DNA from: Cytobacillus oceanisediminis 2691
GTDB lineage: Bacteria; Bacillota; Bacilli; Bacillales; Cytobacillaceae
Length of the DNA stretch: 64,000 nucleotides
Direction: 5' to 3'
NCBI RefSeq assembly: GCF_000294775.2
Contig: NZ_CP015506.1
Span: forward strand, 533,501-597,500
Part shown: in pieces, positions 1 through 64,000 of the stretch
Layout of the letters: every line of letters starts with the position of its first letter
Numbering within the stretch: position 1 is the first letter of the stretch
The notes under the pieces: model-generated
Told to the model about the DNA's origin: nothing
The model's input: only the letters and a program-made list of their open reading frames with translations
Database searches by the model: none
Translations under genes and position numbers: made by a program

Positions 1-51
1 AACGCCTAATTAAAATAGCGTTTCCCCAAAATGTGAAAAGGGGAAATTTAT

Positions 52-504
52 ATGAATACCGGCAAAGTGAGAATTGAAGAAGTAACAGCAGACAATTGGT
101 ATGATTGCTGTTTATTGGAGCTTTCAGAGGAACAAAAAGCCTACATGGAGCCGAATGCTGTTTCCATTGCGCAATCTAAATTTGAAACAGCGCTGAAACC
201 GTATGTGATTTACTTGGAGGATAAAGCTGTCGGCTTCTTAATGTTTAATGCATGTATAGAGGAATTGGATGCTTACTGGATTTATCGGATTATGGTTGAT
301 AAGGCGCACCAATGCAAGGGAATAGGCAAAAAAGCGACTGAACTGATGATAGCGGAGATGATGAAACTGCCGAATGCGAAAAAACTTGCAGTAGGCTACC
401 ATCCTGAGAATCTTGGGGCACACAAGCTTTATGCAAGTTTGGGGTTTGCGGATCATGGCCACCGTTTTGGGAAGGAAATGGCGGTTGTGAAAGATTTAGG
501 CTAG
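52..504 (+). CDS. GNAT family N-acetyltransferase
   Basis: A 150-residue single-domain GNAT acetyltransferase that would transfer an acetyl group from acetyl-CoA to an unidentified amine. The acetyl-CoA-binding motif A is visible around residues 80-95 (MVDKAHQCKGIGKKATELM, a Q-x-x-GIG variant). It is followed by the usual NLGAHKLYASLGF C-terminal signature. The ATG is preceded by an AAGGGG ribosome site about 8 bases upstream. It appears to be the first gene of a short run of small genes on this strand. The family is clear; the substrate cannot be read from sequence. Confidence 0.85.
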   Translation: MNTGKVRIEEVTADNWYDCCLLELSEEQKAYMEPNAVSIAQSKFETALKPYVIYLEDKAVGFLMFNACIEELDAYWIYRIMVDKAHQCKGIGKKATELMIAEMMKLPNAKKLAVGYHPENLGAHKLYASLGFADHGHRFGKEMAVVKDLG

Positions 505-527
505 AGAAAGAGGAGGGAAGAAGCAGA

Positions 528-695
528 ATGAAATTGGGAATGGCCCTGTTTATAGGAGGGCTGATTTTGCTAATGTCCGGCATCTTTCTGTCGGCCTATT
601 GGGCAGCTGCCGGCAGTTTCATGGGGATCTTCGGAGGGATGATAATGGGAAGCTCTTCTTATTTCCTTGCGAAAACAGGGCAGAAGGCAGGTTAA
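528..695 (+). CDS. small two-helix membrane protein
   Basis: A 55-residue reading frame with a good GAGGGAAG ribosome site just before its ATG, 23 bases after the acetyltransferase stop. The product is almost entirely hydrophobic: two predicted membrane segments (about residues 4-22 and 28-47) with a short turn, ending in a small basic tail. No family recognised. Spacing suggests cotranscription with the upstream acetyltransferase. Confidence 0.55.
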   Translation: MKLGMALFIGGLILLMSGIFLSAYWAAAGSFMGIFGGMIMGSSSYFLAKTGQKAG

Positions 696-701
696 GAGAT
701 A

Positions 702-863
702 ATGGAACTTATGATTTTTTTATTTGTTTTCTTTATTTTTTTGGCAATCAGTTCAGTAATGAATGTTTTATTTAAGATGACTGAAAAGAAGCATTGGGGC
801 ATTTCATTGCTGCTGAGCCTGGTGTTAGCTGTCATTTCCATTGCCATTTTGGGGATTAAATAG
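702..863 (+). CDS. small membrane protein
   Basis: A 53-residue frame starting 6 bases after the previous stop. It has a long N-terminal hydrophobic segment (residues 3-24), a short KMTEKKHW basic linker and a second hydrophobic segment (33-51). The ribosome site (AAGAGAT) is weak, so translation may depend on coupling to the preceding small gene. No family recognised. Confidence 0.45.
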   Translation: MELMIFLFVFFIFLAISSVMNVLFKMTEKKHWGISLLLSLVLAVISIAILGIK

Positions 864-945
864 TGATTGAAACCGGGTACTTTTGTGTATAAAAATGCTT
901 GGAAAACACAAACTTTAGGTATCCTAATACGAAAAGGTGATGAAA

Positions 946-1086
946 ATGGATAAACAATATCATTTTGCCAAATTGTCCGACGGAGATCTGCAGCAGGTGC
1001 ATAACCTGGAAAAGCAGTTAAGTGAGGAAAAGGGAGAAGAAGTCATTCTTATTGCTTATCATGATCAAAAAGAGAACAATAAATAA
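946..1086 (+). CDS. small conserved-looking cytosolic protein
   Basis: A 46-residue frame with an AAAAGGTG ribosome site 5-6 bases before the ATG. The product is charged and probably helical (SDGDLQQVHNLEKQLSEE) and ends in VILIAYHDQKENNK. Its composition and strong start are typical of a real Bacillus small protein, but I cannot name a function. It stands alone, about 80 bases after the preceding small membrane gene. Confidence 0.5.
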   Translation: MDKQYHFAKLSDGDLQQVHNLEKQLSEEKGEEVILIAYHDQKENNK

Positions 1087-1202
1087 AAAAGATTAGAAAT
1101 CCTCAGTGTGTAGAGATATTGGTAAGTTTTTTATCGGCCAAAAATATATGTCGAAAGATACGTCTGCCATCTGAAATTTAGTTTTATTTTCGGAGGGGAA
1201 TT

Positions 1203-1658
1203 ATGTATAACGAGGACAGGCTGCCTCAAAATGCAAAGAAGGCATATTATTTTTGTTGATCATTTCTGTCATTTCGGTAAACGCGATTGCACCGATTATT
1301 GTGGAAGTGGAACGCGGCTTCAGAAAAGAAACTATTTGGAAACCTTAAAGATTATTCCGTTTATGTGGGTGATCGTGGTCTTGCTTGTAAGGTTAGTGGC
1401 GGGACCATTAGCTGGCAGAATTATGCAAAGATTTTCAGGGCAAACGGACGGATTTAATGCCCGGATTTTATTGAATACTTCATTGAATGTGACCATTCTT
1501 TCTATTTTTTAACCATACTAGGCACCTGGGTTGGTTCGAAACAAATAAGCCTGGAGCCGTTTCGAAATTTTTTCCACAGCTGGTTACGGAATTTCGGTGT
1601 TGCATTCTGGATTGAGCTATTGATTGCCCGGCCTATTGCAAGACTTGCAATGAAATAA
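1203..1658 (+). pseudogene. frameshifted DUF2798-like membrane protein
   Basis: A single protein can be followed through three reading frames. It starts at the ATG at 1203 behind GGAGGGGAATT, shifts near 1232, again near 1345 and again near 1505, and ends at the TAA at 1656. The restored sequence has two repeated units, each with a membrane segment and an arginine-rich RPIARL or RLVAGPLAGR motif, as in the DUF2798 family of two- or four-helix membrane proteins of unknown function. No single frame is longer than about 93 codons. Either it is a decayed gene or the assembly has several single-base errors. Confidence 0.6.
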
Positions 1659-1708
1659 ATCCATGCCAGACAAACCAGCCAGGCAGGGATTGTAAATAAA
1701 ATCGTTAA

Positions 1709-1741
1709 AAAACGCTTGGGATTTTATATCTCAAGCGTTTT
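1709..1741. terminator. bidirectional hairpin terminator
   Basis: Ten-base arms AAAACGCTTG (1709-1718) and CAAGCGTTTT (1732-1741) flank a 13-base loop, with A-rich sequence on one side and T-rich on the other. It sits between the convergent DUF2798-like pseudogene and the monooxygenase gene and can serve both. Confidence 0.75.
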
Positions 1742-1753
1742 CTTGCATATAAT

Positions 1754-2053
1754 TTACTTTTTATCTGCAGGCTGTGCGTTAAACAATTTCACCTGAGGAG
1801 GTGCAGCAAAATATTGAGGGGCTTTCGCTGTAAAGGAGGTAAAATGTTCCGTCTGGTTGTGAAACTTTACAGCGTCCATATCCTCCCATAATTCCACCAT
1901 CGTATAGGACCCCTCTTTTTCTGTATCTTTTAAAAGGTCATAAGAGATATTGCCTTCTTCTGCTCTAGAGGCATCGATAAGCGGACGGATTTCGGCAAGA
2001 AAGTCATTTTCTTTATCAGTTTGTACTTGGAAGCCAGCATGAATAATGATCAT
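1754..2053 (-). CDS. antibiotic biosynthesis monooxygenase (ABM) domain protein, YgiN-like
   Basis: A 99-residue single-domain ABM protein (ferredoxin-like dimeric fold). The typical start IIIHAGFQVQTDKENDFL and the C-terminal HNQTEHFTSFTAKAPQYF are present. Members such as E. coli YgiN act as cofactorless quinol monooxygenases or bind aromatic redox compounds. It lies 21 bases downstream of the nitroreductase gene, so the two are probably cotranscribed under the MarR gene upstream. That context suggests a role in quinone or electrophile stress; the exact substrate is unknown. Confidence 0.85.
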   Translation of the reverse strand: MIIIHAGFQVQTDKENDFLAEIRPLIDASRAEEGNISYDLLKDTEKEGSYTMVELWEDMDAVKFHNQTEHFTSFTAKAPQYFAAPPQVKLFNAQPADKK

Positions 2054-2074
2054 GTTTGATTTCTCCTTTATGAG

Positions 2075-2710
2075 TTATTTCCACTCCGTGATATCTTCAA
2101 CAGGCAGGCGGACAGATTTATAGCCCTGATCAGCGGCTTTGCCGATTGAGATAAGCATGACAGGATAGTAGCGTTCCTTGTCAAGATGGAATGCATCAGC
2201 TATGCGGTCTTTTTCATAGCCTCCAATTGGATTTGTATCATAGCCATGGGCACGTGCTGCAAGCATTAGCTGCATGGATACGAGACCAGCATCAATCAGG
2301 TTCATTTCTTTCTTTTGCTCGAATGTCATGTTTTCCATTAAGCCCTTGATGGATGGCACCTGTTTGTCTCTTACATCAGCAGGCATATATCCTTTTTCAA
2401 CAGCTGTATCATAAATTTTTTCAATGAATGTTTCACTCTTCATATCAACAAAGACGGCAATGACAGCTGCTGATGTCTCTACTTGCCTTTGGTTGAATTT
2501 TGCAAGCGGTGCCAGTGTTTCTTTGCCTTCTTTTGAATCGATCACCACAAAGCGCCATGGCTGCAGGTTAACGGATGAAGGAGCCAAAGACGCTTCTTCC
2601 AGGATTTCTGCCATTTCTTCTCTGCTTATTTTGACCGTTGGGTCATAATTACGGATGGAACGGCGTCCTGTGATGATTTCCTTAAAGTCATTGATAACGG
2701 TTTTATTCAT
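2075..2710 (-). CDS. NAD(P)H-dependent nitroreductase family protein (MhqN-like)
   Basis: A 211-residue FMN-dependent nitroreductase. The N-terminal signature GRRSIRNYDPTVKISREEM with following LAPSSVNLQPWRFVV is the FMN-binding motif of this family. The C-terminal part carries AARAHGYDTNPIGGY and ISIGKAADQGY, as in reductases of quinones and nitroaromatics. The upstream MarR gene (36 bases away) and downstream ABM gene match the layout of B. subtilis mhqN-like quinone-detoxification loci, although orthology is not proved. The ATG has an AAAGGAG ribosome site. Confidence 0.88.
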   Translation of the reverse strand: MNKTVINDFKEIITGRRSIRNYDPTVKISREEMAEILEEASLAPSSVNLQPWRFVVIDSKEGKETLAPLAKFNQRQVETSAAVIAVFVDMKSETFIEKIYDTAVEKGYMPADVRDKQVPSIKGLMENMTFEQKKEMNLIDAGLVSMQLMLAARAHGYDTNPIGGYEKDRIADAFHLDKERYYPVMLISIGKAADQGYKSVRLPVEDITEWK

Positions 2711-2746
2711 GATGAACTCTCCTTTATGTTTTTCTGAATGTGAAAA

Positions 2747-3175
2747 TTACAATTTATCTATATTTTCCTGGATGCGTGTGAGCATATTTAATAGTGTGCT
2801 TCGCTCAAGTTCCGATAAGCCGTTCAGGATTTTGGAAATAAATCGCTGCTTTTCTTCGCAGTAAGCAGCAATCTTCGTTTTGCCTTCCTCTGTCAGGCTG
2901 ACATAAGTAAAGCGGTTATCTTCAGGATTTTTCCTGCGGATTACCATGCCTTTTTCTTCAAGCTGCTTAAGGTGTCTTGTGACAGCAGCATGATCAATAT
3001 TCACTTTTTTCTGAAGCTCCCGCTGCGTAATTTCTTCCGCTTCAAAAAGCTCCCGAAGAATCTCAAGCCGTGACTGGCTGATGCCTGTACAGCGTTCAAA
3101 CTTCGGCATTGTCTGCTTACTGAGCTCAAACAGCCGGGCGGCAATTAATTCTTCTTCCTTTGAACATTTGAACAC
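2747..3175 (-). CDS. MarR family transcriptional regulator
   Basis: A 142-residue MarR-type repressor with a winged helix in residues 30-110. The recognition helix is in ITQRELQKKVNIDHAAVTRHLKQLEEKGMVIRR, and the wing in NPEDNRFTYVSLTEEGK. Cys4 lies near the N-terminus and Cys23 in the first helix region; thiol switching is known in MhqR/YodB-like regulators, but no specific role can be assigned here. It is the first gene of a probable operon with the nitroreductase and ABM genes. Two palindromic TTGA-N4-TCAA sites immediately upstream suggest autorepression. Confidence 0.9.
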   Translation of the reverse strand: MFKCSKEEELIAARLFELSKQTMPKFERCTGISQSRLEILRELFEAEEITQRELQKKVNIDHAAVTRHLKQLEEKGMVIRRKNPEDNRFTYVSLTEEGKTKIAAYCEEKQRFISKILNGLSELERSTLLNMLTRIQENIDKL

Positions 3176-3196
3176 AGCATCCCCGCCTTTTGTATA

Positions 3197-3225
3197 ATTG
3201 ATAGGTCAATGATTGATACGTCAAT
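3197..3225. promoter_or_regulatory. tandem MarR operators upstream of the marR-nitroreductase operon
   Basis: Two 14-base near-identical palindromes, ATTGATAGGTCAAT (3197-3210) and ATTGATACGTCAAT (3212-3225), lie 22 bases before the regulator start with centres 15 bases apart. TTGA-N4-TCAA dyads are typical MarR-family sites. On the coding (minus) strand the repeats provide TTGACG/TTGACC sequences, so binding would cover the promoter. Confidence 0.7.
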
Positions 3226-3333
3226 TAATATAACCCAAAATATTTTAGAAGTCAAACTGGATGTTTAGGCAGAGAAAATCCTGCTGAATAATTTATGGGT
3301 CAGCAGGGTTTTCAGTAATTGAGCTTCGTTTTT

Positions 3334-3969
3334 CTAAAGTTTCTCTGCTTCCATAAGCCACACAAACCGATTCAGCTGCTTAAACCTAACAGAGAATCCA
3401 TTGGATTGAAACATGCTTTCTAATATAGGGATGGTTGTATAGTATTCTGTTTCCAGGTCTTGAGCCAGGCTGAGGAAATGTTTATTTTTAGCCTCCTTGA
3501 TAAAAGTCTGTTTTTCGTCCTCGCTACCAAAGACAGTATCGGCAAAGACAACTTTCCCGCCAGTTGAAAGGAGGGCGCTGTATTTAGTTATGGCATTGGC
3601 TTTTTCGCTGTCTTCTAAATGATGGAATGCGTAGGAGCTGACGAAGGCATCTATGGGGCCAATCAATTGAAAGTTTAAGAAATCACCATCTAATAATGTA
3701 AGATGAGGCATTTTATTGCTTGCTATTTTCCTCATGGCAGCAGAAGGTTCCACTCCGACTACTGAACAGCCTTTCTCCAGGAGTCTTTGAGTTAAGTTTC
3801 CCGTACCTGTACCGAATTCCACCACATTTCCATTAACAAGATCGGCAACTTCATTAAGAATGTGTTCATAATTCAAAAACACCTCTTGATATTCAAGGTC
3901 TTTACCCGTTACTGCCTGATCATAGGAATCTGCCCAGTGGTCAAACAAATCTACAAATTCACGGCCCAT
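3334..3969 (-). CDS. yrrT: class I SAM-dependent methyltransferase YrrT
   Basis: A 211-residue methyltransferase starting MGREFVDLFDHWADSYDQAV, which is characteristic of Bacillus YrrT. The SAM-binding motif I is VVEFGTGTGNL (about residues 48-58), followed by VVGVEPSAAM and DAFVSSYAFHHLE. The ATG at 3969 is chosen over upstream in-frame codons because AAGGAGTGATTTTACA places a ribosome site correctly. In B. subtilis yrrT heads the yrrT-mtnN-mccA-mccB operon for methionine-to-cysteine conversion. Here it is divergent from mccA-mccB and mtnN is absent. Its true methyl acceptor is unknown. Confidence 0.88.
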   Translation of the reverse strand: MGREFVDLFDHWADSYDQAVTGKDLEYQEVFLNYEHILNEVADLVNGNVVEFGTGTGNLTQRLLEKGCSVVGVEPSAAMRKIASNKMPHLTLLDGDFLNFQLIGPIDAFVSSYAFHHLEDSEKANAITKYSALLSTGGKVVFADTVFGSEDEKQTFIKEAKNKHFLSLAQDLETEYYTTIPILESMFQSNGFSVRFKQLNRFVWLMEAEKL

Positions 3970-4007
3970 TGTAAAATCACTCCTTTTAATTCTTATAATA
4001 CTTATTG

Positions 4008-4038
4008 GTATAGTATGAATAAGTATCCCGCTTGGCAA
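4008..4038 (-). promoter_or_regulatory. sigma-A promoter of yrrT
   Basis: On the minus strand, -35 TTGCCA (4038-4033), a 17-base spacer and -10 TACTAT (4015-4010). It is followed by a 37-base segment (4017-3981) nearly repeated at the divergent mccA promoter. Confidence 0.65.
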
Positions 4039-4089
4039 CTTTGTAACTTGCCTTTATTTTCAGTTGCCAGCTGATTTTTTAGCTGATAA

Positions 4090-4146
4090 TTGACAAAAAA
4101 ATATTTAAAACATACTATACAAGTAGGAATAATAAGAATTAAAGGG
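4090..4146 (+). promoter_or_regulatory. sigma-A promoter and putative operator of mccA-mccB
   Basis: -35 TTGACA (4090-4095), a 17-base spacer and -10 TACTAT (4113-4118). The -10 and downstream segment 4111-4147 match 31 of 37 positions of the corresponding segment at the divergent yrrT promoter, including CATACTATAC and ATAAGAATTAAA. In B. subtilis the homologous genes are repressed by the cysteine regulator CymR. The duplicated element is a plausible CymR site, but I infer this from context rather than from a verified consensus. Confidence 0.65.
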
Positions 4147-4217
4147 AACATAAGAAACATCCAAAAAACGCAATGGAGAAGAGTAACCATTCTTTCTGAA
4201 AAACAGAGGTGCTGACG

Positions 4218-5145
4218 ATGAATTATTACAGCAGTGTGAAGGAACTGATTGGGCATACCCCTCTTGTGAAAATCAAACACTACGCTGTTCCGCATGGAGT
4301 AAATGTTTTCGCTAAGCTTGAATATTTTAACCCCGGCGGCAGTGTAAAGGATCGGTTAGGACAAAAGCTGATTCAGACAGCGATTGAGGATGGGCTGCTT
4401 CCGGAAGATGGGGCTGTAATTGAACCGACTGCAGGGAATACTGGGATCGGCTTAGCGCTGGCTGCTATTGGAACGAAGATCAAAATCATCTGTGTCGTAC
4501 CTCAAAAATTCAGCGTTGAAAAACAGGAACTAATGAAGGCGTTAGGGGCAGAAGTTATTAATACGCCGACTGAAGAGGGCATGGAAGGCGCTATTAAGAA
4601 GGCTGAGGAACTGCTGCTAAAGATTCCTAATTTCCTATAGTCCTCAGCAATTCAGCAATGAAAATAACCCGCAAACGTATTATGAAACATTGGGACCTGA
4701 GATTTTCCAAGCGTTAGATGGGAAGATCGATATTTTTGCAGCAGGAGCTGGGACTGGCGGTACATTCATGGGCTGCGCCAGATATTTTAAAGAAAAGAAT
4801 CCAAAGATAAAGACAGTTATTGTTGAACCTGAAGGATCCATTTTAAATGGCGGAAAGGCAGGGCCGCATCGAACCGAGGGAATCGGGATGGAGTTTTTGC
4901 CGCCGTATATGGAAATAGGTTTATTTGACGCCATTCATACCATTTCAGATAAAGATGCCTTTAAACGAGTGAAGGAGCTGGCGTTATTGCAAGGATACTT
5001 AGTTGGAAGTTCGTCAGGAGCTGCTTTCGAAGCAGTATTGAGAGAAGCTGAAAATGCTGCGCCTGGCACGAATATTCTCACGATTTTTCCTGACAGCAGT
5101 GAGCGGTATTTAAGTAAATCTATTTATGAGGAGGATAAACAATGA
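4218..5145 (+). pseudogene. mccA: O-acetylserine-dependent cystathionine beta-synthase MccA, single frameshift
   Basis: Two overlapping-frame pieces make one full PLP-dependent enzyme of about 308 residues. Residues 1-141 carry the PLP-lysine motif GGSVKDR and EPTAGNTGIGLA. After a one-base shift the second piece continues with SYSPQQFSNENNPQTYYETLGPEI and the glycine-rich AAGAGTGGTFMGC. The shift is an extra T in the run at 4631-4633. The ATG at 4218 is chosen because GAGGTG lies 6 bases upstream. MccA condenses homocysteine with O-acetylserine in reverse trans-sulfuration. The stop overlaps the mccB start (ATGA). Pseudogene or sequencing error cannot be separated here. Confidence 0.85.
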
Positions 5146-6269
5146 GAAAGAAAACACAAATGATTCACGGCGGCATCTCCAGGGATGAACATACAGGTGC
5201 CGTCTCCATTCCTGTCCACCATGCCAGTACCTTTAAACAAGATGGTGTGGGCAATTTCGTTTATGAGTATGCAAGAACCGGAAATCCGACAAGGCATGCA
5301 CTGGAGGAATTAATAAAGGATTTGGAAGGCGGATACCGCGGGTTTGCTTTCGGTTCCGGCATGGCGGCTATCTCTTCTGTAATGCACTTATTTTCAACAG
5401 GAGATCATGTTATTTTCACAGATGATGTATATGGCGGGTCCTATCGATTAGTGACAACTGTTCTGACGAAATATAATGTAGATGTAACCTTTGTGGATAC
5501 AAGTGATTTGGCTGCTGTGGAAGCGGCGATACAGGAAAATACAAAAGCCATTTATGTTGAGACGCCAACAAATCCATTGCTGAAGATTACAGACTTGGCC
5601 GGTATCTCCAAACTGGCAAAATCAAAGAATCTGCTAATGATTGTAGATAACACCTTCAGTACACCATATTGGCAAAATCCGATAGAACTGGGTGCTGATA
5701 TAGTCCTCCATAGTGCCACCAAATATATAGGCGGACATAGTGATGTGGTTGCTGGGCTGGTTGTGGTGAATTCCGAACAGCTTGCTAGAGATATGCACTT
5801 CATCCAAAATTCAACCGGTGCTGTTCTGGGACCGCAGGACAGCTGGCTATTAATCAGGGGAATTCGGACACTGGCCATTCGGATGGAGGAAATTGAAGAA
5901 AATGCGAAAAGGGTGGCACATTTTCTTGCCAATCATCCACAGGTTTCAAAGATTTATTATCCAGGATTTAAAGATCATAAAGGCCATGACATTCACTTGC
6001 AGCAGGCACGGGGCTTTGGCGGAATGATTTCCTTTGATGCCGGAACCGGTGAAAAGGCAGAAGAGGTCCTTAAAAAAGTAAAATACTTTACCCTGGCAGA
6101 AAGTTTAGGCGCGGTGGAAAGTCTAATTTCCCTTCCAGCCAAAATGACACATGCATCGATACCGAGAGATCGCCGTCTGGAATTGGGAATAACAGACGGC
6201 CTGATCCGCATATCGGTTGGTCTGGAAGATGCCGAAGACTTGATTGAGGATTTGGAGTCAGCGCTATAA
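5142..6269 (+). CDS. mccB: cystathionine gamma-lyase / homocysteine gamma-lyase MccB
   Basis: A 375-residue Cys/Met-metabolism PLP enzyme. The PLP lysine lies in SATKYIGGHSDVVAG (about residue 196). Other family signatures are YARTGNPTRHALEE, FGSGMAAISSV and VDNTFSTPYWQNP. MccB cleaves cystathionine to cysteine, alpha-ketobutyrate and ammonia, completing methionine-to-cysteine conversion with MccA. It overlaps mccA by four bases, so translation is coupled. A strong terminator follows. Full length for the family. Confidence 0.93.
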   Translation: MRKKTQMIHGGISRDEHTGAVSIPVHHASTFKQDGVGNFVYEYARTGNPTRHALEELIKDLEGGYRGFAFGSGMAAISSVMHLFSTGDHVIFTDDVYGGSYRLVTTVLTKYNVDVTFVDTSDLAAVEAAIQENTKAIYVETPTNPLLKITDLAGISKLAKSKNLLMIVDNTFSTPYWQNPIELGADIVLHSATKYIGGHSDVVAGLVVVNSEQLARDMHFIQNSTGAVLGPQDSWLLIRGIRTLAIRMEEIEENAKRVAHFLANHPQVSKIYYPGFKDHKGHDIHLQQARGFGGMISFDAGTGEKAEEVLKKVKYFTLAESLGAVESLISLPAKMTHASIPRDRRLELGITDGLIRISVGLEDAEDLIEDLESAL

Positions 6270-6273
6270 GGAA

Positions 6274-6307
6274 AAGCCCCATTTAGTTCAAATTCTAAAT
6301 GGGGCTT
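6274..6307. terminator. rho-independent terminator after mccB
   Basis: Thirteen-base perfectly paired arms AAGCCCCATTTAG and CTAAATGGGGCTT with an 8-base loop, starting 5 bases after the mccB stop and followed by T-rich sequence. Confidence 0.9.
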
Positions 6308-6330
6308 GCGTATTTTTTATTTGAAAATGA

Positions 6331-6435
6331 TTAACTTCTTAACGCTCTTCTGACTTTCCTTGCAAAATTGATTGGATGATCAACATCCTGGATATTCACA
6401 TAAATGAGGCTGGGCTGATCAAATAGCCACTCATT
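6331..6435 (-). pseudogene. C-terminal gene fragment (unknown protein)
   Basis: On the minus strand an open frame ends at 6331 and reads back through coding-looking sequence (FDQPSLIYVNIQDVDHPI, then FARKVRRALRS). It has no start or upstream domain: a stop occurs near 6480 and the frame runs into the oppositely oriented fragment. I do not recognise the protein. It is best read as the tail of a gene whose body was lost. Confidence 0.4.
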
Positions 6436-6600
6436 GTGTACGGACGAAACGGTTATTACCTGTTTAATAATGGCACAAGCAAATCAGAGGATGACAAGAA
6501 GATTTTGCTGAATCTTCATTCAGACTGGTATGCAAAGAGAAGGGCGTTTTACGAAGTGCTTCCGGAATATGAGATTCCGCTTGATACAATGGAAAAATAA
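6427..6600 (+). pseudogene. C-terminal gene fragment (unknown protein)
   Basis: A plus-strand open frame after a stop at 6424, ending at the TAA at 6598-6600. It encodes a well-composed tail (GRNGYYLFNNGTSKSEDD, LHSDWYAKRRAFYEVLPEYE) without a start codon or ribosome site. It abuts the minus-strand fragment head to head, suggesting a deletion joined the tails of two neighbouring genes. Function not recognised. Confidence 0.4.
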
Positions 6601-6625
6601 GTGCCTGTCACCTCAACAGGCACTT
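6599..6625. terminator. hairpin terminator before phhB
   Basis: Arms AAGTGCCTGT (6599-6608) and ACAGGCACTT (6616-6625) with a 7-base loop, 6 bases from the phhB stop. A/T-rich on both sides, so it can terminate phhA-phhB and the plus-strand remnant. Confidence 0.8.
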
Positions 6626-6631
6626 ATTTTC

Positions 6632-6928
6632 CTAATGATGGTCTGCAAGATAAAGGTCATCAATCTGCATGGCTAGCTTAAAATCCAGACCTGTCAGCCC
6701 ATTCTCACTCCAGGAAGTGAGGGAGATGATCACCATTTTGTATTGAATGGTGATAAAAGGATGATGGTTTTCTTTTTCGGCAAGGGATGCTATTTTATTT
6801 ACGAATGCGATTCCATCGAGGTATTCTTTGAAACGGTAACGTCGTTCAATCCATTTGCTGTCTTTTCTTTTCCAGTCCGACAGCGTGGATAGTTGCCGGG
6901 CTATTTCTTCTTCACTTAATCTTTTCAT
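6632..6928 (-). CDS. phhB: pterin-4a-carbinolamine dehydratase
   Basis: A 98-residue PCD/DCoH protein. It contains the active-site motif EKENHHPFITIQYKMVIISL and the ending ENGLTGLDFKLAMQIDDL. The enzyme dehydrates 4a-hydroxytetrahydropterin formed by phenylalanine hydroxylase, allowing cofactor recycling. Its start overlaps the phhA stop by 4 bases, giving translational coupling, and the pair is the standard phhAB arrangement. Confidence 0.93.
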   Translation of the reverse strand: MKRLSEEEIARQLSTLSDWKRKDSKWIERRYRFKEYLDGIAFVNKIASLAEKENHHPFITIQYKMVIISLTSWSENGLTGLDFKLAMQIDDLYLADHH

Positions 6929-8658
6929 ACTTTGACATTCCTCCTGCCAAAAATGACATCGAGTCCGTTTTGAATCAGCCGGACATAGCGTTCTTCCCTG
7001 TTTAACTTTTCAAGCTGGTCCAGGAGCAGTTTTTTCAAAGGGGATTCTTTGTCATGCTTTTCAAGCAGTTCCAAAACTTCCAGCTGAAGCAGCCATTCTT
7101 CCGGGAACTCATCGAGAATTTTTCCGATAACACTGTGAAGAAGGACATCCTGAGAGAAATTCGTGTCTCGGATTTGCCTTACTTCCGCATATAGCTCTTC
7201 CAGAGGCGTAAGGGTTGTTCCTTCTTTTGGACTTTCTTCTTCGTTTATAACAGATTCCCCGTGGTATGCAGCGTAATCTGCTGCGATGGGCCGTGCAGAA
7301 ACAATCTGACTGCCCACAGCTAAATCATATGTGCCCCAAGTGGGATGGAACAAGATTTCTTCTCCCTTTTTGACGAGACATTCTTCAAGTGATATTAAAA
7401 CAAGGGTATCATGATTAAATAATAGATTCGTCACATGGCCGGAAATTTCTACTCCGCTTTCGAATGTGATTTGCATCATTTTATTTATTTCGATGCCAAG
7501 TTTTTTCAGGCTCTGTTCAGATTGATTCTCCAGCTTAATGCCTCCAGCAAGTTTTCCGATAGGCGCTCCAAAGCCGTCATTGTGAATATCAGGACCATGA
7601 TGATTAATTTGTTCATTTTGAATCGAAAGGGCACTTGGACCTGAGGTTTTGACATAGATGGCTTCCCCTTCTGCATCCTTCATGATATCGGTGAAAAGAC
7701 CAGTAATCTGAATTCCGGAATTGAACTCGATGTGCGCAACCTTGCTTGAAGCGATCGCTTTTTCGATAGCCACTGTACCGCCTTGCCTGAAGGCCATCGA
7801 CTCGCCGAACCTCGTCACTTCCTCAATCAATTGTTCAAAGCTTTCGCAAACAAATAGCTGAGTCTGCATAGATGTAACGTCATAGCTGGTGTTAATCGCA
7901 TCTTCAATTGTGAACAGGCGTTTCTTCACCTGATCGGACAGGCTATGTTTACTTTCTCCTACAGATGACAGCAGTCCTGCACCGAAGATCTTGGGCTTCT
8001 GCAGATCGCCAATCAGTCCAAATTCAACTGTCCACCAAAAAATCCGGGAGATTTGCTCAGCTTCAGAAAGTCCTTTTACGAGTTGCTGCTTTTCCTTTAA
8101 TCGCTGTTTGGCTGCTTCAATTTCTTCTTCTGTTGAAGCAGGTCTTTCCATGACAATCGATAAATGCCTGATTGCTTCAAACACCTCATGTTCTTCTTTT
8201 GTCGCAAAAGCGTTGGCGCCGATATTCCCTATTAATTTAACAAACTCTGAGTAGGTTTCATCAAATAAAATCGGCGCATGCCCCGCCGCTTCATGGAGAA
8301 TGTCAGGAGCGGGCGTGTATTCGATATTGGTCTTCTGGCGTATATCCGTTGCGATAGGAAGGATGCCATGCGCTTGAAAATCAAAAAACGCTGTGCCGGG
8401 AATTAATCCGTCGACAATGACAGCACCCCAGCCGATTTTATCTAAATGATAATTCATTTCACTTACCCGTGGAATGCTGTCGATGGAAATACCGGATGAC
8501 TTCAGACCTGAAGTGAATGCATCATGGGCTATATCCTCAAGGAAATGATGATTTTGCCTCATCACATATCTCCAAACCGCATGGTCAATGGGACTGTAAA
8601 CATTGTAATGCTGCTGGGCTGTAAAAGGTCGCAAGTGCAGGGGAATCGATTTCTTCAT
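6925..8658 (-). CDS. phhA: phenylalanine 4-monooxygenase (long Bacillus form)
   Basis: A 577-residue aromatic amino acid hydroxylase that converts L-phenylalanine to L-tyrosine with tetrahydropterin and O2. The iron ligands are visible in HEAAGHAPILF (His122 and His127) and in WWTVEFGLIG (the Glu ligand). The catalytic domain fills about residues 1-300. A C-terminal extension of about 270 residues of unclear role gives the length typical of Bacillus homologues rather than the 260-residue proteobacterial enzyme. ATG at 8658 follows AAAGGAGACATACCAA. A T-box leader lies upstream, and phhB follows in the same transcript. Confidence 0.93.
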   Translation of the reverse strand: MKKSIPLHLRPFTAQQHYNVYSPIDHAVWRYVMRQNHHFLEDIAHDAFTSGLKSSGISIDSIPRVSEMNYHLDKIGWGAVIVDGLIPGTAFFDFQAHGILPIATDIRQKTNIEYTPAPDILHEAAGHAPILFDETYSEFVKLIGNIGANAFATKEEHEVFEAIRHLSIVMERPASTEEEIEAAKQRLKEKQQLVKGLSEAEQISRIFWWTVEFGLIGDLQKPKIFGAGLLSSVGESKHSLSDQVKKRLFTIEDAINTSYDVTSMQTQLFVCESFEQLIEEVTRFGESMAFRQGGTVAIEKAIASSKVAHIEFNSGIQITGLFTDIMKDAEGEAIYVKTSGPSALSIQNEQINHHGPDIHNDGFGAPIGKLAGGIKLENQSEQSLKKLGIEINKMMQITFESGVEISGHVTNLLFNHDTLVLISLEECLVKKGEEILFHPTWGTYDLAVGSQIVSARPIAADYAAYHGESVINEEESPKEGTTLTPLEELYAEVRQIRDTNFSQDVLLHSVIGKILDEFPEEWLLQLEVLELLEKHDKESPLKKLLLDQLEKLNREERYVRLIQNGLDVIFGRRNVKV

Positions 8659-8688
8659 TTGGTATGTCTCCTTTTATTAGTTTTCATG

Positions 8689-8713
8689 CTTAAACGCTTT
8701 TGAGTGCGAAAGT
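8689..8713. repeat. 25-bp element, copy A (between T-box terminator and phhA)
   Basis: Begins CTTAAACGCTTTT and matches 22 of 25 positions of the copy at 8977-9001. It lies 31 bases before the phhA start and downstream of the T-box terminator, where a bound protein could act as a roadblock or partner in looping. Confidence 0.6.
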
Positions 8714-8723
8714 AAATGGATAT

Positions 8724-8990
8724 AAAAAGTCCCTGCTGAATTTTCATTCAGCAGGGACGAATGTATTCGCGGTACCACCCTGATTGTAAGTATAGAACTT
8801 ACCACTTCACAAAATAACGGCTAAACCGTCTTATTTCAGAAAAGAAATAAGAAGCTCCAGAAACGTAATTCATGATCTCCTTTGTACTGGTTTTCAGCAC
8901 CACCAGCTCTCTGTAACAGGGAGGATACCACTACTTCAATTCCTTCAAAGCATTTAAGTATTAGGATGCTTTATATCTTAAACGCTTTTA
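8724..8990 (-). ncRNA. T-box riboswitch leader of phhA-phhB (probably tyrosine-specific)
   Basis: On the minus strand the hallmark T-box core AGGGTGGTACCGCG lies at 8781-8768. It is followed by a terminator with 12-base arms (8758-8747 and 8740-8729) and a U run. Upstream is the Stem I AGAGAG plus GGTGGTGCTGAAAACC region. The Specifier-loop strand reads GAATTACGTTTCTGG. UAC (Tyr, 8867-8865) follows the GAA loop-E motif and precedes a purine, and the opposing strand has AGTA. UUC (Phe, 8862-8860) is the alternative. Uncharged tRNA-Tyr would permit transcription, matching a tyrosine-forming enzyme. Confidence 0.88.
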
Positions 8991-9004
8991 AGTGTTAAAG
9001 TCAA
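8976..9004 (-). promoter_or_regulatory. promoter of the phhA T-box transcript with overlapping repeat, copy B
   Basis: Minus strand: -35 TTGACT (9004-8999), 17-base spacer, weak -10 TTAAGA (8981-8976). The spacer and -10 coincide with the second copy (8977-9001) of the 25-bp element also found next to the phhA start, suggesting an operator. Confidence 0.5.
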
Positions 9005-9057
9005 CACATTTTATTTAATAAAAAGAAAAAGCCCAGAAGCATTTCTGAGCTTGTGTA

Positions 9058-9312
9058 TTATTGTTCAATTTTAGCTGATCTGCGCTCCTGCTCTGCCATG
9101 ATTTCCGCATCTTCGGCATTGTCCCGTGTTACTTTCTGAGTCAGAATGGATCCAACTGCCACCAGGAGCATGACCGCAATATAATACCCTTTTTCATTAA
9201 GCTCCATATCAGCATTGTAAAGCCCAATCAGAAACAGGCCAACGCCGGCGATCAGTGTAAAGTATGCTAAAAATGTAAAAGCTGGCGTGTTTCTCCTTCT
9301 ATACTTTTGCAT
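9058..9312 (-). CDS. YiaA/YiaB-type two-helix membrane protein
   Basis: An 84-residue inner-membrane protein with the YiaAB signature: FLIGLYNADMELNEKGYYIAV joining two membrane helices, then QKVTRDNAEDAE. The ATG at 9312 is preferred over a TTG three codons upstream because GGGGATT lies 10 bases before it. Family function is unknown. It stands alone, with a perfect 8-bp-arm inverted repeat about 65 bases upstream. Confidence 0.85.
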   Translation of the reverse strand: MQKYRRRNTPAFTFLAYFTLIAGVGLFLIGLYNADMELNEKGYYIAVMLLVAVGSILTQKVTRDNAEDAEIMAEQERRSAKIEQ

Positions 9313-9374
9313 GTGTTTCAATCCCCTTTTTCCATAACAAATTTTCTCGGTTTCCCCTTGCAGTGCTGTAAGGT

Positions 9375-9398
9375 TTACATCTAATACAGCAGATGTAA
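9375..9398. promoter_or_regulatory. inverted repeat upstream of the YiaA-like gene
   Basis: Perfect arms TTACATCT (9375-9382) and AGATGTAA (9391-9398) around an 8-base spacer, about 63 bases upstream of the minus-strand gene. An operator-like dyad without T run; regulator unknown. The rest of 9313-9590 is AT-rich with no further gene seen. Confidence 0.4.
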
Positions 9399-9590
9399 CA
9401 TTTTATTCTTTATGACTTAAAATTATCCTTTTTTGTAAAAAAATGCAACATAAAATCATGTGAGTTTTCTACTGTTTTTAATTTTCGTTGAAAATTCACC
9501 TATTTAGAAGATATGTTTGTGTAAAAAGGTTTAAATAAAGAGAGAATCTAAAGCTGGTATTTTTTTATTGGCTGAAAGGAGGTAAAGATT

Positions 9591-9684
9591 TGTTAGCGAA
9601 TATAGTGTTCCGGGACTGATTCTGTTTTACTTTTACTGCTGATAGCAAGTGGAATATTTTTTGTTTACCGGCTGTTTAAGAAAT
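9591..9684 (+). pseudogene. small membrane protein, frameshifted
   Basis: A TTG start at 9591 behind a perfect AAAGGAGGTAAAGA ribosome site opens a frame that stops after nine codons. The same hydrophobic protein resumes in another frame (VLLLLLIASGIFFVYRLFKK) to the TAA at 9682-9684. Two single-base deletions, in the CCGGG and TTTT tracts, would restore a roughly 32-residue one-helix membrane protein. Unnamed family. Confidence 0.4.
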
Positions 9685-9704
9685 AACCGATATGAGGTGG
9701 CAAA

Positions 9705-9908
9705 GTGCGCTATATTTTATTAATCGTAGTAATAGGTTTGCTGATTTATATTCTTTTTCGGATGTTTAAGTCCAGAAGAGACGTATCAGGCAATAACTTT
9801 ACCCCAATTGATGACTTGGATAATGGGCTGATCAGGAAAAGCAGCAAGGAACCTCATAAAATTGAAGCTAGAAGTGAAACTTCATTTGAAGATAGAAAGG
9901 AGAATTAA
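9705..9908 (+). CDS. small single-pass membrane protein
   Basis: A 67-residue protein starting at GTG (9705) behind GAGGTGG. Residues 2-18 form one membrane helix (YILLIVVIGLLIYILFRMF), followed by a charged cytosolic tail of about 48 residues (DDLDNGLIRKSSKEPHKIEA). It lies 21 bases after the previous small membrane gene and just ahead of the methyltransferase gene. No family recognised. Confidence 0.6.
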   Translation: MRYILLIVVIGLLIYILFRMFKSRRDVSGNNFTPIDDLDNGLIRKSSKEPHKIEARSETSFEDRKEN

Positions 9909-9919
9909 ATCTGGATACT

Positions 9920-10690
9920 ATGAAATTTACAGAAGAATACAATGATCCGATTTTATATGATAAAGAGAATGACTCCTACCAGGAGGATGTTTCCTATCTG
10001 CTGAAATGGGCTTCAAAAACGGGTGGGCCAATTATTGATTTAGCCTGCGGGACAGGGAGAGCGGCCATTCCGCTGGCAAGTAAAGGGCATCGTTTGATTG
10101 GAGTAGATGCCCATAGCGGAATGTTAAACCTTGCAAGGGAGAAATCAGCTGGGCTGGGCCTGCAAATTGAATGGGTGGAACAGGATTGCCGAGGTCTCAG
10201 TCTGAATGTGAAGAGTCCGTTCATGTTCTCAGTCGGAAATTCTTTTCAGCATTTTTTAACGAATGAAGATCAGGATGATTTCTTATCATCTGTTAATAAA
10301 CATCTGGAACGCGGCGGCATCTTTGTCTTTGGATCAAGGTTTCCGAGTGTGGAAGAGCTGCTGCAGCCTGCAGAAGAAGAATATTGGAAAACGTATATAG
10401 ACCCTGTCAGTCAAAACAAAGTGGATGTATATACAATCAGTACGTACGACTCACTAAGTCAGATTCAGCATTATATCACTATAAGAAAATTTTACGATAG
10501 TGAAGGAATGCAGACCAATGAAAAAAGAACAAGTATAAACCTGCGGTATGTTTTTCCAAGAGAAATGGAGCGGCTTCTATTGAATAACGGAATGGAGATT
10601 GTCCATGTATTTAGTGATTGGCAGGAGACACCTGTCAGATCTGATAGCTATGAGATGGTTTATGTTTGCAGAAAGATGAGAGAAATCTAG
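9920..10690 (+). CDS. class I SAM-dependent methyltransferase
   Basis: A methyltransferase of about 256 residues. SAM motif I is IIDLACGTGRAAIPLASKG (about residues 38-56), followed by LIGVDAHSGML and VEQDCRGL. The ATG at 9920 has no close ribosome site. AAAGGAG at 9896-9902 is better placed for an in-frame CTG at 9911 (three codons longer), so the true start is uncertain. The substrate is unknown; the resemblance is to general small-molecule methyltransferases. A terminator follows. Confidence 0.82.
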   Translation: MKFTEEYNDPILYDKENDSYQEDVSYLLKWASKTGGPIIDLACGTGRAAIPLASKGHRLIGVDAHSGMLNLAREKSAGLGLQIEWVEQDCRGLSLNVKSPFMFSVGNSFQHFLTNEDQDDFLSSVNKHLERGGIFVFGSRFPSVEELLQPAEEEYWKTYIDPVSQNKVDVYTISTYDSLSQIQHYITIRKFYDSEGMQTNEKRTSINLRYVFPREMERLLLNNGMEIVHVFSDWQETPVRSDSYEMVYVCRKMREI

Positions 10691-10701
10691 GGATTCTACT
10701 G

Positions 10702-10727
10702 CCTGTCCTCTTAAAAATGAGGGCAGG
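10702..10727 (+). terminator. rho-independent terminator
   Basis: Arms CCTGTCCTC (10702-10710) and GAGGGCAGG (10719-10727), one G-U pair, 8-base loop, followed by a run of seven Ts. Confidence 0.85.
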
Positions 10728-10810
10728 ATTTTTTATGGGTGTTACCTAGCGAATGTCCAAATTATGGTAATATTAATTTAAAAGATATATTTGGGCAAGG
10801 GATGGTTGGT

Positions 10811-11764
10811 ATGAAGAGAGTTTTGCGGTTTTCAAAAATTATGCTGATGCTGACGATACTGTTCACATTGGCTGCCTGTTCCGAAGAGGAAAAGTCGAGC
10901 AAAGAAAAACAAGTTGAAGAAAAGATTGCTTATTCATTTGAACATCCGGAGACAAAACAAAAATATAAAGTCGTACACGCTTATAAGCTATATACTTCTC
11001 TGATTGATCAGCTCGAAAAAAACCAAGAAGATGCCGGTGAAGTTTATCAGAATAAAATAATAAAAAAAGTCTACAACACATGCTTTGAGGGCGGGGAATA
11101 CCTCCACATGGTAGATAACCTGCTGAAATGGTCCCCTGAAAACTCTGATTCAATTAAGAAAGTTCTGAACGAAATCGATGAAGAAAAAACAAATGTTGCC
11201 ATTAAGGATGCACTTCTAAAATCCTCAGATTTTTTACCTTCGGAGGAAGAAACAGCAGTTTGCGTTTTTCCTTCACATCCCGGAAATGAGAATACAATGG
11301 TTGCAGCAGGAGCTGGAAAGATTATTGTTTTTTACAATGAATTTTACACAGAAGATATGATTAGGGCCGGCATAGCTCATGAATATCATCACAGTATATG
11401 GACTGAACAACACTTAGAAAAATATATATCTTTTTCTGTGCTGGATAACCTCATTTTTGAAGGTAAAGCTGTGATGTTTGAAAAGCTCGTTTATCCAAAT
11501 ATCACCTTTTCTCAAGTGGACCCAAGTTTTAATAAAACCTTCTGGGCAAAAGTTGAAGGAGATTTAGATACATATGATCTAAATCGTTCTCTGGAGATTT
11601 TAATGGGCGGTCAGGCCCTTCCACGTCACTATGGCTACAGTGAAGGCTACAAAATGGTAGATTCTTATCTCAAACTGCATCCGGATACTACTCCGGAAGA
11701 GTGGACAGCCTTGAGTACGGAAGAGATTTTTCAAGAGGGGCAGTATTTAAAAAATTATCAGTAG
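10811..11764 (+). CDS. lipoprotein with DUF2268-like zinc protease motif
   Basis: A 317-residue exported lipoprotein. MKRVLRFSKIMLMLTILFTLAAC is a lipoprotein signal with lipobox LAAC. A later HEYHH sequence in RAGIAHEYHHSIW is an HExxH zinc-protease motif, as in DUF2268 predicted Zn-dependent proteases. The start at 10811 (AAGGGATGGTTGGT upstream) is preferred over earlier in-frame codons because the signal peptide then begins correctly. The substrate is unknown and catalysis is inferred from the motif only. It lies 15 bases before the next gene. Confidence 0.75.
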   Translation: MKRVLRFSKIMLMLTILFTLAACSEEEKSSKEKQVEEKIAYSFEHPETKQKYKVVHAYKLYTSLIDQLEKNQEDAGEVYQNKIIKKVYNTCFEGGEYLHMVDNLLKWSPENSDSIKKVLNEIDEEKTNVAIKDALLKSSDFLPSEEETAVCVFPSHPGNENTMVAAGAGKIIVFYNEFYTEDMIRAGIAHEYHHSIWTEQHLEKYISFSVLDNLIFEGKAVMFEKLVYPNITFSQVDPSFNKTFWAKVEGDLDTYDLNRSLEILMGGQALPRHYGYSEGYKMVDSYLKLHPDTTPEEWTALSTEEIFQEGQYLKNYQ

Positions 11765-11779
11765 CGCTGAGGAGGAGTA

Positions 11780-12382
11780 ATGGTGAAAAGAATGCCGTTT
11801 GAAAGACCTGCAGAGCATTATGATGAAAGACTGTTATCCATTGATGAGCAGATATGCACTTTGCTGAAGCGGCGGAAGGAATTATCTGATAACCCAGGGT
11901 ATCCGCACCTTGATGTGATTTCGAAATGGGCAAAAGTGAATGGCCTTTATGAGGATTATTTAAGGTCACTATTTGGCTTGCTGGAAAATGATGAGCATTT
12001 CCGCCCGCAGGTCGAGCCCGTTAATTTTCAAAAGTATATACCGATTTTGAAGTCAGTTGAGAAAGAAAAAGCTATTTACTCAGTGAACTTTATTAGGCAA
12101 TATGAAAATGCAAGTGTCGTGAATTTTAATATCGATTGGGAACCTGACGAAGAAAATAGAAGAGATCGGCTTCACCGGCATAGTTTCTGGGAGTTAGAGA
12201 TTGGTGAAGGATATGATACAAGAATAACGGGTGGAAGTGGAACAGACGGACATCTTAACCACAATTTTGTTGTATCCCCGCCTCTGCCTGAACAAATATC
12301 TGGGCTGGAGTTTTTTTTCAAAGAGTATAAAACTCCTTTCAAGAAGAAGCCCACAGACCTGGAGATATGGATGCGTTTATGA
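11780..12382 (+). CDS. conserved hypothetical protein
   Basis: A 200-residue soluble protein starting at GTG or ATG behind GAGGAG (ATGGTGAAAAG region at 11780). The N-terminal third looks like a coiled helical hairpin (ERLLSIDEQICTLLKRRKEL). The C-terminal half has a beta-rich look (NFNIDWEPDEE, ELEIGEGYDTRITGG). I do not recognise a family. It is close behind the lipoprotein gene and could share its transcript. Confidence 0.6.
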   Translation: MVKRMPFERPAEHYDERLLSIDEQICTLLKRRKELSDNPGYPHLDVISKWAKVNGLYEDYLRSLFGLLENDEHFRPQVEPVNFQKYIPILKSVEKEKAIYSVNFIRQYENASVVNFNIDWEPDEENRRDRLHRHSFWELEIGEGYDTRITGGSGTDGHLNHNFVVSPPLPEQISGLEFFFKEYKTPFKKKPTDLEIWMRL

Positions 12383-12455
12383 AGCATCAGGAGATGTCTC
12401 CTCGTTAATGAACTTAATTAGCATCACTTCTTCGGTTGTATTGTTCTTATAACTT

Positions 12456-12605
12456 ATACGGGAGTCTATTGGTTTCCCTGTTCTTCACCATCCTGCTCTT
12501 CTTGAAAGTGACGAAATTAATCCGTTTGTTAAAAGAAAATTGATGACGGCTGCTGGAAAGCTCGGCTTAACCACAATATATAGCTTGGTGACAAGAGCTT
12601 TTTAA
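12456..12605 (+). pseudogene. C-terminal fragment of an unidentified protein
   Basis: An open stretch without a start reads LIRESIGFPVLHHPALLE, then SDEINPFVKRKLMTAAGKLG, to the TAA at 12603-12605. It has protein-like composition but is preceded by stops and out-of-frame sequence, so the 5' part is lost or shifted. The remainder of 12383-12679 holds no other recognisable gene. Confidence 0.35.
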
Positions 12606-12679
12606 GGAGAAATTGACTTAAAGTAAATGAATACGGCTGATAATGTAATGGCGGCTGTTGTTTGAAGGGGTGAGAGAGA

Positions 12680-13387
12680 TTGAATTATGAAGAAATCATG
12701 AAAAGGCTTGAGGAGCTTGGCTCTGATCAGACGAAGCGGATCTTTATGAATCACGGGGCGAAGGAGCCTTTTTTTGGCGTGAAGGTTGGAGATTTGAAAA
12801 AGCTGGTGAAGCATGTAAAGAAGAATCATGAGCTGGCACTGCAATTATATAAATCAGGAAATCATGATGCGATGTATTTGGCAGGACTTTCTGTTAATCC
12901 GAAGCTAATGACAAAGGAGACTTTACAGGATTGGGCTGAGAAGGCTTATTGGTATATGCCTGCGGAATATACAGTTGCCCAGGTGGCTGCTGAAAGTGAT
13001 TATGCTCTTGAATTGGCCCGGGAGTGGATTAAATCGGAGGAAGAAATGGTTTCAGTCTGCGGCTGGAGCACTTACTCCAATTATGTATCAATCACATCGG
13101 ATAATGAGCTGGATGTCAGTGAAATAAAAGCATTATTGACTAAAGTTAAAAATACCATTCATGAAGAAAAAAACCGAGTAAGGTATGTGATGAACGGTTT
13201 TGTCATCTCTGTGGGGTCATATGTATCGGAGCTGAATGTGGAAGCGAAGGATGTCGCTGATCACATCGGAAAAGTGCATGTGGATGTCGGAAACTCCGCC
13301 TGTAAAGTTCCTTTGGCAAAGGAATATATTGAAAAGTTGGAGTCGAAAGGCCGGATTGGGGTTAAGCGGAAGACTTGCATATGCTAA
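12680..13387 (+). CDS. DNA alkylation repair protein (AlkD-like HEAT-repeat family)
   Basis: A 235-residue all-helical protein of the DNA alkylation repair enzyme family. It starts at TTG 12680 behind GGGGTGAGAGAGA. Visible family features are RIFMNHGAKEPFFGVKVGDLKKL, GNHDAMYLAG and the mid-protein SVCGWSTYSNYV. AlkD-type proteins are glycosylases that remove N3/N7-alkylpurines using HEAT-like repeats. This subgroup is divergent and may not be catalytic. Standalone gene with terminator. Confidence 0.8.
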   Translation: MNYEEIMKRLEELGSDQTKRIFMNHGAKEPFFGVKVGDLKKLVKHVKKNHELALQLYKSGNHDAMYLAGLSVNPKLMTKETLQDWAEKAYWYMPAEYTVAQVAAESDYALELAREWIKSEEEMVSVCGWSTYSNYVSITSDNELDVSEIKALLTKVKNTIHEEKNRVRYVMNGFVISVGSYVSELNVEAKDVADHIGKVHVDVGNSACKVPLAKEYIEKLESKGRIGVKRKTCIC

Positions 13388-13401
13388 GAGAATCTAAGAA
13401 G

Positions 13402-13427
13402 ACAGGCATGGTAATATCCATGCCTGT
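13402..13427. terminator. bidirectional terminator between alkD-like and cupin genes
   Basis: Perfect 10-base arms ACAGGCATGG (13402-13411) and CCATGCCTGT (13418-13427) with a 6-base loop between convergent genes. Confidence 0.8.
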
Positions 13428-13434
13428 GAAACCC

Positions 13435-14046
13435 TCAATAATAATACATATGTTGAGGGAAATATTGTTGGGTGTATTGATATTGCTGGTTTGGTTCCGG
13501 GCTTTGAGTATTTCTGCTGCAGTCTTTTGTCGGGCCGATAAAGGTTGAAGGCTGGACAGGTGCAACCGCCTTTTTCCATTGCTTTTCATCCATACAATAA
13601 GTGTGCGCCATTATATTTGAAGGAGTTAATTTGAGAATGTCTGATCCCAGGATGACTTCCGGAGTAGGAGCATTAAAGATGGCCAGCAGATGAGTGCTGT
13701 CGGTGTTGGCTATCTCATAATGCCACCAGCCCTGAGGGACATTGGCTACTTGCCCAGGTGTAATGTAATAGTTCTGGATTTGTTTTGTAAATGGATTAAG
13801 CAATGAAACAGTCGCTGCGCCTGATATACAGTAAACCAATTCAGCAGCATTTTGGTGATAATGAGGTTCTATCACATTATTTTTGCTTAGATAGATATCC
13901 AGAAGTGAGACATCTTCCAGCGTGTTTAATTGCTGAATGCCCAATACATTTATTAAATTTCTGTTATCTTTTTTCATTAGGTTGCTTTTGTTCACATCAA
14001 AAAAGTAATTTAAAGACGGAGAGGTGTAATCCAAATATTTAACCAT
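13435..14046 (-). CDS. cupin-domain protein with Tyr/Gln-rich tail, probable spore-coat component
   Basis: A 203-residue germin-like single cupin. Metal-binding motif 1 is PHYHQNAAELVYCISG (about residues 62-77). The second motif region is GQVANVPQGWWHYEIANTD, with His as the remaining ligand. The last ~40 residues are low complexity (SPEPNQQYQYTQQYFPQHMY), resembling cross-linkable spore-coat proteins; oxalate-decarboxylase-type cupins such as OxdD occur in coats. A sigma-K-like promoter lies upstream. The enzyme activity, if any, is unknown. Confidence 0.75.
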   Translation of the reverse strand: MVKYLDYTSPSLNYFFDVNKSNLMKKDNRNLINVLGIQQLNTLEDVSLLDIYLSKNNVIEPHYHQNAAELVYCISGAATVSLLNPFTKQIQNYYITPGQVANVPQGWWHYEIANTDSTHLLAIFNAPTPEVILGSDILKLTPSNIMAHTYCMDEKQWKKAVAPVQPSTFIGPTKDCSRNTQSPEPNQQYQYTQQYFPQHMYYY

Positions 14047-14081
14047 TTCTGCTCAGTCCTTTGGGAAATGAATTTCTCAGA

Positions 14082-14108
14082 TAAAGTATGCATATGCCTA
14101 CAATCGGT
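14082..14108 (-). promoter_or_regulatory. sigma-K-like promoter of the cupin gene
   Basis: On the minus strand an AC (14108-14107) is followed by exactly 16 bases and then CATACTTTA (14090-14082). This fits the mother-cell sigma-K pattern AC-N16-CATANNNTA, 36 bases before the start codon. Confidence 0.45.
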
Positions 14109-14109
14109 G

Positions 14110-14529
14110 CATGTACCTAAATAACGTGGTTGTGTTTGAAAAAGACGGAGAGCAATAAATGAAGAAAAAAGGCATAAGGTTCACAACTGGTATGAAATGG
14201 TAAAATAACCATTATTAAAAGAGACCATAAGTTCTATAGGTTTAAGAAAACTAATCGCTACAGTATTCATTATTTGTTTGCCTGCCCCATGTGTACCTCT
14301 ATCATTCTATATAACCTGCATTCTTTTCCATATTATCTTTCTTGATGAAAGAGTCCGATCTTCTTCTGCGTCTCAAGTCCTATTTGAAAATAAAGCTGAG
14401 GCTCATTATAGATATTTCCAAATACAGGTAAGATGAAATCAAGAAAGGGAATGTGTCTATAGATATTTTTTAGCATCCCGACAACGGGACAAACCGTTGA
14501 TTAAGAACATTGGTAGAGGGAGAGGTTAT
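14110..14529. other. 420-base stretch without an identifiable gene
   Basis: AT-rich sequence upstream of the beta-lactamase-like gene. An open but startless frame (about 14210-14440, ending before TGA) has protein-like patches (VLFENKAEAHYRYFQIQVR) that could be a decayed gene, but nothing is recognisable. A good GGGAGAGG ribosome site for the next gene closes the stretch. Confidence 0.4.
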
Positions 14530-15984
14530 ATGGCAGTATTGCCGTCCAGTTCTTTAAAGATAATATTGGTTCTTTTCTTGCTCACTTCATTTAGTCATGA
14601 TTTGCTTGAAAATTCTGCTTCAGCTGAGGAAGACATCGAAGCAAAAATAGAGAAGGCAATTAAGGATTACCTGGAAGAATATCAAGTTCCAGGAGCTTCA
14701 GTTGCCATCGTTCATAATAATGAGCTGTTTTTTTCACGGTCATGGGGCGTTACTGGAGAATCAGAGGAGGAGGTTACAGAACAAACTCCTTTCACGATTG
14801 GCTCCATAAGCAAATCATTAACGGGAATGGCCATAATGAAATTAGCTGATAATGGAACCATCCGCCTGGAAGCCAGCATTCAGGAATATCTTCCCTGGTT
14901 TACACTGAAAAATGGGAAAGCTGCCGAAATAACAGTAAAGCAATTGCTCACGCAGACAAGCGGGTTGAGTACCTACGAAGGGCTTGCACTATCTGATAAA
15001 GAGTTAACAGGCAGTAAGGCTATTAAGAATCAAGTCAAGAAAATGTCAGAAGTTGAACTGACTGCTGAACCTGGTGAGAAACATCAATACAGCAATGCCA
15101 ATTTCTTAATTCTGGGTGCAATGATTGAAGAACTAACAGGAATGCCTTATGCAGAGTATATGGAACAGCAGATTTTTGAGCCTTTAGGAATGAAAAATGC
15201 TGCAGCCGATAAAGAGGGAGCTTATAAAAGAGGATACCTTAGCGGTTATCAATCCTGGTTTGGACTTCCGGTGAAAAGTTCTGTAGACTACGATAATGCC
15301 GGGGCACCATACGGATACATTGCGGCCAGTTCTGCAGATATGGTCCAATTTGTAAAATTATTGAGCGGGACATGGCCAGATCATTTTATCAGTGACAAAA
15401 CATTGGATTTATTTATGACTCCTCAGGTTCAAACAGGTGAGGACCGATATTATGGTTTAGGAATACGCATATCAGGCCCGGATACTTCCAGAGAAATGAT
15501 CTGGCATTCTGGTTCTACACCTTATTCGCATGCAGAAGTCTTTTATATCCCGGAAACTGGCTGGGGCGGCGTTATTCTGACAAATAAGAATCATATTTTA
15601 GAGGAAGATGGGCTTTATTATCTTAAGAATCATATTATTAGTCTTTTAAATGGCGATGAGACAGAACAAGTACCTAATCATAGTTTGGCGATACAATCCA
15701 TTCTGCTGGGATGCGTCCTGCTGCTAATAATACTTTCAATCTATTTATGGAAAAGATTCAGAACCCGGAAGTTTCTAAAAAAGGGAACGGGACTTTTCTT
15801 AGGGCTGATTTTTATTGGCCTGTCAGCTGGACTAATCCCTGTTTTCACAGCTAGTACATCTTCACCTTGGCATTCCATCTCTGTCTTTGCACCTGATATT
15901 GCCCTTTTAACGATTTTGGCTGTAATTCTACTAGCAATAAATGGGCTGCTGCTGTTTAGATTAATTTTCAATAAAGAAGGGTAA
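14530..15984 (+). CDS. serine hydrolase, class C beta-lactamase / PBP4* family, with membrane tail
   Basis: A 484-residue exported protein. Its signal sequence is residues 1-32 (SLKIILVLFLLTSF...ASA). A beta-lactamase-family domain then carries the nucleophile motif SISK (Ser-x-x-Lys), the YSN motif and HSG (KTG equivalent). The last ~100 residues add three membrane helices (SILLGCVLLLIILSIYLW and two more). Such proteins are usually D-amino peptidases or esterases acting on cell-wall peptides rather than resistance enzymes. ATG 14530 is chosen over an upstream TTG for its ribosome site. A terminator follows. Confidence 0.85.
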   Translation: MAVLPSSSLKIILVLFLLTSFSHDLLENSASAEEDIEAKIEKAIKDYLEEYQVPGASVAIVHNNELFFSRSWGVTGESEEEVTEQTPFTIGSISKSLTGMAIMKLADNGTIRLEASIQEYLPWFTLKNGKAAEITVKQLLTQTSGLSTYEGLALSDKELTGSKAIKNQVKKMSEVELTAEPGEKHQYSNANFLILGAMIEELTGMPYAEYMEQQIFEPLGMKNAAADKEGAYKRGYLSGYQSWFGLPVKSSVDYDNAGAPYGYIAASSADMVQFVKLLSGTWPDHFISDKTLDLFMTPQVQTGEDRYYGLGIRISGPDTSREMIWHSGSTPYSHAEVFYIPETGWGGVILTNKNHILEEDGLYYLKNHIISLLNGDETEQVPNHSLAIQSILLGCVLLLIILSIYLWKRFRTRKFLKKGTGLFLGLIFIGLSAGLIPVFTASTSSPWHSISVFAPDIALLTILAVILLAINGLLLFRLIFNKEG

Positions 15985-15990
15985 TGGAAA

Positions 15991-16017
15991 TGCCTGTCTA
16001 CATCCGTTAGACAGGCA
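15991..16017. terminator. bidirectional terminator
   Basis: Arms TGCCTGTCTA (15991-16000) and TAGACAGGCA (16008-16017), 7-base loop and T run, between convergent genes. Confidence 0.85.
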
Positions 16018-16022
16018 ATTTT

Positions 16023-16499
16023 TTATATGTTCACTGCATTTTTCATTATTTTCCGGGCGGTCATCGCTTTCCATAATCCAAACCCTATTAACGCTCCAAT
16101 GATATTTAGAATAAAGTCATCAATATCTAAACTTCCTCTTCCTGTGACCAGCTGTAAAATTTCCACACTAAGAATCATGAAAGTCATGGCAACTGCAAAT
16201 GATTTAAGTCTGTTTAGGGTTCTTATAAAATAGGGCAGAAAAATTCCCATTGGCAAAAATGCAGCCACATTGCCGGCAAGGTTTTTTATAGGAATGATTA
16301 AATTCATACTTCCATTTGAAATAGCCAGTACATACCCATTAATTGTTTTAAAAGGCACAAAGTTTGAGGAAAGCTTCATATATTCCATTAACGGCATGTC
16401 TGACCAAAATCCTCTCGATATAAAGAAGAGTAATACTGTTAAGGCACCTAGGTAAGAAAGAAAGCTAATTCCCATGATCAATCTTATGATCTTTTTCAT
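16023..16499 (-). CDS. VanZ family membrane protein
   Basis: A 158-residue VanZ-like protein with four membrane helices. It carries the family core NLAGNVAAFLPMGIFLPYF and the conserved VEILQLVTGRGSLDIDDFILNIIGALIGF. VanZ homologues are known from teicoplanin resistance, but most chromosomal copies have no demonstrated role. Monocistronic. A second VanZ-like gene occurs at 45.7 kb next to a two-component system. Confidence 0.88.
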   Translation of the reverse strand: MKKIIRLIMGISFLSYLGALTVLLFFISRGFWSDMPLMEYMKLSSNFVPFKTINGYVLAISNGSMNLIIPIKNLAGNVAAFLPMGIFLPYFIRTLNRLKSFAVAMTFMILSVEILQLVTGRGSLDIDDFILNIIGALIGFGLWKAMTARKIMKNAVNI

Positions 16500-16618
16500 T
16501 ATTATCCCCGCTTAAAAATAGTCTTTGATAATAATAACATAATTTTTCCAAATTTCACCCAATAAACTTAACTGCCTGCTATTATAATAAAACTAATGCA
16601 ATGCATAAGGGGGATGTT

Positions 16619-16986
16619 ATGAAAAAGGGTTGGATTAGAATGATGGCTATGGCATTCATTATTATAAGTGCAATAACCTATTATGAATTCTTTTTTGTTC
16701 CAAAGAATTCACTTGAGCTGTATCAGGAGATTGCCTTAGCAGAAAACTACAAAGAGGCTCGAAAAATTGTTCTGGAGGGATTTGAAAGCAATTTCAAGGA
16801 AGAGGATTTTGAATACATAAGTAGACGGGATACCTTGCCTGATCGAATAAGCCAGTTTACCTATTGGAATATGAGGGCAAGTCCTTTGTGATCATGACAT
16901 CCCCGGGCACTGAAAAGTTAAAAGTACTTGCCGTGGAAGAACTGCCAGATGAATTGAGGGAGTATTTTATGAAATTGCCTCAATAG
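16619..16986 (+). pseudogene. small secreted/membrane-anchored hypothetical protein, frameshifted
   Basis: The ATG at 16619 follows AAGGGGGATGTT and opens with an N-terminal membrane segment (WIRMMAMAFIIISAITYYEF). The frame stops at 16891, but the same protein continues in another frame (EGKSFVIMTSPGTEKLKVLA ... REYFMKLPQ) to 16986. One missing T near 16868 explains it. The restored product is about 122 residues, of unknown function. Confidence 0.5.
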
Positions 16987-17039
16987 ATTAATAGTCATAT
17001 TTTAGTAGATAGGGACATCTTTTATACAGAGGTGTTATT

Positions 17040-17432
17040 TTGAAAAAGAAACTAATATGGCTGTGTATAGTTATAGTCTTGATTTTTACGTTTTATGAAG
17101 TAATGTTAAAAACCAAAAAGGTTCGTTATACGGGTGAAAACGGGGATTGGTCAGTTGAAATTAATGCTAAGCTGGCTGGTCTTGAAGGAAGTCACTCCAT
17201 AAAGATCCGCTATAAAGGGTCAGGTACCGTTGAGCGCGCAGATTATAGAATTTTCCCGGATGATTATGAAGGGGGATATCCGGATTTTGATAATAAAGGA
17301 AACTATTATTGGGCATGCAGTGACTGTGGTTATTATGACCAGAAAGATGAACTTCTTTTTTTCATTGTATGGGAGGAAAGAGGAAAAGCAGGTGAAAAGG
17401 CGGGTTTTATAGATTTAAAGAGGAGCCGATAG
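17040..17432 (+). CDS. hypothetical membrane-anchored protein
   Basis: A 130-residue protein starting at TTG behind GAGGTG. An N-terminal anchor (LIWLCIVIVLIFTFYEVML) is followed by an extracellular beta-rich domain with a CSDCGYYD motif (two cysteines in C-x2-C) and a repeated aromatic pattern. It lies 53 bases after the frameshifted gene of similar architecture. Function unknown. Confidence 0.6.
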   Translation: MKKKLIWLCIVIVLIFTFYEVMLKTKKVRYTGENGDWSVEINAKLAGLEGSHSIKIRYKGSGTVERADYRIFPDDYEGGYPDFDNKGNYYWACSDCGYYDQKDELLFFIVWEERGKAGEKAGFIDLKRSR

Positions 17433-17442
17433 GAGGAAATTA

Positions 17443-17673
17443 ATGCTGTGGGTACTGACGCAAAATAAGAGAAGCTTAGTCAATGTGAAAGAGGTAACTG
17501 TTAAAGGAAAAACAGTGGAAGGAATAATCAGCAGGAGTTTCTTTGTATATTGGAGCAGGGTCCTGGGTGAATATGACTCTCATGAAAGAGCAATGGATGT
17601 GGTCAAACAGATTCATAAAAAATTAGAGGGTGAAGCAAGAGGTTCAACGGCCTTTTCTATGCCTGATATGTAG
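17443..17673 (+). CDS. small conserved hypothetical protein
   Basis: A 76-residue cytosolic protein with a perfect AGGAGG site before its ATG. It begins MLWVLTQNKRSLVNVKEV and has a helix DSHERAMDVVKQIHKKLEG. The pattern is common among small Firmicutes proteins encoded singly, without known function. It starts 10 bases after the previous stop, so it is probably cotranscribed. Confidence 0.65.
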   Translation: MLWVLTQNKRSLVNVKEVTVKGKTVEGIISRSFFVYWSRVLGEYDSHERAMDVVKQIHKKLEGEARGSTAFSMPDM

Positions 17674-17836
17674 AGTTCAATAATATTTGCGGTACCTATT
17701 AAGATGGGAGCGGCATTTTTTTTGGTGAAAAGTGGATGGTTAATTTTATATCGAATTGGATGGTTATCTATTGACTGGTTTACGGTATTATTTAGTTATA
17801 GAAGTTTATTAAAATGTAAAAGAAGAGGTGCGCAGC

Positions 17837-18028
17837 ATGGGAATAATGCTTGGGCTGGTTCTAATTATCTTAATTTTTGCTGTGGTTTCGACTTTGCTGC
17901 TTACAGGCAAGGCTGATGAAAACTATGGAAGTTCAACAAAACGGAACACAACCAATTTAACCTTAATATATGTGGTAATTATTTTTATCGGATTAGCTTC
18001 TCTTGGAGTTTATATTTGGCGGTTCTAA
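17837..18028 (+). CDS. small two-helix membrane protein
   Basis: A 63-residue protein with membrane segments at residues 2-22 and 43-62 joined by a polar loop (GKADENYGSSTKRNTTN). The ATG at 17837 is chosen because GAGGTG is 6 bases upstream; a GTG three codons earlier would overlap that site. It lies 22 bases before the yfmQ-like gene and is likely cotranscribed with it. Confidence 0.55.
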   Translation: MGIMLGLVLIILIFAVVSTLLLTGKADENYGSSTKRNTTNLTLIYVVIIFIGLASLGVYIWRF

Positions 18029-18050
18029 ATACAAATGGAGATGAAAAAAG

Positions 18051-18488
18051 ATGACATGGGCAGTAGTGGTTCCTATTATTCTCGTTAGTCTGCTGAAAAT
18101 CGTGCTGACCTGTATGCCGACCGGCACGGTTAATTGGCTGATCCGTAAATTTGAAACTCATTCCAAGCTTGATGAAAAAGAGGTTACAGTCACAATTGGT
18201 GATAATAGGCTGAAAGATGAGGAGAAGTTTCAGTTTATCAATCAGTTCAATGAAGGAATATTTATTAAGAAACACTATATCCACCCGGGCAACGAACAGC
18301 TTTTTTTACGGCCGGAGATCAGTGGAACACCTATAGTTATTGAGTTTCTGGAAAGAGATGACAAGCTGTTCGTATATAGCTATAAGGACCGAATTGATGT
18401 GGTCAAACAGTGCAGAAAAAAGGTCATCGCATACAGCTTGATTTCTGATAGCCTGCAAAGCAGTTCACTGGCAATCAAGGCCAGTTAA
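18051..18488 (+). CDS. yfmQ: YfmQ family protein
   Basis: A 145-residue protein beginning with one membrane helix (AVVVPIILVSLLKIVLTCMP), then TGTVNWLIRKFETHSKL and a cytosolic domain ending in DVVKQCRKKVIAYSL. This layout and motifs agree with B. subtilis YfmQ, an uncharacterised membrane-anchored protein of similar length. ATG follows GGAGATGAAAAAAG. A hairpin terminator follows. Confidence 0.65.
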   Translation: MTWAVVVPIILVSLLKIVLTCMPTGTVNWLIRKFETHSKLDEKEVTVTIGDNRLKDEEKFQFINQFNEGIFIKKHYIHPGNEQLFLRPEISGTPIVIEFLERDDKLFVYSYKDRIDVVKQCRKKVIAYSLISDSLQSSSLAIKAS

Positions 18489-18508
18489 ACTAAGAACATC
18501 AAATAGAC

Positions 18509-18532
18509 GCCTAGATCCTTCGTGATTTAGGC
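18509..18532 (+). terminator. rho-independent terminator after yfmQ-like gene
   Basis: Arms GCCTAGATC (18509-18517) and GATTTAGGC (18524-18532, one G-U pair) followed by seven Ts. Confidence 0.75.
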
Positions 18533-18671
18533 TTTTTTATGTCTGCAGGAGGGAGGGGAATTACTGCAGCTTACCCTGCTGATCATGCGTGTTGCCTTAA
18601 TTCTGGTGAAAATTGGAAATTAGCCATCTATACTGAATCTATAAAGCTGATGGAAAGGAGGGGCGCCCTTC

Positions 18672-19130
18672 ATGAAAATCCTGCTTAACATCGACCCGCG
18701 CAACGAGGAAACCTCCGTGACAATTCATTGCAAAGAAATCACCCCGGATATCCAGGAAATCCTAGAGTACCTTAAGAAGAATGAAACCGGCCTGATTGTC
18801 GGAAAGGATGGAGAGAACCAGCACTTAATAAAGCCTGATGAAGTTCAATTTTTCCGTTCAGAAGGCGACACAGTGACAGCCGCCACCCCTGAAGGAATTT
18901 TTAAAGTAAAGCAAAAACTTTATGAACTTGAACAATCCCTCCCTCCCCACCGGTTTATCAGGATATCCAAATCAGTCATAGCGAACCTTTACGCCATGAG
19001 CCATTTTGAGCCATCCTTTAACGGGACACTCTGTGTGCACTTTAAATCGGGGGAGAAGGAGTATGCTTCACGCCATTATGTCGGACGGATAAAGGAAATT
19101 TTGAGAATGAACAGGAGGGAGACGAAGTGA
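18672..19130 (+). CDS. LytTR family DNA-binding regulator
   Basis: A 152-residue protein with a C-terminal LytTR domain (about residues 50-148): SEGDTVTAATPEGIFKVKQ, then FIRISKSVIANLYAM and KEYASRHYVGRIKEIL. There is no receiver domain, only a short N-terminal region. It heads an operon with DUF3021 and ABC-2 exporter genes. In such LytTR-DUF3021 pairs the membrane partner is thought to control the regulator. AAGGAGGGG precedes the ATG. Confidence 0.9.
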   Translation: MKILLNIDPRNEETSVTIHCKEITPDIQEILEYLKKNETGLIVGKDGENQHLIKPDEVQFFRSEGDTVTAATPEGIFKVKQKLYELEQSLPPHRFIRISKSVIANLYAMSHFEPSFNGTLCVHFKSGEKEYASRHYVGRIKEILRMNRRETK

Positions 19131-19540
19131 GGACATTTTTGTACAGAAGCATGATCGGCATATTCTTTGGGGGATTCATTTCTACAGCGGCAACTATAGC
19201 CTTAACTTATTTCGGCGGTCAACCCACGTTAGATGGGCAAACATTTATCATAAATGCATTGGGCTTTATTATCAGCGGCTGGCTGTTTACGGTTACTCCG
19301 CTTTATTTTGAAATCCGCTCACTTCGCCTGCCCATGCAGACTGCCCTGCACTATCTTACCGTCACGATTGTTTATTTCACATTAGGGCTTTGGATTGGCT
19401 GGATTCCGATCGGAGTAAAGAACTTTTTCATCTACCTTGCAATCTCACTATTGGTTTACGCGATTGCCTGGATCGGCTTTTATCTTTACTTTAAAAACGA
19501 ATCGAAGAAGATGAATGAGGATCTGGAATGTATCGAATAG
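19127..19540 (+). CDS. DUF3021 family membrane protein
   Basis: A 137-residue four-helix membrane protein starting at GTG and overlapping the LytTR stop by 4 bases (GTGA). It shows the DUF3021 pattern: GIFFGGFISTAATIALTYF, INALGFIISGWLFTVTPLYFE and FKNESKKMNEDL at the C-terminus. DUF3021 proteins are genetically linked to LytTR regulators and probably modulate them. Translationally coupled to the regulator. Confidence 0.85.
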   Translation: MRTFLYRSMIGIFFGGFISTAATIALTYFGGQPTLDGQTFIINALGFIISGWLFTVTPLYFEIRSLRLPMQTALHYLTVTIVYFTLGLWIGWIPIGVKNFFIYLAISLLVYAIAWIGFYLYFKNESKKMNEDLECIE

Positions 19541-19558
19541 AAGTGAAGGAGGATTCGG

Positions 19559-20470
19559 ATGGAAAGTGTCATTTCTGTAAAAAATTTATCTAAAAATTAT
19601 GGTGCCACCCGGGCAGTAAACAATCTTTCCTTTACTGTTTATAAAGGGGAAATCTTCGGAATTATAGGGCCGAACGGAGCAGGAAAAACAACAACACTTG
19701 AAATACTTGAGGGGATCTCTGTTCCGAGCGGAGGGGAGGTTGAAGTGCTTGGCCTTGTTCCAAGCAAGCAGCTGCGTGAATTAAACAAAAAAATCGGCGT
19801 GCAGTTTCAAGCCACATCCATTCAGAAGAAAATGAAAGTAAAAGAAGCGCTGGACCTCTTTTCTTCCTTTTACGAAGGCCCGGCGCAAAAAGATTATTTA
19901 ATAGACTTGCTGGGCTTAAAAGAAAAATTGAACGTAAAGTTTGATGACCTATCCGGGGGCTGGAAACAGCGGGTAACGCTCGCCTTAGCCACCCTGCATG
20001 AACCTGAAATTCTTTTCCTCGATGAACCGAGTATGGGGCTGGACCCTTCTGCAAGGCGGGAAATGTGGTCATTAATACGGCTGTTAAGGGACCGGGGCAG
20101 CACCATTGTCGTGACAACGCACTATATGGAAGAAGCTGAGCAGCTTTGTGATCGGGTGGCAATGATCTATAGCGGCCAATTGAAAGCACTGAATACACCG
20201 CATGAATTGTTGAATGAAGGGGCTGCTGACTGTCTGGCCTTTACGAGTGCCGGCCTTAGCCGTGAATATTTACTCTCCCTTCCTGGTGTTGAACGAGTGG
20301 AAAATAACCTGGACGAATTCAAAGTGTACTGCGATGATCAGCAGACAACAGCTTTTCACATTTTCACTCATTGCCAGGAAAAGGGGATACGTCTGGCAGA
20401 CTTTAAGTTTGAGAAGGGCTCACTCGATGATTTATTTGTCCAGTACTTAGAAAAGGAGAAAATCGGATGA
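19559..20470 (+). CDS. ABC-2 type exporter, ATP-binding protein
   Basis: A 303-residue ABC ATPase. Walker A is GPNGAGKTTT (about residues 38-47), the signature LSGGWKQRV, Walker B ILFLDEPSMGLDP and the switch His in TTHYMEEAEQ. The C-terminal ~75 residues form the usual drug-exporter extension. It overlaps the permease gene by 4 bases. With the LytTR-DUF3021 pair it probably forms a self-regulated exporter operon for a peptide, lipid or drug. Confidence 0.93.
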   Translation: MESVISVKNLSKNYGATRAVNNLSFTVYKGEIFGIIGPNGAGKTTTLEILEGISVPSGGEVEVLGLVPSKQLRELNKKIGVQFQATSIQKKMKVKEALDLFSSFYEGPAQKDYLIDLLGLKEKLNVKFDDLSGGWKQRVTLALATLHEPEILFLDEPSMGLDPSARREMWSLIRLLRDRGSTIVVTTHYMEEAEQLCDRVAMIYSGQLKALNTPHELLNEGAADCLAFTSAGLSREYLLSLPGVERVENNLDEFKVYCDDQQTTAFHIFTHCQEKGIRLADFKFEKGSLDDLFVQYLEKEKIG

Positions 20471-21207
20471 ATGCTATTGTAAAGCTCGCCAGCCTTGAAA
20501 CGAAAATGTTTTTTAGGGACCGGTTAAGCATGTTCTGGACGTTCCTGTTTCCAGTTGTCATGATTTGGCTGTTCGGTTCCATGTTTGTAGGAGACAACAT
20601 GAGCCAAAAGGCTTTTGCAGAATACTTTGTTCCTTCATGGATTGGCGTCAACATAGTAACCACTTCCTTTTTTACACTGGGAACCGTTTTAACCAATTAC
20701 CGGGAAACGGGTGTTTTAAGGAGGTATCAGTCAACTCCGCTTCAGCCATGGAAAATCCTCGCCGCCCATACCTTTCAAGGGACCGTAATCTTTGCCATAT
20801 CTGCATTGCTGCTTATGATCTTTGGGATGCTTCTGTATGACCTGACTCTGCCGGCTTATATTGGCAGTACGCTGCTTTCTCTGCTGATCAGCATCCTGGC
20901 CTTTTTCCCGTTTGCTTTATTCCTGACATCCTTAGCTAAAAATGCACAGTCTGCAACAGCCATCAGTTCCTTATTCCTGAACCTGATGCTGTTCCTCTCA
21001 GGTGCGACCTTTCCTCTTGAGATGATGCCATCAGTCCTTCAATACGCAGCTAAAATCCTTCCGCTTTATTATGTGATTCAATTGCTGAGGGGTACCTGGA
21101 CTGAAGCGCCGATTACGGAATATGGATTTGAAGCTGCTGTTCTGATTGGGATTGCGATTGTGTCTGTTGTACTTGCTGTGCGATTCTTTCGGTGGAGCGG
21201 AAAGTAA
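20467..21207 (+). CDS. ABC-2 type exporter, permease protein
   Basis: A 246-residue six-helix ABC-2 permease. It includes the typical FTLGTVLTNYRETGVLRRY segment between helices 2 and 3 and FLSGATFPLEMMPSVLQ before the last helices. ATGA overlap with the ATPase gene shows coupling. The substrate is unknown. Confidence 0.92.
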   Translation: MNAIVKLASLETKMFFRDRLSMFWTFLFPVVMIWLFGSMFVGDNMSQKAFAEYFVPSWIGVNIVTTSFFTLGTVLTNYRETGVLRRYQSTPLQPWKILAAHTFQGTVIFAISALLLMIFGMLLYDLTLPAYIGSTLLSLLISILAFFPFALFLTSLAKNAQSATAISSLFLNLMLFLSGATFPLEMMPSVLQYAAKILPLYYVIQLLRGTWTEAPITEYGFEAAVLIGIAIVSVVLAVRFFRWSGK

Positions 21208-21226
21208 GCCCTAAGAGATTGGGGCT
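21207..21226 (+). terminator. rho-independent terminator of the LytTR-ABC operon
   Basis: Arms AGCCCTAA and TTGGGGCT with a GAGA tetraloop (21207-21226) and five Ts, overlapping the end of the permease gene. Confidence 0.85.
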
Positions 21227-21315
21227 TTTTCATTGCATAAAGACATATTGAGTTTACAAATATTTGTTAATATTTATATAATTACTTAATTCATGTTATA
21301 AAGGTGGTTATGAAT

Positions 21316-21756
21316 ATGGAAATCTATCAAGCTTCAATGGAGGATCTGGAAGGAGTTTCTGCATTATTTAATTTATATCGCGTATTTTACAAACAAGCAC
21401 CCGATTTGGAAGCAGCAGCCGATTACGTAAAAGAACGATTAGAGAAGAAGGATTCTGTCATATATGTGGTGAAGAAGGAAGGAAAGTATCTTGGATTTAC
21501 TCAGCTTTATCCAACTTTTTCATCTATATCTATGAAAAGAGCCTGGATCCTGAATGATTTGTATGTGGATGCAGAGGCAAGGAAAGAGGGAATAGGGGAA
21601 AAGCTCATAGACAAAGCGAAAGAGCTCGCTGCTGAAACAGGTGCGGTAAGTATCAGCCTCAGTACGGCTCCTGATAATTTTTCTGCACAAAGACTCTATG
21701 AAAAAATCGGGTTTAAGCGGGATGAGCAATTTTACCATTATGAATTGAGTATTTAA
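21316..21756 (+). CDS. GNAT family N-acetyltransferase
   Basis: A 146-residue GNAT protein. Motif A is LYVDAEARKEGIGEKLIDKA (R-x-x-GIG), and motif B is SLSTAPDNFSAQRLYEKIGF. The ATG at 21316 is taken as start because AAAGGTGG lies 9-10 bases upstream; earlier in-frame GTG/ATG codons sit on or beside that site. Monocistronic; substrate unknown. Confidence 0.85.
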   Translation: MEIYQASMEDLEGVSALFNLYRVFYKQAPDLEAAADYVKERLEKKDSVIYVVKKEGKYLGFTQLYPTFSSISMKRAWILNDLYVDAEARKEGIGEKLIDKAKELAAETGAVSISLSTAPDNFSAQRLYEKIGFKRDEQFYHYELSI

Positions 21757-22042
21757 TGGATTCTTTAAAAAGGAATGGATTTTCCATACCCTTGGTTCCA
21801 TTTAAATATCAAATGAATAATATTTATGGTTTTTTATAAATTTTTCTGTTTGTATTATCTGGATTTAAGTAATTTGCAATAGGTTCTGAATGCTCTCTCT
21901 TTGCAGGGGGCCCAATACCACAGACTCTTTGAGTTCTTTAGATCTGTGACATCGTAATGTATAACCCTGTGGATATGTGAATTAGATAAGCAGATATGCT
22001 GATTTTTCAATGATGGAAGATTCAATTGGCATTACCTTAATG
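21757..22042. other. 286-base stretch without a gene
   Basis: AT-rich intergenic DNA between the acetyltransferase and the convergent regulator gene. I see no gene, RNA motif or repeat before the terminator at 22043. Confidence 0.5.
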
Positions 22043-22071
22043 AAAAAACGCCTGAAAACCAGGCGTTTTTT
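22043..22071. terminator. terminator downstream of the MocR-type regulator
   Basis: Perfect 12-base arms AAAAAACGCCTG and CAGGCGTTTTTT with a 5-base loop, directly next to the regulator stop. Confidence 0.9.
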
Positions 22072-22073
22072 CA

Positions 22074-23516
22074 TTATTCTAGAGTTTTCAGAGCCTCAGC
22101 AAACCGCTTAATACCTTCATGGATTCTTTCTTCATTTTCCCTGCCAAACGTAAAACGCACGAATCCCTTCTCAGAGCCCATGGTGGTTCCGGGAACGTAG
22201 ATGACACCCCGTTTAATTGATTCTTCAAGCAGCTGATTTTCATTATGCTCTTTTTTGATCCTGCACCAAAGATGGATTCCGCCTTGCGGAGTGCTGAATT
22301 CCACTTGGTCTTTCAGGAAATGATTCAGGCTTGAAACAATGGAGTTTCTCCGCTGTTCCAAATGTCTGGTTAGAAATTTTAAATGTGACTCAAAGCCTGC
22401 AGACTCAATAAAATCATTCGCAATCCATTGCGAATAGCTTCCATGACCGAAATCCACCTGCTGCTTAGCATCTGATAACCGCTCAATTACTGATCTCGGA
22501 CCGATGATCCAGCCGATTCTGAGGCCGGAAGCGACAATTTTGGTCAGGGAGCTTATATATAAAACAATGCCGTTACGGTCGAGGGATTTGAGTGTCTTCA
22601 TTTTTCCGCAGGTAAAGGGTGTCAGGCTGTAAGGATCATCTTCCACCAGCGGAATTCCGTATTCAGAGGACAATTCAAGGATTTTTCTGCGCCTGTCTTC
22701 AGGAAGCAATGTGCCTGTTGGGTTCTGAAAAATGGGATTTAAAAAGATCATCTTAATTCGATGCTTTTTATATAAAGCTATAATATCATCAGGATTTATT
22801 CCATCCTTGCCTGTTTTTAAATAATAAGTTTTGACTCCGGCTGATTTAAAGATTGGCAGGCTGTAGTGGTAAGAGGGATCCTCGATGGCAACAGAGTCCC
22901 CGGGCTTTAAGAGGCATTGGACGACAAGGTGCAGGGCCTGTTGGGCACCGGAAGTAATAAGTATGGAAGAAGGGCTGGTCTCGATGTCCCGGAACTTTTT
23001 TACATGGTCAGTCAGTGTTTTTCTCAGGATTTCATTTCCCTGAGGGTGATCGTACCCCAGTGTCCCGATAAAAGAGCGATTGGAAGTAATCTCTCTTAGC
23101 GAAGCCAAAGGAAAGAGGTCCTGAGAGAGTTCCCCGCTGGCCAGGTTGATCAGTTTTGTCTCTGCCAGTTCTTTATGAATCCTTTGTGTGACTGGCAAAT
23201 TGGGCAAAAAGGAGCCTGCTTCTATATACCGGTTCCAGCTTGGAATGCGCCTTTTGGCCATTCCCCAAATATCTTTGCTGACCATCGTACCGCTTCCCCG
23301 ATTTCGTTCAACAATCCCGTTTGACTCCAGTTCATCATATGCAGCAACAACCGTGCTTCTATTGATATCAAACTGTTTTGCAAACCCTCTTTCTGAAGGC
23401 AGCGGTTTGTCGGGAGGGAATGTGCCATCTGCTATTCCGTTTTCTATATACATCGCCAGCTGCTTATAAATAGGTGTTTTTGATTTTCTATCAGGTTTCC
23501 AATCCAATTGAAACAT
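22074..23516 (-). CDS. MocR family (GntR-aminotransferase) transcriptional regulator, PdxR-like
   Basis: A 480-residue fusion. The GntR winged helix is in residues 10-80 (YKQLAMYIENGIADGTFPP, LPSERGFAKQFDINRSTVV), and a class I aminotransferase-like domain fills about 110-480. The PLP-lysine segment is SSLTKIVASGLRIGWIIGP; DPSYHYSLPIF and LNPIFQNPTG are typical. MocR regulators sense PLP and often control pyridoxal, GABA or amino-acid genes. No divergent target gene lies beside it, so the target is unknown. Confidence 0.92.
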   Translation of the reverse strand: MFQLDWKPDRKSKTPIYKQLAMYIENGIADGTFPPDKPLPSERGFAKQFDINRSTVVAAYDELESNGIVERNRGSGTMVSKDIWGMAKRRIPSWNRYIEAGSFLPNLPVTQRIHKELAETKLINLASGELSQDLFPLASLREITSNRSFIGTLGYDHPQGNEILRKTLTDHVKKFRDIETSPSSILITSGAQQALHLVVQCLLKPGDSVAIEDPSYHYSLPIFKSAGVKTYYLKTGKDGINPDDIIALYKKHRIKMIFLNPIFQNPTGTLLPEDRRRKILELSSEYGIPLVEDDPYSLTPFTCGKMKTLKSLDRNGIVLYISSLTKIVASGLRIGWIIGPRSVIERLSDAKQQVDFGHGSYSQWIANDFIESAGFESHLKFLTRHLEQRRNSIVSSLNHFLKDQVEFSTPQGGIHLWCRIKKEHNENQLLEESIKRGVIYVPGTTMGSEKGFVRFTFGRENEERIHEGIKRFAEALKTLE

Positions 23517-23615
23517 CCTCTTCGAAGTGAAACTTTAAAATTATTATAACAGCCTTTTTCTAAAATAATGGATGGAGAGGGTTTAAAAGCGTAAAAAAAA
23601 GCAGATATATGGCTT

Positions 23616-24071
23616 TTAAGGTTTGTTCTTTTCCATTAACTTCTGAAAGCCGTAATTAACATTTGCAAGTGCGAAGGAAATCAGGAACAGAGTAATGGGT
23701 TTGAATTTTTTAAGCTTGTAATGGCCAATCTTTTGGAATAGTGCATTTAGCGGGAAAGCAAAAATGATGTCCATCACGAAATTAACGAAAAAATATAGCA
23801 GGTATTTACCATAAGTAAAATGAAATACCCATAAATTTATTGCGAAAAAGGGACCGAAAATAAAAGCTAATGCGTCCAATACAATAAATTTTGTACCACC
23901 TTTTACTTTCCACCATTTAAAATGAAGGTTTAAAAGGGTTTGCACTAACAAAATGCATGAGCAAAATAAGGTAACCGGCAGAAATCTTTTAAAGGACGAC
24001 TTTGGGAGGAAAATGACTGTTATGGTCCATAAAAGGATTGCGTTAACAACTCTAAAGAAATTTACGTTCAA
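23616..24071 (-). CDS. hypothetical multi-pass membrane protein
   Basis: A 151-residue protein with four or five membrane helices (VNAILLWTITVIFLP, LFCSCILLVQTLLNL, FIFGPFFAINLWVF, ISFALANVNYGF). The start is taken as the TTG at 24071 because AAAAGGAGGG precedes it by 7 bases; longer in-frame upstream sequence is not protein-like. It is divergent from the spx paralogue and may share its control region. Family not recognised. Confidence 0.6.
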   Translation of the reverse strand: MNVNFFRVVNAILLWTITVIFLPKSSFKRFLPVTLFCSCILLVQTLLNLHFKWWKVKGGTKFIVLDALAFIFGPFFAINLWVFHFTYGKYLLYFFVNFVMDIIFAFPLNALFQKIGHYKLKKFKPITLFLISFALANVNYGFQKLMEKNKP

Positions 24072-24138
24072 GAGTAACCCTCCTTTTTTATTATGGTGTT
24101 GAATTGTATGGCGATTATTCGAGTAGTAAAAGAAAATA

Positions 24139-24173
24139 TTGACTTTTTTAACTGTAATGATTATCATTACAGT
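24139..24173 (+). promoter_or_regulatory. promoter and operator 1 of the spx paralogue
   Basis: -35 TTGACT (24139-24144), 17-base spacer, -10 TATCAT (24162-24167). The 19-base operator TGTAATGATTATCATTACA (24153-24171), a palindrome with 11-base perfect arms when flanking bases are included, covers the spacer and -10. It fits the pattern TGTAAn-N7-ATTACA shared by four sites here. Repression by the neighbouring Rrf2 regulator is inferred. Confidence 0.75.
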
Positions 24174-24215
24174 ATACCCGATTGGGGAAAGAAGGATTTA
24201 CTTTTGAATGTTAAC

Positions 24216-24234
24216 TGTAAGAAATTATATTACA
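24216..24234. promoter_or_regulatory. operator 2 of the spx paralogue
   Basis: TGTAAGAAATTATATTACA matches TGTAAn-N7-ATTACA, about 63 bases downstream of operator 1 and 41 bases before the gene start. It is likely a second binding site for the Rrf2 regulator. Confidence 0.6.
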
Positions 24235-24274
24235 TTTATAAAAAATATCTAAACAATAGAGGGAGTGTTTTTAA

Positions 24275-24670
24275 ATGGTGAATTTATTCTTATCATCAAG
24301 CTGCGGTTCCTGCCGGAAAGCCCGTGCATGGCTTGAGGAGCATCAAATAGATTATGTTGAACGGAACATTGTAACAGATCCGCTTACAGTGGATGAAATT
24401 AAATCGATTCTGCGCCTTACAGAAAATGGGACTGAGGAGATTATTTCAACTAAATCAAAAGCTTACCAGGAGTTAAACGTGAATATTGATTCCATGCCGC
24501 TAAAAGAGTTATATCAATTGATTATCGATAATCCTCAAATGCTGCGCAGACCGATTATTCTCGATGAAAAAAGACTCCAGGTCGGCTTTAACGAGGACGA
24601 AATTCGCAGCTTCCTTCCACGGAAGTTTCGTACGTTTTCATACAATGAACTGCAAAGATTGGCTAACTAA
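24275..24670 (+). CDS. spxA2: Spx/ArsC-family RNA polymerase-binding regulator (SpxA2-like)
   Basis: A 131-residue Spx protein. The redox CxxC switch is [13 protein letters not shown] (Cys10 and Cys13), and [40 protein letters not shown] and SFLPRK match Spx throughout. Spx binds the RNA polymerase alpha C-terminal domain and redirects transcription under disulfide stress. B. anthracis carries a second spx (spxA2) repressed by the adjacent Rrf2-type SaiR; this locus has the same gene order. ATG follows GAGGGAG. The C-terminus differs slightly from primary Spx. Confidence 0.92.
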
Positions 24671-24685
24671 CCAGTCTGTAAATTG

Positions 24686-24718
24686 TTGACAAGTCGATCT
24701 GTAACACTTAGTATTACA
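24686..24718 (+). promoter_or_regulatory. promoter and operator 3 (Rrf2 regulator gene)
   Basis: -35 TTGACA (24686-24691), 17-base spacer, -10-like TAGTAT (24709-24714). The operator TGTAACACTTAGTATTACA (24700-24718) overlaps it, suggesting autorepression. Confidence 0.65.
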
Positions 24719-24749
24719 GTACAGTATGAGAAAATATAGGAGGCCGGCC

Positions 24750-25163
24750 ATGAATAGCGATTTTACTCTTGCCATTCACAGTCTAACTTATCTCGCCCTG
24801 CAGCTGGATCGCATGTCAACGAGCGATGCGATTTCTGAAAGTGCAGGTGTCCATCCGGTCCGCATCCGAAAAGTCCTGAGTTTATTAAAAAAACATGGAT
24901 TTATTAAATCAAAAGAGGGAACGGGCGGCGGATTTATTTTTGCCCGGGATTTAAGCGAAGTGAATCTTTGGGATATTTATAAGATTACTTCTGAAGGCGC
25001 ACTGCAGCCGAAGTGTCCGGATTCAAATGAAGCCTGTGTAGTGGGGGCTAATATGCAAAGAGTTCTGATCAACATCTTTTTAGGTGCAGAGGAACATTTA
25101 GGTGAATATTTAAAGCACTATACATTAAAGAATATTGTTGATTTGATCTATAAAGAAAATTAA
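24750..25163 (+). CDS. saiR: Rrf2 family transcriptional regulator, SaiR-like
   Basis: A 137-residue Rrf2 repressor. The winged-helix segment is MSTSDAISESAGVHPVRIRK followed by KKHGFIKSKEGTGGGFIFA. A C-terminal KCPDSNEACVVG has two cysteines with the spacing used for redox or metal sensing in this family. ATG 24750 is chosen because AGGAGG lies 8 bases upstream. Position next to an spxA2-like gene matches B. anthracis SaiR. A palindrome overlapping its own promoter, and others at both neighbours, suggest it controls all three genes. Confidence 0.85.
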   Translation: MNSDFTLAIHSLTYLALQLDRMSTSDAISESAGVHPVRIRKVLSLLKKHGFIKSKEGTGGGFIFARDLSEVNLWDIYKITSEGALQPKCPDSNEACVVGANMQRVLINIFLGAEEHLGEYLKHYTLKNIVDLIYKEN

Positions 25164-25195
25164 TTGGGAGCTAATAAGCTTTCCATTCATTAAAA

Positions 25196-25214
25196 TGTAA
25201 TGAAAATTATTACA
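25196..25214. promoter_or_regulatory. operator 4 upstream of the IDEAL-domain gene
   Basis: TGTAATGAAAATTATTACA matches the 19-base TGTAAn-N7-ATTACA pattern, 32 bases before the start codon. No clear sigma-A hexamers were identified. Confidence 0.65.
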
Positions 25215-25246
25215 GTTTGAAAATCTCATTTAAGAAGGTGAAAAAA

Positions 25247-25576
25247 ATGATGTCCAACAATAAGGCCATTTTAAAAGCGGGAGATTGGATTAAGGGGAAA
25301 TCCCGTGAAGGGGAACTAATCGTTGGCTATATCGAAGCTCTTGAAGAAGGAATTATTAAGACAAAAGTTATTTCAAGTGATAATAAAACTATTGAAGGCA
25401 AAATCATTCCCCTGCTTAGCAAACAGGTTAAGAAAATGCCGGCGGCAAAGGTAGCCAATAAAGAACAGATCCATTTCCTGATCGACCTTGCCCTTTCCAC
25501 TGGAGATGAAGAATGGTTTTTTGAATTGACCTCGAAGCTGAATTCGATGAGAGAGCTTGTGAAGGATATTAAATAA
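25247..25576 (+). CDS. IDEAL-domain protein in the spx/saiR regulon
   Basis: A 109-residue cytosolic protein. The N-terminal ~55 residues look like a small beta barrel (AGDWIKGKSREGELIVGYIE). The C-terminus has an IDEAL-type helical motif (QIHFLIDLALSTGDEEWFFE). IDEAL domains occur in Bacillus small adaptors and in YpiB. ATG 25247 is selected because AAGGTG precedes it by 7 bases. The operator upstream ties it to the Rrf2 regulator. A role as Spx partner or anti-adaptor is only a hypothesis. Confidence 0.65.
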   Translation: MMSNNKAILKAGDWIKGKSREGELIVGYIEALEEGIIKTKVISSDNKTIEGKIIPLLSKQVKKMPAAKVANKEQIHFLIDLALSTGDEEWFFELTSKLNSMRELVKDIK

Positions 25577-25585
25577 AAACCGGGG

Positions 25586-25631
25586 AAGTGCCTGTGTCCG
25601 TCTGCTTATAAGCAGTCAGATGCAGGCACTT
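25586..25631. terminator. bidirectional terminator
   Basis: Outer arms AAGTGCCTG (25586-25594) and CAGGCACTT (25623-25631), with an inner TGCTTATAAGCA hairpin (25603-25614), between convergent genes. Confidence 0.7.
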
Positions 25632-25635
25632 TGAT

Positions 25636-26709
25636 TTATATTGCTTTACAGTCTTGTGCATTCTGGCTGTCCATACGATTCCTTATTATTTCTGTCAGCT
25701 TTAGTTCTGCATGAAAATAACCGTATTGGGTGCTTCCTTTTCTGCAGGTCCTCTCCACTTCATCAAGAAGGGAATATGCTTTTTCGGCATCTCTATTTAA
25801 ATAAGCCAGAATGGCTTCGCTTCTTTTGTAGCTGACCTTATCTATTGTATACATATTGCTATGCAAGGTTTTAATTAAAGTCAGATCAGGTTCTAAGGAC
25901 AGGAATGAGTCGATTTGCCGGATATGTGAAGCAAACTGCAGACGGAATTTCGTTTTGTTGGTTATAGGAAGTTTTTTGAAGGCAGCAATTGATTCCGAGG
26001 CTTGCTCATAATTGCTATTCATGAGGTGATAGTAGAATAGCAGGAATGCGGTAGTCATGGCCTCTGGGGAAGCTTCTGTTTTATAAGCTTCCTGGATTAA
26101 CTGTTCATCCCACTCGCTTGGGGTGCGCGGTGACATCATTTCTTTTAATAGGATAAGCCCGGCGAGATATGTCTGTGCTTCTTTGCCGCCTTTGTGCAGA
26201 AGCAGAAAAACACTGCCATCTGAGTTAAAGGTTCCTTTAAAGGGAATAGCTGTTGCAAAGAAAATGGCTAAGTTCAGTACTGTAAGCATCATAGCCATTT
26301 CGGCCTTTGTCATAGCCCAAATGGATAAACTGATTACAAATGCAATTAAAGTAAATACAGGACCGCCTGCCACAAACCATTTGTGCTTCTTAACCATCTT
26401 CGTTAAGTTTATTTCGTCCGGCATGCAGCTGGCCAGTCCGCCAAAGGCAAGCCAGCTTTGGTTTGGCACTATTTTTAAAGCAGGGCTCTTTTCGATTGTG
26501 ATAGGCCCGACTGTCAAAAATAAAAACGTGTAGCCGGCAAGCTTTCCGCCGATGACATGGCCGAGTTCATGGATAAAGAGAACGATGAAAGCACATGCGG
26601 CCACAAGCCCAATAGAGAAGGCTTTATCTGCATGGGAAGTAAAAGAGAAGCCGATTAGGAGAGCAATGCCTAATAAGCATATATAGAAGGGGGTAAAAAT
26701 TTTACTCAT
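25636..26709 (-). CDS. M50-type site-2 metalloprotease-like membrane protein
   Basis: A 357-residue protein. Zinc motif HELGH lies in FIVLFIHELGHVIGGKLAGY (about residues 47-51) inside a membrane helix. Several further helices are visible (FVAGGPVFTLIAFVISLSIW; FFATAIPFKGTFNSDGSVF, the second metal-ligand region with an NxDGS motif). The last ~150 residues are a helical repeat-like cytosolic tail. It is the last gene of a PadR-DUF2812-protease operon. Its substrate is unknown. Confidence 0.85.
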   Translation of the reverse strand: MSKIFTPFYICLLGIALLIGFSFTSHADKAFSIGLVAACAFIVLFIHELGHVIGGKLAGYTFLFLTVGPITIEKSPALKIVPNQSWLAFGGLASCMPDEINLTKMVKKHKWFVAGGPVFTLIAFVISLSIWAMTKAEMAMMLTVLNLAIFFATAIPFKGTFNSDGSVFLLLHKGGKEAQTYLAGLILLKEMMSPRTPSEWDEQLIQEAYKTEASPEAMTTAFLLFYYHLMNSNYEQASESIAAFKKLPITNKTKFRLQFASHIRQIDSFLSLEPDLTLIKTLHSNMYTIDKVSYKRSEAILAYLNRDAEKAYSLLDEVERTCRKGSTQYGYFHAELKLTEIIRNRMDSQNAQDCKAI

Positions 26710-26722
26710 TGAGATATCTCCT

Positions 26723-27259
26723 TTAATTTTTGCTGGATTTATTTACTTTTAACAGCTGTATGAAAAGCGCCATGGATGTCATAAGCATCGGGATAAATAA
26801 AACAATAGAGATGAAGAATCCTATTTTGCCTGCCTGATTAAGGAATCCCTCTGCTAATTTCATGAATGCTAGAGCAATAATTGTGAACAGGAGGGCAGCA
26901 ATGGTTACTATGTATACTGGCTTAGCCGTTCGTTTTACCTGAACTGTTTTGGACGCAGCATCACTATAAATAGGCGGTGTGCCGGGAACCGCTTTAAACA
27001 GGTGAATTCCTGTATGTGAGTAAACATGTGTCCAGCCGGCAGCTGCAAATAAATCGCAGTATTCTTCTTCGTCTTCTGGTGTCAATTCATGATAGTCGAT
27101 ACTGAATATCACATCTTCTGGGCCGGACTTTGTAAATGTATACAGGCCGCCTTTAAAGGATTCGACCATCCACCCCTCTGCAGCTTTTTCCCGCAGCATC
27201 TGTAAATCCTTTTGTTCAAAAAAAGCGAGTCCATTCGAGATTTTATATGTTTTCTTCAT
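26723..27259 (-). CDS. DUF2812 domain membrane protein
   Basis: A 178-residue protein with a DUF2812 N-terminal domain (residues 5-90: ALFEQKDLQMLREKAAEGW-like start, AAAGWTHVYSHTGIHLFKA) and two C-terminal membrane helices (IVTIAALLFTIIALAFMKL and IGFFISIVLFIPMLMTSM). DUF2812 genes are regularly paired with PadR regulators. It overlaps the PadR stop by 4 bases and lies 13 bases before the M50 gene. Confidence 0.85.
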   Translation of the reverse strand: MKKTYKISNGLAFFEQKDLQMLREKAAEGWMVESFKGGLYTFTKSGPEDVIFSIDYHELTPEDEEEYCDLFAAAGWTHVYSHTGIHLFKAVPGTPPIYSDAASKTVQVKRTAKPVYIVTIAALLFTIIALAFMKLAEGFLNQAGKIGFFISIVLFIPMLMTSMALFIQLLKVNKSSKN

Positions 27260-27576
27260 TGTACTCTCCCTTTATTCAATCCATCTTCCGCAAATTGCAC
27301 CATCGTTTTTCTCCTTTCAATATCAGCTTGAAGAATTTCACGGCCTCTTTCTGTCAGTACATAAACCTTCCTCCTCGAGTTTGCATCGTCGAATAGCTCA
27401 ACATACTCCTGTTTGATCAGCTTTTTGATAATGGTATATAGGGACGCCGGCCCAATATTCACCTCGCCGTTTGTTATTTCTTCAACCAGGCTCATCACTG
27501 CATAGCCATGCCGGGGCTCTGTAAAGGCCGCCATTATATAAAAGACGGAATCTGTTAATTGTTCTAAAGATTTCAT
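27256..27576 (-). CDS. PadR family transcriptional regulator
   Basis: A 106-residue PadR repressor: FYIMAAFTEPRHGYAVMSLV, then GPASLYTIIKKLIKQEYVEL and the wing SRRKVYVLTERGREIL. PadR proteins are winged-helix dimers that usually repress adjacent membrane-protein genes. First gene of the operon with DUF2812 and the M50 protease. AT-rich dyads lie directly upstream. Confidence 0.9.
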   Translation of the reverse strand: MKSLEQLTDSVFYIMAAFTEPRHGYAVMSLVEEITNGEVNIGPASLYTIIKKLIKQEYVELFDDANSRRKVYVLTERGREILQADIERRKTMVQFAEDGLNKGRVQ

Positions 27577-27603
27577 GCCAGCACCAACTTTGTATCATTT
27601 TTC

Positions 27604-27626
27604 GATATATCTAAAAGTAATATATC
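27604..27626. promoter_or_regulatory. putative PadR operator
   Basis: Inverted repeat GATATAT (27604-27610) / ATATATC (27620-27626) with a 9-base centre, plus a further GTGATATAA half 8 bases on, 28 bases upstream of the padR start. PadR family members bind similar AT-rich dyads at their own promoters. Confidence 0.5.
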
Positions 27627-27757
27627 AGAAAGTGATATAATAATCTATAAAAATTTCCAATTTATTTGAAGGAAGTTGGATATTGGTTTCGAATATGTAC
27701 AGGAAGGTATTAATATAAATTCATGTTAACAGCAGATTTTGAAACGGAGCTGCAGGT

Positions 27758-27895
27758 GTGAAAAGGTTAGCGATTATGACTGTAGGCAAAACGCATAGCG
27801 GGAAAACGACATTTGCGAAGGCTTTAGAAAAAGAATTGTCCAACGTGCCAGAGGTTATCCGTATTATAGCTGATATTTCGATGCGATTGGACTGA
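27758..27895 (+). pseudogene. truncated P-loop ATPase/kinase-like gene
   Basis: A GTG start with GGAGCTGCAG upstream opens MKRLAIMTVGKTHSGKTTFA, a clear Walker A (G-K-T-H-S-G-K-T-T). After ELSNVPEVIRIIADISMRLD the frame ends at codon 46. AAA/kinase proteins starting this way are normally 150-200 residues, so this is the 5' remnant of a longer gene. The following sequence belongs to another gene. Confidence 0.6.
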
Positions 27896-27910
27896 AGACT
27901 ATTGAAAAGA

Positions 27911-28316
27911 ATGGGGGTGTTTTTCTTAAAGGTAAATATAGTAAGTATGCTGTATGCTCTGATGATCGCAATTCCCATTCAGTTTATGCTGAATGTCTAC
28001 AGAATCAGCAGACTGACAGAATGGACTATTGATACCGTTAATATTGTATCGTCTGTTATTATCATCAGCGGATTTATCCTTTGCTCTGTTTTCCTTATTA
28101 ATTTAACAAAACGCTGGCTGTCTGAAACAAAGGCCCGGTATTGTAATGTCATACTCTGGCTGCCTTATTTTGTGCTGTCTTTTTCCAATTACTTACCAGG
28201 GGGATGTTCCGAACACTGCTTCTGGCCTTATGGCAATTGGAGCTTTAGCTGTTTTTCCGTTTTACATTTTGTTGATCAGTCTGGTTAAGAAGAATGAGCA
28301 GGGATGGTATGTATGA
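27911..28316 (+). pseudogene. hypothetical membrane protein, frameshifted
   Basis: Starting about the ATG at 27911 the protein has three membrane segments (VSMLYALMIAIPIQFML, IVSSVIIISGFILCSVF, ILWLPYFVLSFSNYL). An extra G in the run at 28199-28203 shifts the frame. The natural continuation GDVPNTASGLMAIGALAVFP, ending KKNEQGWYV, is found in the other frame to 28316. Restored length about 135 residues. Family not recognised. The exact start is uncertain. Confidence 0.5.
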
Positions 28317-28334
28317 AAAAGGAGCGGCAATAAG

Positions 28335-28817
28335 TTGGGCATCAGTCAAATGTTTGCAAGAAAAGTAATAGCTGCATCGATTTCAGGGTCACTGTTCGCG
28401 GTTGTGTTAGGTCTGATTGTAACGGATCCGTTTGTTGGAGAAGCTGGTTCGGCTGGTGAATACTTTCGGGGAGCTATTATATCCATTCCCTTCTATCTTT
28501 TATACAGCTTCCCGGTCATTTTGATTTATGGCACATTAACTTCTGCCGTTAGTGACTTATTAGCCTTTTTTATTTCGAACCATACAAACAGGAAACTGGA
28601 ATTATATATTTCATTAATCCTGCACTTGCTTTTTGGGTCAATTCTGTATGGAGTAAGTTTAGCAGCGGCTGTGTTATTTTTTATAACGGATTATATTTTG
28701 CGCCGCAAACAATTCGGCAGCTGGAGAAATGCTTTGAAATCTTTAGGATTGCCTGTTTTGGTTTGGATTGTCTTTATGGGTGGCGTGTATGTTATGGATG
28801 CTTCCTTACTGAAATAG
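28335..28817 (+). CDS. membrane protein, possibly UPF0715 family
   Basis: A 160-residue protein with four membrane helices (AASISGSLFAVVLGLIV, GAIISIPFYLLYSFPVIL, LHLLFGSILYGVSLAAAVLF, LGLPVLVWIVFMGGVYVM). The layout resembles the UPF0715 group found in tandem sets in Bacillus, but the match is by eye only. It starts at TTG behind AAAGGAGCGGC, 18 bases after the frameshifted membrane gene, so both are probably one transcript. Confidence 0.55.
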   Translation: MGISQMFARKVIAASISGSLFAVVLGLIVTDPFVGEAGSAGEYFRGAIISIPFYLLYSFPVILIYGTLTSAVSDLLAFFISNHTNRKLELYISLILHLLFGSILYGVSLAAAVLFFITDYILRRKQFGSWRNALKSLGLPVLVWIVFMGGVYVMDASLLK

Positions 28818-28931
28818 TAAGAATAATGGATTGTTTTGATAAGTAGTTCTTCGAGAAAAAGGCGGCTATTTTTATTCGATCTGGGGTTACGTTCCATTTT
28901 TATTAATACCATTCAGTAAAGAGGCGGAAAA

Positions 28932-29090
28932 ATGAACCTAATCCTTTTTGCTATTATCCACATTGTAATTGGGTGTATATTCATTTATACATACGGTAAA
29001 TTGCCAAAAGCGATGTCCACATTTGCATTCGTTTTTCTTACTATGAGTTTTCTTTATTGGGGAGCAATGTTAATCAATTTTGCTAGTTAG
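28932..29090 (+). CDS. small two-helix membrane protein
   Basis: A 52-residue protein with AAGAGGCGG before its ATG. Residues 2-20 and 30-50 are membrane segments joined by YTYGKLPKAMS. No named family. It lies ahead of another membrane-anchored gene. Confidence 0.5.
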   Translation: MNLILFAIIHIVIGCIFIYTYGKLPKAMSTFAFVFLTMSFLYWGAMLINFAS

Positions 29091-29148
29091 TCAGCTGCCA
29101 GAAGGGCGGCTTTTTATTATTGGAACGATGGATGCAAAGGGGGATTTG

Positions 29149-29745
29149 ATGAAGAAGACAAATGCGAAAAAGTATTTTAAGAGAATGTTATTTATATTAT
29201 TGGTGTCAGCTTTTGTTTATAGCATTTATATAAATCTCGGATACAGGCACTTTATAAAACAAAGCCAGGAAAGGAAGTATGCACATTTGAGGTCCATAGC
29301 TGCAGTAGGCGATAATTCGGCTCACTGGCTTGAGGAATTTGTTCAGATACCTATTGAGAAAGAGGATGAATGGAAAGACGAGTTATATAATTCATGGAGA
29401 GTTGTGAACGGAGAGAGCAGAAGTATCAATTCCTATTTGTCTGCCATGTCTGTTTTTGATATGGGAGAGGATGCACCTGATTGGAACTTGCTTCAATATA
29501 GCTTATTTCGTGTTGATGGGTTTATAAATGGCATGACGGATAAGTTTCTTGAAAATCAATCATATCGTATGAGTAAGGAAGAAACAGAAAGAATAGAAGC
29601 GGTTATTACAGTTTATAGCAGTGTTAGCGAAGAACTGGAAAAGGAATCTGTCAATGTAGAAAGACTCCTGGAATCTATAAAGGAACCGATGCTGGTAATA
29701 GATGATTATTATGCGGATGCCCTTGAGAAAGTGGATAGTAACTAA
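29149..29745 (+). CDS. hypothetical membrane-anchored helical protein
   Basis: A 198-residue protein. After a basic start (KKTNAKKYFKRM) comes one membrane anchor (LFILLVSAFVYSIYINLGY), then an extracellular all-helical domain rich in Glu and Lys. The ATG at 29149 with GGGGGA upstream is preferred to an earlier in-frame start. It has no cysteine lipobox. Function unknown. Confidence 0.6.
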   Translation: MKKTNAKKYFKRMLFILLVSAFVYSIYINLGYRHFIKQSQERKYAHLRSIAAVGDNSAHWLEEFVQIPIEKEDEWKDELYNSWRVVNGESRSINSYLSAMSVFDMGEDAPDWNLLQYSLFRVDGFINGMTDKFLENQSYRMSKEETERIEAVITVYSSVSEELEKESVNVERLLESIKEPMLVIDDYYADALEKVDSN

Positions 29746-29790
29746 GAGCTTTCTTTTGGGATTTACATACACTAAAGGAAGGCAAATTAT

Positions 29791-29809
29791 CCCCCACTAA
29801 ACGTGGGGG
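29791..29809. terminator. GC-rich hairpin downstream of cwlJ
   Basis: Arms CCCCCAC (29791-29797) and GTGGGGG (29803-29809), 5-base loop, 6 bases from the cwlJ stop and also 45 bases after the plus-strand gene. No long T run, so termination is likely but not certain. Confidence 0.55.
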
Positions 29810-29814
29810 TATGG

Positions 29815-30252
29815 TCACCTATAAACACTTTCACATGTATTAGCTTGGGGTTCATAATAGCAATGCTGTTTGAATTGTCCTGAAAAAGGCTGATCGTACC
29901 ATGTTGGCGGACATGGAGCATATGGATTGAAATACCAGAGAGCAAACTTGGAAGGATGCTGCCTCCAATAGTCTAAGGTTTGTTTAGCCAATCGTTTCTC
30001 TACACCTCTGGCCCTGTTGTAAAAAACATTTCCTTTCTGTACGGCTTCAAAAGAGTAATTTCCTCCCTGCACTTGAAATATGACTTGAGGTATTGTCCGG
30101 AGACCTACAAAATCGAGGCAATCAGCCGCTCTTCGATTGACTATAACATTTCCGACCATAAGCATCCCAAGTTTTCCTTCACCTTCGGCTTCTGCCCTCA
30201 TCATCCTTGCCATTAAAGCCACGTCACTGTCGGTATATTGTACTCTTGGCAC
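29815..30252 (-). CDS. cwlJ: spore cortex-lytic cell wall hydrolase CwlJ
   Basis: A 145-residue SleB/CwlJ-type hydrolase (hydrolase_2 family). Characteristic segments are DSDVALMARMMRAEAEGEG, VGNVIVNRR, NYSFEAVQKGNVFYNRA and FALWYFNPYAPCPPTWYDQP. CwlJ degrades muramic-delta-lactam cortex peptidoglycan during germination and is activated by Ca-dipicolinate. The conserved Glu of AEAEGEG is the likely catalytic residue. No signal peptide, as in the B. subtilis coat-located protein. gerQ is not adjacent here. Confidence 0.93.
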   Translation of the reverse strand: MPRVQYTDSDVALMARMMRAEAEGEGKLGMLMVGNVIVNRRAADCLDFVGLRTIPQVIFQVQGGNYSFEAVQKGNVFYNRARGVEKRLAKQTLDYWRQHPSKFALWYFNPYAPCPPTWYDQPFSGQFKQHCYYEPQANTCESVYR

Positions 30253-30272
30253 TTTTTATCACCTCTAAAAGA

Positions 30273-30300
30273 ATTGTATTAAGAAATCCTGTAAACATGC
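30273..30300 (-). promoter_or_regulatory. sigma-E-like promoter of cwlJ
   Basis: On the minus strand GCATGTT (30300-30294), 13 bases, AATACAAT (30280-30273), close to the sigma-E pattern (GHATANT ... CATACANT), 21 bases before the cwlJ start. Known sigma-E dependence of cwlJ supports it. Confidence 0.45.
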
Positions 30301-30528
30301 TAACGGGTTCAAAGGAAGAAATATTAATTGGGGGTGCAAACCGCATTGCGTGTTCAGCACCCCTTATTACGGATATATAAACAGTTAGTGTGGCTTAACT
30401 GCTTCGAGCTCTATTTAAATAAGCTACCTAATTTATATGCTGCCTCCGTTTGAAATATGCAAAAAAAGGGGGTTTAATGAAACCTTTTCTATGGAAATTC
30501 GTACCATTACTTATGAGGGGTGGGTATC

Positions 30529-30825
30529 TTGAAAACTCAAAATGATAAAAGTGCAGTAAGCCTGAAAAAATTTTTATATGGTATAGGCCTATTTATTTTC
30601 GGGGGATTGGCTTTAACAAATGTGACGGCGCCGCTGCCTTTAAAGGAATCAACCAAAGAATTTCTTTTGTTTATTTTTGGGTGTGTACTAATCTATTATT
30701 TTTTAGTAAGTGTCTACTTCATAGGCGGATTATGGAGGAAAGTTTTTTATGCGATTTTAATTTTGCTATGCGGGTTTAGTATATTAATGGTTTTTTATTT
30801 GATAACACATTCAATACCTCACTAA
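30529..30825 (+). CDS. hypothetical membrane protein
   Basis: A 98-residue protein with three hydrophobic segments (FLYGIGLFIFGGLALTNV, EFLLFIFGCVLIYYFLVSVYF, VFYAILILLCGFSILMVFY). Start taken at TTG 30529 because GAGGGGTGGG sits 8-10 bases upstream. Upstream, 30301-30528 has a GGGGTGC/GCACCCC dyad (about 30332-30363) but no gene. Function unknown. The next gene begins 22 bases later. Confidence 0.5.
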   Translation: MKTQNDKSAVSLKKFLYGIGLFIFGGLALTNVTAPLPLKESTKEFLLFIFGCVLIYYFLVSVYFIGGLWRKVFYAILILLCGFSILMVFYLITHSIPH

Positions 30826-30847
30826 TATTTAGAAAGGTGGAGATAAA

Positions 30848-31723
30848 TTGAGCAGATCAATAAAAATCAGCTGTTTTGTATTTTTGCTGTTTTTGATGAC
30901 TGGCTGCAGCCACTCTGATTCAGATCCGGTTACTTCCGAAAAAGCAGTTTCAACTGAAGAGAGTAATCTAAAAAACTTTAAAACAGACGATGGAAAAATA
31001 GAAATTGTTACTTTTAATAAAGGAAATTTTTCCGAAGATGCATTAAAAGCAATTAAGGAAGAAACCCTCGATTACTACAATCATCTGCAAAAGAAAAATA
31101 TTTCAATTCTCTCCCCATCTAAAATATATTTACATCTATATAAAGAGGAAAAGGTAAGTTATTCAAGCGGGAATACTATACACCTTTATTGGGTGAAAGA
31201 TGGAGATTATCCTCTCGTTCACGAACTTACTCATGTATTATTTGGCCATAATCATGACCATGTTACACAAGAAGGTCTGGCGATTTTTATGCAGGATTCC
31301 TATTCGGACGAAAAAGTATTTCCTAATTATAAGGGAGATATCCATGGCATCATGAACTATTTAATGATGCAAGAAGTTATGCTGCCTCTGCAGAAGGATG
31401 AAATTTTTTCATATTTAAACCCAAATAAAGACTCTCATTCTTTAAGGTGGCTGGCTTATATTGAATCTGCTTCATTTTCGAGCTTCCTTATTCATGAATA
31501 TGGTATTGAAAGTTTCCTTAAAATCTATAGTAAGCCGAATTTAACCAACGAAATACATACTGTATACGGGAAAAAATTAGAACTGCTCGAGGATGAGTGG
31601 AAAGAGTTTGTTCAAGAGAAACCCGTACTAAATGAAGAATTAATTCACCGCAATGACTCTCAGCTTCCTGAGATTATTAATCACTTAGAACTGAATAAAA
31701 GTGAGTTATTAAAACCTTTATAA
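30848..31723 (+). CDS. lipoprotein with HExxH metalloprotease-like motif
   Basis: A 291-residue lipoprotein. The signal is SIKISCFVFLLFLMTGCSH with lipobox MTGC. The mature part has a gluzincin-like motif VHELTHVLFGHNHDH (HELTH) followed by a glutamate-containing QEGLAIFMQD, the usual downstream ligand region. It resembles peptidase MA-like domains. Substrate unknown. TTG start with AAAGGTGG upstream. Confidence 0.7.
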   Translation: MSRSIKISCFVFLLFLMTGCSHSDSDPVTSEKAVSTEESNLKNFKTDDGKIEIVTFNKGNFSEDALKAIKEETLDYYNHLQKKNISILSPSKIYLHLYKEEKVSYSSGNTIHLYWVKDGDYPLVHELTHVLFGHNHDHVTQEGLAIFMQDSYSDEKVFPNYKGDIHGIMNYLMMQEVMLPLQKDEIFSYLNPNKDSHSLRWLAYIESASFSSFLIHEYGIESFLKIYSKPNLTNEIHTVYGKKLELLEDEWKEFVQEKPVLNEELIHRNDSQLPEIINHLELNKSELLKPL

Positions 31724-31756
31724 TTTGAGAAGGGGACAGGAATACTGCCCCAATTT

Positions 31757-33142
31757 TCAATAGGGATGAGGAACCTGTCCCTCTGCTCCGCAATACTCTT
31801 TAATCAGCCTGGCTGCTTTCGTTTGGCTGATGCCAAGGTCGTTTGCCACTTTTCTGGAGGATTTATGGGTCTGATACGATCTTCTTACCAGAATCCTTTT
31901 GGTTTCATCCAGAGCTTTGTCCAGGCTAGTGGAATGAGATGGGTATACTGCTTGATGAGTATTTTCCTTGATCATGTCAGGGAGATCAGAGACCTGAATA
32001 ATGGAATTGCTGATAATGACTAATCTTTCAATCAGGTTTTCGAGCTGGCGCACATTTCCCGGCCAGGAATAGTGAGTAAGAACATTAAGGCACTCTTCAG
32101 AAATGACTTTATTCTCTTTATATTTTTGGTTAAATTTATTCAGGAAATTATAGGTGAGCGGAATGATATCTTCCCTTCTTTCCCGCAATGGCGGCAGATG
32201 AATATCAATTACATTTAAACGATAAAATAAGTCTTCTCTAAATGATTTGTTTTCAATCATAGTGGTCAGATTCTGATTAGTTGCCGCTATGATGCGGACA
32301 TCCACTTTCTTTATTTCGCTGCTTCCGACAGGGATGAACTGTTTCTCCTGTATGAGCTGAAGCAGTTTTGCCTGTACGGAAAGGGGCATTTCTCCGATTT
32401 CGTCCAGGAAGAGGGTGCCGCCGTCCGCTGCTTCAATTAATCCTTGTTTTCCTAATTTATTTGCCCCGGTGAAGGCGCCTTTTGAATAGCCAAATAGTTC
32501 GGACTCCAATAGTTCTTCCGGAATGGCAGCGCAATTGATGGCAAGAAATGGCCCTTTATTCCGGTTGCTGACTTTGTGAATATATTGAGAAAAGGCACCC
32601 TTTCCGGTTCCGGATTCTCCCAGAATAAGAATATTTGAATCTGTTGGAGCTACTTTTTTACAAAACTCCAATATTTCTTTAATCTCTCCGCTGTTGGTTA
32701 CAATTGTTATTTCCTTTTCTTCATGCTGAGTCGATTTTGACTCGATTTTATCCTCCCTTGCATTCACCATATTAATTTTTTGTATTTCCGTAGAGGTGAT
32801 GACAACCAGTTCAATTTCGTATTTGTTATTTAAGATCGGGATGGCCGTAGTCATGAGCTCTGCCCCGATATATGTCTGCTGTCTTAAGTAGCACGGCTCT
32901 TTCCGCCGATATACCTCAGGAACAATAGAAGGCTTCCAGTAGCCCTTTTCAAAAAGTTCCACATTGTACTTTCCAATTACATCCCTTGGCTTAAGTCCAT
33001 AGTGCCTCTCACATACTTTATTCACATATAGAATCCGCATTTCACCATCTAAAACGAAGATTTCATCAGAAGAATAATCAAGAATTTTTAACAGGGTTTC
33101 CAATGTCATTTCTACATTGCCTGTATTTGTTGGCATTTTCAT
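31757..33142 (-). CDS. sigma-54-dependent enhancer-binding regulator (PAS-AAA-Fis)
   Basis: A 461-residue activator. A PAS sensor domain covers about residues 12-120 (SSDEIFVLDGEMRILYVNKV). The AAA+ domain has Walker A GESGTGKG, the sigma-54 contact loop ELFGYSKGAFTGA and Walker B GGTLFLDEIGEMPL. A C-terminal helix-turn-helix follows (SSRKVANDLGISQTKAARLI). It activates RNA polymerase carrying sigma-54 (SigL). It is divergent from the catabolic operon whose promoter has a perfect -24/-12 element, and presumably senses the substrate or product through PAS. Confidence 0.95.
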   Translation of the reverse strand: MKMPTNTGNVEMTLETLLKILDYSSDEIFVLDGEMRILYVNKVCERHYGLKPRDVIGKYNVELFEKGYWKPSIVPEVYRRKEPCYLRQQTYIGAELMTTAIPILNNKYEIELVVITSTEIQKINMVNAREDKIESKSTQHEEKEITIVTNSGEIKEILEFCKKVAPTDSNILILGESGTGKGAFSQYIHKVSNRNKGPFLAINCAAIPEELLESELFGYSKGAFTGANKLGKQGLIEAADGGTLFLDEIGEMPLSVQAKLLQLIQEKQFIPVGSSEIKKVDVRIIAATNQNLTTMIENKSFREDLFYRLNVIDIHLPPLRERREDIIPLTYNFLNKFNQKYKENKVISEECLNVLTHYSWPGNVRQLENLIERLVIISNSIIQVSDLPDMIKENTHQAVYPSHSTSLDKALDETKRILVRRSYQTHKSSRKVANDLGISQTKAARLIKEYCGAEGQVPHPY

Positions 33143-33177
33143 TCGGTGAAGCCCTCCTGAGTCATTTTTGATTCAAG

Positions 33178-33219
33178 AATACCAGATATTGAGTATATTT
33201 TAACTCAATATCTGGTATT
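33178..33219. promoter_or_regulatory. putative upstream activating sequence for the sigma-54 activator
   Basis: A perfect inverted repeat with 17-base arms AATACCAGATATTGAGT (33178-33194) and ACTCAATATCTGGTATT (33203-33219) around 8 bases. Its centre is about 70 bases upstream of the -24 element, the usual distance for an enhancer-binding protein site. It lies between divergent genes, so a terminator role is unlikely. Confidence 0.75.
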
Positions 33220-33268
33220 TTTCAGTAAATTTTCAATTGTTTGTTTAATTATTAAGGGTTTTCACTAT

Positions 33269-33285
33269 TGGCACAGTACTTGCAT
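33269..33285 (+). promoter_or_regulatory. sigma-54 (-24/-12) promoter of the catabolic operon
   Basis: TGGCAC (33269-33274), 5 bases, TTGCAT (33280-33285) is a perfect match to the -24/-12 consensus with conserved GG and GC 10 bases apart. It lies 38 bases before the reductase start. Confidence 0.92.
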
Positions 33286-33322
33286 TAAAAAGGTGTATAG
33301 AACATATAAAGGAGGTTCAGGA

Positions 33323-34342
33323 ATGGGCAATTATCCAGATGCTTTCGATATCACCATTATAGGCGGAGGCCCAGTTGGTCTTTTTACAGCTTTTTACACT
33401 GGTATGCGCCAGGCTTCGGTGAAAATTATTGAGAGTCTTCCGCAGCTGGGCGGACAATTATCAGCACTATATCCGGAAAAATATATTTATGACATAGCTG
33501 GTTTTCCTAAGATAAGAGCTCAGGAACTGATAGATAATTTGATAAAGCAAATGAATCAATTTAATCCATCTGTCTGCTTAGGGGAATCAGTGGAAGGCAT
33601 CGTCCGCCTGTCTGATCAATCATTTGCGATTCACACGAATAAAGGGACCCATTATACGAAGGCAGTGATTATTACGGCAGGGAACGGTGCTTTCCAGCCA
33701 AGGAAATTAAATATCGGCAGCGAGGACAAATTTGAAAATAAAAATCTTCATTATTTTGTCCAAGACTTAAATCAGTTTGCCGGCAAAAAGGTTGTGATCT
33801 TTGGTGGAGGGGATTCAGCGGTTGAATGGGCTCTGATGCTTGAGCCGATTGCCGGCAAGGTAACGCTCATTCATAGGAGAGATAAGTTCCGGGCGCATGA
33901 GCATAGTGTGGAACGATTGAGACATTCCAGTGTGGAAATGCTGACACCTTATATTCCAGTGGAGCTGGCAGGTGCAGAAGAAATTGAATACGTAATGGTA
34001 GAAAACACGGCTAGCGGGGAGACAATGCTCATCCCGGCAGATGATGTACTAGTGAATTTTGGATTTGTATCTTCATTAGGCCCCATTAAAGAGTGGGGGT
34101 TGGAAATAGAGAAAAATGCGATCCTGGTAAACTCCAAAATGGAAACGAATATTCCAGGAATCTATGCGGCAGGTGACATCTGTACCTATGAAGGCAAAGT
34201 AAAGCTTATAGCCAGCGGATTTGGGGAAGCGCCGGCAGCTGTCAGCAATGCAAAGGTTTATATTGATCCAGGTTCAAAGGTCCAGCCGCTCCATAGTACA
34301 AGCATTATGGCAGATAAGGAAAAAACCGGTTCAGCAATCTAA
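33323..34342 (+). CDS. ferredoxin-NADP reductase type 2 (YumC-like) / FAD-dependent oxidoreductase
   Basis: A 339-residue two-dinucleotide-binding flavoprotein related to thioredoxin reductase but lacking its CxxC. FAD motif is [21 protein letters not shown](P) motif is [17 protein letters not shown]; the FAD end motif is [13 protein letters not shown]. This matches Bacillus YumC-type ferredoxin/flavodoxin reductases. As first gene of the operon it probably supplies electrons, via a ferredoxin encoded elsewhere, to the Rieske oxygenase that follows. ATG 33323 is behind AAAGGAGG. Confidence 0.88.
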
Positions 34343-34373
34343 AGGAAAAATTCATTTAAGAAGGAGACAAATC

Positions 34374-35459
34374 ATGACTGCTTACAATAAAGTGCAAAAT
34401 GCAACAAATCGTACATTTGAAAGAACCTTAACCTATGACAAATACACAGATCCCAAAGTTCTGGAAAAAGAGATGGACCTTGTGTTTTCAAGGTCCTGGC
34501 AGCTCGTAGGACATGTTAGTCAGGTGGAAAAGGCTGGAGATTTCTTTACTGCAGAAGTGGCCGGCGAGCCTATTATCGTAAACCGCGGTAAAGATGAAGT
34601 AGTCCGTGCCTTTTACAATGTTTGTCCACATCGGGCAACAAAGCTTGAAAAAAATGCAGCCGGGAATAAAAAGATTCTCCAATGTTCTTATCATGGATGG
34701 ACATTTAAGCTTGATGGCCAGCTGAATAAAGCGCCTAACTTTAGAGGGGAAGACGAGGCTTGTGTAAAGGATGCCTGTCTGCGTTCGGTGCGGATGGAAA
34801 TTTTGGAATCACTTATCTTTGTAAATTTGGATGACAATGCAAAGCCATTAAGTGAGTCATATGGAGATTTCTTTGAAAGGTTGAGCAAGAATTCCTTTTT
34901 AAGCGAACTAAAAAGAACCAGCCAAAAAACACGTACATTCAAAGCGAACTGGAAGGCTTTTATGGATAACTACCTGGAGTGTGACCACTGCCATGTTGCA
35001 CATCCAAGCTTCGTTGCTGCACTTGATATGAATGATTATCAGATTATTACGTGTGAGAATTATTCCATGCAAGGGACAATTGTTAAGCCAGATAAAAAAT
35101 ATGGAACAGTTGATTTAAATGATGCCGAAATGCAAGGCGGCCAATTCTACTGGCTATGGCCAAATCTGATGCTGACCATTTATCCGGGGCCAGGCAATAT
35201 GGCGACCATTCAAATTATTCCGATTGATCATGAAACATCCATGGCTGTCTACACCTATTATTTCCGTGATGAGAACCTGTCCCAGGCGGAAAAGGATTTA
35301 ATGACGTTTGCGGAGCAAGTCCGCTCGGAAGATATTGAATTGGTAGAATTGGAACAAATTGGTTTTTGCTCCCGAGCTTTCAGCAAAGGCAGATATTCAT
35401 CCTCAGAAAAAGCAATTGTTCAATTTCATGAAATGGTATTGGAGGCCCTAAATGAGTAA
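34374..35459 (+). CDS. Rieske-type oxygenase alpha subunit, probable quaternary-amine (carnitine?) monooxygenase
   Basis: A 361-residue oxygenase. Rieske ligands are C84-x-H86 (NVCPHRATK) and C104-x2-H107 (LQCSYHGWTF). The mononuclear iron site is in NYLECDHCHVAHPSF: His205, His210 and the bridging acidic residue Glu202, where ring-hydroxylating dioxygenases normally have Asp. Glu at this place, with E-x2-H-x4-H spacing, is known for carnitine oxygenase CntA. Neighbours (reductase, aldehyde and D-malate-type dehydrogenases, BCCT transporter) point to a trimethylammonium substrate, best L-carnitine. ATG 34374 follows AAGGAGAC. Substrate is inferred. Confidence 0.85.
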   Translation: MTAYNKVQNATNRTFERTLTYDKYTDPKVLEKEMDLVFSRSWQLVGHVSQVEKAGDFFTAEVAGEPIIVNRGKDEVVRAFYNVCPHRATKLEKNAAGNKKILQCSYHGWTFKLDGQLNKAPNFRGEDEACVKDACLRSVRMEILESLIFVNLDDNAKPLSESYGDFFERLSKNSFLSELKRTSQKTRTFKANWKAFMDNYLECDHCHVAHPSFVAALDMNDYQIITCENYSMQGTIVKPDKKYGTVDLNDAEMQGGQFYWLWPNLMLTIYPGPGNMATIQIIPIDHETSMAVYTYYFRDENLSQAEKDLMTFAEQVRSEDIELVELEQIGFCSRAFSKGRYSSSEKAIVQFHEMVLEALNE

Positions 35460-36900
35460 AATAACCGGAGTTCAGCCAGCAAAAAAGTATTTAATGATTA
35501 ATGGAAAAAAAGTAGAAACAGATCGATACGCATCTCTTTTTTCACCTTATTCCGGGGAAGAAATTGCCCAAATCGCGATGGCGAATAAAGAACAGACTGA
35601 AATGGCCATTGAAGCTGCTTACGAATCCAGGCATTTGATGGCAAAAATGCCAGCTTACAAGAGAGCTGAGATTTTAGAAAAAGTCGTTTCGCTTTTGATT
35701 GAAAAAGCGGATCAGGCTGCAGAGATCATTACCCGAGAGTCGTCCAAACCTATTATGTTCTCAAAAGCGGAAGTTGCCAGAACGGTCGAAACGTATAAAT
35801 TTTCGGCTGAGGAAGCTAAGCGCATTCATGGGGAAACGATTCCTTTTGATGCTGCTTCAGGCGGGGTTGGCCGTATTGGATATACATTGAGAGAGCCGAT
35901 TGGGGTCATAGGAGCCATAACTCCTTTTAATTTCCCTATGAATCTTGTAGCTCATAAGGTAGGACCGGCAATTGCCGCAGGGAATACAGTTGTCTTGAAG
36001 CCAGCCTCGCAGACACCGCTCTCGGCACTGTTTATAGCCGAATTATTTGAAGAGGCAGGCCTGCCGCCGGGTGTGTTAAACGTTATAACCGGTCCTGGAA
36101 GTGTAGTAGGGGAAGAAATTGTCAGAAATGACCTGGTCAGCATGGTCACCTTTACAGGAAGTCCGGAAGTTGGGATTGGGATACGCAGCAGAGCAGGCTT
36201 AAAGAAAACAACATTGGAGCTGGGATCGAATTCAGCCTTAATCATTGATAAAGATACAGATGTCGATCAGATTATTGACCGCTGCATAATGGGGGCTTTT
36301 TCGAATCAGGGTCAGGTTTGTATTTCGCTTCAGCGCATCTATGCACATGAAGAGGTATATGAAGAATTCACAGAAAAATTTATTCAGGCAGCAAAGCAGC
36401 TGAAAGTTGGCGATCCGCTTGCACCGGATACGTATATTTCTTCTCTAATTTCAAAAGGAGAGGCTGATAGAGTACTAGGATGGATTGAGGAAACAAAAAG
36501 CACGAATGCATCTATTGCAGCCGGAGGAAGCCTTCGAAATGGGGTGCTTGAGCCTACGATTATTATCAATGCGGAGCATGATTTAAAGGTATCCTGCCAG
36601 GAAGCCTTTGCTCCCGTTGTCGTCGTAAACAAATTCAGTTCCATTGAGGATGCCATAAAGCATGTCAACAACTCGCGGTTTGGCCTGCAGGCGGGAATAT
36701 ACACAAATAATGTGAAGCATGCCCTCTTTGCTTCGCAGGAACTTCATGTTGGCGGAGTTATAATCAATGATGTTCCAACCTACCGTGTTGACCAGATGCC
36801 GTATGGCGGTGTAAAGGAAAGCGGCACCGGACGGGAAGGCATCAAATATGCAGTTGAAGAAATGACCGAGATGAAATTAATTGTCTGGAATAATAACTAA
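35452..36900 (+). CDS. NAD(P)-dependent aldehyde dehydrogenase (candidate malic semialdehyde dehydrogenase)
   Basis: A 482-residue ALDH. Catalytic Cys290 is in NQGQVCISLQR and general base Glu256 in TTLELGSNSAL (Ser replaces the usual Gly after LG). The cofactor region is AITPFNFPMNLVAHKVGPA. It overlaps the oxygenase gene by 8 bases, so it is tightly coupled and most likely oxidises the aldehyde produced by the oxygenase. For carnitine that would be malic semialdehyde to malate. Betaine aldehyde oxidation is an alternative, but then the next gene has no role. Confidence 0.9.
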   Translation: MSKITGVQPAKKYLMINGKKVETDRYASLFSPYSGEEIAQIAMANKEQTEMAIEAAYESRHLMAKMPAYKRAEILEKVVSLLIEKADQAAEIITRESSKPIMFSKAEVARTVETYKFSAEEAKRIHGETIPFDAASGGVGRIGYTLREPIGVIGAITPFNFPMNLVAHKVGPAIAAGNTVVLKPASQTPLSALFIAELFEEAGLPPGVLNVITGPGSVVGEEIVRNDLVSMVTFTGSPEVGIGIRSRAGLKKTTLELGSNSALIIDKDTDVDQIIDRCIMGAFSNQGQVCISLQRIYAHEEVYEEFTEKFIQAAKQLKVGDPLAPDTYISSLISKGEADRVLGWIEETKSTNASIAAGGSLRNGVLEPTIIINAEHDLKVSCQEAFAPVVVVNKFSSIEDAIKHVNNSRFGLQAGIYTNNVKHALFASQELHVGGVIINDVPTYRVDQMPYGGVKESGTGREGIKYAVEEMTEMKLIVWNNN

Positions 36901-36918
36901 AGGTAAAGGGAGATTTTT

Positions 36919-38010
36919 GTGAAAATTTATAAAGTTGCGGTTATAGCAGGTGATGGAATTGGACCTGAAGTGATTGGCGAAGGAATCAAAGTACTAAATA
37001 AAGTGGCGGCGATGGATTCAGGTTTCCGCTTTAATTTTACTTATTTCCCTTGGGGCTGTGAATTTTATGCGAAACACGGAAAGATGATGGATGAAAATGG
37101 CATTGAAGAATTAAAGAAGTTTGATGCCATTTATTTGGGGGCAGTCGGGTTTCCCGGCGTCCCTGACCATATCTCTTTATGGGATCTGCTTTTAAGAATC
37201 CGCAAAGAATTTGATCAATATGTGAATATCCGGCCTGTTCATTTACTGAAAGGGGCAAAAACTTCCTTAGTGGATGTAAAACGGGAAGACATAAATATGC
37301 TTTTTATCCGTGAGAATACCGAAGGAGAGTATGCGGGTGCTGGTGAATGGCTGCTTAAGGGGCAGCAAAATGAAGTTGTCCTGCAAAACAGTGTGTTTTC
37401 CCGAAAAGGAACGGAAAGAATCATCCGGTATGCGTTTGAAGCAGCTCGTAAGGAAGGAAGGTCTCTCACAAGCATATCAAAGGCGAACGCATTAAATTAT
37501 TCAATGGTTTTCTGGGATCAGGTTTTTGAAGAAATAAGCTCTGAATACCCTGATGTGGAAACAGCCTCCTACCTTGTAGATGCCGCTGCCATGCTGATGG
37601 TTAAGGATCCAAAGAGGTTTGAAGTGGTCGTCACTTCCAATTTATTTGGCGATATATTAACAGACCTGGGTGCTGCTATTGCAGGAGGAATAGGGCTTGC
37701 CGCTGGTGCCAACATTAATCCTGAAAGAAAGTATCCTTCCATGTTTGAACCTATTCATGGCTCTGCTCCTGATATTGCAGGTAAGGGGATTGCCAATCCG
37801 CTTGCTTCCATTTGGTCAGCCAGTCAGATGCTTGACTTTTTTGGTTATGAGGAATATGGAAAACAAGTGCTTGGAGCCATTGAGGATTTGCTGATCGAGG
37901 ATGAGACACTTACACCGGATATGGGAGGAACCGCATCTACCGCGGAAGTGGGTAATCGGATTATTGACATCATGGAGACCCGGCTTGTATCTGGTAAACT
38001 AAATGTTTAA
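36919..38010 (+). CDS. isocitrate/isopropylmalate family dehydrogenase, D-malate/tartrate dehydrogenase type
   Basis: A 363-residue beta-decarboxylating dehydrogenase starting at GTG behind AAAGGGAG. Features are IAGDGIGPEVIGEG, the substrate-binding Arg region LRIRKEFDQYVNIRPV, RENTEGEYAG, the metal-binding VVTSNLFGDILTDLGA and the C-terminal EPIHGSAPDIAGKGIANP. Length and LYLGAVGFPGVPDHISLWDL-like region fit tartrate/D-malate dehydrogenase (B. subtilis YcsA type) better than LeuB, and no leu genes are nearby. In a carnitine route it would oxidatively decarboxylate D-malate to pyruvate. Confidence 0.85.
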   Translation: MKIYKVAVIAGDGIGPEVIGEGIKVLNKVAAMDSGFRFNFTYFPWGCEFYAKHGKMMDENGIEELKKFDAIYLGAVGFPGVPDHISLWDLLLRIRKEFDQYVNIRPVHLLKGAKTSLVDVKREDINMLFIRENTEGEYAGAGEWLLKGQQNEVVLQNSVFSRKGTERIIRYAFEAARKEGRSLTSISKANALNYSMVFWDQVFEEISSEYPDVETASYLVDAAAMLMVKDPKRFEVVVTSNLFGDILTDLGAAIAGGIGLAAGANINPERKYPSMFEPIHGSAPDIAGKGIANPLASIWSASQMLDFFGYEEYGKQVLGAIEDLLIEDETLTPDMGGTASTAEVGNRIIDIMETRLVSGKLNV

Positions 38011-38361
38011 AAGTCAGCGGATATCATAGGAAGAATTGATTCTTCCTATGGTATAGGTTGATTTTTCTTCCATTTCTTTTATACTAAACTTTTATTAGCG
38101 GCGGTCGTTATAAACCTGTTTCCACTTTTTAGAAGGGAAGAATACTGATGCACCGCAAAGTCTGATAAATAGATAAAGTGACCGTTACGGGTCAGGGAAT
38201 CTGCTGACGATCAAAATAATTGTGAAGGTGAAAAGGAAGAGTACTATTTTTTATGCGCTAGTCCGATTTCCCCTTTTCTCTCATTTATTTTTTGGAATAA
38301 CAGGAAACCGCTTACATTTAAAATACTGAAAATTCAATATTCTGGAAAGAGGAGTGTTGGC
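38011..38361. other. 351-base intergenic region with terminator-like hairpin and possible structured leader
   Basis: A hairpin with 11-base arms (CATAGGAAGAA 38025-38035 / TTCTTCCTATG 38040-38050) follows the dehydrogenase. It lacks a clean T run, so partial readthrough into the transporter gene is possible. Further on (about 38150-38230) there is a small TGACC/GGTCA hairpin near GCACCGCAAAG, reminiscent of a structured leader, but no known riboswitch core was recognised. GGAAAGAGGAG closes the stretch before the transporter ATG. Confidence 0.45.
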
Positions 38362-39915
38362 ATGAACGGTAAAAAAACTGTCTTTTTTTCCTCGTTAGCC
38401 ATAAGTTTGGTTTTAATAAGTATAGGGGTCTTTGCCCCAAAGCAAATGGAAACCTTTTCAAATCATTCACTGGAATTTATCTATAATAACCTGGGCTGGT
38501 TTATTCTGGGCAGTGTCTTTTTCTTCTTTGCTTTTTGTATGTATATTGGGCTTTCAAGATTCGGGAAAATCAGGCTGGGGGACGATCATGATCGGCCAGA
38601 ATACAAAACAGCTACATGGGTAGGGATGCTGTTCAGTGCCTCTATTGGGATAAGTCTTGTATTTTGGGGTGTGGCAGAACCAGTTTCATACTATATTGAT
38701 CCTCCCTTTGGGAAAGGATCTTCAGAAGAATCCGCAAAGCTGGCAATGCAATTTGTTTACCTGCATTGGGGGGTCTCTGCATGGGCGTGTTATGCAGTTG
38801 TAGGAGTCTCCTTAGCATTTTTCCAATTCCGCAAAAAGCTGCCGGCCTCACTGAGTTCTGTTTTTTATCCATTAATAGGAGACAAAATTAGGGGCCCTTT
38901 TGGCAAACTGATTGATGTCGTTGTCATTCTTTCCATTGTCATTGGCATAGCCACATCGCTGGGATTTGGAACGCTTCAAGTGAATAGCGGTATGAATTAT
39001 CTGTGGGGTCTTCCGGTAAGCTTTTATACCCAAGTTGCTATTATTCTCGTTGTAAGTTTTATTTATGTCGGTTCCACTGTTTCAGGCCTTCAGGGAGCGA
39101 TGAAGCATTTGTCCAACCTTAATATGCTGCTGGCATTTGCACTATTGGCATTCGTATTGTTTCTTGGACCAACCCAATCCATCTTAAAGATCTTTTTTCA
39201 AGGGATAGGGGATTACGCCCAGAATTTCATTGGGATGTCGTTTAGGACTGAGCCCTATAGTGATGGAACCTGGATTGCAAGCTGGACACTGTTTTATTTT
39301 GGCTGGTGGATCGCCTGGGCTCCGCTTGTCGGCAGTTTCGTAGCCAGAATTTCAAAGGGCAGAACCATCAAAGAGTTTATGATCGGGGCCATCTTTATCC
39401 CTGTTGCAGGAGCATTCTTCTGGTTTGCCGTGATGGGCGGATCGGCCATTGATCTCATTCAGAACATGGGCGAAACAGCGATTGCAACGGCGGTTTCCAC
39501 CGATGTAACCTCTGCCTTATTTAAGTTTTTTGATTATTTTCCAATGAGTGTCTTTTTAAGTATTTTAGCTATGGTACTTGTACTTGTTTTCTTTATAACC
39601 TCTGCGAATTCTGCTGTTTTTGTATTAGGGATGATCAGTGAAAATGGAAACCCTAATCCATCTCACTCAACAAAAGTCATATGGGGGATTGTAATTGCTG
39701 GGGTCTCTGCTGTATTAATTATGACAGGAGGCCTATCCGGCTTACAGTCAGCCCTGGTTGCCACATCCATCCCGTTAGCCATTCTCATGCTTTTCATGTG
39801 TTACTCCACTTATAAGGGCTTAAAAGATGAGCTAAAAGCGATGAGTGAAAGCCGGAATCAAGATGAGCCTATCGTTAAAAGTATAAGAAAGAAAGCCGTT
39901 GCCAAAAAGGCATAA
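38362..39915 (+). CDS. BCCT family betaine/carnitine/choline transporter
   Basis: A 517-residue twelve-helix transporter. BCCT hallmarks are GMLFSASIGISLVFWGVAEP early (helix 3 region) and the tryptophan-rich ASWTLFYFGWWIAWAPLVGSF segment in the substrate site (helix 8), followed by VARISKGRTIKEF. BCCT proteins import quaternary ammonium compounds, driven by sodium or protons. Placement after the Rieske/ALDH/D-malate genes supports a carnitine or related substrate. The short C-terminus argues for uptake for catabolism rather than osmosensing. Confidence 0.92.
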   Translation: MNGKKTVFFSSLAISLVLISIGVFAPKQMETFSNHSLEFIYNNLGWFILGSVFFFFAFCMYIGLSRFGKIRLGDDHDRPEYKTATWVGMLFSASIGISLVFWGVAEPVSYYIDPPFGKGSSEESAKLAMQFVYLHWGVSAWACYAVVGVSLAFFQFRKKLPASLSSVFYPLIGDKIRGPFGKLIDVVVILSIVIGIATSLGFGTLQVNSGMNYLWGLPVSFYTQVAIILVVSFIYVGSTVSGLQGAMKHLSNLNMLLAFALLAFVLFLGPTQSILKIFFQGIGDYAQNFIGMSFRTEPYSDGTWIASWTLFYFGWWIAWAPLVGSFVARISKGRTIKEFMIGAIFIPVAGAFFWFAVMGGSAIDLIQNMGETAIATAVSTDVTSALFKFFDYFPMSVFLSILAMVLVLVFFITSANSAVFVLGMISENGNPNPSHSTKVIWGIVIAGVSAVLIMTGGLSGLQSALVATSIPLAILMLFMCYSTYKGLKDELKAMSESRNQDEPIVKSIRKKAVAKKA

Positions 39916-39974
39916 GCGGGGACAATGGGACAGGTACACTGTCCCTAATTACTCAAAAGATTAGAAGGAATCAT

Positions 39975-40005
39975 AGTGCCTGCTCCCTATAAAGGGGCAG
40001 GCACT
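39975..40005. terminator. bidirectional terminator
   Basis: Arms AGTGCCTGCTCCCT (39975-39988) and AGGGGCAGGCACT (39993-40005) between the convergent transporter genes. A second GGGACAG/CTGTCCC hairpin lies just upstream (about 39929-39946). Confidence 0.85.
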
Positions 40006-40010
40006 GCTTT

Positions 40011-40940
40011 TTATCTCTCCTTAACCGGCTCACTTATAAATACTGGTGCAGGAATCCCCATTGTTGTTTTTCCAGTCCTGGTTTTAAGTGCAGAGAATAA
40101 GAAACACCCCGCAATGACAATGATGCTTCCGACCGCTTGTATCCAGTTCAAGACCTCTCCTAAGAAGATAAAAGCTAAGATGGCTGTGAAAATGGGATTA
40201 AAGTTTAGGAACAGGCCGGAAGTGCTTGGTCCCAGCTGGTTGACCCCGATGTTCCAGAGTACCATGCATAGGACTGTTGAAATCAGACCCGTATACAGAA
40301 TGGATAAAAGAAAGGAAGCACTGACATCTGTAACGGTGAAACCAGCAGTGTTGAACGGCAAAAGCACGAGAAGGCCAAATATGCCTGAGTATAAGATGGA
40401 CATCATAGGTGTAACGAAAGACATGGCCCATTTGCTGCAGACCGAATAGATTCCCCACATGCCCACCGCGGCCATCATATAAAGGTCCCCATTATTAAAC
40501 TGAAGAGAGACCAGCAACTCCAGGCTACCTTTTGAAAGGACCAGCAGTACGCCAAACAATGAAATGAACATGGACATGAGCTGCAGTATGTTTATTTTTT
40601 CTTTTAGAAAAATGAAAGAGAAGGCAGCAATGGAAAACATATTTAATGTAGAGATTAAGCCAACGCTGGTGGCCGATGTTTTTTCCAGTGCCATGAATTG
40701 CAGGGCCTGGAACAAAGCTACTCCCGTGATGCCCATTAGCAGTAATGGCAGGATTGCATTTTTCGGCGGCAGCAGCCGTTTCTCTTTATGCCAGACAAGA
40801 GGAACGAGACAGATAATGGCGATGGCCCATCTTAAAATGGTTAAGGTAATAGGAGATGCATGATCCACAAGCGTCTTTCCTACAATGAAATTTCCGCCCC
40901 AGAGAAGACTTGTTAAAAGAAGGAGAAGATAATAGTTCAC
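40011..40940 (-). CDS. EamA/DMT family transporter
   Basis: A 309-residue ten-helix transporter made of two EamA repeats (SLLWGGNFIVGKTLVDHASP in the first; GLISTVLCMVLWNIGVNQLG in the second). The start is taken as the GTG at 40940 because AAAGGAG lies 9 bases before it; an upstream ATG would be on the other side of that site. DMT proteins mainly export amino acids and metabolites. It is divergent from an Lrp-type regulator, which probably controls it. Confidence 0.88.
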   Translation of the reverse strand: MNYYLLLLLTSLLWGGNFIVGKTLVDHASPITLTILRWAIAIICLVPLVWHKEKRLLPPKNAILPLLLMGITGVALFQALQFMALEKTSATSVGLISTLNMFSIAAFSFIFLKEKINILQLMSMFISLFGVLLVLSKGSLELLVSLQFNNGDLYMMAAVGMWGIYSVCSKWAMSFVTPMMSILYSGIFGLLVLLPFNTAGFTVTDVSASFLLSILYTGLISTVLCMVLWNIGVNQLGPSTSGLFLNFNPIFTAILAFIFLGEVLNWIQAVGSIIVIAGCFLFSALKTRTGKTTMGIPAPVFISEPVKER

Positions 40941-40963
40941 ATCATTAAGCTCCTTTTCAGAGC

Positions 40964-40977
40964 CATTGTGCACAATG
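40964..40977. promoter_or_regulatory. perfect 14-bp palindrome upstream of the DMT gene
   Basis: CATTGTGCACAATG is fully self-complementary and lies 24 bases before the GTG start. It is a candidate operator for the divergent Lrp regulator; the rest of 40978-41148 is very AT-rich promoter DNA. Confidence 0.5.
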
Positions 40978-41148
40978 ACATTATTTATATGAATGATTTT
41001 AACATTTATTTAAAAAAACAAAAGATAATTTTGTATAATGAAATTAATTCAAAATAATTAAAAGTATATGAGATTATAATTGTAGAATATTCAGTTTGAG
41101 TGTGTGATTTGATCCGTATTTTGAATAATTGAAAAGGGCTGATGGATA

Positions 41149-41625
41149 GTGGAATCAATTGTAAGCAAGGTATTAGATCACCTGGATATAAAAATCCTGG
41201 ATTTGCTTCAAAAGGATGCTCGGATTAGCAATCTGGAACTGTCGAAAAAGGTGAATCTTTCTGCTCCAGCTGTACATGCAAGGATTAAGCGTTTGGAAGC
41301 GGAAGGGTATATCCAGAAGCATGTGGCTATTTTAAGCCATGAGAAGCTGGGCTTTGATTTATTATGCTTCGTGTTCATGAGCACCAATATGCACCAGGCT
41401 GAAAAACTGGAATCTCTTGAAAAAACGCTGGAATCAATGAAGGAAGTTTTAGAATGTCATTGTTTAACAGGGGAGTATGATTATCTGCTGAAAGTAGCCT
41501 GCAAGGATCGCAAGGGGCTGGAGATGTTTATCAGGAAGCTGAATGAATTGGGAATTACGAAGATTCAGACCAGCCTGGCATTGAGGGAGATTAAGGATTC
41601 GACGGTGCTGCCAATACAGGATTAG
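41149..41625 (+). CDS. Lrp/AsnC family transcriptional regulator
   Basis: A 158-residue regulator. The N-terminal AsnC helix-turn-helix is LDIKILDLLQKDARISNLEL followed by SAPAVHARIKRLEAEGYI. The C-terminal RAM ligand-binding domain contains CHCLTGEYDYLLKVACKD. These proteins sense amino acids and often control a neighbouring exporter, here the divergent DMT gene. GTG start with AAAGGG upstream. Confidence 0.92.
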   Translation: MESIVSKVLDHLDIKILDLLQKDARISNLELSKKVNLSAPAVHARIKRLEAEGYIQKHVAILSHEKLGFDLLCFVFMSTNMHQAEKLESLEKTLESMKEVLECHCLTGEYDYLLKVACKDRKGLEMFIRKLNELGITKIQTSLALREIKDSTVLPIQD

Positions 41626-41701
41626 AGTCTTTAACGAATGCCTTGAAACCTTTTCCAATAATGATCGTAGAAAGCAGGAACAAAGGTCAGGAGGGATTAG
41701 T

Positions 41702-41806
41702 TTGACAAAAAAGCTCGAGCAGCTCGAAACACGTTATTATGTGCTTTTTGGCGCTGTAATTGGTTCTGTGATCGGATTAGTGGCTTATGTGAAAGATTGG
41801 ATCTAA
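41702..41806 (+). CDS. 34-residue membrane microprotein
   Basis: TTG start behind AGGAGGGATTAG. The product has a charged N-terminus (TKKLEQLETRYY) and one glycine-containing helix (VLFGAVIGSVIGLVAYV). The strong ribosome site argues that it is real. No family recognised. Confidence 0.5.
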   Translation: MTKKLEQLETRYYVLFGAVIGSVIGLVAYVKDWI

Positions 41807-41819
41807 TCGATGAAAATTA

Positions 41820-42659
41820 TTGATACAAATTCCGTTTTTTATGTGCAGCTATCAGGCTTCACCAGATTGCTTAAGAAATTACCATGATAAATATCCTGAA
41901 GTATTTAAGGAGTATTTTGCCTATCATTGTAAGAACAACGAAGAAAGACATTTGCAATCGATTGCAAAGTATTCGCTGACTGCCATTGATGACGTACATG
42001 CAAAGATTATTCCTGTAATCGAAGATGTGGCTGGTAGGTATTCAGCCGTATATCAAGTTTCATTTCCAATTGAGGTGAATTTGATCGTGGGCGGCTTTGG
42101 TTCAAATGCCTTTACACATCGGATGATCATCCCCAATATTACCTTTGCTTTAGAAAAGCTGTCACCGGGAACCGATCATCTAAAAGCTATAGTGGCGCAT
42201 GAATTTGGACATGCCTGCCACAATATCATTTCAAATAATAGGGATATAGTTTGGTCAAATATAAGGTGGGAAAACCCTCTTACTTGGCTTTATCAGGAAG
42301 GAGCGGCTACCCACTTTTCCAGAATGACAGAGCCTGGTTTAAACACGTCTGTCTATTTTTCCTTCGATGATGGAGGGGACGAGTGGCTGGAATTCGCAAT
42401 ATCCAATCAGCATGATATCAAGCTGGAATTTGCTGAAGATTATGTATCTAAAACAGCGGATGCGATATTTCTTGAATGGTTTTCCATCCGTGGCGGTGAA
42501 AGATTTGGATATAGCCGATTGGGATATTTTTTGGGGGATATGTTTTTCCAAAGCCTTGTTGAACGGATGGAAGAAAGACATGCCATCACTGCATGGAAAA
42601 GACCTGACTTTATTGACTCTGCTGAAGTTTGGCTCGATGGAAAGGGGATTGTGACATGA
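41820..42659 (+). CDS. putative zinc peptidase (HEFGH), start region disturbed
   Basis: A 279-residue reading with a zinc motif in AIVAHEFGHACHNIISNN and LYQEGAATHFSRM after it (QEGxA, third-ligand region), typical of DUF2268-like or related gluzincins. The frame opens with a TTG lacking a ribosome site. An ATG at 41810 in another frame starts a plausible N-terminus (KIIDTNSVF) that stops after 26 codons. A one-base indel in the T run near 41835-41840 would join them, so the annotated start is doubtful. No signal peptide. Confidence 0.6.
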   Translation: MIQIPFFMCSYQASPDCLRNYHDKYPEVFKEYFAYHCKNNEERHLQSIAKYSLTAIDDVHAKIIPVIEDVAGRYSAVYQVSFPIEVNLIVGGFGSNAFTHRMIIPNITFALEKLSPGTDHLKAIVAHEFGHACHNIISNNRDIVWSNIRWENPLTWLYQEGAATHFSRMTEPGLNTSVYFSFDDGGDEWLEFAISNQHDIKLEFAEDYVSKTADAIFLEWFSIRGGERFGYSRLGYFLGDMFFQSLVERMEERHAITAWKRPDFIDSAEVWLDGKGIVT

Positions 42660-42671
42660 TGAGGTGGAAGA

Positions 42672-42998
42672 ATGAATGATCATAAAGATAAACCTAATGC
42701 AGGGTATACACTGTTTAAACCAACAGGTGTACGCCATGAATTTCCTCTTGTCGACTTGGTGAAACAACAAGTGACGGGAACTGTTCTTTACAAGGATAAA
42801 ATATATATGACTGTTGTTGTTGACGTAAAGGCAGATACAGTACAAGTTCAAGGAGACACTGCTGATTTAGGGGATTTAGCCATTAGCAGAGAGTCTTACA
42901 TTGATATGTTCAAAGATCAGGCGAAGTTTTTCATTGATAACCATATTTCTAATCCGCAGGCTTATTATGATGAATTAATTAATAATCCTTCCGAGTGA
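42672..42998 (+). CDS. conserved hypothetical protein
   Basis: A 108-residue soluble protein with GAGGTGG before its ATG, 12 bases after the peptidase stop. It has a beta-rich first half (LVKQQVTGTVLYKDKIYMTV) and a helical end (ESYIDMFKDQAKFFIDNH). No family recognised. Likely cotranscribed with the peptidase-like gene. Confidence 0.55.
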   Translation: MNDHKDKPNAGYTLFKPTGVRHEFPLVDLVKQQVTGTVLYKDKIYMTVVVDVKADTVQVQGDTADLGDLAISRESYIDMFKDQAKFFIDNHISNPQAYYDELINNPSE

Positions 42999-43110
42999 TG
43001 ACGGGCAGCTGAGTGGCTATTCTGTACATGGGGACTTCCTGGGGATGTGTTTAAAACACACATAATTAGGAAAAATACATAAAAGAACATGTGCAGGGGA
43101 GGAAGCAAAA

Positions 43111-43314
43111 ATGCCTTATGATAAACTAAGCGATCTGCCTGATTCCGTCAAAGATAATCTTCCGCATCACGCACAGGAGATCTTTAAGGAAGCGTTTAAT
43201 TCTGCAAGCGAAGAATATGACGAGGAAGAAACGGCCTTTAAGGTTGCCTGGAGTGCAGTGAAGAAGAAATATGAGAAGAATGATGATGATAAATGGGTGA
43301 AGAAGGAAGAGTAA
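43111..43314 (+). CDS. chaB: ChaB family protein
   Basis: A 67-residue ChaB-type protein. Its opening MPYDKLSDLPDSVKDNLPHH and HAQEIFKEAFNSASEEY match the family, and it ends in a lysine-rich tail. ChaB was named as a regulator of the cation exchanger ChaA, but in Bacillus it is usually a standalone small protein of unproven role. ATG follows GGGGAGGAAGC. A terminator follows. Confidence 0.9.
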   Translation: MPYDKLSDLPDSVKDNLPHHAQEIFKEAFNSASEEYDEEETAFKVAWSAVKKKYEKNDDDKWVKKEE

Positions 43315-43329
43315 ATATGCTTTTACAGT

Positions 43330-43358
43330 AAAAGGTGTCCCGTTCCAGGACACCTTTT
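43330..43358. terminator. bidirectional terminator
   Basis: Perfect 11-base arms AAAAGGTGTCC and GGACACCTTTT with a 7-base loop between chaB and the convergent SRPBCC gene. Confidence 0.9.
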
Positions 43359-43359
43359 G

Positions 43360-43830
43360 TTATTCATCATCAACCGCTTCATTTTCCACATATCTCTTCA
43401 AGTTCTGATATTGCTCTTCAAACACAAATTTAGCCGTCCATCCTAATAGTCTGGTTGTCAGTTTATAGAAGAAGTTGCTTGGTACAAGGCTTGCTTCCAC
43501 GATCAGGCGCGTGCCGTTGTGTTCTCTTGATAAGAGATACTTTGAAATGCTTAAGCCTTCTTTGGAATGAGAGTGCATAACAACTTTATGGGGAGCTTTA
43601 TATTCAATTAATTCGGAATCGATTTTGATGATTTTTTTATCAAGTTTCTGAACGGTGACAAACTTAGTGCCAGGCACTGGGACTGGTTTATTTTCCTCAT
43701 TGTCATATATGTTTTCGATCAGCATGGTATTCCAGAGCTTTATTTTTTCATCATCATCGACGTACTTAAAAACCAAATCTATTGGGGCATGAATTACATC
43801 TTCATACCTGTAAACCAGCATTTCTTTCAT
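43360..43830 (-). CDS. SRPBCC family protein
   Basis: A 156-residue START/Bet v 1-like hydrophobic ligand-binding fold. It opens with RYEDVIHAPIDLVFKYVDD and has central LIEYKAPHKVVMHSHSKEGL and a long C-terminal helix FVFEEQYQNLKRYVENEA. Ligand unknown; such proteins include polyketide cyclases and AHSA1-like proteins. Monocistronic, AAAGAGGAC ribosome site. Confidence 0.8.
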   Translation of the reverse strand: MKEMLVYRYEDVIHAPIDLVFKYVDDDEKIKLWNTMLIENIYDNEENKPVPVPGTKFVTVQKLDKKIIKIDSELIEYKAPHKVVMHSHSKEGLSISKYLLSREHNGTRLIVEASLVPSNFFYKLTTRLLGWTAKFVFEEQYQNLKRYVENEAVDDE

Positions 43831-43989
43831 TTTAAAGTCCTCTTTCTTTCTATTTATTCAAAGGCATCTTAATAGTTTTTTCGGCAGAACTTGCCTGTTA
43901 TTAACTTTATAAATGGATCGGTTGTTTTGTTTTAATTTTCTGAAACTAAATAAACCATCATCCGTATATAAAAATAAGGGGTGATGGAA

Positions 43990-44190
43990 ATGTCAGGATT
44001 CATTATTATTGGTTTACTTCTTATTATCATGATCGCTATTGGTGATTCCAGACCATCGAATCGTTCTTATGGCAGCGGAAAAAATCATTCTTCCTATCAC
44101 CATACAGGAGATTATAGCAGTTCGCATAATTGTGATAGTTTTGGAGGGGGCTTTGGCGGAGATGGCGGAGGCTGCGGGGGAGGCGATTAG
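43990..44190 (+). CDS. small membrane protein with Gly/Cys-rich tail
   Basis: A 66-residue protein with one membrane helix (FIIIGLLLIIMIAIG), a Ser/His-rich linker and a C-terminal run of Gly, Asp and Cys (SFGGGFGGDGGGCGGGD). Such glycine-rich, cysteine-ended tails follow membrane anchors in several Bacillus small proteins of unknown role. Start at 43990 is chosen because AAGGGGTG lies 8 bases upstream; an ATG two codons earlier would be too close. Confidence 0.55.
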   Translation: MSGFIIIGLLLIIMIAIGDSRPSNRSYGSGKNHSSYHHTGDYSSSHNCDSFGGGFGGDGGGCGGGD

Positions 44191-44299
44191 TCATTTGTTT
44201 TTTTTACATCTGTATGCAAAATTTAAAGATTGTGTTAAATTCCATAATACAAAACCTGCCAATCTGGTCTTGTCCCTGTCAAGTAGACAACATAAAAAG

Positions 44300-45165
44300 C
44301 TAAGCAGTGAGCGCGTGTCGATATTCAATCGGCGCGCGTATCTTTAGTTTCTTTTGTCTTCGTTTGTAATGGTAGAGGTAATCCTCAAGAGCTTGTTCTA
44401 GTTCTTCTTCTGACTTACACTTATTTATATACAGCTTCTCGGTTTTGAGGTGTGAGAAGAACGATTCTACACTGGCATTGTCCAGGCAGTTTCCTTTTCG
44501 AGAGTGGCTGCCCTTGATGCCATAATCCTCTAATCGGCTGCTGTATAGCTTTGACGTATACTGGAAGCCTTGATCTGAATGGAGAACGGCTTCAGCTACG
44601 TCTTTTTTCTTTGTCCATTTTTCTACTGTATTTAACACAAGTTCCAGATCATTTCTCTTAGATAGCTCCCAACTTACTATTTCGTTATTAAAGAGATCCT
44701 GTATGACCGATACATAATAAAATTCTTCTCCAACAGACACATATGTTATATCCGTTACCATCTTTTGATTAGGTCCTGCAGCCCTGAAATTCCTTTTAAG
44801 GCGATTAGGGAAGAGGATAGAAGGACTACGACCGTGCCATTTTCTCTTCTTTCGGATGACTGATTGTATGTCCATTTCCATCATCAGCCTGCAGACCTTC
44901 TTGTGGTTAATTAAATACCTGTTTTCATTTAATTCATCTGTAATACGAGGCCGGCCAAATTCAGGATGCATGAAATGGATCCCCAAAATGTGCTCACGGA
45001 TGACTTGTTCATCCTTAGCCTTCTCTTCCCGTTTAACATTCGTTTTTTTCCATTTGTAATAGCTAGCCGGTTTGATATAGGCAATCTCCAGCAGCCAGGA
45101 GACCGGATAGGTTCCCCTTAACTCATCAACCAGTTCATAATTTATTCTTCTGGGTATGTTTCCTC
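44300..45165 (-). CDS. IS3-family transposase OrfB (made by -1 frameshift)
   Basis: The DDE integrase is complete: TDITYVSVGEEFYYVSV (first D), AVLHSDQGFQYTSKL (second D) and NASVESFFSHLKTEK (E). The frame stays open upstream (ELVDELRGTYPVSWLLEIAY, IKPASYYKWKK) into the end of orfA with no start codon. This is expected, because IS3 elements make OrfAB by -1 ribosomal slippage. The overlap with orfA is at about 45142-45165. Confidence 0.88.
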
Positions 45166-45474
45166 CTCCTTTACCAGATTTGGATACTGCTTTTTTAGAA
45201 ATTCAACCTGTGCTTTTAAATAATCTCTTTCCTCTTCAACCGATTTAAATTTAGTCCTAGGCCTGCCTTTTAAAGGGTTAGAGACTCCTTTACGCTCATC
45301 AAATGGTACTCCATCTTTCCATTTCTTAACCCACACTTTAAGCTGGCTGCAGTGACGAATTCCCAATTCTTCTGACAACACTTTATAGCTCTTAGACCCA
45401 TTCACGTATCTCATGACGGCATTATGTTTAAACTCCTCCGAATAGCTATTAAAAGTTTGTCATTTCTTTGCCAT
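45142..45474 (-). pseudogene. IS3-family OrfA with premature stop
   Basis: The helix-turn-helix protein starts at the ATG at 45474 (MAKK), but codon 5 is TGA. The normal sequence then continues in frame (TFNSYSEEFKHNAVMRYVNG ... SEELGIRHCSQLKVWVKKW) and ends VKEEETYPEE at 45142. The leucine-zipper-like VEEERDYLKAQVEFLKKQY region is intact. Restart at an internal ATG (45414) would lack the first 20 residues. Confidence 0.75.
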
Positions 45475-45675
45475 AGAAAAAATCCCCTCCAAGTAGCATT
45501 CTTTCCTCCATGGTAACATGAAGGTTTTTTTGAATGTCTACTTAAAGGGGACATTAACAAACAGGGCGGGTTTTATTTATGTACTAACTTTTTACTGATT
45601 CTTAATCTCTTCTTTAAAAACTCTTTAGAACTTCTTCCTATACTATGTTTATTGAAAGATAAGGAGGAAGTTAAA

Positions 45676-46239
45676 TTGAAAGAAACAATGTCGATAATGT
45701 TTTCCATTCCATCATGGTATGTACTTCTGCCAGCTGCTTTACTGGGATTAATAGGGCTCTGGATCTGGATGAGGCACCGTAAGGAAAAGATAAGGCTGTT
45801 ACAAATTGCCGTTCTGATTTCCTTCGGGATCTACTTGCTTTGCGTCCTGCATCTGGTCTTTTTCCCAATCGATGTGAATATAGGGATGTATGCAAATCGG
45901 ACGCCCTGGTATAAGGCAATCAATTTTATTCCCATTTTGACAATCGATCTGAAAACGTTTTTGTTAAATATTATTATGCTGATTCCTTTTGGCATGTATT
46001 TACCGTTTATAATGAAGTCGAAAGACAGTTCTAAGAAAGCTGCAAAGCTTGGATTTCTGCTGAGTGCTTCCTTTGAGCTTCTGCAGCTGATCATTCGAGT
46101 GACGCTGGGAAGCGGAAGAAGCACAGATATCAATGACTTGCTTGCGAATACTCTGGGAGCAGTTATTGGATATCTGATTGTTAAGCGCATGTTTAAGGTA
46201 ACTCCTTTAAATAGTATGCTCAAACAGTTTCAGCTTTAG
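45676..46239 (+). CDS. VanZ family membrane protein
   Basis: A 187-residue VanZ-like protein with five membrane helices. The family core reads FLLNIIMLIPFGMYLPFIM and FELLQLIIRVTLGSGRSTDI, then NDLLANTLGAVIGYLI. TTG start behind AAGGAGGAAG. It lies 20 bases before a VanR-like response regulator gene, so the three genes form a VanZ-VanR-VanS-like unit. No ligase or VanX genes occur, so this is not a glycopeptide-resistance cluster. Confidence 0.85.
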   Translation: MKETMSIMFSIPSWYVLLPAALLGLIGLWIWMRHRKEKIRLLQIAVLISFGIYLLCVLHLVFFPIDVNIGMYANRTPWYKAINFIPILTIDLKTFLLNIIMLIPFGMYLPFIMKSKDSSKKAAKLGFLLSASFELLQLIIRVTLGSGRSTDINDLLANTLGAVIGYLIVKRMFKVTPLNSMLKQFQL

Positions 46240-46259
46240 CTGATGGGAGGAGACAGGCA

Positions 46260-46943
46260 ATGACAAGAATCCTGATCGTTGATGATGATCGGCAAATTGC
46301 TGATTTGATAGAAGTATATCTGAAGAATGATGGCTATATCATTGATAAAGCCGGGGATGGAATGGAAGCACTTAAGAAACTGGAGCAGGATCCTCCTGAC
46401 CTGATTGTTTTAGATATCATGATGCCGAAGATGGATGGACTTGAGTTTTGCAAATATGTCAGAAAAAACAATCAGGTGCCGATCCTGATGGTCAGTGCCA
46501 AGGCAGAGGATATGGACAAAATCATGGGTTTAATGACTGGTGCCGATGACTATATGATTAAGCCGTTTAATCCCCTGGAGCTGGCTGCGAGAGTAAAGGC
46601 ATTGCTCCGCAGGGCAAATTATAAAACAACTGGAAAAGCTGATGATGTATTATATATCGGATCTGTCGCCATCGATAAGCGGAGCCATGGCGTTACCGCT
46701 GAGGGAAGCGAAATAAAGCTAACAGCACGGGAATTTGAGATTTTATATTTGCTGGCTAAGAATCGCGGCCGTGTGTATGCATCGGAGGAGATTTTTGAAA
46801 AGGTCTGGAATGAACCTGGTGAAGGGTCAAACAAGACTGTCATGGTTCATATCAGTAATATTCGCGAAAAGCTGGGAGCGGCGCTGCCAGGTGAATCGGT
46901 CATTCAGACCGTCTGGGGAGTGGGGTATAAAATTGAAAAATAA
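46260..46943 (+). CDS. OmpR-family response regulator (VanR-like)
   Basis: A 227-residue regulator. The receiver has VDDD near the start, the phosphoacceptor Asp in DLIVLDIMMPKMDG and Lys in YMIKPFNPLEL. The C-terminal winged helix contains LTAREFEILYLLAKNRGRVY and VMVHISNIREKLGA. It overlaps the kinase gene by 11 bases if that starts at TTG 46933. Its target is probably the adjacent VanZ gene; this is inferred. Confidence 0.92.
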   Translation: MTRILIVDDDRQIADLIEVYLKNDGYIIDKAGDGMEALKKLEQDPPDLIVLDIMMPKMDGLEFCKYVRKNNQVPILMVSAKAEDMDKIMGLMTGADDYMIKPFNPLELAARVKALLRRANYKTTGKADDVLYIGSVAIDKRSHGVTAEGSEIKLTAREFEILYLLAKNRGRVYASEEIFEKVWNEPGEGSNKTVMVHISNIREKLGAALPGESVIQTVWGVGYKIEK

Positions 46944-48051
46944 TATTATGAATCTGCTCCGATATCTGCCTAAGTGGAAAGTCATGATGTATATCCTGCT
47001 GTCACTTTTCCTGGCGGTGGTTATGGGAGCTGTTCTCCTGCCGGCAGTATGGTTTTTAGAGGACAACTCCAGATTTTTTGAGAGCCTGTTTTTCATCCTA
47101 TCCTATTTTCGTGAATTCTTCTTCCTTGTTTTCTATCTTATGGCCACCGGGTTATTTTTGCTGATATTTTATCAGTTTGAGCGGAAACGATATCTTGCAC
47201 TTAATCTTATTAAAATGACAGAGGATGTTCAGCGATGGGTAAGGCAGGAGAATGCTTCAGAAGGTTTTTACGTGCAGCCGGAATTTCAGGCACTCGCAGA
47301 TGGCATACAAAAGATAATTGAAAAATCGGAGGAGGCAATTAAGGAAGTCAAAAGGACAGAGCAGCTGAAAAATGAGCTTGTAACGAGTGTAGCGCACGAC
47401 TTAAGGTCTCCGCTTACATCTATTATAGGATACCTGGATCTTATTAATAATGACCGGTACAGTAATGAGGTCGAGCTTCGCCACTATGTTCAAATCATTC
47501 ATGCAAAGACATCAAGCTTATATGCGTTAATTAATGATATTTTTGAATTCACTTATATGCAGAACCAGCAGATCAAGCTGCATAAGGAAGCTATTAATAT
47601 CGAGGAAATGCTTAATCAGATAGCCGTACAGACAAAGGTGCAATTGGAAGCAGCAGGAATGGAGTTCCGATTATTTTCATCTGTTGATGATCCTGTTGTA
47701 GAGGGGGATGGTGTAAAGCTGGCCCGTGTATTCGAAAACCTTATCCAAAATGCAATCCGATATGGAAGTGATGGCAGGTATCTGGATGCTGCGCTACATG
47801 ATAGAAAAGACATGATTGAGATCGAAATTGCTAACTATGGCCAGGCCATACCTCGCATTGATCTTCCACATATCTTTGATCGCTTCTACCGCGTTGAGAA
47901 GTCACGATCCCAGTATACAGGTGGTTCGGGTTTGGGACTGGCGATTTCCAAAAGCATCGTCGATCTTCATAGCGGGTACATAGATGTGGAGAGTGCACCA
48001 GGGAAAACGGCTTTTACTATTAAGTTATTCAAGAAATATCGAAGTAAGTGA
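46933..48051 (+). CDS. sensor histidine kinase (VanS-like)
   Basis: A 372-residue kinase. Two N-terminal membrane helices (MMYILLSLFLAVVMGAVLL; FFLVFYLMATGLFLLIFY) have almost no extracellular loop. The H box is SVAHDLRSPLTSIIGYLDL, the N box ENLIQNAIRYG and the G box GGSGLGLAIS. The start is taken as TTG 46933 behind GGGGAGTGGGG; ATG 46948 has no ribosome site. The intramembrane architecture resembles cell-envelope stress sensors. Confidence 0.9.
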   Translation: MKNNIMNLLRYLPKWKVMMYILLSLFLAVVMGAVLLPAVWFLEDNSRFFESLFFILSYFREFFFLVFYLMATGLFLLIFYQFERKRYLALNLIKMTEDVQRWVRQENASEGFYVQPEFQALADGIQKIIEKSEEAIKEVKRTEQLKNELVTSVAHDLRSPLTSIIGYLDLINNDRYSNEVELRHYVQIIHAKTSSLYALINDIFEFTYMQNQQIKLHKEAINIEEMLNQIAVQTKVQLEAAGMEFRLFSSVDDPVVEGDGVKLARVFENLIQNAIRYGSDGRYLDAALHDRKDMIEIEIANYGQAIPRIDLPHIFDRFYRVEKSRSQYTGGSGLGLAISKSIVDLHSGYIDVESAPGKTAFTIKLFKKYRSK

Positions 48052-48055
48052 GCAG

Positions 48056-48084
48056 AAGTGCGTTAATCCTCGATTAACGCACTT
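48056..48084 (+). terminator. rho-independent terminator of the VanRS-like operon
   Basis: Perfect 13-base arms AAGTGCGTTAATC and GATTAACGCACTT with a 3-base loop and six Ts. Confidence 0.9.
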
Positions 48085-48236
48085 TTTTAATGGCTGACTG
48101 CGGCCTGATCGATGAATAAGCAGGAAACCTTAAGGATACATTTTTTTACTAAGTCTTTTCCTGGGTATAGTAGAATGAGAGAAACAAAATGGAAGGAAGT
48201 ATCCAAAGGAGTAACTATAAAAGGGGCAAATTAATA

Positions 48237-48779
48237 GTGAATAATGTCATGATAAGAAGGCCAGCTGCTGAGGATGCAAAAGATCTAAACCATTTCTTTC
48301 GAATGGTTATAACCGATACGTTTCTTAAAGAAGGCATTGGTGATTTGCTGGAAGACATGGAAGAAGAAATTATAGCCAAGAAAAACTATTTGAATATGGA
48401 TATGAAAAGCGGCGGTAGAGAACGGTATTTTCTAATCGCTCTACTTGGCGATAAAATCGTTGGTTCAATAGAATACGGAGCAGCCAATGAGCTGATAATT
48501 AGAGGTTCGGATCAGGCACTTAATGGCTTTTATGAAGTGGGTACAGTCTTTGTACATCCTGATTATCAGAAAAAGGGCATAGGCAATCAATTATTAGCAG
48601 CTATGTATTTGACCTTAAGGAATAAAGGAGTAGAAGAATTCTGTTTAGATTCAGGATATAAACATTCACAAAAGATCTGGAGAAGGAAGTTTGGAGAACC
48701 GGATTATTTATTAAAGGATTATTGGGGAGAAGGGTCTCATCATATGATTTGGCGAATCAAGGTTAATTCTATTAAATAA
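48237..48779 (+). CDS. GNAT family N-acetyltransferase
   Basis: A roughly 180-residue GNAT protein. Motif A is GTVFVHPDYQKKGIGNQLLA (Q-x-x-GIG). Preceding beta strands read FLIALLGDKIVGSIEYG. The GTG at 48237 (AAAAGGGG 11 bases upstream) is a reasonable start; an ATG four codons later or a longer form from 48189 are possible. Substrate unknown. Confidence 0.8.
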   Translation: MNNVMIRRPAAEDAKDLNHFFRMVITDTFLKEGIGDLLEDMEEEIIAKKNYLNMDMKSGGRERYFLIALLGDKIVGSIEYGAANELIIRGSDQALNGFYEVGTVFVHPDYQKKGIGNQLLAAMYLTLRNKGVEEFCLDSGYKHSQKIWRRKFGEPDYLLKDYWGEGSHHMIWRIKVNSIK

Positions 48780-49021
48780 TCTTGCCTAGCTGTTTAGTTG
48801 ACATCTCCTTTTGCAGGTTAATGGCTAATGTCACTCTCTCCTTAAAAAGGATGCTCTGTTAGCGATATTCCAATTTCAAAAGACCAGCCAGATATTTTCT
48901 GGCTGGTCCAGTATTGTAAATGAAGATTTAACGGAATAGAACTTCTGTAAATATAGTAATCAACCAAGTTTATTGTTAACTATTTTCATTTTAGTGGCAT
49001 CCAAATTTCGCTATATGTTTT
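48780..49021. other. intergenic stretch with a strong hairpin
   Basis: Holds a perfect stem GACCAGCCAGA (48882-48892) / TCTGGCTGGTC (48898-48908) with a 5-base loop but no T run, probably a terminator of the acetyltransferase gene. No other gene seen. Confidence 0.5.
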
Positions 49022-49081
49022 TTTAGGCACCTTAGCAACTGAACGTATTTTCAGCGTTGCCGGCAGAATGATGAAAAGGAT

Positions 49082-49095
49082 TGAAAACGATTTCA
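49082..49095. promoter_or_regulatory. catabolite-responsive element (cre) upstream of the PTS gene
   Basis: TGAAAACGATTTCA fits the CcpA consensus TGWNANCGNTNWCA at every position. It lies just upstream of the predicted -35, about 93 bases before the PTS start. Confidence 0.65.
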
Positions 49096-49101
49096 ATCCC
49101 A

Positions 49102-49130
49102 TTGAACTGCTGCAGCTGGGAATATATGAT
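49102..49130 (+). promoter_or_regulatory. sigma-A promoter of the PTS-nanE operon
   Basis: -35 TTGAAC (49102-49107), 17-base spacer, -10 TATGAT (49125-49130), 58 bases before the PTS start codon. Confidence 0.65.
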
Positions 49131-49187
49131 ACGGATAGAAGGTTAAAGCAGTAAAGCATCTCATCAAGATAAAGGGGGCCAGTATCA

Positions 49188-50718
49188 ATGAAAAAGGCTT
49201 TTGAAAAAGCACAGCAATTTGGTAAATCGTTTATGCTGCCAATAGCCGTTTTATCGGCTGCAGGTTTATTATTAGGAATTGGCGTAGCGCTGTCTAACCC
49301 GAATACGGTTTCAGCTTATTCATTTTTAGATATCAGCTGGCTGCAGGCCATTTTTACGATTATGAGTTCGGCAGGTTCGATCGTATTTGCCAACTTGCCG
49401 ATCATATTTGCGGTAGGGGTAGCGATCGGTTTAGCCCGTTCAGATAAAGCAACGGCTGGTTTAGCAGCCATGATTGGTTATTTTGTTATGAACAGCACCA
49501 TTAGTGCGCTGCTTTCTTTAACCGGAGATCTGGCGAAGGATAACCTGGCAGGAGCCGGCCAAGGGATGGCTGTCGGGATTCAAACTTTGGAAACCGGTGT
49601 TTTTGGGGGGATTATCGTCGGGATAGCGGCAGCTGCCCTGCATAATAAATACAATAAAATTCAGCTGCCTCAAGTGTTAGGATTCTTTGGAGGTCCCGCT
49701 TTATTCCTATTGTCGTTTCATTTGCTTCGATTTTTGTTGGAGCCATTCTATTTGTGATCTGGCCATATTTCCAGGCAGTAATCAATGGCTTGGATCAGTT
49801 GTTACTGGCACCGGGGAAATCGGAACTCTATTCTACGGATTTATTTTACGTATGCTTGGACCGCTTGGTCTGCACCATATTTTTTATCTTCCATTCTGGC
49901 AAACGGCTCTTGGAGGAACACTGGAGATTGGCGGGAAGCTAATCAGCGGTACACAAAATATCTTTTTTGCCCAGCTGGGTGATCCTTCGACTGAACAATA
50001 TTACGAAGGGGTATCACGATTTATGTCAGGCCGTTTTATTACGATGATGTTTGGGTTGCCGGGTGCAGCATTGGCCATTTATCATTGCTCTAAAAAGAAA
50101 AACAGAAAAGTGGTTGCTGGAATTTTGTTATCCGCAGCATTAACCTCATTTTTGACAGGCATCACAGAGCCGCTTGAATTTAGTTTCTTGTTCGTGGCAC
50201 CTCTTCTTTATTTAGTACATGCCATTTTCGATGGTTTTGCTTTTATGATGGCGGACATTTTCAATATTACTGTCGGCCAAACCTTCTCAGGCGGATTTAT
50301 TGATTTTATTTTATTTGGAATTCTTCAAGGGACAGATAAAACAAACTGGCCATATGTATTGATGGTAGGTATTCCATGGTTCTTCCTATACTACTTTACT
50401 TTTAAATTCTTAATCAGAAAAAAGAATTTCAAAGTTCTGGGACGTGAAGATGAAGAACAGGCTGCGGAGCAAGTTGCAGCTACAGATCGTGCTAAAACGA
50501 TTGTAGAAGGATTAGGCGGAACAAATAATATTGATATTGTTGATTGCTGTGCGACTCGTCTGCGGGTAACCGTAAAGGATGAATCCATGGTAAAAGATGA
50601 AATCATTAAACAGACCGGATCAAAAGGGATTGTGAAAAAGGGAACGGGAGTTCAAATTATTTATGGACCTCAAGTCACCATTGTTAAAAACGAGATAGAA
50701 GAGTATCTGGGTCAGTAA
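49188..50718 (+). pseudogene. PTS glucose/GlcNAc-family EIICB transporter, two frameshifts
   Basis: One protein of about 510 residues is spread over three frames. The EIIC start (FEKAQQFGKSFMLPIAVLSA) runs to FFGGP; a missing C near 49692 moves it to IPIVVSFASIFVGAILFVIW. A second missing base near 49800 moves it to VTGTGEIGTLFYGFILRMLG and on to the end. The EIIB domain has phosphocysteine in IVDCCATRLRVTV. There is no EIIA domain. With nanE next, the substrate is probably an amino sugar such as ManNAc, GlcNAc or MurNAc. It may be intact if the two deletions are sequencing errors. Confidence 0.8.
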
Positions 50719-50742
50719 TAAATAATAAGGACGTGTTTTTAA

Positions 50743-51435
50743 ATGCATCAAGTGCTGGAACAAATCAAAAATGGGCTAATTGTTTCCTGCCAGGCTTTAG
50801 AAGGAGAACCGCTTCACAGCTCGTTCATTATGGGACGTATGGCATTGGCTGCAAAGGAGGGAGGGGCTGTTGGCATTCGTGCCAACTCTGTCCCTGATAT
50901 TAAGGAAATAAAAGAACAAGTTGATCTTCCTGTGATTGGCATCATCAAACAAGTATACAAGGACCATCCTGTCTTTATTACACCAACGATGAAAGAGATC
51001 GATGCCTTAGCTGAGACGGGTGCCGAAATCATAGCAACAGATGCAACGACCCGGATCCGGCCGGATGGAAACGATCTGGAATCGTTTTATCAGGAGGTAA
51101 GATCAAAGTATCCTCATATACTGCTGATGGGCGATGTCTCTTCAGTAGAAGAAGCCATTTTGGCCGATGAGCTTGGATTTGATATTGTCGCACCAACATT
51201 ATACGGATATACAGAAGAGACAAAAGGATTGAAAATCGATGATCATGACTACTCCGTGATCAAACAAATCGTCAAAGAAGTGAAGCATGCAAAGGTTATA
51301 GCTGAAGGAAATGTCTCCACTCCGGAGATTGCCCGTTCAGTACTGGACTTTCATGTTCACTCGGTTGTGGTAGGCGGTGCAATAACAAGACCGCAGATCA
51401 TCACGAAAAGATTTGTAGAGGCTATTAAAAAATAA
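50743..51435 (+). CDS. nanE: N-acetylmannosamine-6-phosphate 2-epimerase
   Basis: A 230-residue TIM-barrel NanE. Typical parts are LIVSCQALEGEPLHSSFIMG, GAVGIRANSVPDIKEIK, IIKQVYKD, ADELGFDIVAPTLYGYT and VIAEGNVSTPE. It converts ManNAc-6-P to GlcNAc-6-P, feeding amino-sugar catabolism. It lies 24 bases after the PTS gene, implying import of ManNAc or a related sugar as its phosphate. nanA and nanK are absent from the window. Confidence 0.93.
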   Translation: MHQVLEQIKNGLIVSCQALEGEPLHSSFIMGRMALAAKEGGAVGIRANSVPDIKEIKEQVDLPVIGIIKQVYKDHPVFITPTMKEIDALAETGAEIIATDATTRIRPDGNDLESFYQEVRSKYPHILLMGDVSSVEEAILADELGFDIVAPTLYGYTEETKGLKIDDHDYSVIKQIVKEVKHAKVIAEGNVSTPEIARSVLDFHVHSVVVGGAITRPQIITKRFVEAIKK

Positions 51436-51440
51436 GGATC

Positions 51441-51480
51441 AGCTGAAAACAACTCAGTCTTCTGACTGTTGTTTTCAGCT
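51441..51480 (+). terminator. rho-independent terminator after nanE
   Basis: Long stem: AGCTGAAAACAAC...CAGTC pairs with GACTG...TTGTTTTCAGCT around a TTCT loop, followed by a T stretch. Confidence 0.85.
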
Positions 51481-51593
51481 TTTTGCTTTAGTGAGGCTAG
51501 TTATAGATATTTCATAGTTTTCTGCCCTTTGAACAAAAATATGGTTATCATCTTGTATAATGAACCTAAGGATATCTAAAAAGGAGATGGAAT

Positions 51594-52433
51594 ATGGAAT
51601 ATCTCGGTGAGAACCTTCTTCATGGCATAGCCTGCTCGATGGAAAAGTTCACAAGCTCGGAGTCGGAATTAGCAAAATATATAATCGGAAATCCTGATGA
51701 AATCAGCCAATTGTCAATCAATCAAATCGCGAAAAAAATTCATATTTCTCCTGCTACGATTACCCGATTCTGTCAGAAAATCTCTTTTTCAGGGTTTAAT
51801 GAATTCAAGCACGAATTAAAGAGATATATCGACTTAAGAAATAAGCCGGCAGCGTCCAGTGACATCAAAGAGATTGATTATTTTTCCAATCTCTATCAAA
51901 ACCATTTAGAGATCATCGAAACGACTTTCCGGAACATGACTTATTTTGATATTCAGCAAGCTATTACCCTGTTAACGAAAGCGGAGAGAGTGCATGTATA
52001 CGGCATCGGCAACTCAGGGATTGCAGCACAGGAGTTTAAATGGAAGTTTTTTCGGATCGGAATCCAGGTTGAGTCGATTACAGACCCTCATCAAGCTGTG
52101 ATGGATGCAGCATTAAGCTCAGACAGAAGCCTTGTCATTGGCATTTCTGTTTCAGGGAAAACAAAAGAAATAATCGATGCTGTCAAAATTTCCAAGAGAC
52201 AAGGTGCGTCAGTCCTTGCTATCTCAAGTGATAAAACATCCGAACTCTCCCGGCTGGCAGATCTATCCCTTCTGGTTACTAGTAAAAACAGTATGCATAT
52301 GAGCCAGAACATCTCTCCAACACTGCCGCTCTTCCTGCTCTTTGACTTGCTTTACACAGAACTTGTTGCGAAGGACTATATCAATCGTGTTCAGATTCGG
52401 GATAAGACATTGAGGGCCTTGAAGAATATCTAA
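51594..52433 (+). CDS. RpiR/MurR family transcriptional regulator
   Basis: A 279-residue regulator. The N-terminal RpiR helix-turn-helix is LSINQIAKKIHISPATITRF (about residues 41-60). A SIS sugar-phosphate-binding domain follows: ERVHVYGIGNSGIAAQEF, VIGISVSGKTKEIIDAVKI and VLAISSDKTSELSRLAD. It probably senses an amino-sugar phosphate and controls the PTS-nanE genes upstream. It has its own AAGGAGATGG ribosome site. Confidence 0.92.
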   Translation: MEYLGENLLHGIACSMEKFTSSESELAKYIIGNPDEISQLSINQIAKKIHISPATITRFCQKISFSGFNEFKHELKRYIDLRNKPAASSDIKEIDYFSNLYQNHLEIIETTFRNMTYFDIQQAITLLTKAERVHVYGIGNSGIAAQEFKWKFFRIGIQVESITDPHQAVMDAALSSDRSLVIGISVSGKTKEIIDAVKISKRQGASVLAISSDKTSELSRLADLSLLVTSKNSMHMSQNISPTLPLFLLFDLLYTELVAKDYINRVQIRDKTLRALKNI

Positions 52434-52474
52434 TAAGGGAAAAGGCATAAATGAAGATAAGTCATGGAAACATA

Positions 52475-52500
52475 AAAGAGCCCTAACGTGAAGGCTCTTT
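52475..52500. terminator. terminator downstream of ebrB
   Basis: Arms AAAGAGCC and GGCTCTTT around a 10-base loop between the convergent rpiR-like and ebrB genes, overlapping the last codons of ebrB. Confidence 0.75.
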
Positions 52501-52830
52501 TGCAGTCTCTTCATTACTGGAAGAATTCAATGCGATTATTCCGCCGATAATCAGTATGATTCCCAGTATCTTGAGGCTGCTGAATGCTTCTCCCCATAGT
52601 ACGGCACCGATTAACGCAGTTAACGCTGTTCCTGCTCCTGACCAAATGGCATAAGCCAGACTTAATGGAATGGTTTTAAGACATAATGATAGGCAATAAA
52701 ATGAAAGTGCATAGCCAAACAAGACTCCTGCAGATGGCAGCGGCACCGTAAAGCCATCCGACAGCTTAAGCATGGTGGTGGCAAAAATCTCTCCTGCGAT
52801 TGAGACTGTTAAATAAAAGTATCCTCTCAT
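52483..52830 (-). CDS. ebrB: SMR multidrug efflux subunit EbrB-like
   Basis: A 115-residue four-helix small multidrug resistance protein. It has the essential membrane glutamate in SIAGEIFATTMLKLSDGF and the signature CLKTIPLSLAYAIWSGAGTAL. A 15-residue polar tail follows helix 4. ATG 52830 has GGAGG 8 bases upstream and starts 1 base after the ebrA stop. Paired SMR genes such as EbrAB work as hetero-oligomers exporting cationic dyes and drugs. Confidence 0.88.
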   Translation of the reverse strand: MRGYFYLTVSIAGEIFATTMLKLSDGFTVPLPSAGVLFGYALSFYCLSLCLKTIPLSLAYAIWSGAGTALTALIGAVLWGEAFSSLKILGIILIIGGIIALNSSSNEETAKEPSR

Positions 52831-52831
52831 A

Positions 52832-53155
52832 TTAATGGCCTCCACCGCTATTTAATAAAATAACTCCTCCAACTATTAAAGCCAGTCCCAGAATCTTTTT
52901 GTCATTTACATTCTCTTTATAGATGGTGATTCCGACCAAGGCTGTCAGCACGGTCCCGAGGCCAGCCCAAATCGCATAAGCCACACCAAGCGGCAGTGTT
53001 TTTAACGATAAAGATAACGAATAAAAAGCTACACCGTATCCAATGATTACACCAAGGGATGGCAGTAGTTTTTTGAACCCGTTTGTTGCTTTAAGCATGG
53101 AACTGCCAAACACTTCACTTACAATGGCTAATGCTAAAAGTAAATAGGCATTCAT
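52832..53155 (-). CDS. ebrA: SMR multidrug efflux subunit EbrA-like
   Basis: A 107-residue SMR protein. The conserved glutamate is in LAIVSEVFGSSMLKATNGF and the signature is LKTLPLGVAYAIWAGLGTVL. It lacks the polar tail of its partner, as is usual in heteromeric pairs, where the subunits differ in charge and orientation. First gene of the two-gene operon. Confidence 0.88.
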   Translation of the reverse strand: MNAYLLLALAIVSEVFGSSMLKATNGFKKLLPSLGVIIGYGVAFYSLSLSLKTLPLGVAYAIWAGLGTVLTALVGITIYKENVNDKKILGLALIVGGVILLNSGGGH

Positions 53156-53323
53156 AATATCTCCCCAATTCTTCTCCGAATGGATTCAATTTATTTTACC
53201 TTTTCGAAGGTTCTCTTTGCCAAGTATATGAATGTAAGAAAAAGTGAAACCAATTAATTTCCAATTCGTAATCATAGTTATCTTATAGGGAGATCTCCCC
53301 GGTTTTGTGATGGAGGTTTGTTC

Positions 53324-54532
53324 ATGAATTTCATAACAAGAAAAACAAGATCACTTTGGATAGATCAAATAGCCAGCAAGAGCTGTGAAATAACGGTTCC
53401 ATCTGATTTTACCTGTATGGATCCATATGTTGAGGGGAAAAGGGTTGTGATGCTGGGAGAGAGCAGCCATGGAGTCGGGGATTTTTACACAGGCAAAATA
53501 AATATGATTAAGTATTTGCATAGTGTCCATGGATTTAATGTGGTTGTCATGGAGAGCGGTCTGCTTGAAGCGGTATTTTGCAGAAAGCTTCTGAAAGACC
53601 TCCCTGCTGAGGAGAAAATTCAGCATGGCCTTCTGGATATTTTTCATAATGAAGAAATGCTCCCTTTATTTCAGGAATCCTGGGCGAACCGCCTGCATAT
53701 CGCCGGTATGGATATACAGCCCGCATACCCGCTGATATCGCAAAACATGCTGGAATGGCTCAAGTTTAATACAGATGAAGAAGTATATGCTTCCATTCAT
53801 CAGGCAGAAACAGTATTTTTCAATATTGATGAGGAGATAAGGGGACAAACGAAAATAGCTAAGAAGGCTAAAGAAAAGATTCAAATGTGTATGGATCTAT
53901 ATCAGTCCAGTCTGGAGCTTTTTGAGAGCAGATTGAAGGAAGATGATATAGAAAAAGAAAGGAACCTTAAGGTTATAGGGCAGGGACTCAAGAACCGTTT
54001 GAAGTGGCTGGAAATCAATACAAAAAGCTGGATTGCTTCAGGAGTCATTCGGGGAACGTATATGTTCAGAAATCTGCAGTGGTTATTGGAAGAGTATTAC
54101 AAGGGTGAAAAGGTCATTGTGTGGGCTCATAATTTTCATATTAGAAAAAGCAAAACAGTCACTTCTAAGCTGTTTGGTATCACGAATGTCGGACAGCAGC
54201 TATCAAAATGCTATGGCGATCAAGTTTACTCCATAGGTTATTATGCCGGAGAAGGTGAGCTTGCCTCCCTGCTTAGAGTGAACTTTCCCATTAATTTGTC
54301 TAAAAAACAGTTAGAAAGTTTACTTCTGGAAGCCTGTAGGCATGACAGTTTTGTGCCTTTATGTGAAAAGGGGCTTCCAAAGCGGAACTGGCTGAATCGG
54401 AGGTGGCGGCTCCTCGAAGCTGGCATGATAGGGCTGTTGCCTATTGCCATATATCCGCAAAAGCACTATGACGGCATCATGTTTTGCAGAAAGGTTAAGC
54501 CTCCTGCTTATTTTATGAATAGGCTCCTTTAG
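53324..54532 (+). CDS. erythromycin esterase family protein
   Basis: A 402-residue EreA-like protein. Family motifs are VVMLGESSHGVGDFYTGKIN (Glu/His of the catalytic region), GFNVVVMESGLLEAVF, WASGV-like IASGVIRGTYMFRN and VIVWAHNFHIRKS. Some members hydrolyse macrolide lactones; most chromosomal ones in Bacillus have unproved substrates, so resistance should not be assumed. ATG 53324 is 8 bases after GGAGG. Monocistronic. Confidence 0.85.
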   Translation: MNFITRKTRSLWIDQIASKSCEITVPSDFTCMDPYVEGKRVVMLGESSHGVGDFYTGKINMIKYLHSVHGFNVVVMESGLLEAVFCRKLLKDLPAEEKIQHGLLDIFHNEEMLPLFQESWANRLHIAGMDIQPAYPLISQNMLEWLKFNTDEEVYASIHQAETVFFNIDEEIRGQTKIAKKAKEKIQMCMDLYQSSLELFESRLKEDDIEKERNLKVIGQGLKNRLKWLEINTKSWIASGVIRGTYMFRNLQWLLEEYYKGEKVIVWAHNFHIRKSKTVTSKLFGITNVGQQLSKCYGDQVYSIGYYAGEGELASLLRVNFPINLSKKQLESLLLEACRHDSFVPLCEKGLPKRNWLNRRWRLLEAGMIGLLPIAIYPQKHYDGIMFCRKVKPPAYFMNRLL

Positions 54533-54578
54533 GCAAGGCATTCTAATTAAGAATGCTGGAAAAAGGAGAATGATGAAC

Positions 54579-55436
54579 ATGTACTTTTATAAAGAAGATT
54601 TAATTAATATGATTGTGCCGGATAAGCCGGATCCGCATGCGGCGAAAGTGCTGCAGGAGGCGTTGGGCGGGCAGTTTGGTGAAATGAGGACGCTGATGCA
54701 GTTTTCATTCCAGAGTGCAAATTTCAGAGGAAAAGCGAAGCAATATCGTGATCTGATCAGAGGTGTGTTTTTGGAAGAGCTAAGTCATGTTGAACTCGTT
54801 CAAACTACGATTAATCAGCTTCTAAATGATGCTGGCGGAAGTATGCCAGGCAATCAGGCTGAAGATGGGGCTCCATTGGACGATGTGATTCAAGGAGGAG
54901 CTAACCCTCATCATTTTATTATGGGGGCAAAGGCATCTCTTCCTGTCGATGCTGGCGGTAACCCGTGGAACGGATCCTGGGTATATGACCACGGCAACCT
55001 GGTGGCCAACCTCCTGAATAATGTCGTTCTTGAATCGACAGGTGTTCTCCAGAAATCAAGGATTTACGAGATGAGCAGCAATAAGACGCTAAGAGAGACG
55101 ATTGCCTTCCTGATTGTCCGGGATAATGCCCATCAAAATGCATTCGCAAAAGCACTGGAAACGTTAGGAGTGGATTGGGGCAAAATATTCCCGATTCCTA
55201 ATTACGATCTAAATAAATACCCTGAATGCCGAAAATATGTGGAAATGGGCTTCCACAATGCCCAGTTTAATTTCAGGCTTGATGATACCCGGATCGGTGA
55301 GGTTTTCCAGGGGACCACTCCAAGCAGAAATGGCGGAGATCTTGCCGTTGTAGAACCGCCAAAAGGCTATCCTGTTCCTGAAATGCCTGATATGCCAAAT
55401 GAGCATGCCCCGGGTCTTTTTGATTTGAATAATTAG
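54579..55436 (+). CDS. manganese catalase
   Basis: A 285-residue di-manganese catalase. Ligand-bearing helices are GGQFGEMRTLMQFSFQS, FLEELSHVELVQTTINQLL and VLESTGVLQKSRIYEMS, then IVRDNAHQNAFAKALETL. It disproportionates H2O2 without haem. Similar proteins in Bacillus include YjqC and the coat protein CotJC; no cotJA/cotJB neighbours are present. The ATG at 54579 is best spaced to AAGGAG; two ATGs lie 6-9 bases earlier. Confidence 0.92.
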   Translation: MYFYKEDLINMIVPDKPDPHAAKVLQEALGGQFGEMRTLMQFSFQSANFRGKAKQYRDLIRGVFLEELSHVELVQTTINQLLNDAGGSMPGNQAEDGAPLDDVIQGGANPHHFIMGAKASLPVDAGGNPWNGSWVYDHGNLVANLLNNVVLESTGVLQKSRIYEMSSNKTLRETIAFLIVRDNAHQNAFAKALETLGVDWGKIFPIPNYDLNKYPECRKYVEMGFHNAQFNFRLDDTRIGEVFQGTTPSRNGGDLAVVEPPKGYPVPEMPDMPNEHAPGLFDLNN

Positions 55437-55448
55437 TTTTTTTTCTTC

Positions 55449-55472
55449 TGGCGTCCTGAATATAGGACGCCA
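55449..55472 (+). terminator. rho-independent terminator after Mn catalase
   Basis: Perfect arms TGGCGTCCT and AGGACGCCA with a 6-base loop and T-rich tail. Confidence 0.88.
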
Positions 55473-55571
55473 TTTTATTATATATTTTTAAGGTTTCCTT
55501 CAGCAATTTTGGGGAATCTATAGTTATCGAATCAATGAAGAACATTTTTGTTGCAGAAAGGAGTGTCGCGG

Positions 55572-56345
55572 ATGGAGTCCATTTGGCTCGAGTATGCCTG
55601 GGCATTATTGATATTAATTGGTCTGGAAGGATTGCTGTCGGCTGACAATGCTCTTGTCTTAGCCGTCATAGCGAAGCATTTACCCGAAGATCAGAAGAAA
55701 AAGGCAATTAATTATGGAATCATTATGGCTTTCGTTTTCCGGTTTGGTGCGCTTTTTGCCATTTCATTTATTGCAAACGTCTGGCAGATCCAGGCGATTG
55801 GAGCGGCATATCTATTGTACCTTGGCTTAAAACATGTAATTAAGGCCAAGTTCGGAAAAGAAAACGAAAATATTCGTGAGGATGTGAAGGAAGAAGCGGC
55901 AGGGAAAGGATTTTGGCCAACCGTAGGGAAGATTGCATTAGCCGATCTTGCCTTTGCCATCGATTCGATTCTTGCTGCTGTTGCGCTGGCACTAGGTCTG
56001 CCGGATTCACCGCTTGACGATTTCGGCGGCATGGATGGCGGCCAGTTTATTGTAGTGGTGCTAGGCGGGATTGCCGGACTGATCCTGATTAAGTTCGCGG
56101 CTACCTGGTTTGTTAAGCTCCTTGCTAAACGGCCGGCATTAGAAACAACCGCTTATGCGATTGTCGCCTGGGTTGGTGTCAAGCTTGCTGTTATTACACT
56201 TGCCCATGAGGATATCGGTGTCCTTGATCATCATTTTCCTCATAGTACAGGCTGGACATTGGTCTTTTATGGCGTATTGGTGGCCATTGCCCTGTTTGGC
56301 TGGTTTGCGCCGGGTAAGAAGCAAACTGAGGGTGAAGCTTTATAA
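55572..56345 (+). CDS. TerC family integral membrane protein (YkoY-like)
   Basis: A 257-residue TerC protein with seven to eight helices. The metal-binding signatures are EGLLSADNALVLAVIAKHLP and its repeat ADLAFAIDSILAAVALALG. Bacillus homologues YkoY (MeeY) and YceF (MeeF) export manganese that metallates secreted enzymes. It lies 135 bases after the Mn catalase. Unlike B. subtilis ykoY, no yybP-ykoY manganese riboswitch core is visible upstream. ATG 55572 follows AAAGGAGTG. Confidence 0.9.
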   Translation: MESIWLEYAWALLILIGLEGLLSADNALVLAVIAKHLPEDQKKKAINYGIIMAFVFRFGALFAISFIANVWQIQAIGAAYLLYLGLKHVIKAKFGKENENIREDVKEEAAGKGFWPTVGKIALADLAFAIDSILAAVALALGLPDSPLDDFGGMDGGQFIVVVLGGIAGLILIKFAATWFVKLLAKRPALETTAYAIVAWVGVKLAVITLAHEDIGVLDHHFPHSTGWTLVFYGVLVAIALFGWFAPGKKQTEGEAL

Positions 56346-56350
56346 AGAGA

Positions 56351-56378
56351 AATGCGTTGATCTTTGGATTAACGCATT
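56351..56378 (+). terminator. rho-independent terminator after terC-like gene
   Basis: Arms AATGCGTTGATC and GATTAACGCATT (one G-T wobble) with a 4-base loop, then seven Ts. Confidence 0.88.
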
Positions 56379-56492
56379 TTTTTATGGACATAAAAAATGC
56401 AGCTAGTGCAGCTGTCTTTTTTTTATTGTGGAAGAAAAATTTGAGATTGAATTAAGTATAAAAAATTACAGGTGATATTAAAAGAGTGCTAG

Positions 56493-56529
56493 TGATAACG
56501 CTTTCACGGGCTGGTAATAAAGTTATAAT
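56493..56529 (+). promoter_or_regulatory. cre site and promoter of the monosaccharide ABC operon
   Basis: TGATAACGCTTTCA (56493-56506) fits the CcpA cre consensus at every position. A perfect -10 TATAAT lies at 56524-56529 while the -35 is poor (TTTCAC inside the cre). CcpA would therefore block the promoter, and the weak -35 suggests activation by the downstream two-component regulator. Confidence 0.75.
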
Positions 56530-56577
56530 TTTTCCTGTAGGCAGGTAATTTTTATCCATTATAAAGGGGGAAAAAGA

Positions 56578-57690
56578 ATGAAAAGAAAGTGGAAAGTCAT
56601 TTCTCTTATGCTGACGGTTATGATGTTTGCGTTTATTGCAGCAGGATGCAGCCAGGGCACTGGCGGCGGAAGCAGTGAGGTAAGTGTCGGTATCGTTTTG
56701 CCAACGAAAGATGAGCCCAGATGGGTTCAGGATGAGCAAAGATTTAAAGATGCGTTAAAAGGAACGGAATATACAACTGAGATTTTGTTTAGCCAGGGAT
56801 CTTCGGCTAAGGAAAAAGAAAATGTAGAGACATTGCTGAACAAAGGGATTGATGTGCTGATTATCTGTCCGCAAGATGGCGATGCAGCTGCTGCAGCGGT
56901 TGAGGCTGCGAAGAAAGATGGGGTAAAAGTCATATCCTATGACCGTTTAATTACCAATACAGATGCAATTGATTATTATGTAACATTTGACAGCCTTGCT
57001 GTAGGAGCTGCACAGGCACAATACCTGGCAGATAACGCAACGGGCAAGGACGTGCCTCTGTATCTATACGCAGGCGCTGCTTCTGATAACAATGCTTTCC
57101 TATTCTTCCAGGGAGCATGGAGTGTGCTTCAGCCTAAGATTGCAGATGGCACATTCAAGATTGCTAATTCAAGCGAAGCCGAAGCTTTGAAAGAGACAGC
57201 TGATCTGTCCCGTGACCAGCTAAGCAAAATCATTGGCCAGGTGACAACGAACTGGGATCCAAACGAAGCGAAGAACAAGGCACAAACGCATTTGACTGCA
57301 GCTTCTGACGATATGAAGGGCGATGTGGCAATTCTTGCTCCGAACGACGGAACGGCCCGTTCCATTGCAGATGTTTTTGGAACTGACAGTGCAGTATCCA
57401 GCTATCTTGTAACAGGTCAGGATGCAGAGAAGGCTTCCATTCAATACGTTATTGATGAAAAGCAATCCATGACAGTATTCAAGGATGTTCGTACTCTCGT
57501 GAAAGATGCAATGGGCATGGCGATCGATATCCTTGAAGACAAAGACCCTGAGACAACTGGTTCTTACGACAACGGCAAGATTGAAGTAAAAGCAAAGCAA
57601 ACAGCTGTAATCGTTGTCGACAAAGATAACGTGAAAAAAGAACTGATTGATTCTGAATACTATAAAGCGGATGAATTTACAGGACTTTAA
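56578..57690 (+). CDS. chvE: multiple-monosaccharide ABC transporter substrate-binding lipoprotein (ChvE/XylF type)
   Basis: A 370-residue lipoprotein. The signal ends at AFIAAGCSQG (lipobox IAAGC). The periplasmic-binding fold has VGIVLPTKDEPRWVQDEQRF, GIDVLIICPQDGDAAAAAVE, VISYDRLITNTDAIDYYVTF and VTGQDAEKASIQYVIDEKQS, as in ChvE and XylF that bind xylose, glucose, galactose and arabinose. First gene of the operon with ATPase and permease. A large intercistronic hairpin follows its stop and may raise its expression relative to the membrane components. Confidence 0.9.
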   Translation: MKRKWKVISLMLTVMMFAFIAAGCSQGTGGGSSEVSVGIVLPTKDEPRWVQDEQRFKDALKGTEYTTEILFSQGSSAKEKENVETLLNKGIDVLIICPQDGDAAAAAVEAAKKDGVKVISYDRLITNTDAIDYYVTFDSLAVGAAQAQYLADNATGKDVPLYLYAGAASDNNAFLFFQGAWSVLQPKIADGTFKIANSSEAEALKETADLSRDQLSKIIGQVTTNWDPNEAKNKAQTHLTAASDDMKGDVAILAPNDGTARSIADVFGTDSAVSSYLVTGQDAEKASIQYVIDEKQSMTVFKDVRTLVKDAMGMAIDILEDKDPETTGSYDNGKIEVKAKQTAVIVVDKDNVKKELIDSEYYKADEFTGL

Positions 57691-57700
57691 TCAATAAAGG

Positions 57701-57740
57701 AGGAGAAATAGTGATAGATGCTTCTATCACTATTTCTCCT
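57701..57740 (+). repeat. perfect 18-bp-arm intercistronic hairpin between binding-protein and ATPase genes
   Basis: AGGAGAAATAGTGATAGA (57701-57718) and its exact complement (57723-57740) enclose a TGCT loop. No U run follows, so it looks like an RNA-stabilising or translational-control stem rather than a terminator. Its 5' arm contains part of a strong Shine-Dalgarno and a GTG start. Confidence 0.85.
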
Positions 57741-57782
57741 TCTGATAGCTGTTTGGCTAGGGGGAATCATAATGAACGATAA
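57711..57782 (+). CDS. possible 23-codon leader peptide ahead of the ATPase gene
   Basis: GTG at 57711 is 7 bases after a perfect AAAGGAGG. The 23-codon frame (MIDASITISPSDSCLARGNH plus 3 residues) runs through the hairpin and ends with TAA at 57780-57782, 11 bases past the ATPase ATG. Such overlap suggests translational coupling: ribosomes on the leader would melt the stem and reinitiate at the ATPase gene. It may also be chance; no homologue recognised. Confidence 0.4.
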   Translation: MIDASITISPSDSCLARGNHNER

Positions 57783-59292
57783 TATTTTGGAAATGCACGG
57801 GATTTCCAAGGAATTTACAGGTGTCAAAGCGCTCAGCAATGTCAATTTCAAAGTGGAGAAAGGTGAGATCCACTGCTTGATTGGTGAAAACGGAGCAGGT
57901 AAATCCACACTGATGAAGGTGCTCAGCGGCGTATATCCATATGGCACATATGAGGGTGACATTGTATTTGAGGGCAGTGTGCAGCAATTCAACAAGATCA
58001 GTGACAGTGTAAAAGCAGGAATCGTCATTATCTACCAGGAACTTGCATTGTTTCCGGATCTCACAGTCTATGAAAATATCTTCGCGGGCAATGAAATTAA
58101 GCAAGGTGGAATCGTCGATTGGAACCGGACCATTGCTGAAGCTAAAAAAATGCTGGATAAGGTTAAGCTCGATGTGAATCCAGAAACGCTCGTAAAAGAC
58201 CTGAGCGTTGGAAAACAGCAATTAGTTGAAATTGCCAAAGCTTTAAGCAAGGACGTGAAAATGCTTATCCTGGATGAGCCGACTGCAGCACTTAATGAGG
58301 ATGACAGCGAAAATCTTCTAGATTTGTTAGGGGAGCTGAAAGAGCAGGGAATTACCTGCATCATGATCTCCCATAAGCTGAAAGAAGTCATCTCGATTGC
58401 AGATAAAGCGACTGTGCTTCGTGACGGCCAAACCATTTGTACCCTGGACGCCTCAAAAGGAGAAATCTCTGAAAATGTCATTATTAAAAACATGGTTGGC
58501 AGGGAGATTGAAGATATTTATCCAAAGAGGCCGAACAAAACATTTGGCGATCCTGTTCTTGAGCTTCGCAGCTGGTCCGCGTATGCTGTGCATTTGGGCA
58601 GGCAGGTTGTAAAAGATGTTAATTTTCATGTTAAGAAAGGAGAAATTGTCGGGATTGCGGGCTTGATGGGGTCAGGCAGGACAGAACTTGCCCTGAGTAT
58701 TTTCGGAAATCCAAAATCTTATAAACTACACGGCGAACTATTGGTGGATGGCGTTCCAAAAACGCTGAAGCATCCGAGTGACGCCATCAGGTCAGGGATT
58801 GCGTACGTGACGGAAGACCGAAAAGGGGACGGCCTGTTTTTAATACAGGATATTAAAAACAACATTTCTGCGGCAAACCTCAAACGGATTGCTGTAAATG
58901 GAGTGATTAATGATAACGAAGAAGTAAAGGAAACAATGGAATATAAAAAGTCCATGTATATTAAAGCATCTTCCCTTGAACAGGTTGTCGGCAATTTGAG
59001 CGGGGGGAACCAGCAGAAAGTGTCCCTGGGCAAATGGCTATTTGTCGGGCCGAAATTGCTGATCCTGGACGAGCCGACGCGGGGCATTGACGTTGGCGCT
59101 AAATTCGAGATTTATACGATTATGAATCAATTGATCGAGGAAGGTATGAGCATCATTATGATTTCTTCAGAACTGGGTGAGGTTCTGGGGATGAGCGATC
59201 GTGTCTATGTCATGGCGGAAGGCCAAATTAAAGGCGAGCTGTCGATTGAAGAAGCAAATCAGGAAAGCATCATGCAGCTTGCTACGCAATAG
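57772..59292 (+). CDS. mmsA: multiple-monosaccharide ABC transporter, duplicated ATP-binding protein (MmsA/GguA/XylG type)
   Basis: A 506-residue double ABC ATPase. The first cassette has Walker A GENGAGKSTLMKVLSG, signature LSVGKQQLVEIAKAL and Walker B MLILDEPTAAL. The second has GLMGSGRTELAL, LSGGNQQKVSLGKW and LLILDEPTRGIDVGAK. ATG 57772 is chosen (AGGGGG 7 bases upstream) over an ATG at 57718 inside the hairpin, which would add an unusual hydrophobic leader. It energises sugar uptake with the permease that follows 12 bases later. Confidence 0.92.
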   Translation: MNDNILEMHGISKEFTGVKALSNVNFKVEKGEIHCLIGENGAGKSTLMKVLSGVYPYGTYEGDIVFEGSVQQFNKISDSVKAGIVIIYQELALFPDLTVYENIFAGNEIKQGGIVDWNRTIAEAKKMLDKVKLDVNPETLVKDLSVGKQQLVEIAKALSKDVKMLILDEPTAALNEDDSENLLDLLGELKEQGITCIMISHKLKEVISIADKATVLRDGQTICTLDASKGEISENVIIKNMVGREIEDIYPKRPNKTFGDPVLELRSWSAYAVHLGRQVVKDVNFHVKKGEIVGIAGLMGSGRTELALSIFGNPKSYKLHGELLVDGVPKTLKHPSDAIRSGIAYVTEDRKGDGLFLIQDIKNNISAANLKRIAVNGVINDNEEVKETMEYKKSMYIKASSLEQVVGNLSGGNQQKVSLGKWLFVGPKLLILDEPTRGIDVGAKFEIYTIMNQLIEEGMSIIMISSELGEVLGMSDRVYVMAEGQIKGELSIEEANQESIMQLATQ

Positions 59293-59304
59293 GAGGTTAA
59301 ACTA

Positions 59305-60480
59305 ATGGAATTTATTAACGAAGCGAAAACGCTATTTAAAGATAATATCCGTGACTATGGCATGTACATTGCCTTATTCGTGATTATGCTCACCTTCACC
59401 ATTATGACTGACGGTCTGTTTATGTCTTCGCGAAATATAAGCAATCTGCTGGATTCAACGGGATATATCGCTGTCCTTGCAGTGGGGATGACGCTGGTTA
59501 TCGTGATCCGGCACATTGACCTCTCAGTCGGGTTCGTCGCTGGATTTTTGGGAGCGATTGCTGCGATTCTCCTGACGGGAATGGGAGTAGCGTTTTATAT
59601 CACCATTCCGATTATCCTGGTGATGGGTATTTTTGTCGGGCTATTCAATGGCCTTTTAGTTGCAAAGTTCGGTATCCCATCCTTCGTAGCTACTCTTGCA
59701 GGAATGCTGATCTTTAGAGGTGCACTCCTTCAGGTAACAGAGAAGACCGGGACCATTATCGTCAAGGATGATGGATTTAATGCAATCGGAAACGGATTCA
59801 TTCCTTCGATTATGCAAGTGAATGGACTGCATCTCCTGACACTGATTCTGGGTGTACTGGCCATATTGCTGTATATATACAGTGAAATTTCCACGCGGAA
59901 AAACAAGATCAACTATCAATTCGAGGTAGTGTCAAAAGGGATTTTTATTGTCAAATTAGTTTTTGTTTCTGCTATCATTTCCTATATTACCTGGATCCTG
60001 GCAGGCTACAATGGATTTTCCTGGACGGTTGTCATTATGCTTTTAGTGGTTGTCATCTATCACTTTCTGACAACGAAAACCGTTCTTGGCAGACATATAT
60101 ATGCTGTGGGAAGCAATCCGGAAGCGGCACATCTGAGCGGAATCAATGTAAATAAAATTACGTATATAGTATTCGGTTCAATGGGGATGCTGGCAGCTCT
60201 TTCCGGCATATTATTCACCTCACGTCTTCAGTCAGCGACTACAACAGCTGGGACATTATTTGAACTCGATGCCATTGCAGCTGCTTATGTCGGCGGGGTT
60301 TCTTCTGCAGGGGGCGTGGGCAAAATCACTGGTGCCATTATCGGTGCTGTAGTCATGGCCTCTTTATCAAGCGGCATGAATCTGCTCGGGGTAGGGGTTT
60401 CCCTCCAGTATATGATCCGCGGAGGCGTATTGGCGGGTGCTGTGATTTTTGATGTCATGACCCGAAAGAAGAGAGGGTAG
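59305..60480 (+). CDS. mmsB: multiple-monosaccharide ABC transporter permease (MmsB/GguB/XylH type)
   Basis: A 391-residue permease with about ten helices. Family signatures are GMTLVIVIRHIDLSVGFVAG, NGLLVAKFGIPSFVATLAGM, GSNPEAAHLSGINVNKITYI and AAYVGGVSSAGGVGKITGAI. The insertion between the two halves (about residues 190-230, STRKNKINYQFEVVSKGIFI) gives the longer XylH/GguB form. AGGAGG precedes its ATG. A terminator follows. Confidence 0.92.
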   Translation: MEFINEAKTLFKDNIRDYGMYIALFVIMLTFTIMTDGLFMSSRNISNLLDSTGYIAVLAVGMTLVIVIRHIDLSVGFVAGFLGAIAAILLTGMGVAFYITIPIILVMGIFVGLFNGLLVAKFGIPSFVATLAGMLIFRGALLQVTEKTGTIIVKDDGFNAIGNGFIPSIMQVNGLHLLTLILGVLAILLYIYSEISTRKNKINYQFEVVSKGIFIVKLVFVSAIISYITWILAGYNGFSWTVVIMLLVVVIYHFLTTKTVLGRHIYAVGSNPEAAHLSGINVNKITYIVFGSMGMLAALSGILFTSRLQSATTTAGTLFELDAIAAAYVGGVSSAGGVGKITGAIIGAVVMASLSSGMNLLGVGVSLQYMIRGGVLAGAVIFDVMTRKKRG

Positions 60481-60515
60481 ATTACCAGTTTCCTGCATTA
60501 GCAGTTTCGAAAATG

Positions 60516-60538
60516 GGGCATCCGGCAAAAGGATGCCC
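60516..60538 (+). terminator. rho-independent terminator of the ABC operon
   Basis: Arms GGGCATCC and GGATGCCC with a 7-base loop, 35 bases after the permease stop. 60539-60692 holds the promoter region of the sensing operon and no gene. Confidence 0.75.
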
Positions 60539-60692
60539 TTAAAATGCAGGTGGGCAGCATTTCCTAAAGCACCGATTATCCTCCTGTTAACAGCAGAAAA
60601 TCCTCTCTCTTTCTAACTCTTCTATAAGCCTTAAAAAGGTGATATGATTAAAATTATTTAGCTGTTCATACTTAGGAAACGGAGATACAGCC

Positions 60693-61670
60693 TTGCGTAA
60701 AACGGGTATTTTAGTATTTTGTCTTACATGTATCGTCCTTGGTTATTTTACATTTACGCTATCAAAGAAAGCGTTTACATCCGAATGGGACCTCCCAGCT
60801 GCATCAGATGGCCAGGAAGCGAAATATCGGCTTGTCCTGATAACGCAGGAATTAGAGACCCCTTTCTGGGACAAGGCAGGTATTGCTGCACAGGAACAAG
60901 CACGGAAGGATGGGGCAAGCCTGGAAGTCTGGGGAAGTTATGGAAAGAATCAAGAGGAATTTTTGAAAAAGTTAGAGATAGCCATTCAATCAAAAGTGGA
61001 CGGCATCATTGTTCAGGGTCTGGACACTCAGGAATTCAAAGATTTAACAAAGATAAAAGCAGCTTTTTATGGAATCCCGATTATTACGGTGGCCAATGAC
61101 GTGGCCAAATCTGAAAGTTTGAGAAAAACGTACGTCGGCTCGGATCAATATCTGGCCGGGCAGTTAATTGCGAAACAGCTTCTTGACGATATGGGCCATA
61201 AAGGAAAAGTCATTCTCATGGGTGACAAGCATAAAGAGTTTTATCAGCGGCAGCGCCTTGATGGCATTCATGAAGTACTGAAGGATTATCCAAATATCCA
61301 GACAGTCTATGCGGAAACGACTGATGTTAGGGAGGAAATTATCGCTGCCACTCAGAACATGCTGAATCAAAATCCGGATACTGATAGTTTTATAGCTATT
61401 AAGGCAAATATAGCCGGAGCGATGATTCAGGAAATTGGAAGGCGATCACAGGTAGAACCTTATTATATCTATTCTTTTGACGATGGTCCGGATTCAATAT
61501 CTTTGCTTACTCAGGGGAAACTTGATGGAATCATTGAACAGTCTCCTGAAAAGATGGGAAGCCTCAGTGTAGAGCTGATTTTGAAATGGCTTAGGGATGA
61601 AGAAGTGCCGCTGAAATCTGAAGGCTATCTCACCGATATCAGGATATTAAAGGCGATGGAAAAGCAATGA
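60693..61670 (+). CDS. membrane-anchored sugar-binding sensor protein
   Basis: A 325-residue periplasmic-binding-fold protein with an N-terminal anchor (ILVFCLTCIVLGYFTFTLSK) and no lipobox. Family core parts are LITQELETPFWDKAGIAAQEQ, SKVDGIIVQGLDT, GIPIITVANDVA, YVGSDQYLAGQLIAKQLLDD and SLLTQGKLDGIIEQSPEKMG. It overlaps the kinase gene by 4 bases, so it most likely presents the sugar signal to that kinase, as in XylFII-LytS-type systems, rather than feeding a transporter. TTG start behind GGAGATACAGCC. Confidence 0.85.
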   Translation: MRKTGILVFCLTCIVLGYFTFTLSKKAFTSEWDLPAASDGQEAKYRLVLITQELETPFWDKAGIAAQEQARKDGASLEVWGSYGKNQEEFLKKLEIAIQSKVDGIIVQGLDTQEFKDLTKIKAAFYGIPIITVANDVAKSESLRKTYVGSDQYLAGQLIAKQLLDDMGHKGKVILMGDKHKEFYQRQRLDGIHEVLKDYPNIQTVYAETTDVREEIIAATQNMLNQNPDTDSFIAIKANIAGAMIQEIGRRSQVEPYYIYSFDDGPDSISLLTQGKLDGIIEQSPEKMGSLSVELILKWLRDEEVPLKSEGYLTDIRILKAMEKQ

Positions 61671-63106
61671 ACAAAATTCATAAGAAAATCTGGACACTCA
61701 CGACTGTGATTCTATTGATTATGGCAGCCATATGGATCACACTCACCTATTATAATCAGAAAACTCAGAATCAATATAATGAAATTCTTCAGCGGTACCT
61801 TCGAATGAATGAAGTTACAAGAACAAGCCAGCAGATGATTGCAGACTTGAATAACTACTTCATCACGCCTATTCCCGAAAATCTGGACAAACTGAACAAA
61901 AGTAGGGGAAAAATAGAAAATGCAAAAAGGGAAGTTTCATATCTTCGAAATTCAGAAAATGATTTCGCTTTGACAAATTATATGAATTTGATTGACAGCC
62001 TGGTTGAGACAACTGACCGCTCCCTTCTTTATTTTAATGAAAAGGAGACAGAGGATTCGGCAAAGGAATTCTCAGAAGCGACGCGCATCTCGATGTATAT
62101 CTCCGAGATGACGCTGACGCTGATTGATAGTGAACTGAATACGTATGAACGGCTTTACCGGGGGATTATTGACCAGTCCGAAGAAATCAAAAAACTGGGG
62201 ATTTGGCTGATGCTGATAATCACCTGCCTCTTAATGTTCTTGACCTATGGCTTTTCCTTAAGCATTACGAAGCCTGTACAGAAGCTGACCCAGGCAGCCA
62301 ATGAGTTATCGAGGGGCAGATTTCACTTGCCGATAAAGGTTGATTCGAATGATGAAATTGCTTTTCTTGCCCAGACCTTTGACCGGATGCGGATTAATAT
62401 CAATAACCTAATTTCAGAGATCCAGCATAAGGCGCAGCTGGAGCATGAGCTGCAGGAAAGCAAGTTATTGCTGAAGGAAAGCCAGCTCTTGAACCTGCAA
62501 AGCCAGATTAATCCTCATTTTTTATTTAACACATTAAATACCCTTTCCAAGAAAGCCTATCTGGAAGGCTCTCATGAAACCAGCGACCTGCTTGTTAGTG
62601 TTGCCGGCCTGCTGCGCTATAACTTAAAAAGGCTTGATAGGCCAGTAACACTTAGAGAAGAAGTGATGGTCCTGCAGCAATACATGGATATTCAAAAAGC
62701 CAGATTTACAGATCGCCTGCATTTGAAAATGTCAATAGATGAAACGTGTCTGAATGTGGACATTCCGGGTCTCACACTGCAGCCGATCATCGAGAATGCC
62801 GTCAACTATGCAGTCGAGCCAAGAGAAGATGGGGGAATTATCTGGTTTCGCATTCAGGACGGAAATGACTGTGTGATTATAGAAGTGGAAGACGATGGTC
62901 CAGGTATTGAGGAATTTAAAATTAAACAGATTCTTCAAGGGCAGTTCATTCAAAAAGATGGAAACTCTACGGGCATAGGGTTTACCAATGTTGTCAGGCG
63001 TTTGCGCCTTTTTTACGGCAATGAAGATGTCATGAACATTGAGAGCAGTGCTGCCGGCACAAAAGTAGTAATAACAATACCGAAAGATAGGAGGGGGGCA
63101 GCATGA
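61667..63106 (+). CDS. YesM-type sensor histidine kinase
   Basis: A 479-residue kinase. Two membrane helices (residues 11-27 and about 181-204) flank an all-helical extracytoplasmic sensor. A HAMP domain follows (SITKPVQKLTQAANELSRGR), then a coiled coil and the His_kinase domain with SQINPHFLFNTLNTLSKKAY (phospho-His in NPHFLFN). The ATPase domain has LQPIIENAVNYAVEP and GIGFTNVVRRL. It overlaps both neighbours by 4 bases, forming one coupled sensing operon. Confidence 0.93.
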   Translation: MNKIHKKIWTLTTVILLIMAAIWITLTYYNQKTQNQYNEILQRYLRMNEVTRTSQQMIADLNNYFITPIPENLDKLNKSRGKIENAKREVSYLRNSENDFALTNYMNLIDSLVETTDRSLLYFNEKETEDSAKEFSEATRISMYISEMTLTLIDSELNTYERLYRGIIDQSEEIKKLGIWLMLIITCLLMFLTYGFSLSITKPVQKLTQAANELSRGRFHLPIKVDSNDEIAFLAQTFDRMRININNLISEIQHKAQLEHELQESKLLLKESQLLNLQSQINPHFLFNTLNTLSKKAYLEGSHETSDLLVSVAGLLRYNLKRLDRPVTLREEVMVLQQYMDIQKARFTDRLHLKMSIDETCLNVDIPGLTLQPIIENAVNYAVEPREDGGIIWFRIQDGNDCVIIEVEDDGPGIEEFKIKQILQGQFIQKDGNSTGIGFTNVVRRLRLFYGNEDVMNIESSAAGTKVVITIPKDRRGAA

Positions 63107-64000
63107 CAAGACTCCTGATCGCGGATGATGAACAAATTGAACGGGAAGGACTGGAAGTGATTCTGCAAAAGGCCTTTCCTGGCGTTGAAATCAGCCAGGC
63201 CAAAAATGGAAAGATGGCCGTTCAATTGGCTAAAGCGTTTAACCCTGATTTAATCCTGATGGACATTCAGATGCCAGGGCTGAATGGCCTGGAAGCTATT
63301 AAGCAAATCAGTGAAGCCGATCCGCATATTAAATTTATTATGATTACAGCATTCGATACATTCGATTATGCCCGGCAGGCGATAAAGCTTGGGGTCAAGG
63401 ATTATTTACTGAAGCCAAGCAAGATAACGGAAATTGAAGCAACAGTCGGGAAGGTGCTTGAACAGATTGAGGAAGAGCGGAGATTCCGTGAAATGACGAA
63501 GCTTCAGCAGGATGCGCTGCAAAAGGCTCTTCCGGTCATTGAGACGGATGTAGTGACACAGCTGCTGTTCGATCATGTCCATGAAGTTCATCTGGATATG
63601 CTGGTGGAAATGCTCGATATTCGCTCAACAGATGAACAGTTTGTCATGAGCATCCTGCTCCCTGATGGACAAGAACACCTCTATACCTCGGTCAAAGAGA
63701 AGGTCAGGCAAGCAGGCAGTGCATGGGTAGGTGCACTATATGGCCGCCAGCTTCCCATCATCGTTTTTAGGAAAAAACAGCAATCATTCCGTTCACAGGC
63801 CATATTTATAGCCGGAGAAATTCTGTCTCTTGCGAAAAAAGGCTTATCAGAAGGCTGGTTCGTCGGGATTGGGAACGCTTGTGGATCAATGCAGTCCATC
63901 CGTCAGTCCTATCAGGAATCTCTTATTGCCACCCTGGATTCAACCCTCCCTGTTAAATACCGATTTTATTCCGATGTGCCAGTGCTTAGCGCAGGGGAAG
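63103..64000 (+). CDS. YesN-type AraC-family response regulator (partial, runs off the window)
   Basis: The first 299 residues are present. The receiver has LLIADDEQIEREGLE, phosphoacceptor Asp in LILMDIQMPGLNGLEA and Lys in DYLLKPSKITEIE. After a coiled linker comes a middle region typical of YesN proteins. The C-terminal AraC helix-turn-helix expected in this family lies beyond base 64000. ATGA overlap with the kinase gene. Likely activator of the ChvE-type ABC operon, whose promoter has a poor -35. Confidence 0.9.
   Translation, partial: MTRLLIADDEQIEREGLEVILQKAFPGVEISQAKNGKMAVQLAKAFNPDLILMDIQMPGLNGLEAIKQISEADPHIKFIMITAFDTFDYARQAIKLGVKDYLLKPSKITEIEATVGKVLEQIEEERRFREMTKLQQDALQKALPVIETDVVTQLLFDHVHEVHLDMLVEMLDIRSTDEQFVMSILLPDGQEHLYTSVKEKVRQAGSAWVGALYGRQLPIIVFRKKQQSFRSQAIFIAGEILSLAKKGLSEGWFVGIGNACGSMQSIRQSYQESLIATLDSTLPVKYRFYSDVPVLSAGE

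Follow-up and report, generated by a model that had tools for sequence, protein, structure and literature searches.

Does a gene cluster of Cytobacillus oceanisediminis 2691 that joins a Rieske oxygenase to a D-malate/tartrate-type dehydrogenase encode the aerobic breakdown of L-carnitine to pyruvate? We present here an analysis of this locus within a window of 64,000 nucleotides (contig NZ_CP015506.1, positions 533,501 to 597,500). An earlier note proposed such a module under sigma-54 control. Gene calls and family profiles bear out its six genes at 31757 to 39915, with the family types as it named them; its observation is confirmed in part, and its interpretation is supported in part. It overlooked that the activator gene is divergent and that the transporter gene is likely a unit of its own, and also that the reductase is not CntB and the aldehyde dehydrogenase (ALDH) not of the MSA-DH type. 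The locus contains the following features.

31757..33142, minus strand: sigma-54-dependent activator, PAS + AAA+ + HTH, 461 aa (Pfam), divergent from the operon
33175..33222, no strand: inverted repeat, candidate activator binding site (20-nt arms, one mismatch, 8-nt spacer)
33269..33284, plus strand: predicted sigma-54 promoter TGGCAC-N5-TTGCA, TGGCACAGTACTTGCA (exact -24/-12 match)
33323..34342, plus strand: thioredoxin-reductase-like ferredoxin-NADP reductase (FNR), 339 aa, operon paralogue (PDB matches)
34374..35459, plus strand: Rieske oxygenase alpha subunit, 361 aa (PDB match to CntA, structural model, residues)
35452..36900, plus strand: ALDH, 482 aa, proposed malic-semialdehyde dehydrogenase (profiles, alignment)
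36919..38010, plus strand: beta-decarboxylating D-malate/tartrate-type dehydrogenase, 363 aa, GTG start (TIGR02089, tree)
38021..38054, plus strand: terminator-like hairpin, 15 pairs, 3' of the dehydrogenase gene
38303..38316, plus strand: cre-like (CcpA) site GGAAACCGCTTACA, 5' of the transporter gene
38362..39915, plus strand: BCCT-family transporter, 517 aa (Pfam PF02028)

We consider it likely that the conversion of carnitine to trimethylamine (TMA) and malic semialdehyde, and then to D-malate and pyruvate, is the best explanation of this gene set. In the aerobic L-carnitine catabolic module so proposed, the BCCT carrier would import carnitine, and electrons would pass from NAD(P)H through the thioredoxin-reductase-like FNR and a 4Fe-4S ferredoxin to the Rieske oxygenase. 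The oxygenase would hydroxylate C4, beside the nitrogen, releasing trimethylamine and leaving (R)-malic semialdehyde, which the ALDH would convert to D-malate. The tartrate/D-malate-type dehydrogenase would then oxidize and decarboxylate D-malate to pyruvate and CO2. The PAS/AAA+ activator would turn on the four-gene operon from the sigma-54 promoter. The analysis shows directly which genes are present, how far they are conserved, the promoter and cre-like motifs, and the family to which the dehydrogenase belongs; substrate, electron partner, products, and regulation are predicted here from sequence.

The genes had been described as lying in one direction, which is incorrect for the activator gene, located on the minus strand and divergent from the operon. 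The tight spacing also described holds within the oxygenase operon, where the FNR and oxygenase genes are 31 bp apart, the oxygenase and ALDH genes overlap by 8 nt, and the ALDH and dehydrogenase genes are separated by 18 bp; it fails before the BCCT gene, which lies 351 bp from the dehydrogenase gene. The activator matches PF00158 (1.8e-70), PF18024, and PF08448. The sigma-54 site is weak alone, since the window contains three matches with at most one mismatch when 2.46 are expected by chance, and it is conservation in relatives that counts: a site with at most one mismatch is present in 42/42 loci scored and is exact in 28. Together with rpoN, found in the same genome, the AAA+ activator and the conserved -24/-12 site support the predicted sigma-54 control. 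The inverted repeat is a putative activator binding site; a GAGT/ACTC core is common to the best repeats of several relatives and absent from those of others.

The BCCT gene is probably a separate transcription unit under carbon catabolite control, as the hairpin, the cre-like site, and the 351-bp gap make its inclusion in the same sigma-54 unit unlikely. A stem similar to the hairpin is visible in an alignment of 13 leaders, and a cre-like site with at most one mismatch occurs in 21 of the 30 leaders scored, the window included (0.39 expected from shuffles). An Rfam search of the window returned a T-box, far from the locus, as its sole match. The transporter scores best on the NCBIfam glycine-betaine BCCT model (603 bits; cut-off, 650), and transporter type differs among loci. 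A second type (loci L037 and L057) also scores best on the glycine-betaine model. Five BCCTs of another type beside this oxygenase (L073, L074, L089, L093, and L102) fit the CaiT carnitine model (471 to 511 bits) better than the models for betaine and choline, and none of the five passes the CaiT cut-off of 541.

The oxygenase motif Glu202-x2-His205-x4-His210 is exact, as noted earlier, in the 361-aa frame starting at 34374, and both the Rieske ligands (C84, H86, C104, H107) and the 2-His-1-Asp site (H205, H210, D320) are present. CntA, a group Va Rieske enzyme, is the best PDB match (3.5e-66, versus 1.1e-30 for the best non-CntA match) and the nearest structure to the predicted model; identity to the A. 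baumannii counterpart is 35.3%. Residues Y200, Y222, and Y293 align with CntA Y203 (pi-cation), Y225, and Y295 (polar), and in 46 aligned oxygenases the Tyr203 position holds 45 Y and 1 F, while the Tyr225 and Tyr295 positions each hold 46 Y. By the same alignment, three other CntA pocket residues are lost: Asn270 is replaced by T in all 46, Tyr315 by A (42 proteins) or M (4 proteins), and Phe319 by a gap in 46/46. The bridging E202 and a Cys-x2-Cys pair (C203/C206) are present in 46/46, and they also occur in an Stc2-like protein and in the sister paralogue RO2. Bridging Glu had been offered as evidence for carnitine, a use that the data do not support: Stc2 and RO2 carry it too, so it is not carnitine specific. 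The three Tyr residues recur in 14/14 RO2 proteins, and the Stc2-like protein has N at the CntA Y203 position. Because the bridging Glu, the three Tyr residues, and ALDH residues R110 and R445 are common to relatives with other or unknown roles, we rejected them as decisive evidence.

Descent from CntA, implied by the earlier reading, is likewise not supported. A single clade of the Bacilli oxygenases with CntA/YeaW was rejected (AU test on 49 chosen rows, p = 2.75e-5), and the trees also place the Bacilli clade outside CntA/YeaW. The oxygenase does not group with betaine oxygenases either, as joining it to the Stc2/GbcA-like side was rejected (AU p = 1.2e-4). With no GbcA above NCBI's cut-off as a reference, this side (group Vb) rests on the Stc2-like protein, whose neighbour genes are named stc4 and stc3, and five relatives, all matching the GbcA model below its cut-off at near full length (419 to 529 bits); the reference set lacks plant choline monooxygenase. 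The best NCBIfam score of the oxygenase is to that GbcA model, at 140 bits over residues 9 to 218 only (cut-off, 670), and CntA and YeaW score 154 bits each in the N-terminal part. Assignment to the GbcA, stachydrine, or aromatic type was rejected from the partial GbcA match, the trees, and the AU test.

The best PDB matches of the reductase are ferredoxin-NADP reductases, namely 6gas (1.9e-160) and 3lzw (3.2e-151, 506 bits), the latter of which we take to be B. subtilis YumC. Its best start is the ATG at 33323, with AAAGGAGG upstream, rather than 33293, and a second FNR copy, 70% identical, is encoded elsewhere in the genome. Among window ORFs from 22001 to 48000, no CntB/YeaX homologue was found, and the best CntB/YeaX match in the genome reaches 33% over residues 15 to 225 of 318. 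No ferredoxin homologue was found among ORFs of at least 55 aa in the same interval; the partner would be encoded elsewhere in this genome, which has a ferredoxin at C1:3908743, and a ferredoxin gene lies within 13/48 loci of this oxygenase type, in the operon. Within the stretch examined per locus, such an FNR was not found in 26/48. The reductase resembles the Bacillus-type pairing of FNR and 4Fe-4S ferredoxin, both in its 3lzw match and in Priestia, where a Fer4_13 single-cluster ferredoxin gene adjoins the FNR gene; it differs in that a second, operon-borne FNR copy is here tentatively assigned to a Rieske oxygenase. For Rieske oxygenases of thermophiles, PMC5209329 lists thioredoxin-reductase annotations among possible partners; the portion of that paper available gives none for carnitine.

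The ALDH is 35% identical to A. baumannii MSA-DH, in which Arg166, Arg284, and Ser447 correspond to H, S, and R here; catalytic Cys290 and Glu256 are retained, as in 46/46 aligned ALDHs, the window included. Among named proteins, its nearest relatives are ALDH21 and an archaeal lactaldehyde dehydrogenase. Two arginines, R110 and R445, are invariant and align with Arg residues through which ALDH21 presumably binds its substrate; lactaldehyde dehydrogenase has them too. The last enzyme passes TIGR02089 (491.4 bits; cut-off, 470.4), falls short of PRK08194 (485.3; cut-off, 501), and exceeds the cut-off of PRK03437, named 3-isopropylmalate dehydrogenase (399.3; cut-off, 393). Its identity is 51.5% with the A. 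baumannii counterpart and 49.7% with E. coli DmlA, and E. coli LeuB stands apart in the tree (branch, 99 SH-aLRT), from which we rejected a LeuB assignment. Neither of the groupings that the earlier note had named as refuting it, the oxygenase with betaine-type enzymes or the dehydrogenase with LeuB, was observed. Further clusters of the genome contain other tartrate-dehydrogenase-type genes.

We compared 48 Bacillota loci carrying this oxygenase type with 13 RO2 loci. An ALDH together with a D-malate/tartrate-type dehydrogenase is present in 44/48 versus 0/13, with the pair on the same strand and at most 3 kb from the oxygenase in 42 loci, and a sigma-54 activator homologue is present in 47/48 versus 0/13. 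The RO2 counts for pair and activator remain 0/13 at loose cut-offs. Such enzymes are not wholly absent around RO2: counted singly at those cut-offs, an ALDH occurs in 3/13 loci and the tartrate-dehydrogenase type in 1/13, and in C. oceanisediminis genes of these types lie about 16 kb and 9 kb, respectively, from RO2. The four loci without the set are L078, L091, L100, and L092 (a 3.8-kb contig); Sporosarcina loci L074 and L080 carry it, and L078, also from Sporosarcina, lacks the dehydrogenase. At the Aneurinibacillus tyrosinisolvens locus (L095), the same oxygenase type is accompanied by a binding protein for quaternary ammonium compounds (OpuAC), a member of the tartrate dehydrogenase family (604 bits; cut-off, 470), and, about 3.8 kb from the oxygenase, an SSADH/MSA-DH-type ALDH (TIGR01780, 665 bits; cut-off, 646). 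This ALDH retains four residues of A. baumannii MSA-DH (R166, R284, S447, and C290) and may just as well be an enzyme for succinic semialdehyde. The earlier argument that (R)-carnitine keeps its configuration through (R)-malic semialdehyde to D-malate gains support from the pair in 44/48 loci and from A. baumannii, in which the route from carnitine to TMA and malic semialdehyde, D-malate, and pyruvate is established experimentally, according to the excerpted text of PMC11353897.

The oxygenase might instead act on gamma-butyrobetaine, D-carnitine, or an unknown hydroxylated betaine, with the ALDH and dehydrogenase processing the matching aldehyde and hydroxy acid. The pocket differences at N270, Y315, and F319, the separate clade, the ALDH without the MSA-DH residue set, and the tartrate-dehydrogenase-type genes in other clusters all suit this, as does the acceptance of several hydroxy acids by DmlA-type enzymes (PMC11353897, in the text excerpted). 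From gamma-butyrobetaine the product would be succinate, with no part left for the D-malate-type dehydrogenase, and the recurrence of that enzyme beside the oxygenase in 44/48 loci also speaks against this reading, which we regard as unlikely. Osmolyte adjustment, or two unrelated pathways (amine oxidation and the use of tartrate or a hydroxyaldehyde) governed by a single switch, would fit a transporter that looks separate, has its own elements, and varies in type between loci; the oxygenase-ALDH gene overlap, the conserved set, and a D-malate-type dehydrogenase suggestive of carbon use make this very unlikely.

The least probable reading, an N-demethylating module for glycine-betaine, choline, or stachydrine, draws on the best model scores of the transporter (glycine-betaine BCCT) and the oxygenase (GbcA). 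The GbcA match is partial, as for CntA and YeaW; the AU test rejects the Stc2/GbcA-like side; the Y203 position is kept where the Stc2-like protein has N; and the dehydrogenase would have no role. Carnitine breakdown to pyruvate remains our preferred reading.

A few Firmicutes with cntA/B had been described before the survey of Rath et al. (2017), in which two cntA sequences came from Enterococcus. That survey left 34 Bacilli sequences out of its cntA set because of phylogenetic distance and the lack of a syntenic cntB, as stated in the available part of PMC5433236. The alternative electron chain may explain the missing cntB in these 34. Piskol et al. (2024) figure a type E cntA operon of Sporosarcina newyorkensis (Suppl. 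Fig. S5), from the Bacillales, that might make substantial TMA (PMC11353897, excerpt); we infer that it belongs to the present clade. Among the papers listed by our literature searches, titles and abstract openings showed no experimental work on a Bacilli carnitine oxygenase. Carnitine degraders may include some Bacilli that existing lists omit, and the conserved gene set with its substitute electron chain is a concrete, testable reason to re-examine them.

We know of no Rieske oxygenase in the gbu/bbu pathway. That pathway forms TMA from carnitine via gamma-butyrobetaine in anaerobic Firmicutes and is described, in the part of PMC10989800 available, for anoxic gut bacteria with a different gene cluster. 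In E. coli, dmlR-dmlA-yeaV-yeaW-yeaX likewise places a D-malate dehydrogenase beside a BCCT and a Rieske oxygenase, and this 15-kb stretch holds all of the functions but the ALDH; DmlR is presumably LysR-type, and YeaX is a CntB-type subunit, unlike the present reductase. The A. baumannii cluster (LysR, mdh, BCCT, hydrolase, cntA, MSA-DH, cntB) shares importer, Rieske oxygenase, ALDH, D-malate dehydrogenase, reductase, and regulator functions with the present locus, and the same functional set is found in Klebsiella and Psychrobacter plasmid clusters. Here, however, the oxygenase belongs to another clade, the ALDH (compared by alignment) lacks R166/R284/S447, the reductase is thioredoxin-reductase-like rather than CntB, a sigma-54 PAS activator replaces LysR, and the BCCT is 31% identical and probably separately controlled. 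Oxygenase clade and ALDH identity and residues led us to reject a transplanted Acinetobacter cluster; the locus probably encodes the route known from Acinetobacter with mostly different parts, as judged from its genes. On balance, we lean towards the view that Bacillota built an aerobic carnitine-to-pyruvate pathway independently of Proteobacteria, with their own oxygenase clade, electron chain, ALDH lineage, and sigma-54 switch, and that an entire group of aerobic TMA producers therefore escapes surveys based on cntB. One pathway may thus have been built twice from different parts.

The gene set in the window is probably best read as an aerobic L-carnitine-to-pyruvate module, as predicted from sequence. 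All six genes of the types named in the earlier note are present, and the oxygenase motif Glu202-x2-His205-x4-His210 is exact. Its description of one direction and tight spacing needs correction: the activator is divergent from the reductase, oxygenase, aldehyde dehydrogenase (ALDH) and dehydrogenase genes, and a 351-bp gap separates the dehydrogenase gene from the BCCT gene. The features are as follows:

8750-8957, minus strand: T-box leader
31757-33142, minus strand: sigma-54-dependent activator, divergent from the operon
33175-33222: inverted repeat upstream of the sigma-54 site
33269-33284: sigma-54 site TGGCAC-N5-TTGCA, 38 bp 5' of the reductase start
33323-34342, plus strand: reductase, a thioredoxin-reductase-like ferredoxin-NADP reductase (FNR)
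34374-35459, plus strand: Rieske oxygenase
35452-36900, plus strand: ALDH
36919-38010, plus strand: D-malate/tartrate-type dehydrogenase
38021-38054: terminator-like hairpin between the dehydrogenase and BCCT genes, with a similar stem in relatives
38303-38316: cre-like (CcpA) site 5' of the BCCT gene
38362 (start): BCCT transporter gene

Among solved structures, the oxygenase best matched CntA, the carnitine monooxygenase oxygenase (3.5e-66; next-best other protein, 1.1e-30). Among the matches listed, the nearest named oxygenase comes from Cytobacillus oceanisediminis (96%). A structure predicted with AlphaFold from 24 sequences (mean pLDDT 83.8, with lower values near residues 85-134) lies nearest CntA (E 5.1e-32, TM 0.80), then stachydrine demethylase (1e-24). 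This structural check, proposed earlier, supports CntA likeness but does not settle the substrate, because RO2, a sister paralogue in a different gene setting, is likewise nearest CntA. Two trees, of 73 and 49 rows, place the oxygenase in a Bacillota clade with RO2 and other Bacillota proteins (L053 and L056) as sisters; CntA and E. coli YeaW group apart, among other proteins from Proteobacteria and Actinobacteria, and the stachydrine/GbcA-like (Stc2) side is distant. Constraining the Bacilli with CntA/YeaW was rejected (AU p 2.75e-5), as was constraining them with the Stc2 side (AU p 1.2e-4), a grouping against which the earlier note had staked its claim. CntA contacts carnitine through Tyr203, Tyr225, Tyr295, Asn270, Tyr315 and Phe319, according to the available text of PMC7948474. 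Across 46 aligned proteins of the window's oxygenase type, the first three are conserved and the last three are not; the CntA Phe258 position is placed differently by two alignments.

A related-locus search listed the best 79 named loci, and 62 of these (L057-L118; 9 kb to each side) were used for neighborhood counts, with oxygenases assigned to the window type when the best match was the window or Priestia oxygenase at at least 50% identity. Among the matches listed, 48 loci hold the window type, 13 hold RO2 and 1 holds another. Within those 48, again among the matches listed, the activator occurs in 47, window-type ALDH in 45 (MSA-DH type, after the Acinetobacter baumannii malic-semialdehyde dehydrogenase, in 1), window-type dehydrogenase in 43 (DmlA type in 1), ALDH and dehydrogenase together in 44, FNR in 22, ferredoxin in 13, BCCT in 27, an SSS symporter in 17, and a weak match to the reductase CntB in 1 (L089, 29% over 39% of CntB). 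Among the matches listed for the 13 RO2 loci, neither the pair nor the activator was found, and DmlA type and FNR occur once each. Without identity cut-offs, a same-strand pair within 3 kb is present in 42/48 window-type versus 0/13 RO2 loci, and the matches listed for the latter include some kind of ALDH at 3 loci and a tartrate-dehydrogenase type at 1. The difference thus lies in how closely the genes are linked, since in the window's own genome genes of these types lie ~9 kb (tartrate-dehydrogenase type) and ~16 kb (ALDH) from RO2. In a separate sample of the order, 55 of 397 genomes gave an oxygenase match (E <= 1e-20), and all 17 fetched window-type loci contain ALDH and dehydrogenase; one oxygenase gene in this set is broken, and several genomes are shared with the 79 loci.

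The own-genome RO2 region (C1:2858500-2890000; L055, L162) also contains an amine oxidase-like gene, a permease, ABC and CoA-type genes, plus an additional ALDH and one more gene of the tartrate-dehydrogenase type, named by eye except for BLAST matches; it is perhaps another amine catabolic cluster. At L056:8514-14256, a sister oxygenase accompanies a BCCT gene, the same activator type, FNR and ferredoxin, with no ALDH or dehydrogenase match there, a candidate gamma-butyrobetaine version.

The reductase, whose best PDB matches are ferredoxin-NADP reductases, has a 70% identical paralogue elsewhere in the genome. Priestia megaterium has the order activator, FNR, ferredoxin (single 4Fe-4S type), oxygenase, ALDH, tartrate dehydrogenase, and one homologue of its ferredoxin occurs in the window's genome (C1:3908743, 64% identical). 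Among the matches listed for the 48 loci, FNR and ferredoxin co-occur in 12 and ferredoxin stands without FNR in 1; FNR immediately precedes the oxygenase, 9-77 bp apart as in the window, in 9, lies 4 kb away in 1, and was not found within 9 kb to each side in 26.

The dehydrogenase scores above the TTC cut-off, below that of PRK08194 (485; cut-off 501) and slightly above that of PRK03437, named 3-isopropylmalate dehydrogenase (399; cut-off 393). In a tree it joins DmlA and the A. baumannii MDH, with E. coli LeuB placed elsewhere, so the LeuB grouping that would have counted against the earlier claim was not seen. A 67.5% identical enzyme lies amid thiolase and acyl-CoA dehydrogenase-like genes at L161:9098-10204. 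The top PDB matches of the ALDH are three Burkholderia-type entries with substrate not stated, followed by the succinic semialdehyde dehydrogenase ALDH21 of moss and an archaeal lactaldehyde dehydrogenase; the highest-scoring NCBIfam model for the ALDH is likewise lactaldehyde dehydrogenase (531 bits; cut-off 650). Succinic semialdehyde would resemble malic semialdehyde through its carboxylate, and lactaldehyde through its alpha-hydroxyl. Identity of the ALDH to MSA-DH is 35%, and it keeps none of Arg166, Arg284 and Ser447, residues taken from PMC11353897. L095 combines the window oxygenase type with an SSADH/MSA-DH-type ALDH keeping this set, plus a tartrate-dehydrogenase-family enzyme and an OpuAC binding protein; an Opu-type ABC system is also present in L101 (Opu genes were sought in a few loci). 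The stereochemical argument stands: C3 of (R)-carnitine is untouched, giving (R)-malic semialdehyde and then (R)-, that is D-, malate, as is stated for A. baumannii, where D-malate was seen by chiral HPLC (PMC11353897, available text).

The sigma-54 site recurs with at most one mismatch in all 42 relatives' loci scored over the activator-to-first-operon-gene stretch (exact in 28); 5 of 47 activator loci were left out, having no listed downstream gene in the expected order. Mononucleotide shuffles of these stretches equalled the observed match at a mean frequency of 0.0019, and rpoN was found in the genome. The BCCT gene looks like its own transcription unit, because a terminator-like hairpin and a cre-like site precede it, although a single hairpin is little proof (15 in the region versus 8.9 in shuffles). 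Scored against the cre consensus, 21 of 30 transporter leaders, the window's included and some SSS-type, match it with no more than one mismatch (0.39 expected), which suggests separate carbon control of uptake.

A second BCCT gene and an alpha/beta hydrolase lie within or beside the cluster at L037:11015-13703, L057:4411-7093 and L100:11671-14366; the L037 hydrolase is PF07859, as in the A. baumannii cluster, and these are possible acyl-carnitine esterases. At L035:12218-14431, in Priestia and in others, a sodium:solute symporter with DUF3311, in some loci joined by a GDSL hydrolase, replaces the BCCT gene. Of the named models, a monocarboxylate permease scores best for it, though below that model's cut-off, so this symporter may carry a pathway product instead of carnitine.

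The A. baumannii carnitine pathway has been reconstituted (PMC11353897). In the available text of PMC5433236, 34 Bacilli sequences were not accepted as true cntA, being phylogenetically distant and having no syntenic cntB; nor was cntB found in Sporosarcina newyorkensis. That species' operon is one of two that might make substantial TMA (PMC11353897, available text), so a Bacillales carnitine operon is already a published suggestion; our title- and abstract-level search found no account of its electron chain, regulation or spread. The window system is not classed as CntAB, as its oxygenase falls outside the CntA/YeaW clade, its reductase is not CntB and some carnitine-pocket residues are not kept. 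The gene set would act like the CntA-to-MDH pathway, most likely on L-carnitine, resembling CntAB in predicted function and differing from it in oxygenase descent, reductase and part of the pocket.
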